Of a stretch of 39,442 nt of DNA, positions 1 to 39,442 are shown in pieces (within the stretch, counting starts at the first letter, position 1; every line of letters starts with the position of its first letter). The DNA lies in NCBI GenBank assembly GCA_913774845.1, contig CAJYJO010000023.1:1-39442 (forward strand). Reading direction: 5' to 3'. The stretch is from an uncultured Microbacterium sp. GTDB lineage: Bacteria; Actinomycetota; Actinomycetes; Actinomycetales; Microbacteriaceae. The notes under the pieces were generated by a model. That model made no database searches. It was given only the letters and a program-made list of their open reading frames with translations, and had not been told where the DNA came from. The translations under genes and the position numbers were made by a program.

Positions 1-155
1 TAGCATGAACCGGCTCGAAACAGGGTTTTCGGGCATCCCCTCCTTCCTGTGATCACCTTCCGGTGCGCCCCGGCGTGCGCTCCGGATCGGGCGGAAGGGG
101 GCGATACGCCCGCGAGCCGCGAAAGGCGCGGCCGCGTCATCGGAAGGAGAACTTC

Positions 156-785
156 GTGACCACGAAGTCTCAGGACCGCCGCAAGGTGCGTCTGTCGCGC
201 GCCCTCGGCGTCGCCCTCACCCCCAAGGCCGCCCGCTACCTCGAGAAGCGTCCCTACGCTCCCGGCGAGCACGGCCGCACCAAGCGCAAGGCCGACAGCG
301 ACTACGCCGTCCGTCTGCGCGAGAAGCAGCGTCTGCGCGAGCAGTACGGCATCCGCGAGAAGCAGCTGCGCATCGCGTTCAACGAGGCCCGCCGCACCGA
401 CGGCCTGACCGGTGAGAACCTGGTCGAGCTGCTCGAGATGCGTCTGGACGCCCTCGTCGTGCGTTCGGGCTTCGCCCGCACCACCGCGCAGGCCCGCCAG
501 CTCGTCGTGCACCGCCACATCCTGGTCGACGGCCAGCTCGTGGACCGCCCGTCGTTCCGCGTGAAGCCGGGTCAGCAGATCCACGTCAAGCCCAAGAGCG
601 AGGGCCTCGAGCCCTTCCAGGTCGCCGCCGCCGGCGGGCACGCCGAAGTGCTGCCCCCCGTCCCGGGCTACCTCGAGGTCGACCTGTCGACGCTCCAGGC
701 GAAGCTCGTGCGTCGCCCCAAGCGCGCCGAGGTGCCCGTCACGTGTGACGTGCAGCTCGTCGTCGAGTACTACGCCGCCCGCTGA
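156..785 (+). CDS. rpsD: 30S ribosomal protein S4
   Basis: S4 is a primary 16S rRNA-binding protein that nucleates assembly of the 30S body. The 209-residue product starts MTTKSQDRRKVRLSRALG. It carries the S4 N-terminal domain, then the RNA-binding S4 domain around residues 98-160 (ENLVELLEMRLDALVVRSGF), and ends in VEYYAAR. The GTG at 156 is chosen because GGAAGGAG lies just upstream at 142-149 and because family similarity begins there. The reading frame stays open upstream to 63, but that extension is Arg/Gly-rich and unlike S4. The gene stands apart from the usual alpha-operon neighbours and is followed by its own terminator, so it is probably monocistronic, as is common in actinobacteria. 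Confidence 0.97.
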   Translation: MTTKSQDRRKVRLSRALGVALTPKAARYLEKRPYAPGEHGRTKRKADSDYAVRLREKQRLREQYGIREKQLRIAFNEARRTDGLTGENLVELLEMRLDALVVRSGFARTTAQARQLVVHRHILVDGQLVDRPSFRVKPGQQIHVKPKSEGLEPFQVAAAGGHAEVLPPVPGYLEVDLSTLQAKLVRRPKRAEVPVTCDVQLVVEYYAAR

Positions 786-800
786 TCCCAGCGAGCGCAG

Positions 801-828
801 AAGGGCGTCGGGTTCTCCCGGCGCCCTT
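801..828 (+). terminator. intrinsic terminator of rpsD
   Basis: AAGGGCG-T-CGGG pairs with CCCG-G-CGCCCTT around a TTCT loop and is followed by TTCTCGT. It lies 16 bases after the rpsD stop codon. Confidence 0.75.
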
Positions 829-895
829 TCTCGTCCCCGGGCGACGAGCGAGCGGCATCCGGTCCGTCGACGCGCGCGCCGCGGGGGCCCTCGCC

Positions 896-901
896 TACGA
901 T
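896..901 (+). promoter_or_regulatory. putative -10 box (TACGAT) for the small membrane protein gene
   Basis: TACGAT fits the actinobacterial -10 pattern TANNNT. It lies after the rpsD terminator and upstream of the next gene. A start site six to seven bases downstream would fall at the in-frame ATG at 907, so a leaderless longer form (MPRPRRR...) is a possible alternative. No convincing -35 box is seen. Confidence 0.4.
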
Positions 902-942
902 GGGGGATGCCGCGACCGCGGCGTCGTATCGAGGAAGAAGTG

Positions 943-1230
943 GTGATCGTGAGAAGCCTCGTCTGGTTCGCGTTGGGTATCGTCGGCGGCTTCGTCGCCG
1001 CCCACTTCGTCAACAAGGACCCCCGCGGACAGGAGCTGCTGGCGCAGCTCGACTCGCGCATCGGCGAGTTCACCGATCACATGAGCGATGCGTACCACCA
1101 GCAGGAGACGCGCCTGGCCGAGATCATCGACGACGCGAAGGGCGTCGCGGCCTCCGCCGTCGACCGCGCCACCGACGTCGTCGGCGACGCCGCGGCCACC
1201 GCGAAGAACGCCGTCTCCTCCTCCGACTGA
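943..1230 (+). CDS. small membrane-anchored protein between rpsD and alaS
   Basis: This 95-residue protein has one N-terminal hydrophobic segment (RSLVWFALGIVGGFVAAHFV, about residues 3-22). A polar, probably helical region follows (GQELLAQLDSRIGEFTDHMS), then an Ala/Asp-rich tail. It therefore looks like a short inner-membrane protein with a cytoplasmic amphipathic tail, loosely like YtxH or DUF948-type proteins. Many actinobacteria have small membrane proteins of this kind between rpsD and alaS, but the function is unknown. The GTG at 943 is chosen because GAGGAAG at 931-937 sits at a good distance. A GTG at 949 and an ATG at 907 are in-frame alternatives. Confidence 0.7.
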   Translation: MIVRSLVWFALGIVGGFVAAHFVNKDPRGQELLAQLDSRIGEFTDHMSDAYHQQETRLAEIIDDAKGVAASAVDRATDVVGDAAATAKNAVSSSD

Positions 1231-1241
1231 CTCCCCGGCAT

Positions 1242-1266
1242 CCGGCCCCCGACGCGCGGGGGCCGG
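1242..1266 (+). terminator. perfect GC hairpin between the small ORF and alaS
   Basis: CCGGCCCCCG and CGGGGGCCGG form an uninterrupted 10-bp stem with a 5-base loop, 29 bases before the alaS start. There is no U-tract. It could be a weak terminator, a processing site or a leader structure for alaS. Confidence 0.4.
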
Positions 1267-1294
1267 CCACCGCACGCCCACGGAAAGACCCGCC

Positions 1295-3964
1295 ATGAAA
1301 ACCGCCGAGATCGCCCAGCGCTTCCTCGACTTCTTCGAGAAGAAGAACCACACGATCGTCCCCTCGGCCTCGCTCGTCACCGACGACCCGGCCCTGCTCT
1401 TCACCGTGGCGGGCATGGTGCCCTTCATCCCGTACCTCAGCGGCGTCGTGCCGCCGCCGTACCCGCGGGCGGCCGACGTGCAGAAGTGCATCCGCACCAA
1501 CGACATCGAAGAGGTCGGCAAGACGCCGCGCCACGGCACGTTCTTCCAGATGCTGGGCAACTGGTCGTTCGGCGACTACTTCAAGCGCGACGCGATCCGC
1601 TATGCGTGGGAGCTGCTGACCTCCGCGGAGGAGGACGGCGGCCTCGCCTTCGACCCGAAGGACCTGTGGGTCACGGTGTACGAGGAGGACGACGAGGCGC
1701 ACGCCCTGTGGCGCGAGCTCACCGATCTGCCCGAGGAGCGCATCCAGCGCCTGGGCAAGGACACGAACTACTGGTCGACCGGCCTTCCCGGTCCCGCCGG
1801 GCCCTGCTCCGAGATCTTCTTCGACCGGGGTCCCGCCTACGGCATCGACGGAGGTCCCGCGACCGACGACGACCGCTACGTCGAGATCTGGAACCTCGTG
1901 TTCATGCAGTACGAGATCACGAACGTGCGCTCGAAGTACGACTTCGACATCGTCGGCGAGCTGCCCGCGAAGAACATCGACACCGGCATGGGCCTGGAGC
2001 GCATCGCGTTCATCAAGCAGGGCGTCGACAACATGTACGAGACCGATCAGGTGCGCCCCGTGCTCGACCTGGCAGCGTCGCTCGCGGGCAAGGCCTACGG
2101 CGCCGAATCGCACGAAGACGACGTGCGCCTGCGCATCGTCGCCGATCACGTGCGTTCCTCGCTCATGCTGCTCGCCGACGGCGTCACCCCCTCGAACGAG
2201 GGCCGCGGCTACATCCTGCGCCGCATCATGCGTCGTGCGATCCGCTCGATGCGTCTGCTGGGCGTCGAGGGCGCGACCTTCCCCGAGCTGTTCGCGGCCT
2301 CTCGCGACGCGATGAAGGAGTCGTATCCCGAGGTCGAGGCCGACTACGCCCGTCTCTCGGCGTACGCGATCGCCGAGGAGCAGACCTTCCTGCGCACCCT
2401 CGCCGCCGGCTCCGCGATCCTCGACCAGTCGGTCGTCGAGGCCAAGAACGGCGGCGGCACGACCCTGTCGGGTTCCGAGGCGTTCCTGCTGCACGACACC
2501 TACGGCTTCCCCATCGATCTGACCCTCGAGATCGCCGAGGAGGCCGGGCTGTCGGTCGACCGCGCTGCGTTCGACACGCTCATGCAGGAGCAGCGCACCC
2601 GCGCCAAGGCCGACGCCCGTGCCCGCAAGGGCGCGATCGCCGACCAGAGCGCGTACCGCGAGTTCCGCGCGCACGGCGAGACGGTCTTCACCGGCTACAC
2701 CGAGATGCAGACGGAGTCGAAGGTCCTCGGCATCCTGGTTCAGGGGCAGGGGACCGACCGCGCGTCGGAGGGGCAGATCGCCGAGGTCATCCTCGCCGAG
2801 ACCGCCCTGTACGCCGAGTCCGGTGGACAGGTGGCCGACAAGGGCGTCATCGTCGGCCCCGGGTACGAGCTCGAGGTGCTCGACGTCCAGCGCCCCGTTC
2901 CGGGCCTGGTCAGCCACACCGTCGAGGTCACCACGGGCGAGGTGTCGGTCGGCGCCCCCGCGACGACGGTCGTCGACGCGCTGAACCGCCACGCCGCCCA
3001 GCAGGCGCACACCGCGACGCACCTCGTGCACGCGGCCATCCGCGACACGCTCGGCAAGACCGCCACGCAGACCGGTTCGCTCAACCGCGCGGGCTACATG
3101 CGCTTCGACTTCAGCTGGGGCTCGGCCCTCTCGCCCGAGACCCGCACCGAGATCGAGGACATCGCCAACAACGCGGTGCGCGACAACCTCGAGGTCACCA
3201 CGCGCGTGATGTCGCTCGACGAGGCGAAGGCCGCCGGCGCCATGGCGCTGTTCGGGGAGAAGTACGGCGACACGGTGCGCATGGTCGACATCGGCGGGCC
3301 CTGGTCGCGCGAGCTCTGCGGTGGCACCCACGTGTCGCGCAGCGCCGAGATCGGCCTGGTCAACCTGGTCGGCGAGCAGTCGGTCGGCGCGTCGAACCGC
3401 CGCGTGGAGGCCCTCGTCGGCCTCGACGCCTTCCGCGACCTCGCCGCCGAGCGCGCGATCGTCTCTCAGCTCAGCTCGAGCCTGAAGACCCCGCGCGAGC
3501 AGCTGCCCACCCGCATCGCCGAACTGGCCGCGAGCCTCAAGGCCGCCGAGAAGAAGATCGCCGCGTTCGAGGCGCAGGCCCTCACCGGTCGCCTGCCGCA
3601 GCTCGTCGAGTCTGCGGTTTCGGTCGGCACCGTACGCGTCGTCGCCGAGAGCCTCGGCGAGGGCGCTTCGGCCGACGACGTGCGCTCACTCGCCCTGCAG
3701 GTGCGCGACCGTCTCGGCAGCGCCCCCGCGGTCGTCGCCCTCGCCTCGGTCGCCGGCGGGCGGGCCACCGTGGTCGTCGTGACGAACGACGCCGCGCGCG
3801 AGCGCGGCCTCGCTGCGGGTGCCCTCGCGAAGACCGCCGCCGGTGTGCTCGGCGGTGGCGGCGGCGGACGTCCCGATGTCGCCCAGGGCGGCGGAACGAA
3901 TGCCGCGGCTCTTCCGCAGGCGCTCGAGGGCATCGTCGCGGACGTGCGGGCGACCACCGCGTGA
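1295..3964 (+). CDS. alaS: alanyl-tRNA synthetase
   Basis: This class II synthetase charges tRNA-Ala and edits mischarged Ser and Gly. The 889-residue product has the usual AlaS order. The aminoacylation core is N-terminal, with RTNDIEEVGKTPRHGTFFQM near residue 67. The editing domain has zinc ligands H572 and H576 (HTATH) and C675 and H679 (CGGTH). The C-terminal C-Ala region includes a Gly-rich stretch (GGGGGGRPD). The ATG at 1295 begins MKTAEIAQRFLDFFE, the typical AlaS start. A longer open frame upstream is only the overlapping small gene read in another frame. The stop overlaps the start of ruvX, which suggests translational coupling. Confidence 0.98.
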   Translation: MKTAEIAQRFLDFFEKKNHTIVPSASLVTDDPALLFTVAGMVPFIPYLSGVVPPPYPRAADVQKCIRTNDIEEVGKTPRHGTFFQMLGNWSFGDYFKRDAIRYAWELLTSAEEDGGLAFDPKDLWVTVYEEDDEAHALWRELTDLPEERIQRLGKDTNYWSTGLPGPAGPCSEIFFDRGPAYGIDGGPATDDDRYVEIWNLVFMQYEITNVRSKYDFDIVGELPAKNIDTGMGLERIAFIKQGVDNMYETDQVRPVLDLAASLAGKAYGAESHEDDVRLRIVADHVRSSLMLLADGVTPSNEGRGYILRRIMRRAIRSMRLLGVEGATFPELFAASRDAMKESYPEVEADYARLSAYAIAEEQTFLRTLAAGSAILDQSVVEAKNGGGTTLSGSEAFLLHDTYGFPIDLTLEIAEEAGLSVDRAAFDTLMQEQRTRAKADARARKGAIADQSAYREFRAHGETVFTGYTEMQTESKVLGILVQGQGTDRASEGQIAEVILAETALYAESGGQVADKGVIVGPGYELEVLDVQRPVPGLVSHTVEVTTGEVSVGAPATTVVDALNRHAAQQAHTATHLVHAAIRDTLGKTATQTGSLNRAGYMRFDFSWGSALSPETRTEIEDIANNAVRDNLEVTTRVMSLDEAKAAGAMALFGEKYGDTVRMVDIGGPWSRELCGGTHVSRSAEIGLVNLVGEQSVGASNRRVEALVGLDAFRDLAAERAIVSQLSSSLKTPREQLPTRIAELAASLKAAEKKIAAFEAQALTGRLPQLVESAVSVGTVRVVAESLGEGASADDVRSLALQVRDRLGSAPAVVALASVAGGRATVVVVTNDAARERGLAAGALAKTAAGVLGGGGGGRPDVAQGGGTNAAALPQALEGIVADVRATTA

Positions 3965-4434
3965 GCGCGTTCCGGCGCGGCATCCGGTTCGGCATCGACG
4001 TCGGGCGCGCCCGCGTGGGCGTGGCCCGATCCGATCCGGACGGGGTGCTCGCCGTTCCCGTCGAGACGGTGCCCCGCAAGGGGGAGCCGATTCGGCGCCT
4101 CGCGGCGCTGGCCGCCGAATACGAGGCCTTCGAGATCCTGGTCGGGCTGCCGCTCAACCTGCGCGGAGAGGACACGGCCTCGACGACCGACGCGCGGGCG
4201 TTCGCGGCCGCGCTGGCGGCGGCGGTTCCGATGCCGGTCCGGCTGGTCGACGAGCGCTTGAGCACGGTCTCGGCGCACGGCGTGCTGCGGGAGGCAGGGC
4301 GTTCCCAGCGCGAGTCTCGTAGCATTGTGGATCAAGTCGCCGCTGTGGTCCTCCTGCAGCAGGCGCTCGACGTGGAGCGACAGTCCGGTGAGCCGGCCGG
4401 ACCCGCCGTATCACCGGGACAGGAGCCCGCCTGA
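3961..4434 (+). CDS. ruvX: RuvX/YqgF family Holliday junction resolvase-like nuclease
   Basis: This RNase H-fold protein of 157 residues contains FGIDVGRARVGVARSD near the N terminus, EILVGLPLNLRGE in the middle and RLVDERLSTVSA and IVDQVAAVVLLQ near the end. These are the conserved acidic and Gly motifs of YqgF/RuvX. The family acts in 16S rRNA 5' maturation and/or as a junction resolvase; the role here cannot be decided from sequence. The GTG at 3961 overlaps the alaS stop by four bases, and the alaS-ruvX-mltG order is the normal actinobacterial one. The Pro/Gln-rich last 20 residues look dispensable. Confidence 0.93.
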   Translation: MSAFRRGIRFGIDVGRARVGVARSDPDGVLAVPVETVPRKGEPIRRLAALAAEYEAFEILVGLPLNLRGEDTASTTDARAFAAALAAAVPMPVRLVDERLSTVSAHGVLREAGRSQRESRSIVDQVAAVVLLQQALDVERQSGEPAGPAVSPGQEPA

Positions 4435-4435
4435 C

Positions 4436-6166
4436 ATGCCCGAGAACCAGCCCCCCGAGAGCGATCCGTTCGCCGACCTCTATGGTCGACTTCCCGACCC
4501 GCGCACCGGTGCGCGCCCGTCCGGCGACGCCGCCCCCGGGACCGACACCGCCCCTCCGTCGCGTCGGGCTGCGCGTGCCGCGCGACAGACCCAGGAAGGA
4601 TCGACCGCTCCCGAACCGTCGATGGATGCCGCGCCCCCGGCGCGGTACGACGCGGCGCGCCGCGCGGATTCGTCGTCGGCCTCGGCATCCCGCCCGTCGG
4701 GCGCGGGCGCGCAGGCCGCCCCCCGACCGACCGCGGCCCCGACCTCGTCCGCCGACAGGCGCCCGGGCGCCGCGCGTCCCGCCGCAGACCAGCGTCCCAC
4801 TGGCCATCAGCGTCCTGTTTCCGCCCCGCAGCGCCCGGCCGCCGCGCCGCGCCCCGCGGCAGATCAGCGCCCCGCCACGGACCAGCGCCCCGCCGCCGCG
4901 GCCCCCGGCCCCGAGCGCGCACGCACCGAAGCCCCCGTCCGCGAACCCGCGCTCGTGGGCGCCGGGGCGGCGACCGCCTCCTCGGCGTCGAGCCCGGCGG
5001 CATCCGGATCCCTCGAAGACCTCTTCACCGGTCAGACCACCACGCACGTCATCGGCGAGACGGCTCCGCGGGCTCCCCGCGGGCGGCGCCGTCTGGGCGG
5101 TTGGATCGCCTTCGCGGTGGTCGTGCTGCTGTTCGGCGGGATCGCCGGCGGTGGGGTGGCCCTGTGGAACACGTACGGCGACCGCATCCAGGCGTTCCTC
5201 GGCAACGGCGAGCCGCTCGACTACGAGGCGGGTCTGGCCACGGGGGAGGCGCGCGTGACGATCGTCTCCGGCGACACCGGCCAGTCGGTCTCGCCGAAGA
5301 TGTTCGAGGCGGGCGTCACCAAGGCGTCGAATTCGCTGTACAAGTACATGGTCGACAATGCGGTGGGATTCACCTTCCAGCCGGGCGTCTACAAGCTGCA
5401 GCAGCAGATGACCTCCGCGGCGGTGCTCGACGCGCTGCGCAACCCCGCCAACCGTCTCGACTACTCGGTGCAGCTGCGCGAGGGACTCACGCTGAAGCAG
5501 TCGCTCGAGCTCATCTCCGAACAGCTCTCCATCCCGCGCGCCGATCTCGACGCGGCGGTGGCGGATCCGAGCCGCTACGGGGTGACCGCCTCGACCCTCG
5601 AGGGCTGGATCTTCCCGGCGACCTACGACTTCGACGAGGGCGTCACCGCCACCGACGTCATCTCGCGCATGGTGCAGCGCACCGTGCAGTCCCTCGACTC
5701 GGCGGGCGTGCCCGTCGAAGATCGCGAGCGCATCCTCACGATCGCCTCGATCATCGAGCGCGAAGCGCGCAGCAGCGAGGACTTCTACAAAGTCAGCCGC
5801 GTGATCGAGAACCGTCTGCAGCCCGACAACGTCGAGACCCACGGTCTTCTGCAGATGGATTCGACCGCGCAGTACGGCGCCGACGAATTGGATGCCGGAT
5901 CCTCGTCGTCGAGCGAGAACGCGCTCACCAGCGACAACCCGTACAACACTTACAAGTACCCGGGTCTGCCCGTGGGGCCCATCGCCAATGCGGGCGACCG
6001 CGCGATCGACGCGGCCATGAACCCGGTCGACGGCACGTGGTACTACTTCACGACGGTCAACCTGGAAACCGGGGAGACGGTGTTCTCGACCACGTACGAC
6101 GACCAGCTCAAGGCCGTGGAGCAGTTCCGGGCGTGGTGCCGCGAGAACCCCGACGGCGGATGCTGA
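4436..6166 (+). CDS. mltG: endolytic murein transglycosylase MltG
   Basis: MltG cleaves nascent peptidoglycan strands at the outer face of the membrane. The 576-residue protein has a cytoplasmic, probably disordered N-terminal region of about 215 residues rich in Pro, Ala, Arg and Gln, including repeated DQRPA-like units. One transmembrane helix follows (about 220-245, WIAFAVVVLLFGGIAGGGVALW region). The extracellular YceG domain comes next, with the catalytic Glu at residue 441 in SIIERE. LLQMDSTAQYG and the YNTYKYPGLPVGPI motif are intact. The ATG at 4436 lies one base after the ruvX stop codon. The cytoplasmic tail is much longer than in E. coli MltG, as is common in actinobacteria. Confidence 0.94.
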   Translation: MPENQPPESDPFADLYGRLPDPRTGARPSGDAAPGTDTAPPSRRAARAARQTQEGSTAPEPSMDAAPPARYDAARRADSSSASASRPSGAGAQAAPRPTAAPTSSADRRPGAARPAADQRPTGHQRPVSAPQRPAAAPRPAADQRPATDQRPAAAAPGPERARTEAPVREPALVGAGAATASSASSPAASGSLEDLFTGQTTTHVIGETAPRAPRGRRRLGGWIAFAVVVLLFGGIAGGGVALWNTYGDRIQAFLGNGEPLDYEAGLATGEARVTIVSGDTGQSVSPKMFEAGVTKASNSLYKYMVDNAVGFTFQPGVYKLQQQMTSAAVLDALRNPANRLDYSVQLREGLTLKQSLELISEQLSIPRADLDAAVADPSRYGVTASTLEGWIFPATYDFDEGVTATDVISRMVQRTVQSLDSAGVPVEDRERILTIASIIEREARSSEDFYKVSRVIENRLQPDNVETHGLLQMDSTAQYGADELDAGSSSSSENALTSDNPYNTYKYPGLPVGPIANAGDRAIDAAMNPVDGTWYYFTTVNLETGETVFSTTYDDQLKAVEQFRAWCRENPDGGC

Positions 6167-6996
6167 CCGGCGGAGCCCGCCTGGCCGTCTGGGGCGACCC
6201 GATCGCGCATTCGCGGTCGCCCCGGCTGCACGCGGCGGCCTACCGTGTGCTCGGGCTCGACTGGGACTACGGGCGCCGCCAGGTCGCCGAGGCGGAGTTC
6301 GTCGACGCCGTCGAGGGGCTGGATGCCGTCTGGCGTGGGCTGTCGCTCACCATGCCGCTCAAGCACGTCGCCGCGCGCCACGCGGCGACCCTCGACGACG
6401 ACGCCCGCCTGACGGGCGCCGTCAACACCTACCTGCTCGCGGACGACGGGCCGCGCGGCTACAACACCGACGTCGGCGGTCTCGCGCGGGCCCTCGCCGA
6501 GATCGGCGTCCGGGCGCCCGAGCGCATCCGCATCCTGGGGGCGGGCGCGACGGCGACCTCGGCGCTGGTGGCGGCCGCACGGGCCGGAGCGGTCGCGATC
6601 GAGGTGCGCGCCCGACGGCCGGAGGCCGCGAGCGCCCTCGGGGTCCTCGGCGCCGCGCTCGGGGTCGAGGTCCGCGTCCGGCCCCTCGACGCTCCCGACC
6701 TCGACGAGGTCGACGCCACCCTCGCCGCCCTTCCCGGCGGCACCGACCTCGGCGGTCTCGGCGGGGACCTGGCATCCGTGTCCGGCCCGCTCGTCGACGT
6801 CGTGTACGGCGGATGGCCGACCCCCCTCGCGCGGGCGTGGGAGCGCGCGGGCGTCGCCGCCCACGACGGACTCGCGATGCTGCTGCATCAGGCCCTGCTG
6901 CAGGTGCGCGTGTTCGTGGGCGGCGACCCGGCACGGCCGCTGGATCACGAGGACGCGGTGCTGGCCGAAATGCGCGCCGTGCTCGTGGGAGACTAG
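6160..6996 (+). CDS. aroE: shikimate dehydrogenase (biosynthetic AroE)
   Basis: AroE reduces 3-dehydroshikimate to shikimate with NADPH. The 278-residue protein shows the substrate-binding motif [11 protein letters not shown] (S18, S20), catalytic Lys67 in LTMPLKH, Asn88 in GAVNT, NTDVGG (Asp103) and a Rossmann glycine motif LGAGATA. It differs clearly from the second dehydrogenase in the window (11942-12835), which has SLTPPMH and an Asp consistent with NAD binding. The ATG at 6160 overlaps the end of mltG by seven bases. Its place directly before aroC, aroK and aroB supports the biosynthetic role. Confidence 0.92.
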
Positions 6997-7000
6997 GAGC

Positions 7001-8227
7001 ATGCTTCGCGTTCTCACCGCCGGCGAGTCCCACGGCCCCGAGCTGATCGCCCTCATGGAAGGGATGCCGGCCGGCGTCCCCATCTCGTCGGCGCAGATCC
7101 GCGCCGAACTGGCGCGTCGTCGCCTGGGCTACGGCCGTGGCTCGCGCATGAAGTTCGAAGAAGACGAGCTGACCCTGTCCACGGGCATCGTCCACGGCTT
7201 CACGATCGGCAGCCCGATCGCCCTGCGCATCGGCAACACCGAATGGCCGAAGTGGACCGAGGTCATGAGCCCCGAGCCCGTCGAGCTGTCCGACCGCTCG
7301 CGCGGACGCGGCGCCGCCCTCACGCGTCCCCGCCCCGGCCACGCCGACCTCGTCGGTATGCAGAAGTACGGCTTCGATGAGGCCCGTCCCATCCTCGAGC
7401 GCGCCTCGGCCCGCGAGACGGCGGCCCGCGTCGCCCTCGGCGCGGTGGCCCGGTCGTTCCTGAACGAGCTCGGCATCCGGCTCGTCAGCCACACCCTCTC
7501 GATCGGTCCCGTGCGCGTCCCCGACGACGCCGCACTCCCCACGCCCGACGACGTCGACCGTCTCGACGCCGACCCGCTGCGCTGCTTCCACGCCGACACG
7601 AGCGCCGCGATGGTGGCCGAGGTCGACGACGCCAAGAAGGCGGGAGACACCCTCGGCGGTGTCGTCGAGGTGCTCGCCTACGGCCTGCCGCCGGGGCTGG
7701 GCTCGCACGTGCAGTGGGATCGTCGACTGGATGCCAGACTCGCCCAGGCCCTGATGAGCATCCAGGCCATCAAGGGCGTCGAGGTCGGCGACGGCTTCCT
7801 CACGACGACCCGGCGTGGATCGCAGGCTCACGACGAGCTCTTCGCCACCGAAGACGGCATCACCCGTTCCTCCGACCGCGCGGGCGGCACCGAGGGCGGC
7901 ATGTCGACCGGCACCGTGCTGCGCGTGCGCGCCGGCATGAAGCCGATCGCGACCATCCCGAAGGCCCTGCGCACGGTCGATGTCGCCACCGGCGACACCG
8001 CGGCCGCCCACCACCAGCGCTCCGACGTGTGCGCCGTGCCCGCGTCGGGCGTGGTCGCCGAGGCGATGGTCGCCGTGACCCTCGCCGATGCGGTGCTCGA
8101 GAAGTTCGGCGGCGACAACGTGGCCGAGACGCGTCGCAACCTCGAGACGTACCTGGCACACCTGCCCGAGACCCTGCGCACGACCGACGCGTCCGACGCC
8201 GCGCTGCTCGCGCATGACCTCGCCTGA
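7001..8227 (+). CDS. aroC: chorismate synthase
   Basis: AroC converts 5-enolpyruvylshikimate-3-phosphate to chorismate using reduced FMN. The 408-residue protein has the family hallmarks [10 protein letters not shown] at the N terminus, GRGSRM near residue 48, [22 protein letters not shown] and the C-terminal RSDVCAVPA region. A TAGGAGC sequence containing the aroE stop serves as the Shine-Dalgarno site for the ATG at 7001. It overlaps the start of aroK by 14 bases. Length and motifs are normal. Confidence 0.97.
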
Positions 8228-8753
8228 CGCCGTCCCCGCGCCCGCCGTCGTCCTCATCGGACCGATGGGGGCCGGCAAGACGAGCGTGGGTCGACGCGTG
8301 GCACGCGCGCTGGGGACGACGTTCACCGACACCGACAAGCTCGTCGTGCGCGATCACGGACCGATCCCGGCGCTGTTCCTCGCCCACGGCGAGCCTCATT
8401 TCCGCGCCCTGGAGCGCGACGCGGTCGTCGAGGCGCTGGGGCGCGGGGGCGTCGTCGCGCTCGGCGGGGGAGCGGTGCTCGATCCGCTCACCCGGGAGCG
8501 ACTCGCCCCGCACCGCGTCGTGCTGCTGACCGTGGCGCCGCACGTCGTGGCATCCCGGATCCACGGCGACGACCGCCCGCTGCTGGGCGGGGAAGACCCG
8601 GTCGCGCGCTGGAAGCGCATCTTCGACGAGCGCCGCCCCGTCTACGAGCAGACCGCGGACATCACCTTCGACACCTCCTCGGGCCCGCTCGCACGGGTCG
8701 TCGACGACATCGTGGCCTGGGCACGCCGTGTGCCGGCCGGAGAGACGGCATGA
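8214..8753 (+). CDS. aroK: shikimate kinase
   Basis: AroK phosphorylates shikimate at O3 with ATP. The 179-residue protein has a Walker A loop GPMGAGKTS (K22), the TDTDK substrate and Mg site, FRALE with the substrate-binding Arg, the [10 protein letters not shown] glycine motif and the lid region DDRPLLGG. The ATG at 8214 lies inside the end of aroC. The stop overlaps the aroB start by four bases, so aroC, aroK and aroB are likely coupled. Confidence 0.95.
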
Positions 8754-9826
8754 CCGACACCACCACCATCAGCGTCGCCGGCGAGTCCGGCTACGACATC
8801 ACGATCGGACGCGGTCTGCTCGCGTCGCTCGGCGAGGTGCTCCCCGCGGGCGCGCAGAAGGTGCTCGTTGTGCACCCGCCGACGCTCGCGAAGCAGGCCG
8901 AGCAGCTGCGCGCGCACCTGATGGGCGACCGGCAGGTGCTGCTCGCCGAGATCCCGGATGCCGAGGCCGGCAAGCGCGTCGAGGTGGCGGCGTTCTGCTG
9001 GCAGGTCATGGGGCAGGCCGACTTCACCCGCACCGACGCCGTGATCGGTTTCGGCGGGGGAGCGGTGACCGATCTCGCCGGGTTCGTCGCCGCGACCTGG
9101 CTGCGCGGTGTCGCCCTCGTGCAGGTGCCGACGACCGTGCTCGGCATGGTCGACGCGGCCGTGGGCGGCAAGACCGGCATCAACACCGCCGAGGGCAAGA
9201 ACCTCGTCGGCGCCTTCTGGCCCCCGCTCGCGGTGGTCTGCGACCTCGACCTGCTCGACACCCTGTCGAAGAACGAGGCGACCGCCGGGTTCGCCGAGGT
9301 CGTCAAGGCGGGGTTCATCTGGCATCCCGAGATCCTCGACCTCATCGAGGCCGACCCCGAGAACATCGTCGACCCGCGCGGTGACGCCTTCCGCCGGTGC
9401 ATCGAGCTCGCGATCGACATGAAGGCGCGCGTCGTCGGAGAGGATCTGCGCGAGGCGGGGCTGCGCGAGGTTCTGAACTACGGGCACACCCTCGGCCACG
9501 CCATCGAGCACGCCGAGCGCTACCGCTGGCGCCACGGCGCGGCGATCTCGGTCGGCATGGTGTTCGCCGCCGAGCTCTCTCGACTCGCGGGGCGCCTCTC
9601 GGACGACGTGGCCCAGCGCCATCGCACGGTGCTCGAGTCCCTCGGGCTTCCCACGACCTACCGCGCCGGGGCTTTCCAGACGCTGAAGGCGACGATGCAG
9701 CGCGACAAGAAGAGCCGCGGCAGCATGCTGCGCTTCATCGTGCTCGACGATCTCGCCCGGCCCACCGTGCTGCAGGCGCCCGACGAGTCGCTGCTGTTCG
9801 CGGCCTACCAGGAGGTCGGTGCGTGA
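8750..9826 (+). CDS. aroB: 3-dehydroquinate synthase
   Basis: AroB cyclises DAHP to 3-dehydroquinate with NAD and a divalent metal. The 358-residue protein contains [36 protein letters not shown], the metal-site Glu in AEVVKAGFI and the two His motifs in [12 protein letters not shown]. The ATG at 8750 overlaps the aroK stop. In related genomes pepQ or aroQ often follows aroB; here a GNAT gene and then the catabolic island follow. Confidence 0.97.
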
Positions 9827-9881
9827 GCATCGCCGCACGGCGTTCGGTGCTGCGTCCCGCGAGGGCGGCCGGGATCTCGGC

Positions 9882-10418
9882 ATGACCATCGCCGTGCGCC
9901 GCGTGCGGGCCGACGAGGGCGAGCGCGTCCGCGACCTTCGGCTTCGCGCCGTGAGCGACCCGGCGGCATCCATCGCCTTCCTCACCACGTACGAGCAGGA
10001 ACTCGCGCGCGACGAGGCGTTCTGGGCGGAGCGTGCGGCGGGCGGCTCCGACGGGGGATCGGCGGCGATGTTCGTCGCCGAGGACGGCGAGGAGTGGGTC
10101 GGGTCGGTGACCGTGCTGGTGAAGAAGCCCGGCCAGGTCGAGGATGCGGTCCGGTCGTCGACGATCGGGCGCGCCGACGTCGTGGGCGTGTTCGTCGCTC
10201 CCGAAGCGCGGGGCACCGGTGCGATCGACGCCCTGCTCGACGCCGCAGCGCGCTGGACCGCCGACCAGGGATTCGAGACGCTCGGCCTCGAGGTGCACGT
10301 CGACAACCACCGCGCCCAGGCCGTCTACCGGCGCGCGGGGTTCGTGCCGACGGGCGAGACGTTCACGGGGCCGATCGGCGCCGAGCTCGCGATGAGCCGG
10401 TCTCTCCGCACGCTCTGA
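9882..10418 (+). CDS. GNAT family N-acetyltransferase
   Basis: This 178-residue protein has a single GNAT fold. Motif A is DVVGVFVAPEARGTGAIDAL, with an R-G-T-G-A acetyl-CoA loop. Motif B is LEVHVDNHRAQAVYRRAGF followed by VPTGET. The substrate is unknown. The ATG at 9882 (MTIAVRRVRADE) is the natural GNAT start; the upstream GTG at 9819 would add an unconvincing basic extension. It lies 55 bases after aroB on the same strand, probably as the last gene of that operon, and converges on the leftward transporter gene. Confidence 0.85.
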   Translation: MTIAVRRVRADEGERVRDLRLRAVSDPAASIAFLTTYEQELARDEAFWAERAAGGSDGGSAAMFVAEDGEEWVGSVTVLVKKPGQVEDAVRSSTIGRADVVGVFVAPEARGTGAIDALLDAAARWTADQGFETLGLEVHVDNHRAQAVYRRAGFVPTGETFTGPIGAELAMSRSLRTL

Positions 10419-10566
10419 CCCGCACGGGGCGCCCGCGGTGGGTGGGTGCGGGCGGCGTGACGGATGCGGTCGCGTGCGATGGATGCGGATGGGTGGGGCG
10501 TGTGGGTCCGCTTCTGGTGCCGTGGTCCGCATCTGTTCGCAGCCGCGCCTCCTCGGCTCACACGAG

Positions 10567-10598
10567 AGAGCCCCGCCTCCCGGAGGAGACGGGGCTCT
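10567..10598. terminator. bidirectional terminator between GNAT and transporter genes
   Basis: AGAGCCCCG pairs with CGGGGCTCT (9 bp), and CTCCC/GGAG inside the loop can extend the fold. It lies 11 bases beyond the stop of the leftward transporter gene and ends the convergent intergenic region 10419-10608. The rest of that gap holds no recognisable gene. Confidence 0.7.
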
Positions 10599-10608
10599 GT
10601 CGCGCCGG

Positions 10609-11928
10609 TCAGACCGTGGCGGGCACGCGCCGCTCGGCGGCGAGGCCGAGCTGGTCGGTGGGGACGTCCTTCGTCTCGCGGGCGGTGAGGGCGCTCACCG
10701 AGGCGATGACGGCGATCACCGCGGTGAAGATGCTGATGACGACCCAGCCGCCCGCCGATCCGCCGCCGAGGGCGGCGACGATGCTCGGCGCGAAACCGGC
10801 CATGAGGAAGCCGAGCTGCGTGCCGATCGCCATGCCCGAGAAGCGGACGCGGACGCTGAACATCTCGCCGTAGAACGAGGGCCACACCGCGTTCGCCGCG
10901 GCGTAGCCGCACGAGAACGTGAGGATGGCGAGAGCGAAGGTGACCAGGTTGTTGCCGGCGCCCATCGAGAGCATGTAGAACGGCATGAACGCCGCCGACG
11001 ACAGCGCGCCGTAGATGAAGACGGGCTTGCGGCCGATTCGATCGGCGAGCCGGCCGAAGAGCGGTTGCGTGAGCAGGGCGACGACGTTCGCGACGACGAC
11101 GAGCCAGAGCGTGATGCTCGCGTCCAGACCCTGCTCCTTGCCGTAGGCGATCGCCAAGGTACCGAAGACGGTCGAGACGGCGGCGATGAACGCGCAGCAG
11201 ATGACGCGCAGCACGTCGCGCCAGTGGTTCTTCAGCAGCGGGACGAGCGGCATCCGGGCGATCTGTCCCTCCGCCCTCGCCTGCTCGAACTCGGGCGTCT
11301 CGTGCAGGCTCCGGCGGATGAAGAACGCGACCACCACGACCACCGCGCTGAGCCAGAACGGCACGCGCCAGCCCCAGGAGAACTTGATCTCATCGGGCAG
11401 GGCGACCACCGGGATGAAGATCAGCGCGGCGAGGATCTGCCCGCCCTGGGTTCCGGTGAGCGTCCAGGAGGTGAAGAACGACCGGCGCGAGTCGGGGGCG
11501 TGCTCGAGCGTGAGCGACGAGGCCCCGGCCTGCTCGCCCGCGGCCGACAGGCCCTGCGCGAGGCGGCACAGCACGAGCAGGGCGGGAGCGGCCCACCCGA
11601 TCTGCGCGAAGCCGGGGAGGCAGCCGATGACGAAGGTCGACAGGCCCATCAGCAGCAGGGTGAACATCAGCACCTTCTGGCGCCCGATCCGGTCCCCGAA
11701 GTGACCGAGGATGATCGCGCCGAACGGCCGCGCGACGTACGCGAAGCCGAAGGTCGCGAACGACATCACGAGGGCGGCCTGGTCCCCGGACGGGAAGAAC
11801 ACCGTCGGGAAGATGAGGGCGGCGGCCGAGCCGAAGAGGAAGAAGTCGTAGTACTCCACGGCGCTGCCCATGAAGCTGGCGGCGGCCGCCCTCACGGGAG
11901 TCTTCCGCGTCGTTGCGGTGGTGGTCAT
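10609..11928 (-). CDS. MHS-family MFS transporter, probable shikimate/quinate:H+ symporter
   Basis: This is a 439-residue, 12-helix major facilitator of the metabolite:H+ symporter family. The start of TM1 reads GSAVEYYDFFLFG, followed by PFGAIILGHFGDRIGRQK between TM2 and TM3, then LFGRLADRIGRKP in the second half. ShiA (shikimate) and related acid transporters belong to this family. The gene lies 13 bases after the quinate/shikimate dehydrogenase gene, and AAGGAG follows that gene's stop. This supports uptake of shikimate, quinate or a similar hydroaromatic acid; the exact substrate is an inference. The ATG at 11928 (MTTTATTRKTPVR) is used because the Shine-Dalgarno site fits it. Confidence 0.88.
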   Translation of the reverse strand: MTTTATTRKTPVRAAAASFMGSAVEYYDFFLFGSAAALIFPTVFFPSGDQAALVMSFATFGFAYVARPFGAIILGHFGDRIGRQKVLMFTLLLMGLSTFVIGCLPGFAQIGWAAPALLVLCRLAQGLSAAGEQAGASSLTLEHAPDSRRSFFTSWTLTGTQGGQILAALIFIPVVALPDEIKFSWGWRVPFWLSAVVVVVAFFIRRSLHETPEFEQARAEGQIARMPLVPLLKNHWRDVLRVICCAFIAAVSTVFGTLAIAYGKEQGLDASITLWLVVVANVVALLTQPLFGRLADRIGRKPVFIYGALSSAAFMPFYMLSMGAGNNLVTFALAILTFSCGYAAANAVWPSFYGEMFSVRVRFSGMAIGTQLGFLMAGFAPSIVAALGGGSAGGWVVISIFTAVIAVIASVSALTARETKDVPTDQLGLAAERRVPATV

Positions 11929-11941
11929 GGACGGATGCTCC

Positions 11942-12835
11942 TTAGCGGGCGAGGGCCGGGTCGACGGGCATGTCGGCGGCAATGAGGTCGAGGAAGTGGG
12001 CGGTCATACGCGCGGGATCAGGTCGTGTCCCGGTGATGAGGGCGAAGGCGTCGACGGCCTGGTGGACCGCCATGCGTCCGCCGCTGAGAGTGCGGCACCC
12101 GCGCTCGCGCGCGGTGACGAGGAGTTCGGTGTCGAGCGGCCGGTACACGATGTCGGCGACCCACAGGTCGGGGCGCAGCAGCTCGGCATCGAGCGGGAGA
12201 CCCGGGTGCTCGGCCATGCCCACGGGCGTGCAGTGCACGAGACCGTCGGCGTCGGCGAGCACCGTCGCGAGGTCGGCGGGCGACGCCGTGTCGACGACGG
12301 CGAGCGGATGCCGCGTGCGCAGGTCGTCGGCGAGTCCCGCGGCGCGGGCGGGGTCGAGGTCGACGACGCTCAACCGGCCGGTACCCGAACGCAGCAGCGC
12401 ATCGGCGACGGCGGAGCCGGCACCTCCTGCCCCGAGCTGGACGACGTGGCGGGTCTCGGCATCCGGAAGCCCCTCCGCGAACGCGGCGGCGAAGCCCGTG
12501 GTGTCGGTGTTGTACCCGACGCGTCCGGACGGGGTGAACAGTACGGTGTTGACCGCGCCGAGAGCGGCGGCGACCGGGTCGATGCGATCGAGGTGGGAGA
12601 GGACGCTCTGCTTGCACGGGTGGGTCACGTTGACGGCGTCGTACCCCAGGCGCTCCGCCCAGGCCAGGACCTCGCCGATGCGGTCGGGGTCGATCCCCGA
12701 CGCGGTGAGGTCGAGGGGACGGTACACGTAGGTGAGGCCGAGGGCGCGGGCCTCGGCCATGTGCATCGGCGGGGTCAGCGAGGGCAGGACCCCCGTGCCG
12801 ATGAGGCCGACGAGATACGGGTGCGCGTCGATCAC
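11942..12835 (-). CDS. quinate/shikimate dehydrogenase (catabolic, NAD-type)
   Basis: It probably oxidises quinate to 3-dehydroquinate and/or shikimate to 3-dehydroshikimate. The 297-residue protein has the AroE fold: GTGVLPSLTPPMH with S19 and T21, NVTHPCK with catalytic Lys75, GAVNT (N96), NTD (Asp111), LGAGGAG and VVDLDPAR. The Asp after the second Rossmann strand (D159) is typical of NAD-using quinate/shikimate dehydrogenases such as the Corynebacterium glutamicum enzyme, which this protein resembles in SxTPxMH, NxTHPxKQ and HQAVDAF. The GTG at 12835 has AAGGAG four bases upstream. A putative TetR operator lies upstream at 12865-12880. Confidence 0.88.
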   Translation of the reverse strand: MIDAHPYLVGLIGTGVLPSLTPPMHMAEARALGLTYVYRPLDLTASGIDPDRIGEVLAWAERLGYDAVNVTHPCKQSVLSHLDRIDPVAAALGAVNTVLFTPSGRVGYNTDTTGFAAAFAEGLPDAETRHVVQLGAGGAGSAVADALLRSGTGRLSVVDLDPARAAGLADDLRTRHPLAVVDTASPADLATVLADADGLVHCTPVGMAEHPGLPLDAELLRPDLWVADIVYRPLDTELLVTARERGCRTLSGGRMAVHQAVDAFALITGTRPDPARMTAHFLDLIAADMPVDPALAR

Positions 12836-12864
12836 GGTACTCCTTCGTCTCCGCGAGCCGGGTA

Positions 12865-12880
12865 TGTACTAACCGGTACG
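12865..12880. promoter_or_regulatory. putative TetR operator upstream of the dehydrogenase-transporter operon
   Basis: TGTACTAACCGGTACG is a 16-base imperfect inverted repeat (half-sites TGTACt and GGTACg around AACC). It matches the element at 13757-13772, including flanking TTC. Read leftward it falls between a possible TTGCTC -35 (12885-12890) and the dehydrogenase start. Confidence 0.7.
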
Positions 12881-12930
12881 TTCAGAGCAAACCACGACGT
12901 GCGAGCGGTGTCAACGACCGAATTTTGGAT

Positions 12931-12951
12931 GCCACGGCCCCGGGTCGTGGC
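12931..12951 (-). terminator. small hairpin downstream of the TetR gene
   Basis: GCCACG pairs with CGTGGC across a GC-rich loop, within the 264-base gap between the TetR stop and the dehydrogenase start. It has no U-tract in the TetR direction. It could weakly separate the two transcripts. The rest of the gap shows no gene. Confidence 0.25.
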
Positions 12952-13099
12952 CGGTGCGGCGTGAGGGTCCAAGGGTTCCGTGTGCGGGACATTCCTTGTC
13001 GCCGACCCAGGATGCGGCGGGTCGTGGACACTCGACGCGCTCGACGGGCCGCGGAAAGCAGGGGCCTCGGGCGCGACGCCGCGATCCGCGCGGGTGCGC

Positions 13100-13732
13100 T
13101 CAGCGCGACGGCGCGGTGAGCCAGCCGACCACGACGTCGCCGATCACCGCGCGCAGGTGCGGGCGCCGGTCGGCCGAGGCGAGGTCGACGTCGAAGAGGT
13201 GCCCGAAGGTGTACCGGTTGGCGACCTGGAACACGCAGTAGGAGCTGATCACGAGGTGGACGTCGATGGCATCCACGTCGGTGCGGAAGGTGCCGGCCGC
13301 GCGCCCGCGCTCCAGGATCTCGTCGAGCATGCCCTTGGCCGGCTGCGACAGGGTGCGCAGCCCCTCGATCTGGCGGATGAAGCTGCCGCGGTGGATGTTC
13401 TCGATCGCGACGAGGCGGATGAACGCGTCGTGTCCGACGTGGTGGTCGTACGTGAGCTCGGCCAGGGCGCGGATGGCATCCACCGGATCGGCGTGATCGA
13501 CGTCGATCGCGCGTTCGGCCGCGCGGATACCGCGGTACGCCTCTTCGAGCACGGCACGGTAGAGGCCCTCTTTGCTGCCGAAGTAGTAATAGATCATGCG
13601 CTTGGTCGTGCGCGTGCGGGCGGCGATGTCGTCGACGCGGGCGCCCGAGAAGCCGTCTTCGGCGAAGACCTCGGTCGCCACCGCCAGCAGCTCGGAGCGC
13701 GTTCGTTCGGCGTCACGGCGGGCCTCGACCAT
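13100..13732 (-). CDS. TetR-family regulator of the quinate/shikimate cluster
   Basis: This 210-residue protein has an N-terminal TetR helix-turn-helix (about residues 10-56: LLAVATEVFAEDGFSGARV, DDIAARTRTTKRMIYYYFGS, KEGLYRAVLEEAY) and a helical ligand-binding C-terminal domain. It is transcribed away from the dehydratase gene, with only 50 bases between their starts. A perfect inverted repeat lies in that gap and a near copy precedes the dehydrogenase gene, so it most likely represses both catabolic operons and itself until an aromatic or hydroaromatic inducer appears. C. glutamicum uses a LysR-type regulator (QsuR) for the equivalent genes. The ATG at 13732 begins six bases after a TATCCT -10 box, so its mRNA may be leaderless. 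Confidence 0.87.
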   Translation of the reverse strand: MVEARRDAERTRSELLAVATEVFAEDGFSGARVDDIAARTRTTKRMIYYYFGSKEGLYRAVLEEAYRGIRAAERAIDVDHADPVDAIRALAELTYDHHVGHDAFIRLVAIENIHRGSFIRQIEGLRTLSQPAKGMLDEILERGRAAGTFRTDVDAIDVHLVISSYCVFQVANRYTFGHLFDVDLASADRRPHLRAVIGDVVVGWLTAPSR

Positions 13733-13738
13733 CGGGCC

Positions 13739-13744
13739 AGGATA
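13739..13744 (-). promoter_or_regulatory. putative -10 box of the TetR gene (leaderless)
   Basis: On the minus strand TATCCT is followed by GGCCCG and then the ATG at 13732, the spacing expected when transcription starts at the start codon. No Shine-Dalgarno site precedes that ATG. Confidence 0.45.
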
Positions 13745-13745
13745 G

Positions 13746-13774
13746 TGGACGGCGTTTGTACCAACTGGTACATT
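13746..13774 (+). promoter_or_regulatory. putative promoter of the dehydratase-dehydroquinase operon
   Basis: TGGACG (13746-13751) and TACATT (13769-13774) are separated by 17 bases and resemble a sigma-70-type promoter. The TetR inverted repeat fills the spacer and the start of the -10 box, an arrangement suited to repression. The start codon at 13783 is close to the predicted start site. Confidence 0.55.
13757..13772. promoter_or_regulatory. putative TetR operator in the divergent TetR/dehydratase promoter region
   Basis: TGTACCAACTGGTACA is a perfect 6-bp inverted repeat (TGTACC/GGTACA) with a 4-base spacer, typical in size for a TetR dimer site. Its near copy is at 12865-12880. Confidence 0.75.
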
Positions 13775-13782
13775 CGGCCGCC

Positions 13783-15600
13783 ATGAGGACCTCGATGGCG
13801 ACCGTCTGCATCAGCGGCACCCTGGCCGACAAACTGCGCGCGTGCGCGGACGCCGGATTCGACGGCGTCGAGATCTTCGAGCCCGACCTGCTCGCGGCGG
13901 CCGAGAGCCCCGAGGAGATCGCCGCGCTCGCCGGGCGTCTGGGCCTGAGTCTCGACCTGTACCAGCCCCTGCGCGACGTGGAGGGCGTCGACGACGAGGA
14001 GTTCGCGAAGGTCCTGCGCCGCGCCGAGGCGAAGTTCCGTCTCATGAACCGTCTCGGCATCGACCTCGTGCTGTGCTGCAGCAACGTGGCCACCGCGACG
14101 ATCGACGACGACGACGTGTCCGCCGGGCAGCTGCGGCGGCTCGGCGATCTGGCGGCGGGTTACGGCATCCGGATCGCCTTCGAAGCCCTCGCGTGGGGGC
14201 GTTTCGTCGACGACTACCGGCGGGCCTGGCGCATCGTGCAGCTCGCCGATCACCCCGCCGTCGGCGTGTGCCTGGACTCGTTCCACATCCTCTCGCGCGG
14301 TCACGATCCGGCCGGGATCGCCGACATCCCCGGGGAGAAGATCCTCTTCGTGCAGCTCGCCGACGCGCCGCGACTGCGCATGGACGTGCTCTCGTGGAGC
14401 CGCCACCACCGCCTGTTCCCCGGCGAGGGCGACTTCGACCTGGCCGACTTCACCGCGCGCATCGTCGCGGCCGGCTACGACGGCCCGTGGTCGCTCGAGG
14501 TGTTCAACGACACCTTCCGTCAGACCGACCCCTACCGCACGGCCCGGCACGCCCGTCGGTCGCTCCGATGGCTCGAAGACGCGGTGGCCCGTGTGTTCCC
14601 GGATGCCGCCGGACGCGACGATCTCGAGATGCTCCCGGATTCCGCGGCTCCCTCGGGGGTGGACTTCGTCGAGATCAAGGCCGAGGACACGTCCGAGGTG
14701 GAGGAGCTGCTCGCGCAGCTCGGCTTCACCCCGCGGGGCCGGCACCGCACCAAGCCCGTGCAGCTGTGGACCGCGGGCGCGGCGCGCGTGGTGCTCAACG
14801 AGCAGCACGCGCGCGGATGGGAGCCGCAGCTGGCCGCGATCGGTCTCGAGGTCGACGACGCGGAGGCGGTCGATCTGCGCATGAGCGAGTTGCGGGTGCC
14901 GCGGGCCTACCGGCGCACCTACGCGCACGAGGAACGACTCGACGGCGCGATCACGCCCGACGGCACCGAGGTCTACTGGGCGCAGGCCTCCGACGAGGGG
15001 GAGCCGGCGTGGGTGGCGGAGTTCGAGCACGGTGAGCCCGAGCGGCCCACCGTCATCACGCGCGTCGATCACGTGAGCCTCTCACAGCCGTGGCAGGCGA
15101 TCGAGGAGGCGACGCTCTTCTACACGGCGGGCTTCGCTCTGCGGGTGGACAGCAGCACCGACGTGCCCGGACCGCAGGGGCTCGTGGCCAGTCGGGTGCT
15201 CGTGTCGCCGGCCGGGGAGGTGCGCCTCCCCTTGAACGTGGCACCGCCCATCCTCGCCGGGGAGCGCGCCGGTGCGGCCCTGCCCCAGCACGTGGCGTTC
15301 GCGTGCTCCGACGCCCGATCGCTCGCCCGCCATGCCCGGGCCCGCGGCTTCGTCCCGCTCGCCATGCCGCGCAACTACTACGACGACATCGCCGCCCGAT
15401 TCGACCTGGGCGAGGAGGCCGTCGACGAGCTCCGCGAGCTGCACCTCGGCTACGACCGGGATGCCACGGGTGAATACCTGCACTTCTACACGCGCACCCT
15501 GGGTGAAGTCTTCCTCGAGTTCGTCGAGCGGGTCGAGGCGTACGCGGGGTACGGCGCGGGGACGGCACCGGTGCGCCTCGCCGCGCAGCGACGGCGCTGA
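13783..15600 (+). CDS. quiC: two-domain 3-dehydroshikimate dehydratase (QuiC type) with HPPD-like C-terminal domain
   Basis: It probably dehydrates 3-dehydroshikimate to protocatechuate. The 605-residue protein has an N-terminal TIM-barrel sugar-phosphate-isomerase-like domain (about 1-270). Candidate metal ligands there are E134 (AFEALAWG), D165 (CLDSFHI), Q191 (FVQLADAP) and E239 (SLEVFND), which I recall as the ligand positions of Pseudomonas QuiC1. The C-terminal domain (about 290-605) resembles 4-hydroxyphenylpyruvate dioxygenase, with a His-His-Glu set at H430 (DHVSL), H503 (QHVAF) and E579 (FLEFVER). The ATG at 13783 gives MRTSMATVCISGTL, the usual family start; an ATG at 13795 has a better Shine-Dalgarno site. 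It lies in an operon with the dehydroquinase gene. Confidence 0.9.
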   Translation: MRTSMATVCISGTLADKLRACADAGFDGVEIFEPDLLAAAESPEEIAALAGRLGLSLDLYQPLRDVEGVDDEEFAKVLRRAEAKFRLMNRLGIDLVLCCSNVATATIDDDDVSAGQLRRLGDLAAGYGIRIAFEALAWGRFVDDYRRAWRIVQLADHPAVGVCLDSFHILSRGHDPAGIADIPGEKILFVQLADAPRLRMDVLSWSRHHRLFPGEGDFDLADFTARIVAAGYDGPWSLEVFNDTFRQTDPYRTARHARRSLRWLEDAVARVFPDAAGRDDLEMLPDSAAPSGVDFVEIKAEDTSEVEELLAQLGFTPRGRHRTKPVQLWTAGAARVVLNEQHARGWEPQLAAIGLEVDDAEAVDLRMSELRVPRAYRRTYAHEERLDGAITPDGTEVYWAQASDEGEPAWVAEFEHGEPERPTVITRVDHVSLSQPWQAIEEATLFYTAGFALRVDSSTDVPGPQGLVASRVLVSPAGEVRLPLNVAPPILAGERAGAALPQHVAFACSDARSLARHARARGFVPLAMPRNYYDDIAARFDLGEEAVDELRELHLGYDRDATGEYLHFYTRTLGEVFLEFVERVEAYAGYGAGTAPVRLAAQRRR

Positions 15601-15613
15601 TAGCGTGCCCGAC

Positions 15614-16072
15614 ATGACCACGCCCCGCCGCCTGCTGCTCGTGAACGGTCCGAACCTCAACCTCCTCGGCACGCGTCAACCCGAGATCTACGGCCGCGAC
15701 ACGCTCGCCGACGTCGAACGCGTCACGACCGAGGCGGCCGAACGCCACGGCCTCGAGCTCCGAGCGATCCAGAGCAACCACGAGGGAGTGCTCATCGACG
15801 CGATCCACGACGCCCGGCTCGACTGCGCCGGCATCGTGATCAACGCCGGTGGCCTCACGCACACCTCGGTCGCGCTGCGCGACGCGCTGGCATCCGTCGC
15901 CCTCCCCGTCGCGGAGGTGCACATCTCGAACATCAAGGAGCGGGAGAGCTTCCGGCACTTCTCGTACATCGAGGACGTCGCCTCGGTGCACGTGATCGGC
16001 GAGGGCGTACCGGGGTACGCGAAGGCGGTCGACCTGCTCGTCGAGGTCATCGCGGGCCGCGCCGACGGCTGA
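15614..16072 (+). CDS. aroQ: type II 3-dehydroquinate dehydratase
   Basis: It interconverts 3-dehydroquinate and 3-dehydroshikimate. The 152-residue protein has the type II motifs NGPNLNLLGTRQPEIYG (N11, Y26), QSNHEG, INAGGLTHTSVALRDAL (H83) and EVHISN (H103). After EVHISN it reads IKERESFRHFSY where many biosynthetic enzymes have VHAREEFR, so it is somewhat divergent. It starts 13 bases after the dehydratase stop, so it is probably co-regulated with it. No other dehydroquinase gene is in the window, so it may serve both quinate breakdown and aromatic biosynthesis. An in-frame GTG at 15605 is an alternative start. Confidence 0.93.
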   Translation: MTTPRRLLLVNGPNLNLLGTRQPEIYGRDTLADVERVTTEAAERHGLELRAIQSNHEGVLIDAIHDARLDCAGIVINAGGLTHTSVALRDALASVALPVAEVHISNIKERESFRHFSYIEDVASVHVIGEGVPGYAKAVDLLVEVIAGRADG

Positions 16073-16086
16073 CGGCGCGGATCACG

Positions 16087-16092
16087 TAGACT
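16087..16092 (+). promoter_or_regulatory. putative -10 box of the efp-nusB operon (TAGACT)
   Basis: GTAGACTCTGAC lies 53 bases before the efp start, in the gap after the dehydroquinase gene. TAGACT is a strong actinobacterial -10 hexamer. It would let efp be transcribed independently of the inducible operon. Confidence 0.6.
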
Positions 16093-16144
16093 CTGACGTC
16101 GGGCTCTCGCCCACTTCGACTCACGAAACGGAATATCGGCACTC

Positions 16145-16705
16145 ATGGCATCCACCGCAGACATCAAGAACGGCGTCGTCCTGAACATCGACGGTCAGCT
16201 CTGGAGCGTCGTGGAGTTCCAGCACGTCAAGCCCGGCAAGGGCGGCGCGTTCGTGCGCACCAAGCTGAAGAACGTCATGTCGGGCAAGGTCGTCGACCGC
16301 ACGTTCAACGCCGGCGCCAAGGTCGACCTCGAGAACGTCGACCGCCGCGACTTCACCTACCTCTACAACGACGGCGAGGGCTTCGTCTTCATGGACGTCG
16401 CCGACTACGACCAGCTCACCGTGGGCGCCGCCACCGTCGGCGACGCGGCGAACTTCCTGCTCGAGAACCAGCAGGTGCAGATCGCGCTGAACAACGGCAA
16501 CCCGCTTTACATCGAGATGCCGCCGTCGGTCGTGCTCGAGGTCACCTACACCGAGCCGGGTCTGCAGGGCGACCGCTCCTCGGCCGGCACCAAGCCCGCC
16601 ACCGTCGAGACCGGCTACGAGATGCAGGTCCCGCTGTTCCTCGAGACCGGCACGAAGATCAAGGTCGACACTCGCACCGGCGAGTACCTCGGCCGCATCA
16701 GCTGA
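16145..16705 (+). CDS. efp: translation elongation factor P
   Basis: EF-P relieves ribosome stalling at polyproline stretches. The 186-residue protein has three beta-barrel domains. The tip loop of domain I is KPGKGGAF with the functional Lys at residue 32. The C terminus is [18 protein letters not shown], as expected. No modification genes (epmA/B or rhamnosyl type) are in the window; actinobacterial EF-P with a PGKG-type loop can work unmodified. nusB begins two bases after its stop codon. Confidence 0.97.
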
Positions 16706-16707
16706 CC

Positions 16708-17118
16708 TTGAGCGCACGCACCAAGGCGCGCAAGCGCGCCCTCGACATCCTCTTCCAGGCCGATGTGCGCGGCGAGGAACTGCCGATCATGCTCGCCACC
16801 GAGGCCAAGCGCGCGGCCAACGAGCCCGCCCGTGAGACGTCGTGGCTGTACGCCCGCGACATCGTCGACGGCGTGATCGACAACCGCGACGCGATCGACG
16901 AGCAGATCACCACGTTCTCGAAGGACTGGTCGCTCGAGCGCATGCCCGCCGTCGATCGCGCCCTGCTGCGCATCGGCACGTGGGAGATCCTCTACAACGA
17001 CGAGGTGCCCACTGCCGTCGCGATCGACGAGGCCGTGGAGCTGGCGAAGGAGTTCTCGACCGACGACTCCGGCTCGTTCGTCCACGGCGTGCTGGCGCGG
17101 ATCGCGCGCTCGTCCTGA
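16708..17118 (+). CDS. nusB: transcription antitermination factor NusB
   Basis: NusB binds boxA RNA with NusE (S10) during rRNA transcription antitermination. The 136-residue all-helical protein has ARTKARKRALDILFQADVRG at the N terminus, the DWSLERMPAVDRALLRIGTW core and the EIL-DEVPTAVAIDEAVELAK motif. It starts with TTG, two bases after the efp stop. The efp-nusB pair is conserved in actinobacteria. Confidence 0.95.
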   Translation: MSARTKARKRALDILFQADVRGEELPIMLATEAKRAANEPARETSWLYARDIVDGVIDNRDAIDEQITTFSKDWSLERMPAVDRALLRIGTWEILYNDEVPTAVAIDEAVELAKEFSTDDSGSFVHGVLARIARSS

Positions 17119-17227
17119 TCCCTCCCGACGTGTCCCGACGCGGCCCGGACCATTCGTCGGCGGTCGCGTCGCGTCGTCTCACGGCGACGGATGCCGTGAT
17201 GTCGGAGGTCAGCGGCAGGATCACGCC

Positions 17228-20176
17228 GTGACCTCGTGGCGCGATCTCGTCCCCGCGGGTGAGCGGCCCGCGTTCGAGGCGCTCGCCCTCGGCATCGAGC
17301 TGCGTCAGCGCGAGGCCTACGATCCGTCGCGGTGGGAGGCGCGCGCGGTGGTGCCGGTCACGCCGCGGTCGCTCTCGAAACGCCGGGACGATCTGCAGCT
17401 CGTCGCCCGGCCCCTCGTGCGCGGCGCGCGTGACGCGTGGATCCGCGCCGACGCCACGTGGGATGTCGTGCGTCGCTCCACCGGACGGTTCGATCCCGCG
17501 CAGGCGCGGTGGTTCGCCGAGCTCCATGCGCTCGCGCAGGCGCTGCGCACCGCGGGCGCGTTCGCGCCGTCGGGCGACACCGTGGCCCTCGATGCGGTCG
17601 ACTCCCCGCTGCTGTGGCCGCACCTCGCGGCGGCCGAGGGGCTCGGCATCCCTCTGGTCGCGATGCACGCTCAACAGCGCGTGCGACTGGCGCGTGAGAC
17701 CACGGCCCGGGTCGCCCTCGACGCGGTCGCCGGGGGAGCCCTGCGTGTGTCGGCAGCCCTCGAGATCGACGGCGAGCCGACGGATGCCGCCCACGCGCGC
17801 GCGATCGGCGACTCCGGGCTGTTCGCGTTCGCGATCGACGTCGATCCCGTCCCCGTCGTGCTCGCCGCGGTCGTGCTGCCCGATCCGCTGCCGTCGCTGC
17901 TGGGAAAGGGGCCGGTCGACGTGCCCGCGTCCGACGCCGCGGAGTTCGTGGCCGAGGTCTATCCCCGGCTCGCCCGGCGCGCGCCGTTGTCGGTGGGTGC
18001 GGGCGTCCCGCCGCCGCCGGCGGCGCGCCCGACCCTCGAGGTCGACGTCGCCTACGACGGCGACGTCGTGACGTTCCGCCTCACGTGGGCGTATCCCGGC
18101 GGGTACCGCGTCGCCTACGGCTCGGACGCCGACGATGTCGAGCGCGACGCACGCGCCGAGGCGCAGATCGGGGAACGGTTCGAGACGGCGTGGATGGCGG
18201 CTTCCGATCTGCCGATCGCAGCGAGCGCGACCCTGCGCGACGCCGACGCCGCGGTGTTCGCGACGCGGGTGCTCCCCGCCGTCGACGTGCTCGACGAGGT
18301 GCGGGTGCGCACCACCGGCGCCGAGCCCACGTTCCGCGAGCTGCGCGGCGACCCCTCCCTGCGGATCACGCTGGTCGAGTCGCTCGACCGGGACTGGCTC
18401 GACCTCGGCATCACGGTGACCATCGACGGCCGCATGATCCCCTTCGGCGTGCTCTTCCGCGCGCTGTCGCGCGGCCAGACGCGCATCAAGCTGTCGGACG
18501 GGGCCTGGTTCTCGCTGTCGCATCCCTCCCTGCAGCGGCTGCGTGAGCTGCTCGACGAAGCCGCCGCGCTCGACGAATGGGCGACCGGTCCACGGCTTCC
18601 GCGTACGCACCTGACGCTGTGGGCCGAGTTCGAAGACCTCGCCGACCAGTCGGAGGCCGCGGGGGAGTGGCGGGCGCTCGCCCGCGCGCTCCGCGACGTC
18701 ACCGAGGTCCCGGAGATTCCTGCACCGCCCGGGTTCCGCGCCGATCTGCGCCCCTATCAGCGCGAGGGACTGTCCTGGCTCGCGCTCCTGCACGCGCACC
18801 GGCTCGGCGGCATCCTCGCCGACGACATGGGACTCGGCAAGACGCTGCAGCTGCTCGCGCTGATGGCGCACACGCGCGCTCTCGGCGACGAGAGGCCCTG
18901 GCTCGTCGTCGCGCCCACCTCGGTGCTGCCCACGTGGCGCGACGAGGCGGCGCGCTTCGCGCCCGAGCTGCGGGTCGCCGTGGTCGAGGCCACCGCGGTG
19001 CGTCGCTCGCAACACGTTTCCGAGATCGCCGCCGGCGTCGACGTCGTGGTCGCACCCTACGGGGTCGTGCGAACGGATGCCGACGAGTTCGCCTCACCGC
19101 ACTGGGCGGGGGTCGTCCTCGACGAGGCGCAGTTCGTCAAGAACCCGGCGACGCGCATCCACCGGGCGATCGCGGCGCTGCACACGGATGCGGTCTTCGC
19201 CGCGACCGGCACCCCGATCGAGAACGGACTCGACGACCTGTGGGCGCTGCTCGCACTGACCGCTCCCGGTCTGTTCCCCTCGATCCGGCAGTTCCGGGAG
19301 GACTACACGCGCGCGATCGAGAGGCTCCCCTCCGACGCCCCGACCGCGCTGTCCGCCGCCGCGACCGGGGCCCACCGCGAGAAGACGCTGGCCCGTCTGC
19401 GCCGGAGGGTGCGGCCGTTCCTCCTTCGTCGCACGAAGGACGTCGTGGCATCCGACCTTCCCCTCAAGCAGGAGCAGGAGATCGCCGTCCCGCTGGGCCC
19501 GGCTCACCGGGCGGTGTACGAGCGGGTGCTGCAGCGCGAGCGGCAGAAGGTGCTCGGTCTGCTCGACGACCTCGACCGGCAGCGCTTCATCGTCTTCCGC
19601 TCGTTGACGCTGCTGCGCATGCTGGCGCTGGCCCCGGGGCTGGTCGACGAGCGCGACGCGCACCTGGGTTCGGCCAAGCTCGACGTGCTGCTCGAGCGCC
19701 TCGTCGAGGTGGCGGCCGAGGGGCACCGGGCGCTGGTGTTCAGCCAGTTCACGTCGTTCCTCGACCTGGCCGCGGAACGCCTGGATGCCGCCGGGCTCGC
19801 GTACGCGCATCTCGACGGGTCGACGGCCCGCCGCGGAGACGTGATCGACGGGTTCCGGGGCGGGGACGCCCCGGTGTTCCTCATCAGTTTGAAGGCGGGC
19901 GGTTTCGGTCTGACCCTCACCGAGGCCGAATACGTCTTCCTCCTCGACCCGTGGTGGAACCCCGCGGCCGAGTCGCAGGCGATCGACCGCGCGCACCGCA
20001 TCGGCCAGACCAAGAGCGTGTTCGTCTATCGCCTCATCGCCGCCGGCACGATCGAAGAGAAGGTGCTCGCCCTCCAACGCCGCAAGGCGGCGTTGTCCGA
20101 CGCGGTGATCGACGACGGCGAGGCGTTCGCCGCGGCGCTGGACGCCGACGACATCCGGGGGCTGCTGGGTCCGTGA
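17228..20176 (+). CDS. SNF2/RapA-type DEAD-box ATPase/helicase
   Basis: This 982-residue protein has an N-terminal half (about 1-500) with the region that precedes bacterial SNF2 motors, then the motor itself. Visible motor motifs are DLRPYQREGLSWL, GLGKT (535-539), VVLDEAQ (DEAQ at 632-635), ATGTPIENGLDDLW, RPFLLRRTK, LVFSQFTSFLD, SLKAGGFGLTLTEA and DRAHRIGQ. It should use ATP to move on double-stranded DNA or remodel protein-DNA complexes; the specific role is unknown. I find no cysteine in the whole protein, so the N-terminal SWIM zinc finger of many bacterial SNF2 proteins is absent. GTG at 17228 is used, with GGCAGGA upstream. The 109-base gap before it holds no gene. Confidence 0.9.
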   Translation: MTSWRDLVPAGERPAFEALALGIELRQREAYDPSRWEARAVVPVTPRSLSKRRDDLQLVARPLVRGARDAWIRADATWDVVRRSTGRFDPAQARWFAELHALAQALRTAGAFAPSGDTVALDAVDSPLLWPHLAAAEGLGIPLVAMHAQQRVRLARETTARVALDAVAGGALRVSAALEIDGEPTDAAHARAIGDSGLFAFAIDVDPVPVVLAAVVLPDPLPSLLGKGPVDVPASDAAEFVAEVYPRLARRAPLSVGAGVPPPPAARPTLEVDVAYDGDVVTFRLTWAYPGGYRVAYGSDADDVERDARAEAQIGERFETAWMAASDLPIAASATLRDADAAVFATRVLPAVDVLDEVRVRTTGAEPTFRELRGDPSLRITLVESLDRDWLDLGITVTIDGRMIPFGVLFRALSRGQTRIKLSDGAWFSLSHPSLQRLRELLDEAAALDEWATGPRLPRTHLTLWAEFEDLADQSEAAGEWRALARALRDVTEVPEIPAPPGFRADLRPYQREGLSWLALLHAHRLGGILADDMGLGKTLQLLALMAHTRALGDERPWLVVAPTSVLPTWRDEAARFAPELRVAVVEATAVRRSQHVSEIAAGVDVVVAPYGVVRTDADEFASPHWAGVVLDEAQFVKNPATRIHRAIAALHTDAVFAATGTPIENGLDDLWALLALTAPGLFPSIRQFREDYTRAIERLPSDAPTALSAAATGAHREKTLARLRRRVRPFLLRRTKDVVASDLPLKQEQEIAVPLGPAHRAVYERVLQRERQKVLGLLDDLDRQRFIVFRSLTLLRMLALAPGLVDERDAHLGSAKLDVLLERLVEVAAEGHRALVFSQFTSFLDLAAERLDAAGLAYAHLDGSTARRGDVIDGFRGGDAPVFLISLKAGGFGLTLTEAEYVFLLDPWWNPAAESQAIDRAHRIGQTKSVFVYRLIAAGTIEEKVLALQRRKAALSDAVIDDGEAFAAALDADDIRGLLGP

Positions 20177-20217
20177 GCCGGGGGCGGAGCGGGTGACGGT
20201 CCGCCGCCGCCCCGGCT
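20176..20217. terminator. bidirectional hairpin between the converging helicase and tautomerase genes
   Basis: AGCCGGGG-G-CGG pairs with CCG-CCCCGGCT. It spans the last base of one stop codon and part of the other, as expected for a shared terminator of converging genes. There is no U-tract. Confidence 0.5.
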
Positions 20218-20608
20218 ACAGCGCCCCCGTGAGAAACTGCGCTTCTCCGTGTCCGAAGGACCAGTCGGCATCCCCGTTCTCGGTGATGCTCACCACGAGG
20301 TCGGCCCCCTCCACGCCGACCCGCTCGTGCAGGGTGCGCGCCAGGCTGCGATACAGGGCCACCTTGGCCTCCTCCGCCCGTGCCTTCGAGGCGACCCGCA
20401 CCATGACCAGCTTCTCGCTGCGGTCGATCCCGAGGCCCGTGTCGAGGGCGACGAGCTCGAACCGCTCGTGCTGGGTGAGGATCTGGTAGCGGTCGGTCGA
20501 GGGGACGTCGAACGCCTCGACGACGGCATCCTGGACCGCATCGAGAAGAGTGCGCAACTGCGTCTCGTCGTAGCTGCCGCGGACGGTGTCGATCATGACC
20601 AGGGGCAT
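20216..20608 (-). CDS. tautomerase family protein
   Basis: After Met removal this 130-residue protein would begin with Pro (MPLVMIDTVRGSYDE), the catalytic amino-terminal proline of the tautomerase superfamily. The body contains VVEAFDVPSTDRYQILTQHE and MVRVASKARAEEAKVALYRS, the pattern of the longer 4-oxalocrotonate tautomerase-like proteins of about 130 residues. Substrate unknown. The ATG at 20608 is chosen because it places Pro at position 2. It is transcribed divergently from the MBL-Rieske gene, and TACCGT at 20646-20651 (minus strand) is a possible -10 box. Confidence 0.85.
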   Translation of the reverse strand: MPLVMIDTVRGSYDETQLRTLLDAVQDAVVEAFDVPSTDRYQILTQHERFELVALDTGLGIDRSEKLVMVRVASKARAEEAKVALYRSLARTLHERVGVEGADLVVSITENGDADWSFGHGEAQFLTGAL

Positions 20609-20731
20609 GGCGTGGCCTTTCAAGAGGAGGATCTCCAACGCCCACACGGTAGCCATCGGCGGTGTGGCGAGCGGGCGCTTGACTTCGGCGACCCGCCCGC
20701 TCTCCCCGAACCCGTCCAGCCGCGCCCGCGT

Positions 20732-20737
20732 AGACTC
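20732..20737 (+). promoter_or_regulatory. putative -10 box of the MBL-Rieske gene (TAGACT)
   Basis: GTAGACTCTTCGGG lies 30 bases before the start codon and uses the same hexamer as the efp promoter. AGGAG at 20758-20762 is the Shine-Dalgarno site. Confidence 0.6.
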
Positions 20738-20766
20738 TTCGGGTTCGCCAACGACACAGGAGCGGC

Positions 20767-22350
20767 ATGAAGATCACCGGCCTCGGCCACGCGGGAATGT
20801 TCATCGAGACGCGCGGCGGCAGCATCATCTGCGACCCCGTCCTCGGTCCGAGCTTCTTCGGCTCGTGGTTCCCGTTCCCCGACAACCGCGCCCTCGACTG
20901 GGAGCGTTTCGGCAAGGCGGACTTCCTCTACATCTCCCACCGTCACCGCGACCACTTCGACCCGGCGCTGCTCGAGCGGTACGTGTCGAAAGACATCAAG
21001 GTCCTCCTGCCCGAGTACCCGACCGACGACCTCGAGCAGGACCTCATCGCCCTCGGCTACACGAACCTCATCCGCACCGAGGCGGGCGTCCCGCTGCAGT
21101 TCGGCGACCTGAAGCTCATGGTCACTCCGCTGCGGGCCCCCTCCGACGGGCCGATCGGCGACTCCTCGCTGTCGGTCGACGACGGCACGGCATCTGTCCT
21201 CAACCAGAACGATTCCCACCCCCTCGATCTCGAGAAGCTGTTCACCTTCGGCAAGCCCGACGCGTACTTCACCCAGGTCTCGGGCGCGATCTGGTGGCCG
21301 ATGGTCTACGACCTGCCCCAGGATGCCAAGCAGAACTTCGCGCAGCTCAAGCGCGACGCCCAGAACAAGCGTGCGATGTACTACATCGAGAAGGTCGACG
21401 CCGAGCACGTCTTCCCCATGGCCGGTCCGCCGATGTTCCTGCGCGAAGAGCTGTTCCGCTACAACGGCACGGGCCTCGAGAACGACTCGATCTTCACCGA
21501 TCAGCGCGAGTTCCTCGCTCACATGAAGGAGCAGCGGCCCGACCAGAAGGGCTACCTGTTCCTGCCCGGTACCGAGGTCGAGGTGCGGGGCTCCGAGGTC
21601 ACCGTGACGCAGACGCTCTACTCCGACGACGAGATCGAGCGCGTGTTCGGCGACAAGTGGAACTACCTCGCCGAGCAGCGCGACAGCCGCCAGGGCGAAA
21701 TCCAGGCCGAAGAGGCATCTCGCGCCGAGATCCTCCCGCCGGCGGAGATGCTCGCGGCGATCAAGGAATGGTGGGAGCCGTTGCTGCGACGCGCCCGCAC
21801 CATCCGCAACGGCGTCGGGGGAGCGGTGCGCTTCCGCATCGGCGAGCTCGACCTGGTCGTGGACTTCCCCAAGGCGAAGGTGCGCGAGTACGCCGGCGAG
21901 GAGTGCATCTACTGGTACACGATCCCCGCCGATCTCGTCTCGACGAACATCCGCGACCACGAGATCGACTGGTCGAACTCGATCTTCCTGTCGATGCAGT
22001 TCGAGGTCGGCCGTTCGGGCAAGTTCAACGAGTTCCTCACGACGTTCCTCAAGTGCCTCTCGCGCGACCGCATCGAGTACGTCGAGAACTGGTACGCCGA
22101 GCAGTCCGACCAGACCGAGGATGCCGAGATCGGCGACTGGACGGTGCAGCGCCGCTGCCCGCACCTGCGCGCCGACCTCACCAAGACCGGCAAGATCGAG
22201 GACGGCGTGCTGACCTGCTCGCTGCACGACTGGAAGTGGGACCTCGAGACGGGTCGCTGCCTGACGACGACGGGTCACCCGATCCGGTCGTCGCGCGTGC
22301 GCACCACCCCGAGCGGAGAGCGCGCCGCGGCCGAGGTCGCCGCGGGCTGA
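20767..22350 (+). CDS. metallo-beta-lactamase fold and Rieske [2Fe-2S] two-domain protein
   Basis: This 527-residue protein begins with an MBL-fold domain whose metal motif is SHRHRDHFD (H58, H60, D62, H63). It ends with a Rieske domain whose cluster ligands C464 and H466 (CPH) and C484 and H487 (CSLH) are spaced as in C-x-H-x17-C-x2-H, followed by DWKWDLETGRC. The same two domain types occur in CMP-N-acetylneuraminate hydroxylase, but with the Rieske domain first; here the order is reversed. An oxidoreductase or hydroxylase needing an electron-donor partner is plausible, but the substrate is unknown. It has its own promoter and lies just upstream of the pyrimidine operon. Confidence 0.85.
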   Translation: MKITGLGHAGMFIETRGGSIICDPVLGPSFFGSWFPFPDNRALDWERFGKADFLYISHRHRDHFDPALLERYVSKDIKVLLPEYPTDDLEQDLIALGYTNLIRTEAGVPLQFGDLKLMVTPLRAPSDGPIGDSSLSVDDGTASVLNQNDSHPLDLEKLFTFGKPDAYFTQVSGAIWWPMVYDLPQDAKQNFAQLKRDAQNKRAMYYIEKVDAEHVFPMAGPPMFLREELFRYNGTGLENDSIFTDQREFLAHMKEQRPDQKGYLFLPGTEVEVRGSEVTVTQTLYSDDEIERVFGDKWNYLAEQRDSRQGEIQAEEASRAEILPPAEMLAAIKEWWEPLLRRARTIRNGVGGAVRFRIGELDLVVDFPKAKVREYAGEECIYWYTIPADLVSTNIRDHEIDWSNSIFLSMQFEVGRSGKFNEFLTTFLKCLSRDRIEYVENWYAEQSDQTEDAEIGDWTVQRRCPHLRADLTKTGKIEDGVLTCSLHDWKWDLETGRCLTTTGHPIRSSRVRTTPSGERAAAEVAAG

Positions 22351-22544
22351 GCCGGCGCCGGGTGCCCGCGGGAGGAGATTCCGGGAGCGGAGGATCGAGC
22401 CCTCGGCATTCGTCCTCCCTCCACGGGATCTCCTCCCTCCACCACCGACGCACCCGCCCCGTCAGCCACCCCGCGCCGTACGGTCCTCCGCCACCGACCC
22501 ACCCCCCCGCCGCGCACACACCTCCGTCACCCGCGCTCACCCGC

Positions 22545-22550
22545 TAAGCT
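22545..22550 (+). promoter_or_regulatory. putative -10 box of the pyr operon (TAAGCT)
   Basis: GCTAAGCTGG lies 60 bases before the pyrR start. A start near 22557 would give a leader of about 53 bases that contains the PyrR hairpin. The 194 bases upstream (22351-22544) are C-rich and show no gene. Confidence 0.5.
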
Positions 22551-22569
22551 GGCTGCAGAACCACAGCAA

Positions 22570-22600
22570 CCTTTAACCCCGTCCCGTGAGGCGGAGAAGG
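22570..22600 (+). promoter_or_regulatory. PyrR-binding RNA hairpin overlapping the pyrR ribosome-binding site
   Basis: GTCCCGTGAGGC at 22581-22592 matches the PyrR RNA-loop pattern RUCCNGNGAGGY. CCGUGA (22584-22589) forms the hexaloop, G81-C92, U82-G91, C83-G90, C80-G93 and C79-G94 form the upper stem (numbers are 22,5xx), and CCUU (22570-22573) pairs with AAGG (22597-22600). The lower arm includes the pyrR Shine-Dalgarno AAGGGAG. No following terminator is present. This fits translational repression by PyrR, as described for mycobacteria, rather than attenuation as in Bacillus. Confidence 0.75.
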
Positions 22601-22609
22601 GAGCAGCGG

Positions 22610-23140
22610 ATGAGTACGCGCACCGTCATGCACGATGCCGATATCGCCCGCGCTTTGACGCGCATCTCGCACGAGATCCTGGAGTCCAACAAGGGTCCGG
22701 AAGGACTCGTCCTCCTCGGCATCCCGACCCGCGGGGTCACGCTCGCGAACCGGATCGGCCCCCTGGTCAGCGAGTTCGGCGGCGTACAGGTCCCCGTCGG
22801 CTCGCTCGACGTGACGATGTACCGCGACGACCTGCACCGCAACCCCACGCGGGCCCCGCGCAAGACCGAGATCCCCGCCGGCGGCATCGACGGCAAGGTC
22901 GTCGTGCTCGTCGACGATGTGCTGTTCTCGGGCCGCAGCATCCGTGCCGCCCTCGACGCCCTGCAGGACATCGGGCGCCCCGCGGCCGTCCGCCTGGCGA
23001 CCCTGATCGACCGCGGTCACCGCGAGCTTCCGATCCGTCCCGACTTCGTGGGCAAGAACCTCCCCAGCGCGCGCGACGAGCGTGTGAACGTCCGCCTCGC
23101 CGAGATCGACGGCGTCGAAGAGGTGACGATCGAATCATGA
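22610..23140 (+). CDS. pyrR: bifunctional pyr operon regulator / uracil phosphoribosyltransferase
   Basis: PyrR senses UMP/UTP and PRPP, binds pyr leader RNA and usually has some uracil phosphoribosyltransferase activity. The 176-residue protein has the PRPP-binding loop [35 protein letters not shown] and the C-terminal [17 protein letters not shown] typical of PyrR. The ATG at 22610 follows AAGGGAG inside the predicted PyrR-binding hairpin, so the protein probably represses its own translation and that of the coupled operon. The stop overlaps the pyrB start by four bases. Confidence 0.95.
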
Positions 23141-24105
23141 GGCACCTCCTCGACACCCAGCACCTTTCGCGCGAAGACGCCCTCGAGATCCTCGACGTCG
23201 CCGAGGACATGGCCGACACCCAGCGCCGCGAGGTCAAGAAACTGCCGACGCTGCGCGGCAAGACCGTGGTGAATCTCTTCTTCGAGGACTCCACGCGCAC
23301 GCGCATCTCGTTCGAAGCCGCCGCCAAGCGCCTCTCCGCCGACGTCATCAACTTCTCGGCGAAGGGCTCGAGCGTCAGCAAGGGCGAGTCCCTGCAGGAC
23401 ACGGCGCAGACGCTCCAGGCGATGGGGGCGGATGCCGTCGTCATCCGCCACGGCGCCTCCGGGGCCCCGCGGACCCTCGCCACCAGCGGATGGATCACCG
23501 CGGGCGTGGTGAATGCCGGCGACGGCACGCACGAACATCCCACGCAAGCGCTGCTCGACGCCTTCACGATCCGCAAGCGCCTCTTCGGCGACGGCAGTCG
23601 GGGCCGCGACCTCGACGGCATCCGGGTCACGATCGTCGGTGACGTGCTGCACTCGCGTGTCGCCCGCTCGAATGTCTGGATGCTGCACACCCTCGGCGCG
23701 CACGTGACGCTGGTCGCTCCGCCCACCCTCGTCCCGCAGGACGTCAGCGGCTGGCCGGTGGAGATCGACTACGACCTCGACCACGCGATCGCCGCCGGCC
23801 CTGACGCCCTCATGATGCTGCGCATCCAGCTCGAACGCATGTCTGCCGCGTATTTCCCGACTGAACGGGAGTATTCGCGCCGGTACGGCCTCGACGCGCG
23901 GCGATTGGACGCGCTGCCGCCCGCTAGCATTGTCTTGCACCCCGGTCCGATGAACCGAGGTCTGGAGATCTCCGCCGAAGCCGCCGATTCGCCTCGTTCG
24001 ACGGTGCTCGAACAGGTCACGAACGGGGTCTCCGTGCGGATGGCCGTGCTGTACCTGCTGCTGGCAGGAGAACGGCCCGACACCGAGAAAGAGGACCTTC
24101 GATGA
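23137..24105 (+). CDS. pyrB: aspartate carbamoyltransferase catalytic subunit
   Basis: PyrB joins carbamoyl phosphate and aspartate, the committed step of pyrimidine synthesis. The 322-residue protein has the carbamoyl phosphate motif [11 protein letters not shown], the loop [14 protein letters not shown], the HPTQ motif and [12 protein letters not shown] near the C terminus. No pyrI regulatory subunit is present, as in other actinobacteria. It overlaps both pyrR and pyrC by four bases. Confidence 0.97.
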
Positions 24106-25424
24106 GCCACGCCACCCCCCAGACCCTTCTGGTCCGCGGCGCGCGCGTCGAGGGTCAGGATGCCACCGACCTCCTCGTCCAGGGCGGCGTCATCGCCGAG
24201 ACCGGCACCGGCCTGTCGCACGTCGGCGCCACGGTCGTCGACGCCGACGGGCTCATCGCCCTGCCCGGCCTCGTCGACCTGCACGTGCACCTGCGCGAGC
24301 CCGGGTTCGAGGCATCCGAGACCGTCCTGACCGGATCCCGCGCCGCCGCCGCCGGCGGATTCACCACGGTGTTCGCGATGCCGAACACCTCGCCCACCGC
24401 CGACACCGCCGGCGTCGTCGAGCAGGAGCTCGCCCTCGGCGAAGCCGCCGGCTACGTGCACGTGCAGCCGATCGGCGCCGTCACCGTCGGGCAGAAGGGC
24501 GAGCGCCTCGCCGAGCTCGGCGCGATGGCCGACTCCCGCGCGCGCGTCCGCGTCTTCAGCGACGACGGCTTCTGCGTCTTCGACCCGCTCATCATGCGCC
24601 GGGCACTCGAGTACGTGAAGGCCTTCGACGGGGTCGTCGCCCAGCACGCGCAGGACCCGCGCCTCACCGAGGGCGCCCAGATGAACGAGGGCGCCGTTTC
24701 GGCGGAGCTGGGCCTCACCGGCTGGCCGGCCGTCGCCGAGGAGTCGATCATCGCCCGCGACGTGCTGCTGGCGGAGCACGTGGGCTCGCGCCTGCACGTG
24801 TGCCACCTCAGCACCGCGGGCTCGGTCGACATCATCCGGTGGGCCAAGAAGCGCGGCGTCAATGTCACCGCCGAGGTCACCCCGCACCACCTGCTGCTGA
24901 CCGACGAGCTCGTTCGCGACTACGACGCGCGGTACAAGGTCAACCCGCCGCTGCGGCGCGAGGAAGACGTGATGGCCGTGCGCGAGGGTCTGGCCGACGG
25001 CACGATCGACATCGTCGCCACCGACCACGCGCCGCACCCCGCCGAGGCGAAGGCCTGCGAGTGGGCGGCCGCCGCGAACGGCATGGTGGGGCTCGAGAGC
25101 GCCCTGCGGGTCGTCCAGCAGGCGATGGTCGACACGGGGCTCCTCGACTGGGCAGATGTTGCACGCGTGATGTCGAAGACCCCGGCGCGCATCGGCCGTC
25201 TCGACGGACACGGCACGCCGATCGCCGCGGGGCAGCCGGCCAGCTTCACGCTCTACGACCCGCGCCCGTCGCGCACCTTCGCGGTGTCCGACCTTCGCGG
25301 CCGCAGCAAGAACTCGCCCTACCTCGGGCGCGAGCTGCCCGGCGAGGTCCGCTGGACCGTGCGCGCCGGCATCCCCACCGTCGCCGAGGGTGCGCTGCTC
25401 GATGCACCGGGGGAGCTCGCGTGA
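24102..25424 (+). CDS. pyrC: dihydroorotase
   Basis: PyrC cyclises carbamoyl aspartate to dihydroorotate. The 440-residue class I enzyme has metal ligands in [19 protein letters not shown], the [12 protein letters not shown] motif and the catalytic ATDHAPHP motif. It ends with the usual [11 protein letters not shown] region. The ATG at 24102 overlaps the pyrB stop, and its own stop overlaps the next gene. No pyrD (dihydroorotate dehydrogenase) follows; that step must be encoded elsewhere. Confidence 0.96.
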
Positions 25425-25924
25425 CCCGCGAGGGAGCCCTCCTCGTCATCGCCGGGGTCGCCCTGCTCGCCCTCGTCGCTCTGGCGTGGGCGTGGCTGCG
25501 ACGAACGCGGCGCGATGCGCGCTACATCGCCCCGGTGGGGGAGCTGCCCGAAGGCGCCGTCGACATGGCGACGTTCTCGGGGCTCTACGTCGCCACGACC
25601 CGTCACGAGGAGCCGCTCGAGCGTCTCGCCATCAAGGGTCTGGGCTTCCGCTCGCGCGTCGACGTCACGGTCACCACGGCCGGCGTCGCCCTCGACCTCC
25701 CGGGCCAGCCCCGCATCGCGCTCACCCGCGACCGTCTCGTCGACGCCGGCCAGGCGACCGTCGCCATCGACCGCGTGGTCGAACGCGACGGCCTCACCCG
25801 CGTGACCTGGCGTATCGACGACGACACGCTCGTCGACACCTATCTCCGACCCCAGGATGCCTCGGCGAAAGCCCTCGCCGACGCGATCCGCCCCCTCCTC
25901 CCCACGACAGGAAGCGACGCATGA
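25421..25924 (+). CDS. PH-like-domain membrane protein of the pyr operon
   Basis: This 167-residue protein has one N-terminal transmembrane helix (about residues 5-27: [20 protein letters not shown]), a basic stop-transfer stretch RRTRRDAR, and a soluble beta-rich domain ([36 protein letters not shown]). Mycobacteria carry a comparable membrane protein (Rv1382) between pyrC and carA, so position and architecture are conserved although the function is unknown. The GTG at 25421 overlaps pyrC by four bases and the stop overlaps carA by four bases, so it is a true member of the operon. Confidence 0.85.
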
Positions 25925-27070
25925 CCGCCCTGATCACGACAGACCCCGCCGTCCTGGTCCTCGAAGACGGCACCCGCTACACCGGCCGCGCCTACGGCGC
26001 TCGCGGCGAGACCCTCGGCGAGGTCGTCTTCGCCACCGGCATGACCGGCTACCAGGAGACGATCACCGACCCCTCGTACGCGGGCCAGATCGTGCTGCAG
26101 ACCGCCCCCCACATCGGCAACACCGGCGTGAACGACGAAGACCCCGAGTCGCGTCGCATCTGGGTCGCCGGCTACGTCGTGCGCGACCCCTCGCGCATGG
26201 TGTCGAACTGGCGCGCGAACCGATCGCTCGACGAGGCGCTCGTCGAAGACGGCATCGTCGGCATCTCCGGCATCGACACCCGCGCCGTGACCCGCCGCAT
26301 CCGTTCCGAGGGCAGCATGCGCGGCGGCGTCTTCTCGGGCGAGGCCGCGAGCCTCGACGCCGACGAGCAGCTGCGCCGCGTGCGCGAGGCCCCCGGCATG
26401 GCGGGGCGCAACCTCTCGGCCGAGGTCTCGGTCAGCGAGGTCGAGGTGACCCCGGCGACGAGCGAGCGCATCGGCAACCTCGCCGTGCTCGACCTGGGCG
26501 TGAAGACCTCGACGATCAACAACCTCGCGGCGCGCGGCTTCGACGTGCACGTCTTCCCGCAGTCGGCGACGATCGACGAGATCCGCGCGATCGAACCGGT
26601 CGCGGCGTTCTACTCCAACGGTCCCGGTGACCCCGCGGCATCCGATCAGCACGTCGACCTGCTGCGCGCGGTGCTGGGTGACGGCCTGCCGTTCTTCGGC
26701 ATCTGCTTCGGCAACCAGCTGCTGGGCCGCGCCCTCGGCTTCGGCACGTACAAGCTGCCGTTCGGTCACCGCGGCATCAATCAGCCGGTGCTCGACAAGA
26801 CCACGGGCCGCGTCGAGATCACCTCGCAGAACCACGGATTCGCCGTCGACGCGCCCCTGAACGAGGTCGTCGACAGCCCGAACGGCTTCGGCCGGGTCGA
26901 AGTGAGCCACATCGGCCTCAACGACAACGTCGTCGAGGGACTGCGCGCCCTCGACATCCCCGCGTTCAGCGTGCAGTACCACCCCGAGGCCGCCTCGGGA
27001 CCGCACGACGCCAACTACCTGTTCGACCGCTTCCGCGAGATGGTTCTCGCGACGATGGAGACCAAGAAGA

Positions 27071-27078
<8 letters not shown>
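25921..27078 (+). CDS. carA: carbamoyl-phosphate synthase small subunit
   Basis: CarA is the glutamine amidotransferase subunit that supplies ammonia to CarB. The 385-residue protein has an N-terminal domain with [20 protein letters not shown] and a class I GATase domain. The nucleophile Cys lies in [12 protein letters not shown], where most CarA proteins have GICLGHQ; His and Glu follow in [11 protein letters not shown]. The ATG at 25921 overlaps the preceding stop, and its own stop overlaps carB by eight bases. Confidence 0.97.
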
Positions 27079-30354
<3,276 letters not shown>

Positions 30355-30358
<4 letters not shown>

Positions 30359-31215
30359 GCGAGACGTTCGGTCAGCGGCTCTCGGCCGCTCTCGACCTGC
30401 ACGGCGCCCTGTGCGTCGGCATCGACCCCCACGCCGCACTGCTGTCGGCGTGGGGGCTGGATGCCACGGCATCCGGCGCTCGCGACTTCGGACTGCGGGT
30501 GGTCGAGGCCGCCCGCGGCCGCGTCGGCGTGGTCAAGCCGCAGGTGGCGTTCTACGAACGATACGGCTCGCGCGGCTTCGCCGCTCTCGAGGACGTGATG
30601 GCCGCCGCCCGCGACGCCGGCCTTCTCGTGATCGCCGACGCCAAGCGGGGAGACATCGGCACGACGATGGAGGGCTACGCCCACGCCTGGCTCGAGCCCG
30701 GTTCTCCTCTCGAGGCGGATGCCGTGACCCTGTCGCCGTACATGGGTGCCGACTCGCTGAGCGACACGCTGTCGCTGGCGGTCCGCCACGGCAAGGGCGC
30801 GTTCGTGCTCACGGCGACGAGCAATCGCGAAGCGCGCGCGCTGCAGAGCGCGATCGTCGACGACGCCCTCGCCGTGGGCGACCACGAGCACGTCGCGGCC
30901 CGGGTCGCGCACGACGTGAACCAGGCGAACATCGGCGCGCCCGGGGCCCTGGGCCCCGTGGGGGTCGTCGTCGGCGCCACGGTCGATCGCGCCGCCTTCG
31001 GGCTCGGCGACGTCGCGCTGGCCGGTATGCCGATCCTCGCACCCGGCTTCGGCGCGCAGGGGGCCGCGCCGGCCGATCTCGGCCGACTGTTCGGCTACGT
31101 CGCGTCCGCGGTCGTCGCCAACGAGAGCCGCAGCATCCTCGCGGTCGGGCCCGACCGCCTCTCCGCCCGCATCGACGAGCGCGCCGCGCTCTACCGGGAG
31201 TCCCTGAATGGCTGA
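30355..31215 (+). CDS. pyrF: orotidine 5'-phosphate decarboxylase (type 2)
   Basis: PyrF decarboxylates OMP to UMP. The 286-residue protein is the longer type 2 form found in actinobacteria, with the catalytic Lys-Asp motif [30 protein letters not shown] and [10 protein letters not shown]. The GTG at 30355 overlaps the carB stop by four bases, and the end overlaps the next gene by eight bases. The gene holds GGATGCCACGGCATCC at 30459-30474, an inverted pair of the octamer that is abundant across the window. Confidence 0.96.
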
Positions 31216-32113
31216 AACCCGTCGTCCGCCCGAGGTCGACCGCGCCGCCGCCTCGCGCCGCGCCGTCGAGGCACGTCGCGAGCGCGCCGCGCTCAAGCGC
31301 GACGTCTCCACGCGCGTCATCTCGCCGCAGGAGCTGCTGCGGCGAGCTCTCGCCGATCCGCAGTCGGCGGCCGGGGCGATGCGCGTGACCGAGTTCCTCA
31401 CGGCGATCCCCGCGATCGGCGAGAGCAAGCGCGACCGCATCCTCGCGTCGCTGAACATTTCGCCGGTCAAGCGCCTCGGCGGTCTCGGGACGCGTCAGCG
31501 CACGGCGATGCAGGGCTTCCTCGATTCGCGGTGGCCCGAACCCGGCCCGCGCGCGGGACGCAGCCGCCTCATCGTGCTCGCCGGCCCGACCGCCGTGGGC
31601 AAGGGCACGGTCGCCGCGCACATCAAGGAGAACTACCCCGAGATCCACCTCTCGGTCTCGGCCACCACCCGCGCCCCGCGCCCGGGCGAGGTGGACGGCG
31701 AGCACTACTACTTCGTCGACGACGCCGAGTTCGACCGTCTGATCGCCGACGGCGAGCTGCTCGAGTGGGCGACGGTGCACAACCGACACCGTTACGGGAC
31801 GCCGCGCGAGCCCATCGAGCGCGTGCTCGCCGAGGGCGGAACGGCGCTGCTCGAGATCGATCTGCAGGGCGCGCGACAGGTGCGCGCGGCCGACCCCTCG
31901 GCGACCCTCGTCTTCCTGCTCCCTCCGAGCTGGGACGAACTCGTCCAGCGTCTCGTCGGACGCGGGACGGAGGATGCCGAGGAGCGCGCGCGACGACTGC
32001 GCACAGCGCGCGTGGAGCTCGCCGCGCAGAACGAGTTCGACTACCGCGTCGTGAACGAGGACGTCACCTCGGCAGCCGCCGACGTGGTCGCCCTCGCCGC
32101 AGCGCAGCACTGA
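31208..32113 (+). CDS. gmk: guanylate kinase with an N-terminal mIHF-type DNA-binding domain
   Basis: The 301-residue product has two parts. Residues 1-107 match actinobacterial integration host factor (mIHF/sIHF): a basic, Ala-rich N-terminal helix, then the helix-two-turns-helix segment VTEFLTAIPAIGESKRDRIL and SPVKRLGGLGTRQRTAMQGF. Residues 119-301 form guanylate kinase, which phosphorylates GMP, with P-loop GPTAVGKGT (126-134), SATTRAPRPGEVDGEHYYFV and LLEIDLQGARQV. In mycobacteria mihF and gmk are separate neighbours. No in-frame start with a Shine-Dalgarno site lies just before the kinase; the only candidate, ATG at 31508, has none. The gene ends the pyr operon and overlaps pyrF by eight bases. 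Confidence 0.92.
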   Translation: MAETRRPPEVDRAAASRRAVEARRERAALKRDVSTRVISPQELLRRALADPQSAAGAMRVTEFLTAIPAIGESKRDRILASLNISPVKRLGGLGTRQRTAMQGFLDSRWPEPGPRAGRSRLIVLAGPTAVGKGTVAAHIKENYPEIHLSVSATTRAPRPGEVDGEHYYFVDDAEFDRLIADGELLEWATVHNRHRYGTPREPIERVLAEGGTALLEIDLQGARQVRAADPSATLVFLLPPSWDELVQRLVGRGTEDAEERARRLRTARVELAAQNEFDYRVVNEDVTSAAADVVALAAAQH

Positions 32114-32143
32114 GCGCGTCTGCGCGCGCCGCCGGCTGTTGTC

Positions 32144-32204
32144 CGGGGCGCGTTCCGTGCACCGGGGCGTTCGACGATCACCCCTTTGCACGGGCCGCGC
32201 CCCG
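32144..32204 (+). terminator. long hairpin after gmk, probable operon terminator
   Basis: CGGGGCGCG and CCGTGCA at 32144-32161 pair with TGCACGG and CGCGCCCCG at 32187-32204 (9 + 7 bp around a TT/GC internal loop). GGGG/CCCC inside the loop can add pairs. It is followed by AAAACG and not by a U-tract. It lies 30 bases after the end of the pyr-gmk operon and before the rpoZ promoter. Confidence 0.5.
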
Positions 32205-32262
32205 AAAACGTCCCGTTCCGACCCGCCCGTCGTCGCCCGGCACAGCCGGAGCCCGCGTCGGC

Positions 32263-32268
32263 TAGAAT
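32263..32268 (+). promoter_or_regulatory. putative -10 box of rpoZ (TAGAAT)
   Basis: GCTAGAATAAG is one of the few AT-rich stretches here and lies 62 bases before the rpoZ start. It separates rpoZ from the pyr-gmk operon. Confidence 0.65.
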
Positions 32269-32280
32269 AAGAGGATGCTT

Positions 32281-32296
32281 CGGCGCTCGAGCGCCG
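32281..32296 (+). promoter_or_regulatory. perfect palindrome in the rpoZ 5' leader
   Basis: CGGCGCTCGAGCGCCG is a perfect 16-base palindrome between the predicted rpoZ start site and its Shine-Dalgarno site (AGGAGG, 32319-32324). As RNA it can form a 6-bp hairpin with a UCGA loop; as DNA it could be an operator. Function unknown. Confidence 0.4.
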
Positions 32297-32330
32297 CATC
32301 CACCCCATCCGCCGAACCAGGAGGTTCCCC

Positions 32331-32585
32331 ATGGCCGGACGTGACAAGGGCATCATCGACCCGCCCATCGACGCTCTGCTCGACAAGGTCGACTCGAAGT
32401 ACCAGCTCGTGATCTACGCGTCCAAGCGCGCGCGCCAGATCAACGACTACTACTCCGACCTGCACGAGGGCAACCTCTTCGACAACGTCGGCCCCCTGGT
32501 CGACTCGTCGGTCGAAGACAAGCCCCTCACGATCGCGCTGCACGAGATCCACGAAGACAAGCTGCGCCTTCGCGCCGCGGAGTGA
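32331..32585 (+). CDS. rpoZ: DNA-directed RNA polymerase omega subunit
   Basis: Omega helps fold and assemble the beta' subunit. The 84-residue protein matches actinobacterial omega: [40 protein letters not shown] and a C-terminal [19 protein letters not shown] strong AGGAGG site lies six bases before the ATG. It has its own promoter and terminator. In many actinobacteria coaBC lies between rpoZ and metK; here nothing does. Confidence 0.96.
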
Positions 32586-32604
32586 TTCGTTCACAGATGT
32601 GACG

Positions 32605-32637
32605 ATGCCCCGGACGGCCCACCGCCGTCCGGGGCAT
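32605..32637 (+). terminator. intrinsic-type terminator of rpoZ
   Basis: ATGCCCCGGACGG pairs perfectly with CCGTCCGGGGCAT (13 bp) around a 7-base loop, 19 bases after the rpoZ stop. It is followed by ACTTGTG, with only a weak U-tract. Confidence 0.75.
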
Positions 32638-32677
32638 ACTTGTGCCCGTTCCCCGATCACGATCTCCCGGAGCCGTC

Positions 32678-33871
32678 TTGACCGATCTGCGCCTGTTCAC
32701 GTCCGAGTCCGTCACCGAAGGACACCCCGACAAGATCTGCGACCAGATCTCCGACAGCATCCTGGATGCCATCCTTACCGACGACCCCGCCGGGCGTGTG
32801 GCCGTCGAGACGCTCGTGACCACCGGCTTCGTGCACGTCGCCGGTGAGGTCTCGACGAGCGCGTACGTCGAGATCCCCGCCATCGTCCGCGACGTCGTGA
32901 ACCGCATCGGCTACACCTCGAGCGACACCGGCTTCGACGGCGAGTCGTGCGGGGTGAGCGTGTCGATCGGCGCACAGTCCTCCGACATCGCCGCCGGTGT
33001 CAACAAGGCGTTCGAGCAGCGCGAGCGCGGCTCCGTCGACCCGCGCGACCTCCAGGGTGCCGGCGACCAGGGCATCATGTTCGGCTTCGCCACCAACGAG
33101 ACGCCCCAGCTCATGCCGATGGCGGCGTGGACGGCTCATCGCATCGCCGAGCGCTTGGCATCCGTGCGCAAGAGCGGCGAGCTGCCGTTCCTGCGCCCCG
33201 ACGGCAAGACGCAGGTGACGCTCGGCTACGACGGCCTCACCCCGCGAACCGTCGACTCCGTCGTGCTGTCGACGCAGCACCACCCCGACATCTCTCAAGA
33301 AGACCTCCGCGCCCAGGTGCAGACCGCGGTCATCGACCCGGTTCTGGCAGAGACAGGCCTCGAGCTGCCCGACGTGAAGTACTACATCAACCCGGCCGGG
33401 CCGTTCGTGATCGGCGGCCCGAAGGGCGATGCCGGTCTCACCGGTCGCAAGATCATCATCGACACCTACGGCGGCGCCTCGCGTCACGGCGGCGGAGCGT
33501 TCAGCGGCAAGGACCCGTCCAAGGTCGACCGCTCGGCCGCCTACGCCATGCGCTGGGTCGCGAAGAACGCCGTCGCCGCCGGTCTCGCCGACCGTCTCGA
33601 GGTGCAGGTCGCCTATGCGATCGGCAAGGCCAACCCGGTCGGCCTCTACGTCGAGTCGTTCGGGACCGCGCACGTGCCCGACGAGGTGATCGTGCGCGCC
33701 GTGCGCGACGTGTTCGACCTTCGTCCCGCCGCGATCGTCGAGCAGCTCGACCTGCTGCGCCCGATCTACGCGCAGACGGCGACCTACGGCCACTTCGGTC
33801 GCGAGCTGCCCGACTTCACGTGGGAGCGCACCGACCGCGTCGACGAGCTGCGCGCGGCCGCCGGACTCTGA
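32678..33871 (+). CDS. metK: S-adenosylmethionine synthetase
   Basis: MetK makes S-adenosylmethionine from methionine and ATP. The 397-residue protein has [20 protein letters not shown] at the N terminus, [15 protein letters not shown], the P-loop-like [15 protein letters not shown] segment and a standard C terminus. I choose the TTG at 32678 because similarity begins with [10 protein letters not shown] and CGGAG precedes it. A GTG at 32642 would add 12 unconserved residues. The 220-base gap after metK contains no recognisable gene or clear terminator. Confidence 0.95.
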
Positions 33872-34091
33872 TCGTGCGGGCGGGCTGCGCGGAGCGCGGT
33901 CGAGGGGGAGTCCGCGTCGACCCGAGCGATGACGGCTCCCGGATGCCGTGGTGCGCGCGTCCGACCGAGCGTCGCGGCGGGCGCGTTCTCGGCCTGTCCC
34001 GACCCGCTCCGACCCGTGAGTTCGGCCCGCGTCGGTCGACGCCGTCCCGGACGTGCGGCGAGCGCCGTCTCCCCGTGCCGGAGGGAGCCGC

Positions 34092-36074
34092 GTGAGCCAG
34101 CGCCGTGTCGCGCGCGTGCAGCTGGAGTCGCCCGTCCCGCAGCTCGACCGTCTGTTCGACTACGCCGTCCCGCACCCGCTCGTGGCCGACGTGGCCCCCG
34201 GCGTGCGCGTGAAGGTCCCGCTGCGATCGGCGGGTCGCATGATGGACGCGTTCGTCATCGAGGTGGTCGCCGACGACGGCACCGAACGACCCCTCTCGGC
34301 GGTCGAGGCGGTCGTGTCCACCACCCCCGTCCTCCCCGAGCGGCTCTACCGGCTCGCGCGCCGTGTCGCCGACCGCGCCGCGGGCTCCGTGAGCGACGTG
34401 CTCCGCCTCGCCGTGCCGCGCCGCATGGTGCGAGCAGAGAAGGCCTGGGCCGCGGCGCCCTCGCCCCTCGCGCCCGAGGTCGTTCCCGCGGCGCGGGAGC
34501 GCGCCGACTCGCTGCTGCATCCGTATCCGGGACTGGCGGAGGCGATCGACGGCGGGGAACGCCTCGCCGTCGACGCCCCCGCCCGTCCGCACCCCGAGGT
34601 GCCACGGGGGGCGTGGGCCGACCTGCTCGCCGCGGCGGCCGTGCGCACCCTCGCGCGCGGGCGCAGCGCCGTGCTCGTCGTGCCGGACTACCGCGATCAG
34701 GCGCAGGTGCTCGCCGCCCTCGCCGAGCTCGTGCCCGCCGAGGCGATCGTGCGCGACGACGCCGACCAGTCGGGCCCGGTGCGCTACGCGCAGTACCTGC
34801 GCACGCTCGCCCCGGTGCCGTGCATCGTCGTCGGGCGGCGGTCTGCCGTGTACGCACCCGCGTACGAGACCGGACTCGTCGCGATCTGGGACGACGGGGA
34901 CTCGTTGCTCGCCGAGCCCCTCGCCCCCGGGGTGCACGCTCGCGACGCGGCGCTCGTCCGACAGGAGCTGGAGCACTCCGCGCTGCTGTTCGCCGGGCAC
35001 ACGCGCACGACCGACGTGCAGCGTCTCGTCGAGGTCGGATACGTGCGGGAGATGCCGGCGGCCCGCCGATCGAGCCCGCGGGTCGTGCTGAGCGCCACGC
35101 GCGAGGGCGAGCAGCGCCAGTCGCGCGTGCCGTCGTCGGCATTCGCTGCCGCGCGTGAAGCACTCGCCCAGGGTCCCGTCCTCGTGCAGGTCGCCCGCCC
35201 CGGATACGCTCCGTCGCTGGTGTGCGCCGACTGCCGGCGTCCGGCGCGCTGCCCGCACTGCGCGGGTCCGCTTCGCGCCGCCCGTCCCGGTGCCACTCCG
35301 GTGTGCGCGTGGTGCGGGCGCAGCGCGCACGCCTGGACCTGCGGGCACTGCGGATCGGCGAAGCTGCGCATGGCGTCGTCGGGGAGCGAGCGCACCGCCG
35401 ACGAGCTCGGCCGCGCCTTCCCGAACACCCGGGTGATCATCGCCGACGGCACCCATCCGGTGTCGGAGGTGGATGCCGCCCCCGCCCTGGTCATCGCCAC
35501 GCGCGGGGCCGAGCCGCTCGCTCGCGGCGGGTACCGCGCGGTGATCCTCCTCGACGGCGATCGGATGCTGCAGAACGAGGCGCTGCGCATCGGCGAGAGC
35601 TGCCTGCGCTGGTGGTCGAACGCCGCCGCCCTCGCCGCCCCCGGCGCCCCTGTGCACCTCGTGGGCGTGGCCGGTCCCGTCGCAAGAGCGCTCGCCACCT
35701 GGACGCAACCCGCTTATGCGCGAGCGGAGCTCGTCGACCGCGCGCCCCTCCGGATGCCGCCGGCGGTGCGGGTGGCGAGCGTCGACGGACACGCCCGGAG
35801 CGTCGACACGCTGCTGTCCTCCCTCCGCGAGGCGGTTCCCGATCTCGACGCCCTCGCGGTGCTCGGCCCGGTCGACACCTCGAGCGAGCCCGACGTCGCG
35901 ACCTCGCGCGCCCTGGTGCGTTTCGACTACGCCCACGGGCGGGCGGTCGCCGAGGCGCTGCGCGCCGGGGTGATCGCCGACGCCCTGCGGGCACGGAAGT
36001 CCCGCAAGGATCGCGGGCCCCGGCCGCGCAGTACGCTCAGAGTCCGCCTCGACATCCCCGAGCCCGACCTCTGA
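34092..36074 (+). CDS. priA: PriA-like primosomal protein N' with degenerate helicase motifs
   Basis: The 660-residue protein has the PriA 3'-DNA-binding domain at the N terminus (VQLESPVPQLDRLFDYAVP) and an intact zinc-binding insert with four CxxC pairs (CADC, CPHC, CAWC, CGHC). The helicase core is eroded: the expected Walker A GxxGSGKT is replaced around RSAVLVVPDYRDQAQVL, and the DEEH box region reads AIWDDGDSLL. Actinobacterial PriA proteins are known to lack helicase motifs, so this is probably a structural primosome loader and not a pseudogene; the frame is intact throughout. GTG at 34092 with GAGGGAG upstream. fmt follows 47 bases later. Confidence 0.9.
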   Translation: MSQRRVARVQLESPVPQLDRLFDYAVPHPLVADVAPGVRVKVPLRSAGRMMDAFVIEVVADDGTERPLSAVEAVVSTTPVLPERLYRLARRVADRAAGSVSDVLRLAVPRRMVRAEKAWAAAPSPLAPEVVPAARERADSLLHPYPGLAEAIDGGERLAVDAPARPHPEVPRGAWADLLAAAAVRTLARGRSAVLVVPDYRDQAQVLAALAELVPAEAIVRDDADQSGPVRYAQYLRTLAPVPCIVVGRRSAVYAPAYETGLVAIWDDGDSLLAEPLAPGVHARDAALVRQELEHSALLFAGHTRTTDVQRLVEVGYVREMPAARRSSPRVVLSATREGEQRQSRVPSSAFAAAREALAQGPVLVQVARPGYAPSLVCADCRRPARCPHCAGPLRAARPGATPVCAWCGRSAHAWTCGHCGSAKLRMASSGSERTADELGRAFPNTRVIIADGTHPVSEVDAAPALVIATRGAEPLARGGYRAVILLDGDRMLQNEALRIGESCLRWWSNAAALAAPGAPVHLVGVAGPVARALATWTQPAYARAELVDRAPLRMPPAVRVASVDGHARSVDTLLSSLREAVPDLDALAVLGPVDTSSEPDVATSRALVRFDYAHGRAVAEALRAGVIADALRARKSRKDRGPRPRSTLRVRLDIPEPDL

Positions 36075-36121
36075 GCGCCGTGCCACTCCGCCCGTCCGTT
36101 CCCGAGAGTCTGAGGAGAACC

Positions 36122-37042
36122 ATGCGCCTCGTCTTCGCCGGCACGCCCGCCGTCGCCGTCCCCTCGCTGCGTGCCCTGGCAGCCGGTCCGCACGAGATCG
36201 CCGCGGTCGTCACCCGCAGCGATGCGCCTCTCGGGCGTAAACGGGTGCTCACCCCGTCGCCGGTCGCCCAGGCCGCCGACGAGCTCGGCATCCCGGTCCT
36301 CAAGGCCGACCGGCTCGACGCCGACGTCACCGCGCGCATCGCCGCCCTCGAGCCCGATCTCGGCGTGATCGTGGCATACGGCGGTCTGGTGCGGGAGCCG
36401 CTCCTGTCCACCCCCGCGCACGGGTGGATCAACCTGCACTTCTCGCTGCTGCCGCGCTGGAGAGGCGCCGCGCCCGTCCAGCGCGCGCTCATGGCCGGTG
36501 ATGCCGTCACCGGAGCAGCGGTCTTCCAGCTGGTGGCGGCGCTCGACGCCGGCGACGTCTTCGCCGAGGAGCGCTACGACGTGCCCGCCGGGGCGACGTC
36601 GGCCGACGTACTCGACGACCTCGCCGGCATCGGGGCGCCCCTCCTCGCGCGCGTGGTCGACGGCATCGCCGACGGCACCGCCGTCGCGACACCGCAGCTG
36701 GGCGAGCCGACCCTCGCCCCCAAGCTGACCCTCGACGACGGGGCCCTCGATCTGAGCCGGGATGCCGAGAGCCTCCTGCATCAGATCGCCGGGGTCACCC
36801 CCGAGCCCGGAGCGCACACGACGCTCGACGGCGCCCGCTTCAAGGTGCTGCGCGCGGCCGCCACCGCGGACGCCCCGCCGGTTGCGCCGGGTCGGGTCGT
36901 GGCATCCGGGAAAGACGTGCTGGTCGGCACGGGCACCACTCCGCTGCGTCTCGAGTCGGTCCAACCGGCCGGCAAGGGGGCGATGTCGGCGGGGGACTGG
37001 TTCCGTGGACTCCGTTCGAGCGAGCCGGTGCTCGGCGCATGA
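36122..37042 (+). CDS. fmt: methionyl-tRNA formyltransferase
   Basis: Fmt formylates initiator Met-tRNA using 10-formyl-tetrahydrofolate. The 306-residue protein begins MRLVFAGTPAVAVPSLRAL and contains the catalytic loop INLHFSLLPRWRGAAPVQRA and the C-terminal tRNA-binding domain (KLTLDDGALDLSRDAESLL). AGGAG lies just before the ATG at 36122. Its stop overlaps the start of rsmB by four bases. Confidence 0.96.
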   Translation: MRLVFAGTPAVAVPSLRALAAGPHEIAAVVTRSDAPLGRKRVLTPSPVAQAADELGIPVLKADRLDADVTARIAALEPDLGVIVAYGGLVREPLLSTPAHGWINLHFSLLPRWRGAAPVQRALMAGDAVTGAAVFQLVAALDAGDVFAEERYDVPAGATSADVLDDLAGIGAPLLARVVDGIADGTAVATPQLGEPTLAPKLTLDDGALDLSRDAESLLHQIAGVTPEPGAHTTLDGARFKVLRAAATADAPPVAPGRVVASGKDVLVGTGTTPLRLESVQPAGKGAMSAGDWFRGLRSSEPVLGA

Positions 37043-38409
37043 GCGTGCAGGGTGCACGCGCCGCCGCGTACGAGGTCCTCCGTGCCGTCTCGGGCGACGA
37101 AGCGTACGCCAACCTCCTGCTTCCGCACGCGATCGCGCGGGTGGGACTGGATGCCAAGGACGCGGGCCTCGCGACCGAGCTGACGTACGGCACGCTCCGC
37201 CGCCGCGGAACGTACGACGCGATCATCGCCGTCGCCGCCGATCGCACCGTGGACCGCATCGATCCGGCCGTGCTCGACGCGTTGCGCCTCGGCGTGCATC
37301 AGCTGCTGTCCACGCGTGTGGCCTCGCACGCGGCGGTCAACGAATCCGTCGAGCTCGCCCGCCGTCACGGGGGCGGACGCGGGGCGGCGGGCTTCGCCAA
37401 TGCGGTGCTGCGGCGCGTCTCGCGCGACAATCCCGGGCACTGGATGGAGCGCATCGCCGCGGCCGCACGCAGCGATGACGAACGCATCGGACTCACGACC
37501 TCGCACCCGGTGTGGATCGTGCGTGCCCTCCGCCGCGCCCTGACCGCCGAAGGCCGCGCCGATGAGCTCCCGGGCCTGCTCGAGGCCGACAACGTCGCCC
37601 CGCGCGTGGCGATGCTCGCGCTCCCGGGGCTCGCCGAGATACCCGACGACGCCACCCCGGCGCGCTTCGCGCCGACCGCCTTCACGACCCGCGGGGGCGA
37701 CCCCGAAGGGCTGATCCGCGAGAGCGACGGCCGGATCCGCGTGCAGGACGAAGGCTCCCAGCTCGCGGCGTACGCCCTCAGCCGCGCGGTGCCCGTGGCG
37801 GAGGGGGAGCGGTGGCTCGACCTGTGCGCAGGGCCCGGCGGCAAGACCGCCCTGCTCGCGGCCGAGGCCCTCGCCCACGGTGCCCGTCTCGACGCCAACG
37901 AGATCGCCCCCGCGCGGGCGGGGCTCGTGCGCCAGGCCGTGGCATCCGTCCCCCTCGAGGTCGAGGTGAGCGAGGAGGACGGGCGCGAGCGCGCGGCCCG
38001 GATGCCGGGGGAGTACGACCGCATCCTGGTCGACGCGCCCTGCACGGGGATCGGTGCGCTGCGGCGTCGCCCGGAGGCCCGCTGGCGCAAGACCCCGGCG
38101 GACGTGCCCGACCTGACCGCGCTGCAGCAGGAGCTCGTGCTCGCCGCTTTCGAGGCTCTCAAGCCCGGGGGCATCGTGGCGTACGTCACCTGTTCGCCGC
38201 ACCTGGCCGAGACCTCGGGTGTGCTCGCCGAGGTCAAGCGCGAGCTGGGCGCCGCGGTGGAGGAGCTCGACGCGCGAGCGGTGGTGCGCGCGATCGCGGT
38301 CGACGAGATCGATCTGCCCGACCAGGCCGACGGCTCGCTCCGCGCCCAGCTGTGGCCCCACCGTCACGGCACCGACGCGATGTCCATCGCCCTGCTGCGC
38401 AAGCGCTGA
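37039..38409 (+). CDS. rsmB: 16S rRNA (cytosine-967-C5)-methyltransferase
   Basis: RsmB methylates C967 of 16S rRNA with S-adenosylmethionine. The 456-residue protein has an N-terminal NusB-like RNA-binding domain (about 1-140) and a Rossmann methyltransferase domain with LDLCAGPGGKTALLAAEAL, VDAPCTGIGALRRRPEARW and the second catalytic Cys in YVTCSPHLAETSGVL. It is coupled to fmt by a four-base overlap, the normal order fmt-rsmB-rpe. Confidence 0.94.
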   Translation: MSVQGARAAAYEVLRAVSGDEAYANLLLPHAIARVGLDAKDAGLATELTYGTLRRRGTYDAIIAVAADRTVDRIDPAVLDALRLGVHQLLSTRVASHAAVNESVELARRHGGGRGAAGFANAVLRRVSRDNPGHWMERIAAAARSDDERIGLTTSHPVWIVRALRRALTAEGRADELPGLLEADNVAPRVAMLALPGLAEIPDDATPARFAPTAFTTRGGDPEGLIRESDGRIRVQDEGSQLAAYALSRAVPVAEGERWLDLCAGPGGKTALLAAEALAHGARLDANEIAPARAGLVRQAVASVPLEVEVSEEDGRERAARMPGEYDRILVDAPCTGIGALRRRPEARWRKTPADVPDLTALQQELVLAAFEALKPGGIVAYVTCSPHLAETSGVLAEVKRELGAAVEELDARAVVRAIAVDEIDLPDQADGSLRAQLWPHRHGTDAMSIALLRKR

Positions 38410-38432
38410 TCCGCCGCGTGAGTCGCCAGGGT

Positions 38433-38462
38433 CTGTCGCTTCGGGGCTGCGCGAAGCGACAG
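38433..38462 (+). terminator. terminator between rsmB and rpe
   Basis: CTGTCGCTTCG pairs perfectly with CGAAGCGACAG (11 bp) around an 8-base loop; GGG/CCC pairs can extend it outward. It is followed by TCCCC and has no U-tract. Confidence 0.65.
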
Positions 38463-38494
38463 TCCCCGGCGTCTCAGCGCTCGGCGGCGGCGCG

Positions 38495-38500
38495 GATAAT
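38495..38500 (+). promoter_or_regulatory. putative -10 box of rpe (GATAAT), implying a leaderless mRNA
   Basis: GATAAT is followed by six bases (GGACGG) and then the GTG start at 38507, so transcription would begin at or next to the start codon. No Shine-Dalgarno site precedes the GTG. Confidence 0.55.
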
Positions 38501-38506
38501 GGACGG

Positions 38507-39178
38507 GTGCCTATCGACGCCCCGCGTATCAACCCGAGCATCCTCGCCGCCGACTTCGTGAACATGCAGGCCGAGCTGGCCCGCATCGCGGGAGCCGACT
38601 TCGTGCACGTCGATGTGATGGACAACCATTTCGTCCCCAACCTCACCTTCGGCCCGCAAATGGTCACCCGCATCCAGGAGACGAGCCCGGTGCCGCTCGA
38701 CGTGCACCTGATGATCGACGACCCCGACCGCTGGGCTCCGGCATACGCCGAGCTGGGCGCGGCATCCGTCACCTTCCACCTCGAAGCCGCCGCGTCGCCG
38801 GTGGCGTTGGCCCGCGAGCTGCGATCGATCGGCGCACGCGCGGGCGTCGCGGTCAAGCCCGGCACTCCCGTCGAGAACCTGTTCGACGTCCTGAACGAGT
38901 TCGACCAGATCCTCGTCATGACCGTGGAGCCGGGCTTCGGTGGCCAGTCCTTCATGCCCGAGACGATGCCCAAGCTGCGCGCCCTCGCCGACGAGGCGAA
39001 GCGGCGCGGCTCGAGCGTGTGGCTGCAGGTCGACGGCGGCATCGGCGAATCGACGATCGCCCAGGCCGCCGAGGCCGGGGCCGACACCTTCGTCGCCGGA
39101 TCCGCGGTGTTCGGCGCCGACGACCCAGACCGCGCGATCCAGGCGCTGCGCGCCTCGGCGTCCCGCCACCGCCACTGA
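38507..39178 (+). CDS. rpe: ribulose-phosphate 3-epimerase
   Basis: Rpe interconverts ribulose 5-phosphate and xylulose 5-phosphate in the pentose phosphate pathway. The 223-residue TIM barrel has INPSILAADF, HVDVMDNHFVPNLTFGP with metal ligands, LDVHLMIDDP, VMTVEPGFGGQSFMP and the phosphate-binding VDGGIGESTI and FVAGSAVFG. The GTG at 38507 gives VPIDAPRINPSIL, the usual family start. It is followed directly by the palindromic repeats. Confidence 0.96.
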   Translation: MPIDAPRINPSILAADFVNMQAELARIAGADFVHVDVMDNHFVPNLTFGPQMVTRIQETSPVPLDVHLMIDDPDRWAPAYAELGAASVTFHLEAAASPVALARELRSIGARAGVAVKPGTPVENLFDVLNEFDQILVMTVEPGFGGQSFMPETMPKLRALADEAKRRGSSVWLQVDGGIGESTIAQAAEAGADTFVAGSAVFGADDPDRAIQALRASASRHRH

Positions 39179-39179
39179 C

Positions 39180-39275
39180 CCTGCGCCGACACGAGTCGCG
39201 ATAAACGCCTGCGCGAGTGAGACACGGCGCCTCCGGCCGTGTCTCACTCGGCGGAGCGTTTATCGCGGCCTCGGC
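39180..39275. repeat. 96-base direct repeat, copy 1, containing a 71-base palindrome
   Basis: The unit begins two bases after the rpe stop codon. Within it, 39197-39267 is a long inverted repeat. CGCGATAAACGC (39197-39208) pairs with GCGTTTATCGCG (39256-39267). CGAGTGAGACACGGC (39214-39228) pairs with GCCGTGTCTCACTCG (39236-39250) around a GCCTCCG loop. The two stems are separated by a 5x5 internal loop. It could act as the rpe terminator, but its size and exact duplication suggest a palindromic repeat element. Confidence 0.9.
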
Positions 39276-39346
39276 TCCCGCGCCTCGGCCCCGGCTCCCG
39301 GCCCCTGCCCCCGCGCCGCGGCCCCGTCCCGGTCTCGGCCCCGGCT

Positions 39347-39442
39347 CCTGCGCCGACACGAGTCGCGATAAACGCCTGCGCGAGTGAGACACGGCGCCTC
39401 CGGCCGTGTCTCACTCGGCGGAGCGTTTATCGCGGCCTCGGC
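39347..39442. repeat. 96-base direct repeat, copy 2, cut by the window end
   Basis: This is identical to 39180-39275 base for base as far as the window goes. Its palindrome lies at 39364-39434. The 71 bases between the copies (39276-39346) are C/G-rich with CGGCCCCGGCTCC-like direct repeats and hold no gene. The period is 167 bases, and the element may continue past the window. Confidence 0.9.

Follow-up and report, generated by a model that had tools for sequence, protein, structure and literature searches.

An actinobacterial IHF domain fused to guanylate kinase in one reading frame in Microbacteriaceae

We analysed a window of 39,442 nucleotides from an uncultured Microbacterium sp. and found that the gene at 31208-32113 (forward strand) encodes an actinobacterial IHF domain followed by a complete guanylate kinase (GMK). 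The fusion is real, as originally predicted, but is not peculiar to this genome: it occurs in almost every listed genome of the Microbacteriaceae, a large family of bacteria from soil and plants. Both domains belong to known families. No paper describing an IHF-guanylate kinase fusion was found in the open literature, most subscription journals lying outside the search. The reading that we prefer, with a probability of roughly 0.6, is a bifunctional protein in which both domains most likely retain their ancestral functions, now at a fixed ratio of 1:1.

The fused gene and its genomic setting

The frame begins with an ATG and encodes 301 residues with no internal stop; a Shine-Dalgarno (SD)-like GGGAG (31196-31200, forward strand) lies 7 nt 5' of the ATG at 31208. 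The N-terminal domain (residues 1-107, 31208-31528) is of the mIHF/sIHF type with an S13-like H2TH fold. The NCBIfam profile for actinobacterial IHF, NF041260, matches residues 11-102 at 68.4 bits over a curated cut-off of 60 (71.6 bits when the whole genome was searched), and the Pfam family PF22525 (H2TH_5) matches at 40.8 bits. A sequence search with residues 1-118 retrieved the structures of mIHF (6tob, 1.5e-11) and sIHF (4itq, 5.5e-9). The usual length of the free protein (about 105-110 aa) is not kept, the frame running on into the kinase; since NCBI types NF041260 as 'equivalog_domain', a domain model, longer proteins are allowed for. After a linker of about residues 108-118 (31529-31561), the kinase domain occupies residues 119-301 (31562-32110), and the equivalog profile TIGR03263 (guanylate kinase) matches residues 120-296 at 214.6 bits (cut-off 160.45). 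The P-loop GPTAVGKGT is found at residues 126-134; in an alignment of 40 sequences GPTAVGKG is invariant and the following Thr nearly so. Pfam likewise reports Guanylate_kin and an S13-like H2TH domain in the fused protein, with no match to PF00216 (HU/IHF superfamily) at E up to 1. Thus, the predicted architecture of an mIHF-like domain and a complete guanylate kinase in one uninterrupted frame is borne out by two profiles that both exceed their curated cut-offs, and the assignment of the N-terminal region to the mIHF/sIHF family by the structures retrieved as well.

The full-length AlphaFold2 model, built on an alignment of 40 sequences, had a mean pLDDT of 89.5 and a pTM of 0.80, with a pLDDT of 67 for residues 111-120 in the linker. 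When the IHF domain was modelled alone (pLDDT 92), the top Foldseek entries were 6bek and 4itq, and DNA-bound sIHF (6bek) aligned with a TM-score of 0.85 on target, 1.8 Å and 28% identity. The kinase domain aligned with M. tuberculosis Gmk (1znw) with a TM-score of 0.92 on target and 54% identity.

The gene directly follows the pyrimidine genes, in agreement with the original prediction. Genes for PyrR-like, PyrB, PyrC, CarA and CarB proteins occupy 22586-30358 on the forward strand (the first four assigned by Pfam, CarB from its translation and place), and pyrF (30355-31215, forward strand; OMPdecase in Pfam) shares its last 8 nt (31208-31215) with the 5' end of the fused gene. Downstream are rpoZ (32331-32585, forward strand; PF01192) and then genes for MetK and a PriA-type protein, assigned by Pfam. 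Since the Rothia and Pseudarthrobacter loci keep the order carB, pyrF, IHF, gmk, rpoZ with IHF and gmk as separate genes, the placement after the pyr genes looks ancestral. The IHF gene was just 5' of gmk in all 32 separate loci examined, with 8-119 nt between profile ends.

The genes farther downstream vary within the family. In 19 of 22 Microbacterium-type loci, the 19 being those that could be measured, metK lies 26-208 nt from rpoZ (32586-32641 in the window), while the interval is 1.0-1.6 kb in 36 of 49 measurable loci from the rest of the family and short again in the other 13, including Curtobacterium and Frigoribacterium. The gene between rpoZ and metK, which we take from the mycobacterial gene order to be coaBC, was probably lost or moved more than once. 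RpoZ, MetK and PriA were absent within 7 kb 3' of the fused gene in five Leucobacter loci, which we read as a local rearrangement.

The fused gene is the only copy of either domain found in the source genome, which is 99.99% complete. A search for another mihF with NF041260 at E up to 10 gave no second actinobacterial IHF over the cut-off. The sole other match, at 18.3 bits and under the cut-off, was rejected as a second IHF, its sequence reading as ribosomal protein S13. A profile of the fused protein gave one match in the genome (E up to 1e-10), and a second guanylate kinase was not found there. At E up to 0.001 the genome contains one HU-family gene and two Lsr2 genes. The Lsr2 genes share a strand and are separated by about 1 kb (G000:C19:23306-24693). 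The only HU-family gene found (G000:C50:179103-179369) is a 97-residue open frame, too short for a long tail of the kind that mycobacterial HupB carries.

Distribution, origin and loss of the fusion

We scanned named genomes with the fused alignment as the query, so that the best 80 of at least 515 confirmed loci considered here are no unbiased census. By title 76 of the 80 are Microbacteriaceae, three of these being metagenome-assembled genomes titled only Actinomycetota; the remaining four, from Rothia (2), Pseudarthrobacter and Cellulomonas, all have separate genes. Both domains were in one frame at 75 of the 76 family loci. The exception was Pseudolysinimonas kribbensis NBRC 108894, where the frame is broken. 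It was rejected as a genuine split, the CarB, PyrF, MetK and PriA frames of that assembly being partial too, and the assembly likely carries many indel errors. The broken frame indicates that errors do arise at this locus, and one could suppose that the fusion itself is a sequencing or assembly artefact created by a lost stop. However, 75 of 76 loci are fused in frame, which makes an error hiding a stop between the domains, a possibility raised with the original prediction, very unlikely; we give it practically no weight.

The window's genome belongs to a family group, f1, which is inferred from the named loci to be the Microbacteriaceae. An IHF match was obtained in 274 of the 299 f1 genomes, 250 of them over the cut-off. 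Among the matches listed, the open frames were at least 283 residues long with one exception; this short frame was rejected as a genuine split, its IHF and kinase being unlike those of the family, and probably comes from a mis-binned contig. All 30 relatives whose loci were read in f1 were fused, as was the window's own locus.

Outside f1 the picture is mixed. Among 159 genomes of the same order (11 from f1 and 148 others), uninterrupted fusion was absent outside f1 in the matches listed, and in at least 15 of the 148, IHF and gmk share a frame and are separated by one or two stops. It appears that the fusion needs little beyond the loss of a stop. The searches at class level (345 genomes) and phylum level (296 genomes) give lower bounds for the number of fusions. 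In f44, a group of 33 genomes of 1.2-2.2 Mb found in the class-level search, 26 had a stop-free match across both domains; five more matched with one stop, and the junction, when read, was open in all five. The remaining two have separate genes. In f51 (17 genomes searched), two genomes, both of genus g227, are fused, and nine have the IHF in its own short frame. The other six, of genera g195 and g236, gave a match to the kinase only, actinobacterial IHF being undetected at E up to 1e-5, which indicates that absence of IHF is not confined to the fused family. The phylum-level search added f62, where the fusion rests on one fragmentary genome (82% complete, 340 contigs). Stop-free fusion thus occurs in at least four family groups of the phylum (f1, f44, f51 and f62).

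Twenty-five f1 genomes gave no IHF match. Twenty of these were examined: in 16 the kinase was present and the IHF absent, whereas in four, which are 59-88% complete, neither domain was matched. The 16 genomes indicate that some relatives can dispense with the IHF half and that the kinase can do without it. The distance from the pyrF stop to the P-loop was 11-50 nt in 11 of the 13 IHF-less loci measured and 356-532 nt in four fused loci. The other two IHF-less loci have longer intervals: 304 nt in L168, where an Ala/Thr/Pro-rich N-terminal stretch, in frame with the kinase, takes the place expected for IHF, and 3,013 nt in L171. No IHF remnants were found in the 1.5 kb before the P-loop of the IHF-less loci (3.4 kb for L171), the best match having an E of 2.4.

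The fusion was mapped on two family trees built by quick searches from CarB, PyrF, Gmk, RpoZ and MetK, with 12 of the 16 IHF-less genomes included. In the first tree (52 rows) a small-genome group, g11+g14+g82, branches first and g71+g66 is nested; for g11+g14+g82, loss before the fusion and loss after it are not distinguishable on this tree. In the second (67 rows; 20 added and five dropped, including the long-branched L175), a fused long-branch genome, L183, takes the deepest position, with the two IHF-less groups nested further in. Both trees require two changes within the family. They suggest one gain near the family base followed by two losses as the simplest account, the place of g11+g14+g82 not being firm.

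Constraint on the IHF half and possible roles of the fusion

We compared dN/dS over 250 of the 253 pairs of 23 Microbacterium-type sequences, those with a kinase dS below 1.3. The value was 0.23 for the IHF domain and 0.20 for the kinase, indicating that the IHF domain is under purifying selection close to that on the kinase. The linker (residues 107-118) had the highest value of the protein regions measured, 0.39. The neighbours gave 0.19 for CarB and 0.34 for PyrF (250 pairs each), 0.22 for MetK (187 pairs) and 0.21 for RpoZ (207 pairs). Codon usage was tried as a proxy for expression and gave no useful signal, the GC3 of IHF minus that of the kinase being -0.018 in 75 fused and -0.028 in 32 separate cases.

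At greater distances the constraint on the fused IHF looks weaker, since its divergence exceeds that of free IHF at kinase p-distances of 0.20-0.30. Between 0.20 and 0.25 the IHF divergence was 0.41 in fused (453 pairs) and 0.26 in free proteins (32 pairs), and between 0.25 and 0.30 it was 0.50 (1004 pairs) and 0.36 (73 pairs), the pairs not being independent. The gap narrows beyond 0.30, and between 0.05 and 0.20, where there are only 10 free pairs, no clear difference was observed. The mean net charge of the IHF domain was +8.3 in family-fused (75), +6.3 in free (32) and +9.4 in other-group fused proteins (12); it is +9 in the window.

Eleven positions were tabulated in 49 free, 75 family-fused and 18 other fused rows, the last from 15 genomes with three rows that repeat a genome. 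R23, R26 and Q97 are identical in every row. Residue 88 is Arg in all 49 free rows and Lys in 74 of the 75 family-fused rows. Residue 91 is Arg in 39 of the 49 free rows (otherwise Lys in 3, Gln in 3 and Gly in 4) and in none of the 93 fused rows, which have Gly (81), Ala (6), Gln (5) or Ser (1). As a result, the window has K-R-L-G-G-L-G where free proteins commonly show an R-R-x-R-G-L-G loop, the arginines of which presumably contact DNA in mIHF. The altered residues 88 and 91 suggest that DNA binding may have changed. Residue 91 was rejected as a signature of fusion: Gly or Gln also stands at this position in seven of the 49 free rows, among them free proteins of f44 and f51. A residue other than Arg at this position is only suggestive as a mark of fusion, and may precede it.

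According to the preferred reading, adjacent mihF and gmk would have become one frame by losing the intervening stop in an ancestor of the Microbacteriaceae. The product would be a basic DNA-binding domain joined to a normal guanylate kinase through a short linker that is probably flexible. By analogy with sIHF and mIHF, the IHF half would bind DNA nonspecifically and bend it, and the kinase half is predicted to convert GMP and ATP to GDP and ADP. For the fused protein we infer DNA binding, kinase activity, an intact full-length chain, a change of dosage and the stop-loss route. The dosage is a puzzle. In M. tuberculosis, mIHF is essential and among the ten most abundant proteins (PMC6155035), an abundance beyond what we would expect of a nucleotide kinase. 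With IHF and kinase held at 1:1, either the kinase would be far more plentiful or the contribution of IHF to the nucleoid would be smaller. A smaller contribution would agree with the more rapid divergence, the lack of Arg91 and the losses of the domain. It is plausible that IHF tolerates a fused globular partner, since msIHF, which is essential in M. smegmatis, has been fused to fluorescent proteins in strains that grow like the wild type (PMC10028186).

The same observations bear on an alternative that treats the IHF domain as a relic or an accessory, one that has given up its architectural role across the chromosome and persists as a loss-prone basic extension for stability, nucleic-acid anchoring or folding. 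It would account for the divergence in excess of free IHF at middle distances, for the lack of Arg91 in 93 of 93 fused rows and for the kinase-only genomes of the family with their short intervals between pyrF and the P-loop; the HU-family and Lsr2 genes of the source genome could supply other nucleoid proteins. However, a dN/dS near that of the kinase, a mean net charge above rather than below that of free IHF, and the retention of R23, R26 and Q97 in all rows argue against a relic, and we consider this account unlikely, if the strongest of the alternatives. Another possibility is that the fusion exists at the gene level only, with cleavage of the chain yielding two functional proteins or with additional synthesis of the kinase from an internal start. 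The linker, with its low model confidence and highest dN/dS, could be accessible to a protease, and an in-frame ATG (Met101) is present at 31508. That ATG, near which initiation had been considered in the original prediction, has no GGAG, GAGG or AGGA in the preceding 15 nt, and 93% of the 75 fused relatives have Leu at residue 101. A start with an SD-like motif was detected at the junction in 4 of the 75 fused genes, in both 18- and 28-codon windows, compared with 19% of 525 control 18-codon windows inside the kinase, and a conserved internal start was rejected on these counts. The length and sequence of the linker also vary among fused proteins, with no shared motif visible by eye. Since a conserved signal was found neither for splitting after translation nor for internal initiation, we hold either to be highly improbable.

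Regulatory coupling would be a more elaborate outcome: ligands of the kinase (GMP, ATP or (p)ppGpp) would modulate how the IHF half binds or bridges DNA, or binding to DNA would affect the kinase. The stop-free fusion in four family groups is in its favour, as is the inhibition of GMKs by (p)ppGpp in several phyla (PMC6783271). In the reported GMK dimer, the C-terminal helix of one monomer acts on the lid of its partner and sets (p)ppGpp inhibition, so that a dimer of the fused protein would present two IHF domains; actinobacterial GMKs are not named in the passages of PMC6783271 on the dimer and (p)ppGpp. Against coupling, fusion could easily arise from the adjacency of the genes alone, 16 of the 20 match-less family genomes examined retain a kinase and no IHF, and the linker is poorly ordered in the model. 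Coupling is in our judgement improbable, and the suggestion in the original prediction that the fusion could tie nucleotide state to chromosome structure found no support, the kinase-only genomes showing that the kinase manages without the IHF half. A specific and equally doubtful form of this idea is a nucleotide-responsive nucleoid protein, in which a dimeric kinase carries two IHF domains that bridge or bend DNA and lid movement reports the supply of guanine nucleotides. If this were true, GMP/ATP turnover or (p)ppGpp binding would shift the geometry or affinity of the DNA complex, chromosome structure would read guanine nucleotides, and the recurrent fusion without Arg91 would reflect tuning for reversible DNA binding.

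Whichever account holds, the reason for the essentiality of mycobacterial mIHF is still discussed (PMC6155035, PMC10028186), and a family with IHF welded to an essential enzyme, together with its kinase-only relatives, offers natural experiments on the need for IHF. The same natural experiments bear on why IHF sits beside gmk. In most family genomes examined, the guanylate kinase is a protein of about 300 residues with a DNA-binding-type domain, a form that matters for annotation and for purification of the enzyme.

Comparison with known systems

HU-type proteins (PF00216), to the superfamily of which we take E. coli IHF to belong, share only the name and a general role with the fused IHF domain; the fused protein lacks a PF00216 match, and the source genome encodes its HU-family protein in another gene. 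According to PMC6155035, mIHF and E. coli IHF are without sequence similarity. The closer counterpart is M. tuberculosis mIHF (Rv1388, 6tob), to which the fused domain is detectably similar in sequence and which also lies directly 5' of gmk; gmk and rpoZ follow mihF as separate genes in that species, as originally stated (PMC6155035). Unlike the fused domain, mIHF is a free protein of about 105 aa, indispensable to M. tuberculosis and present there in very high amounts (PMC6155035), and in our alignment it has Arg at the equivalent of residue 91, which the fused domain lacks. Streptomyces sIHF (SCO1480; 4itq, 6bek) is the best structural match of the fused domain, but is a free protein of 107 aa. 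The kinase domain is matched by M. tuberculosis Gmk (Rv1389; 1znw, 1s4q) with 54% identity and TM-scores of 0.92-0.93 on target, whereas Rv1389 is a separate gene whose product has no IHF domain.
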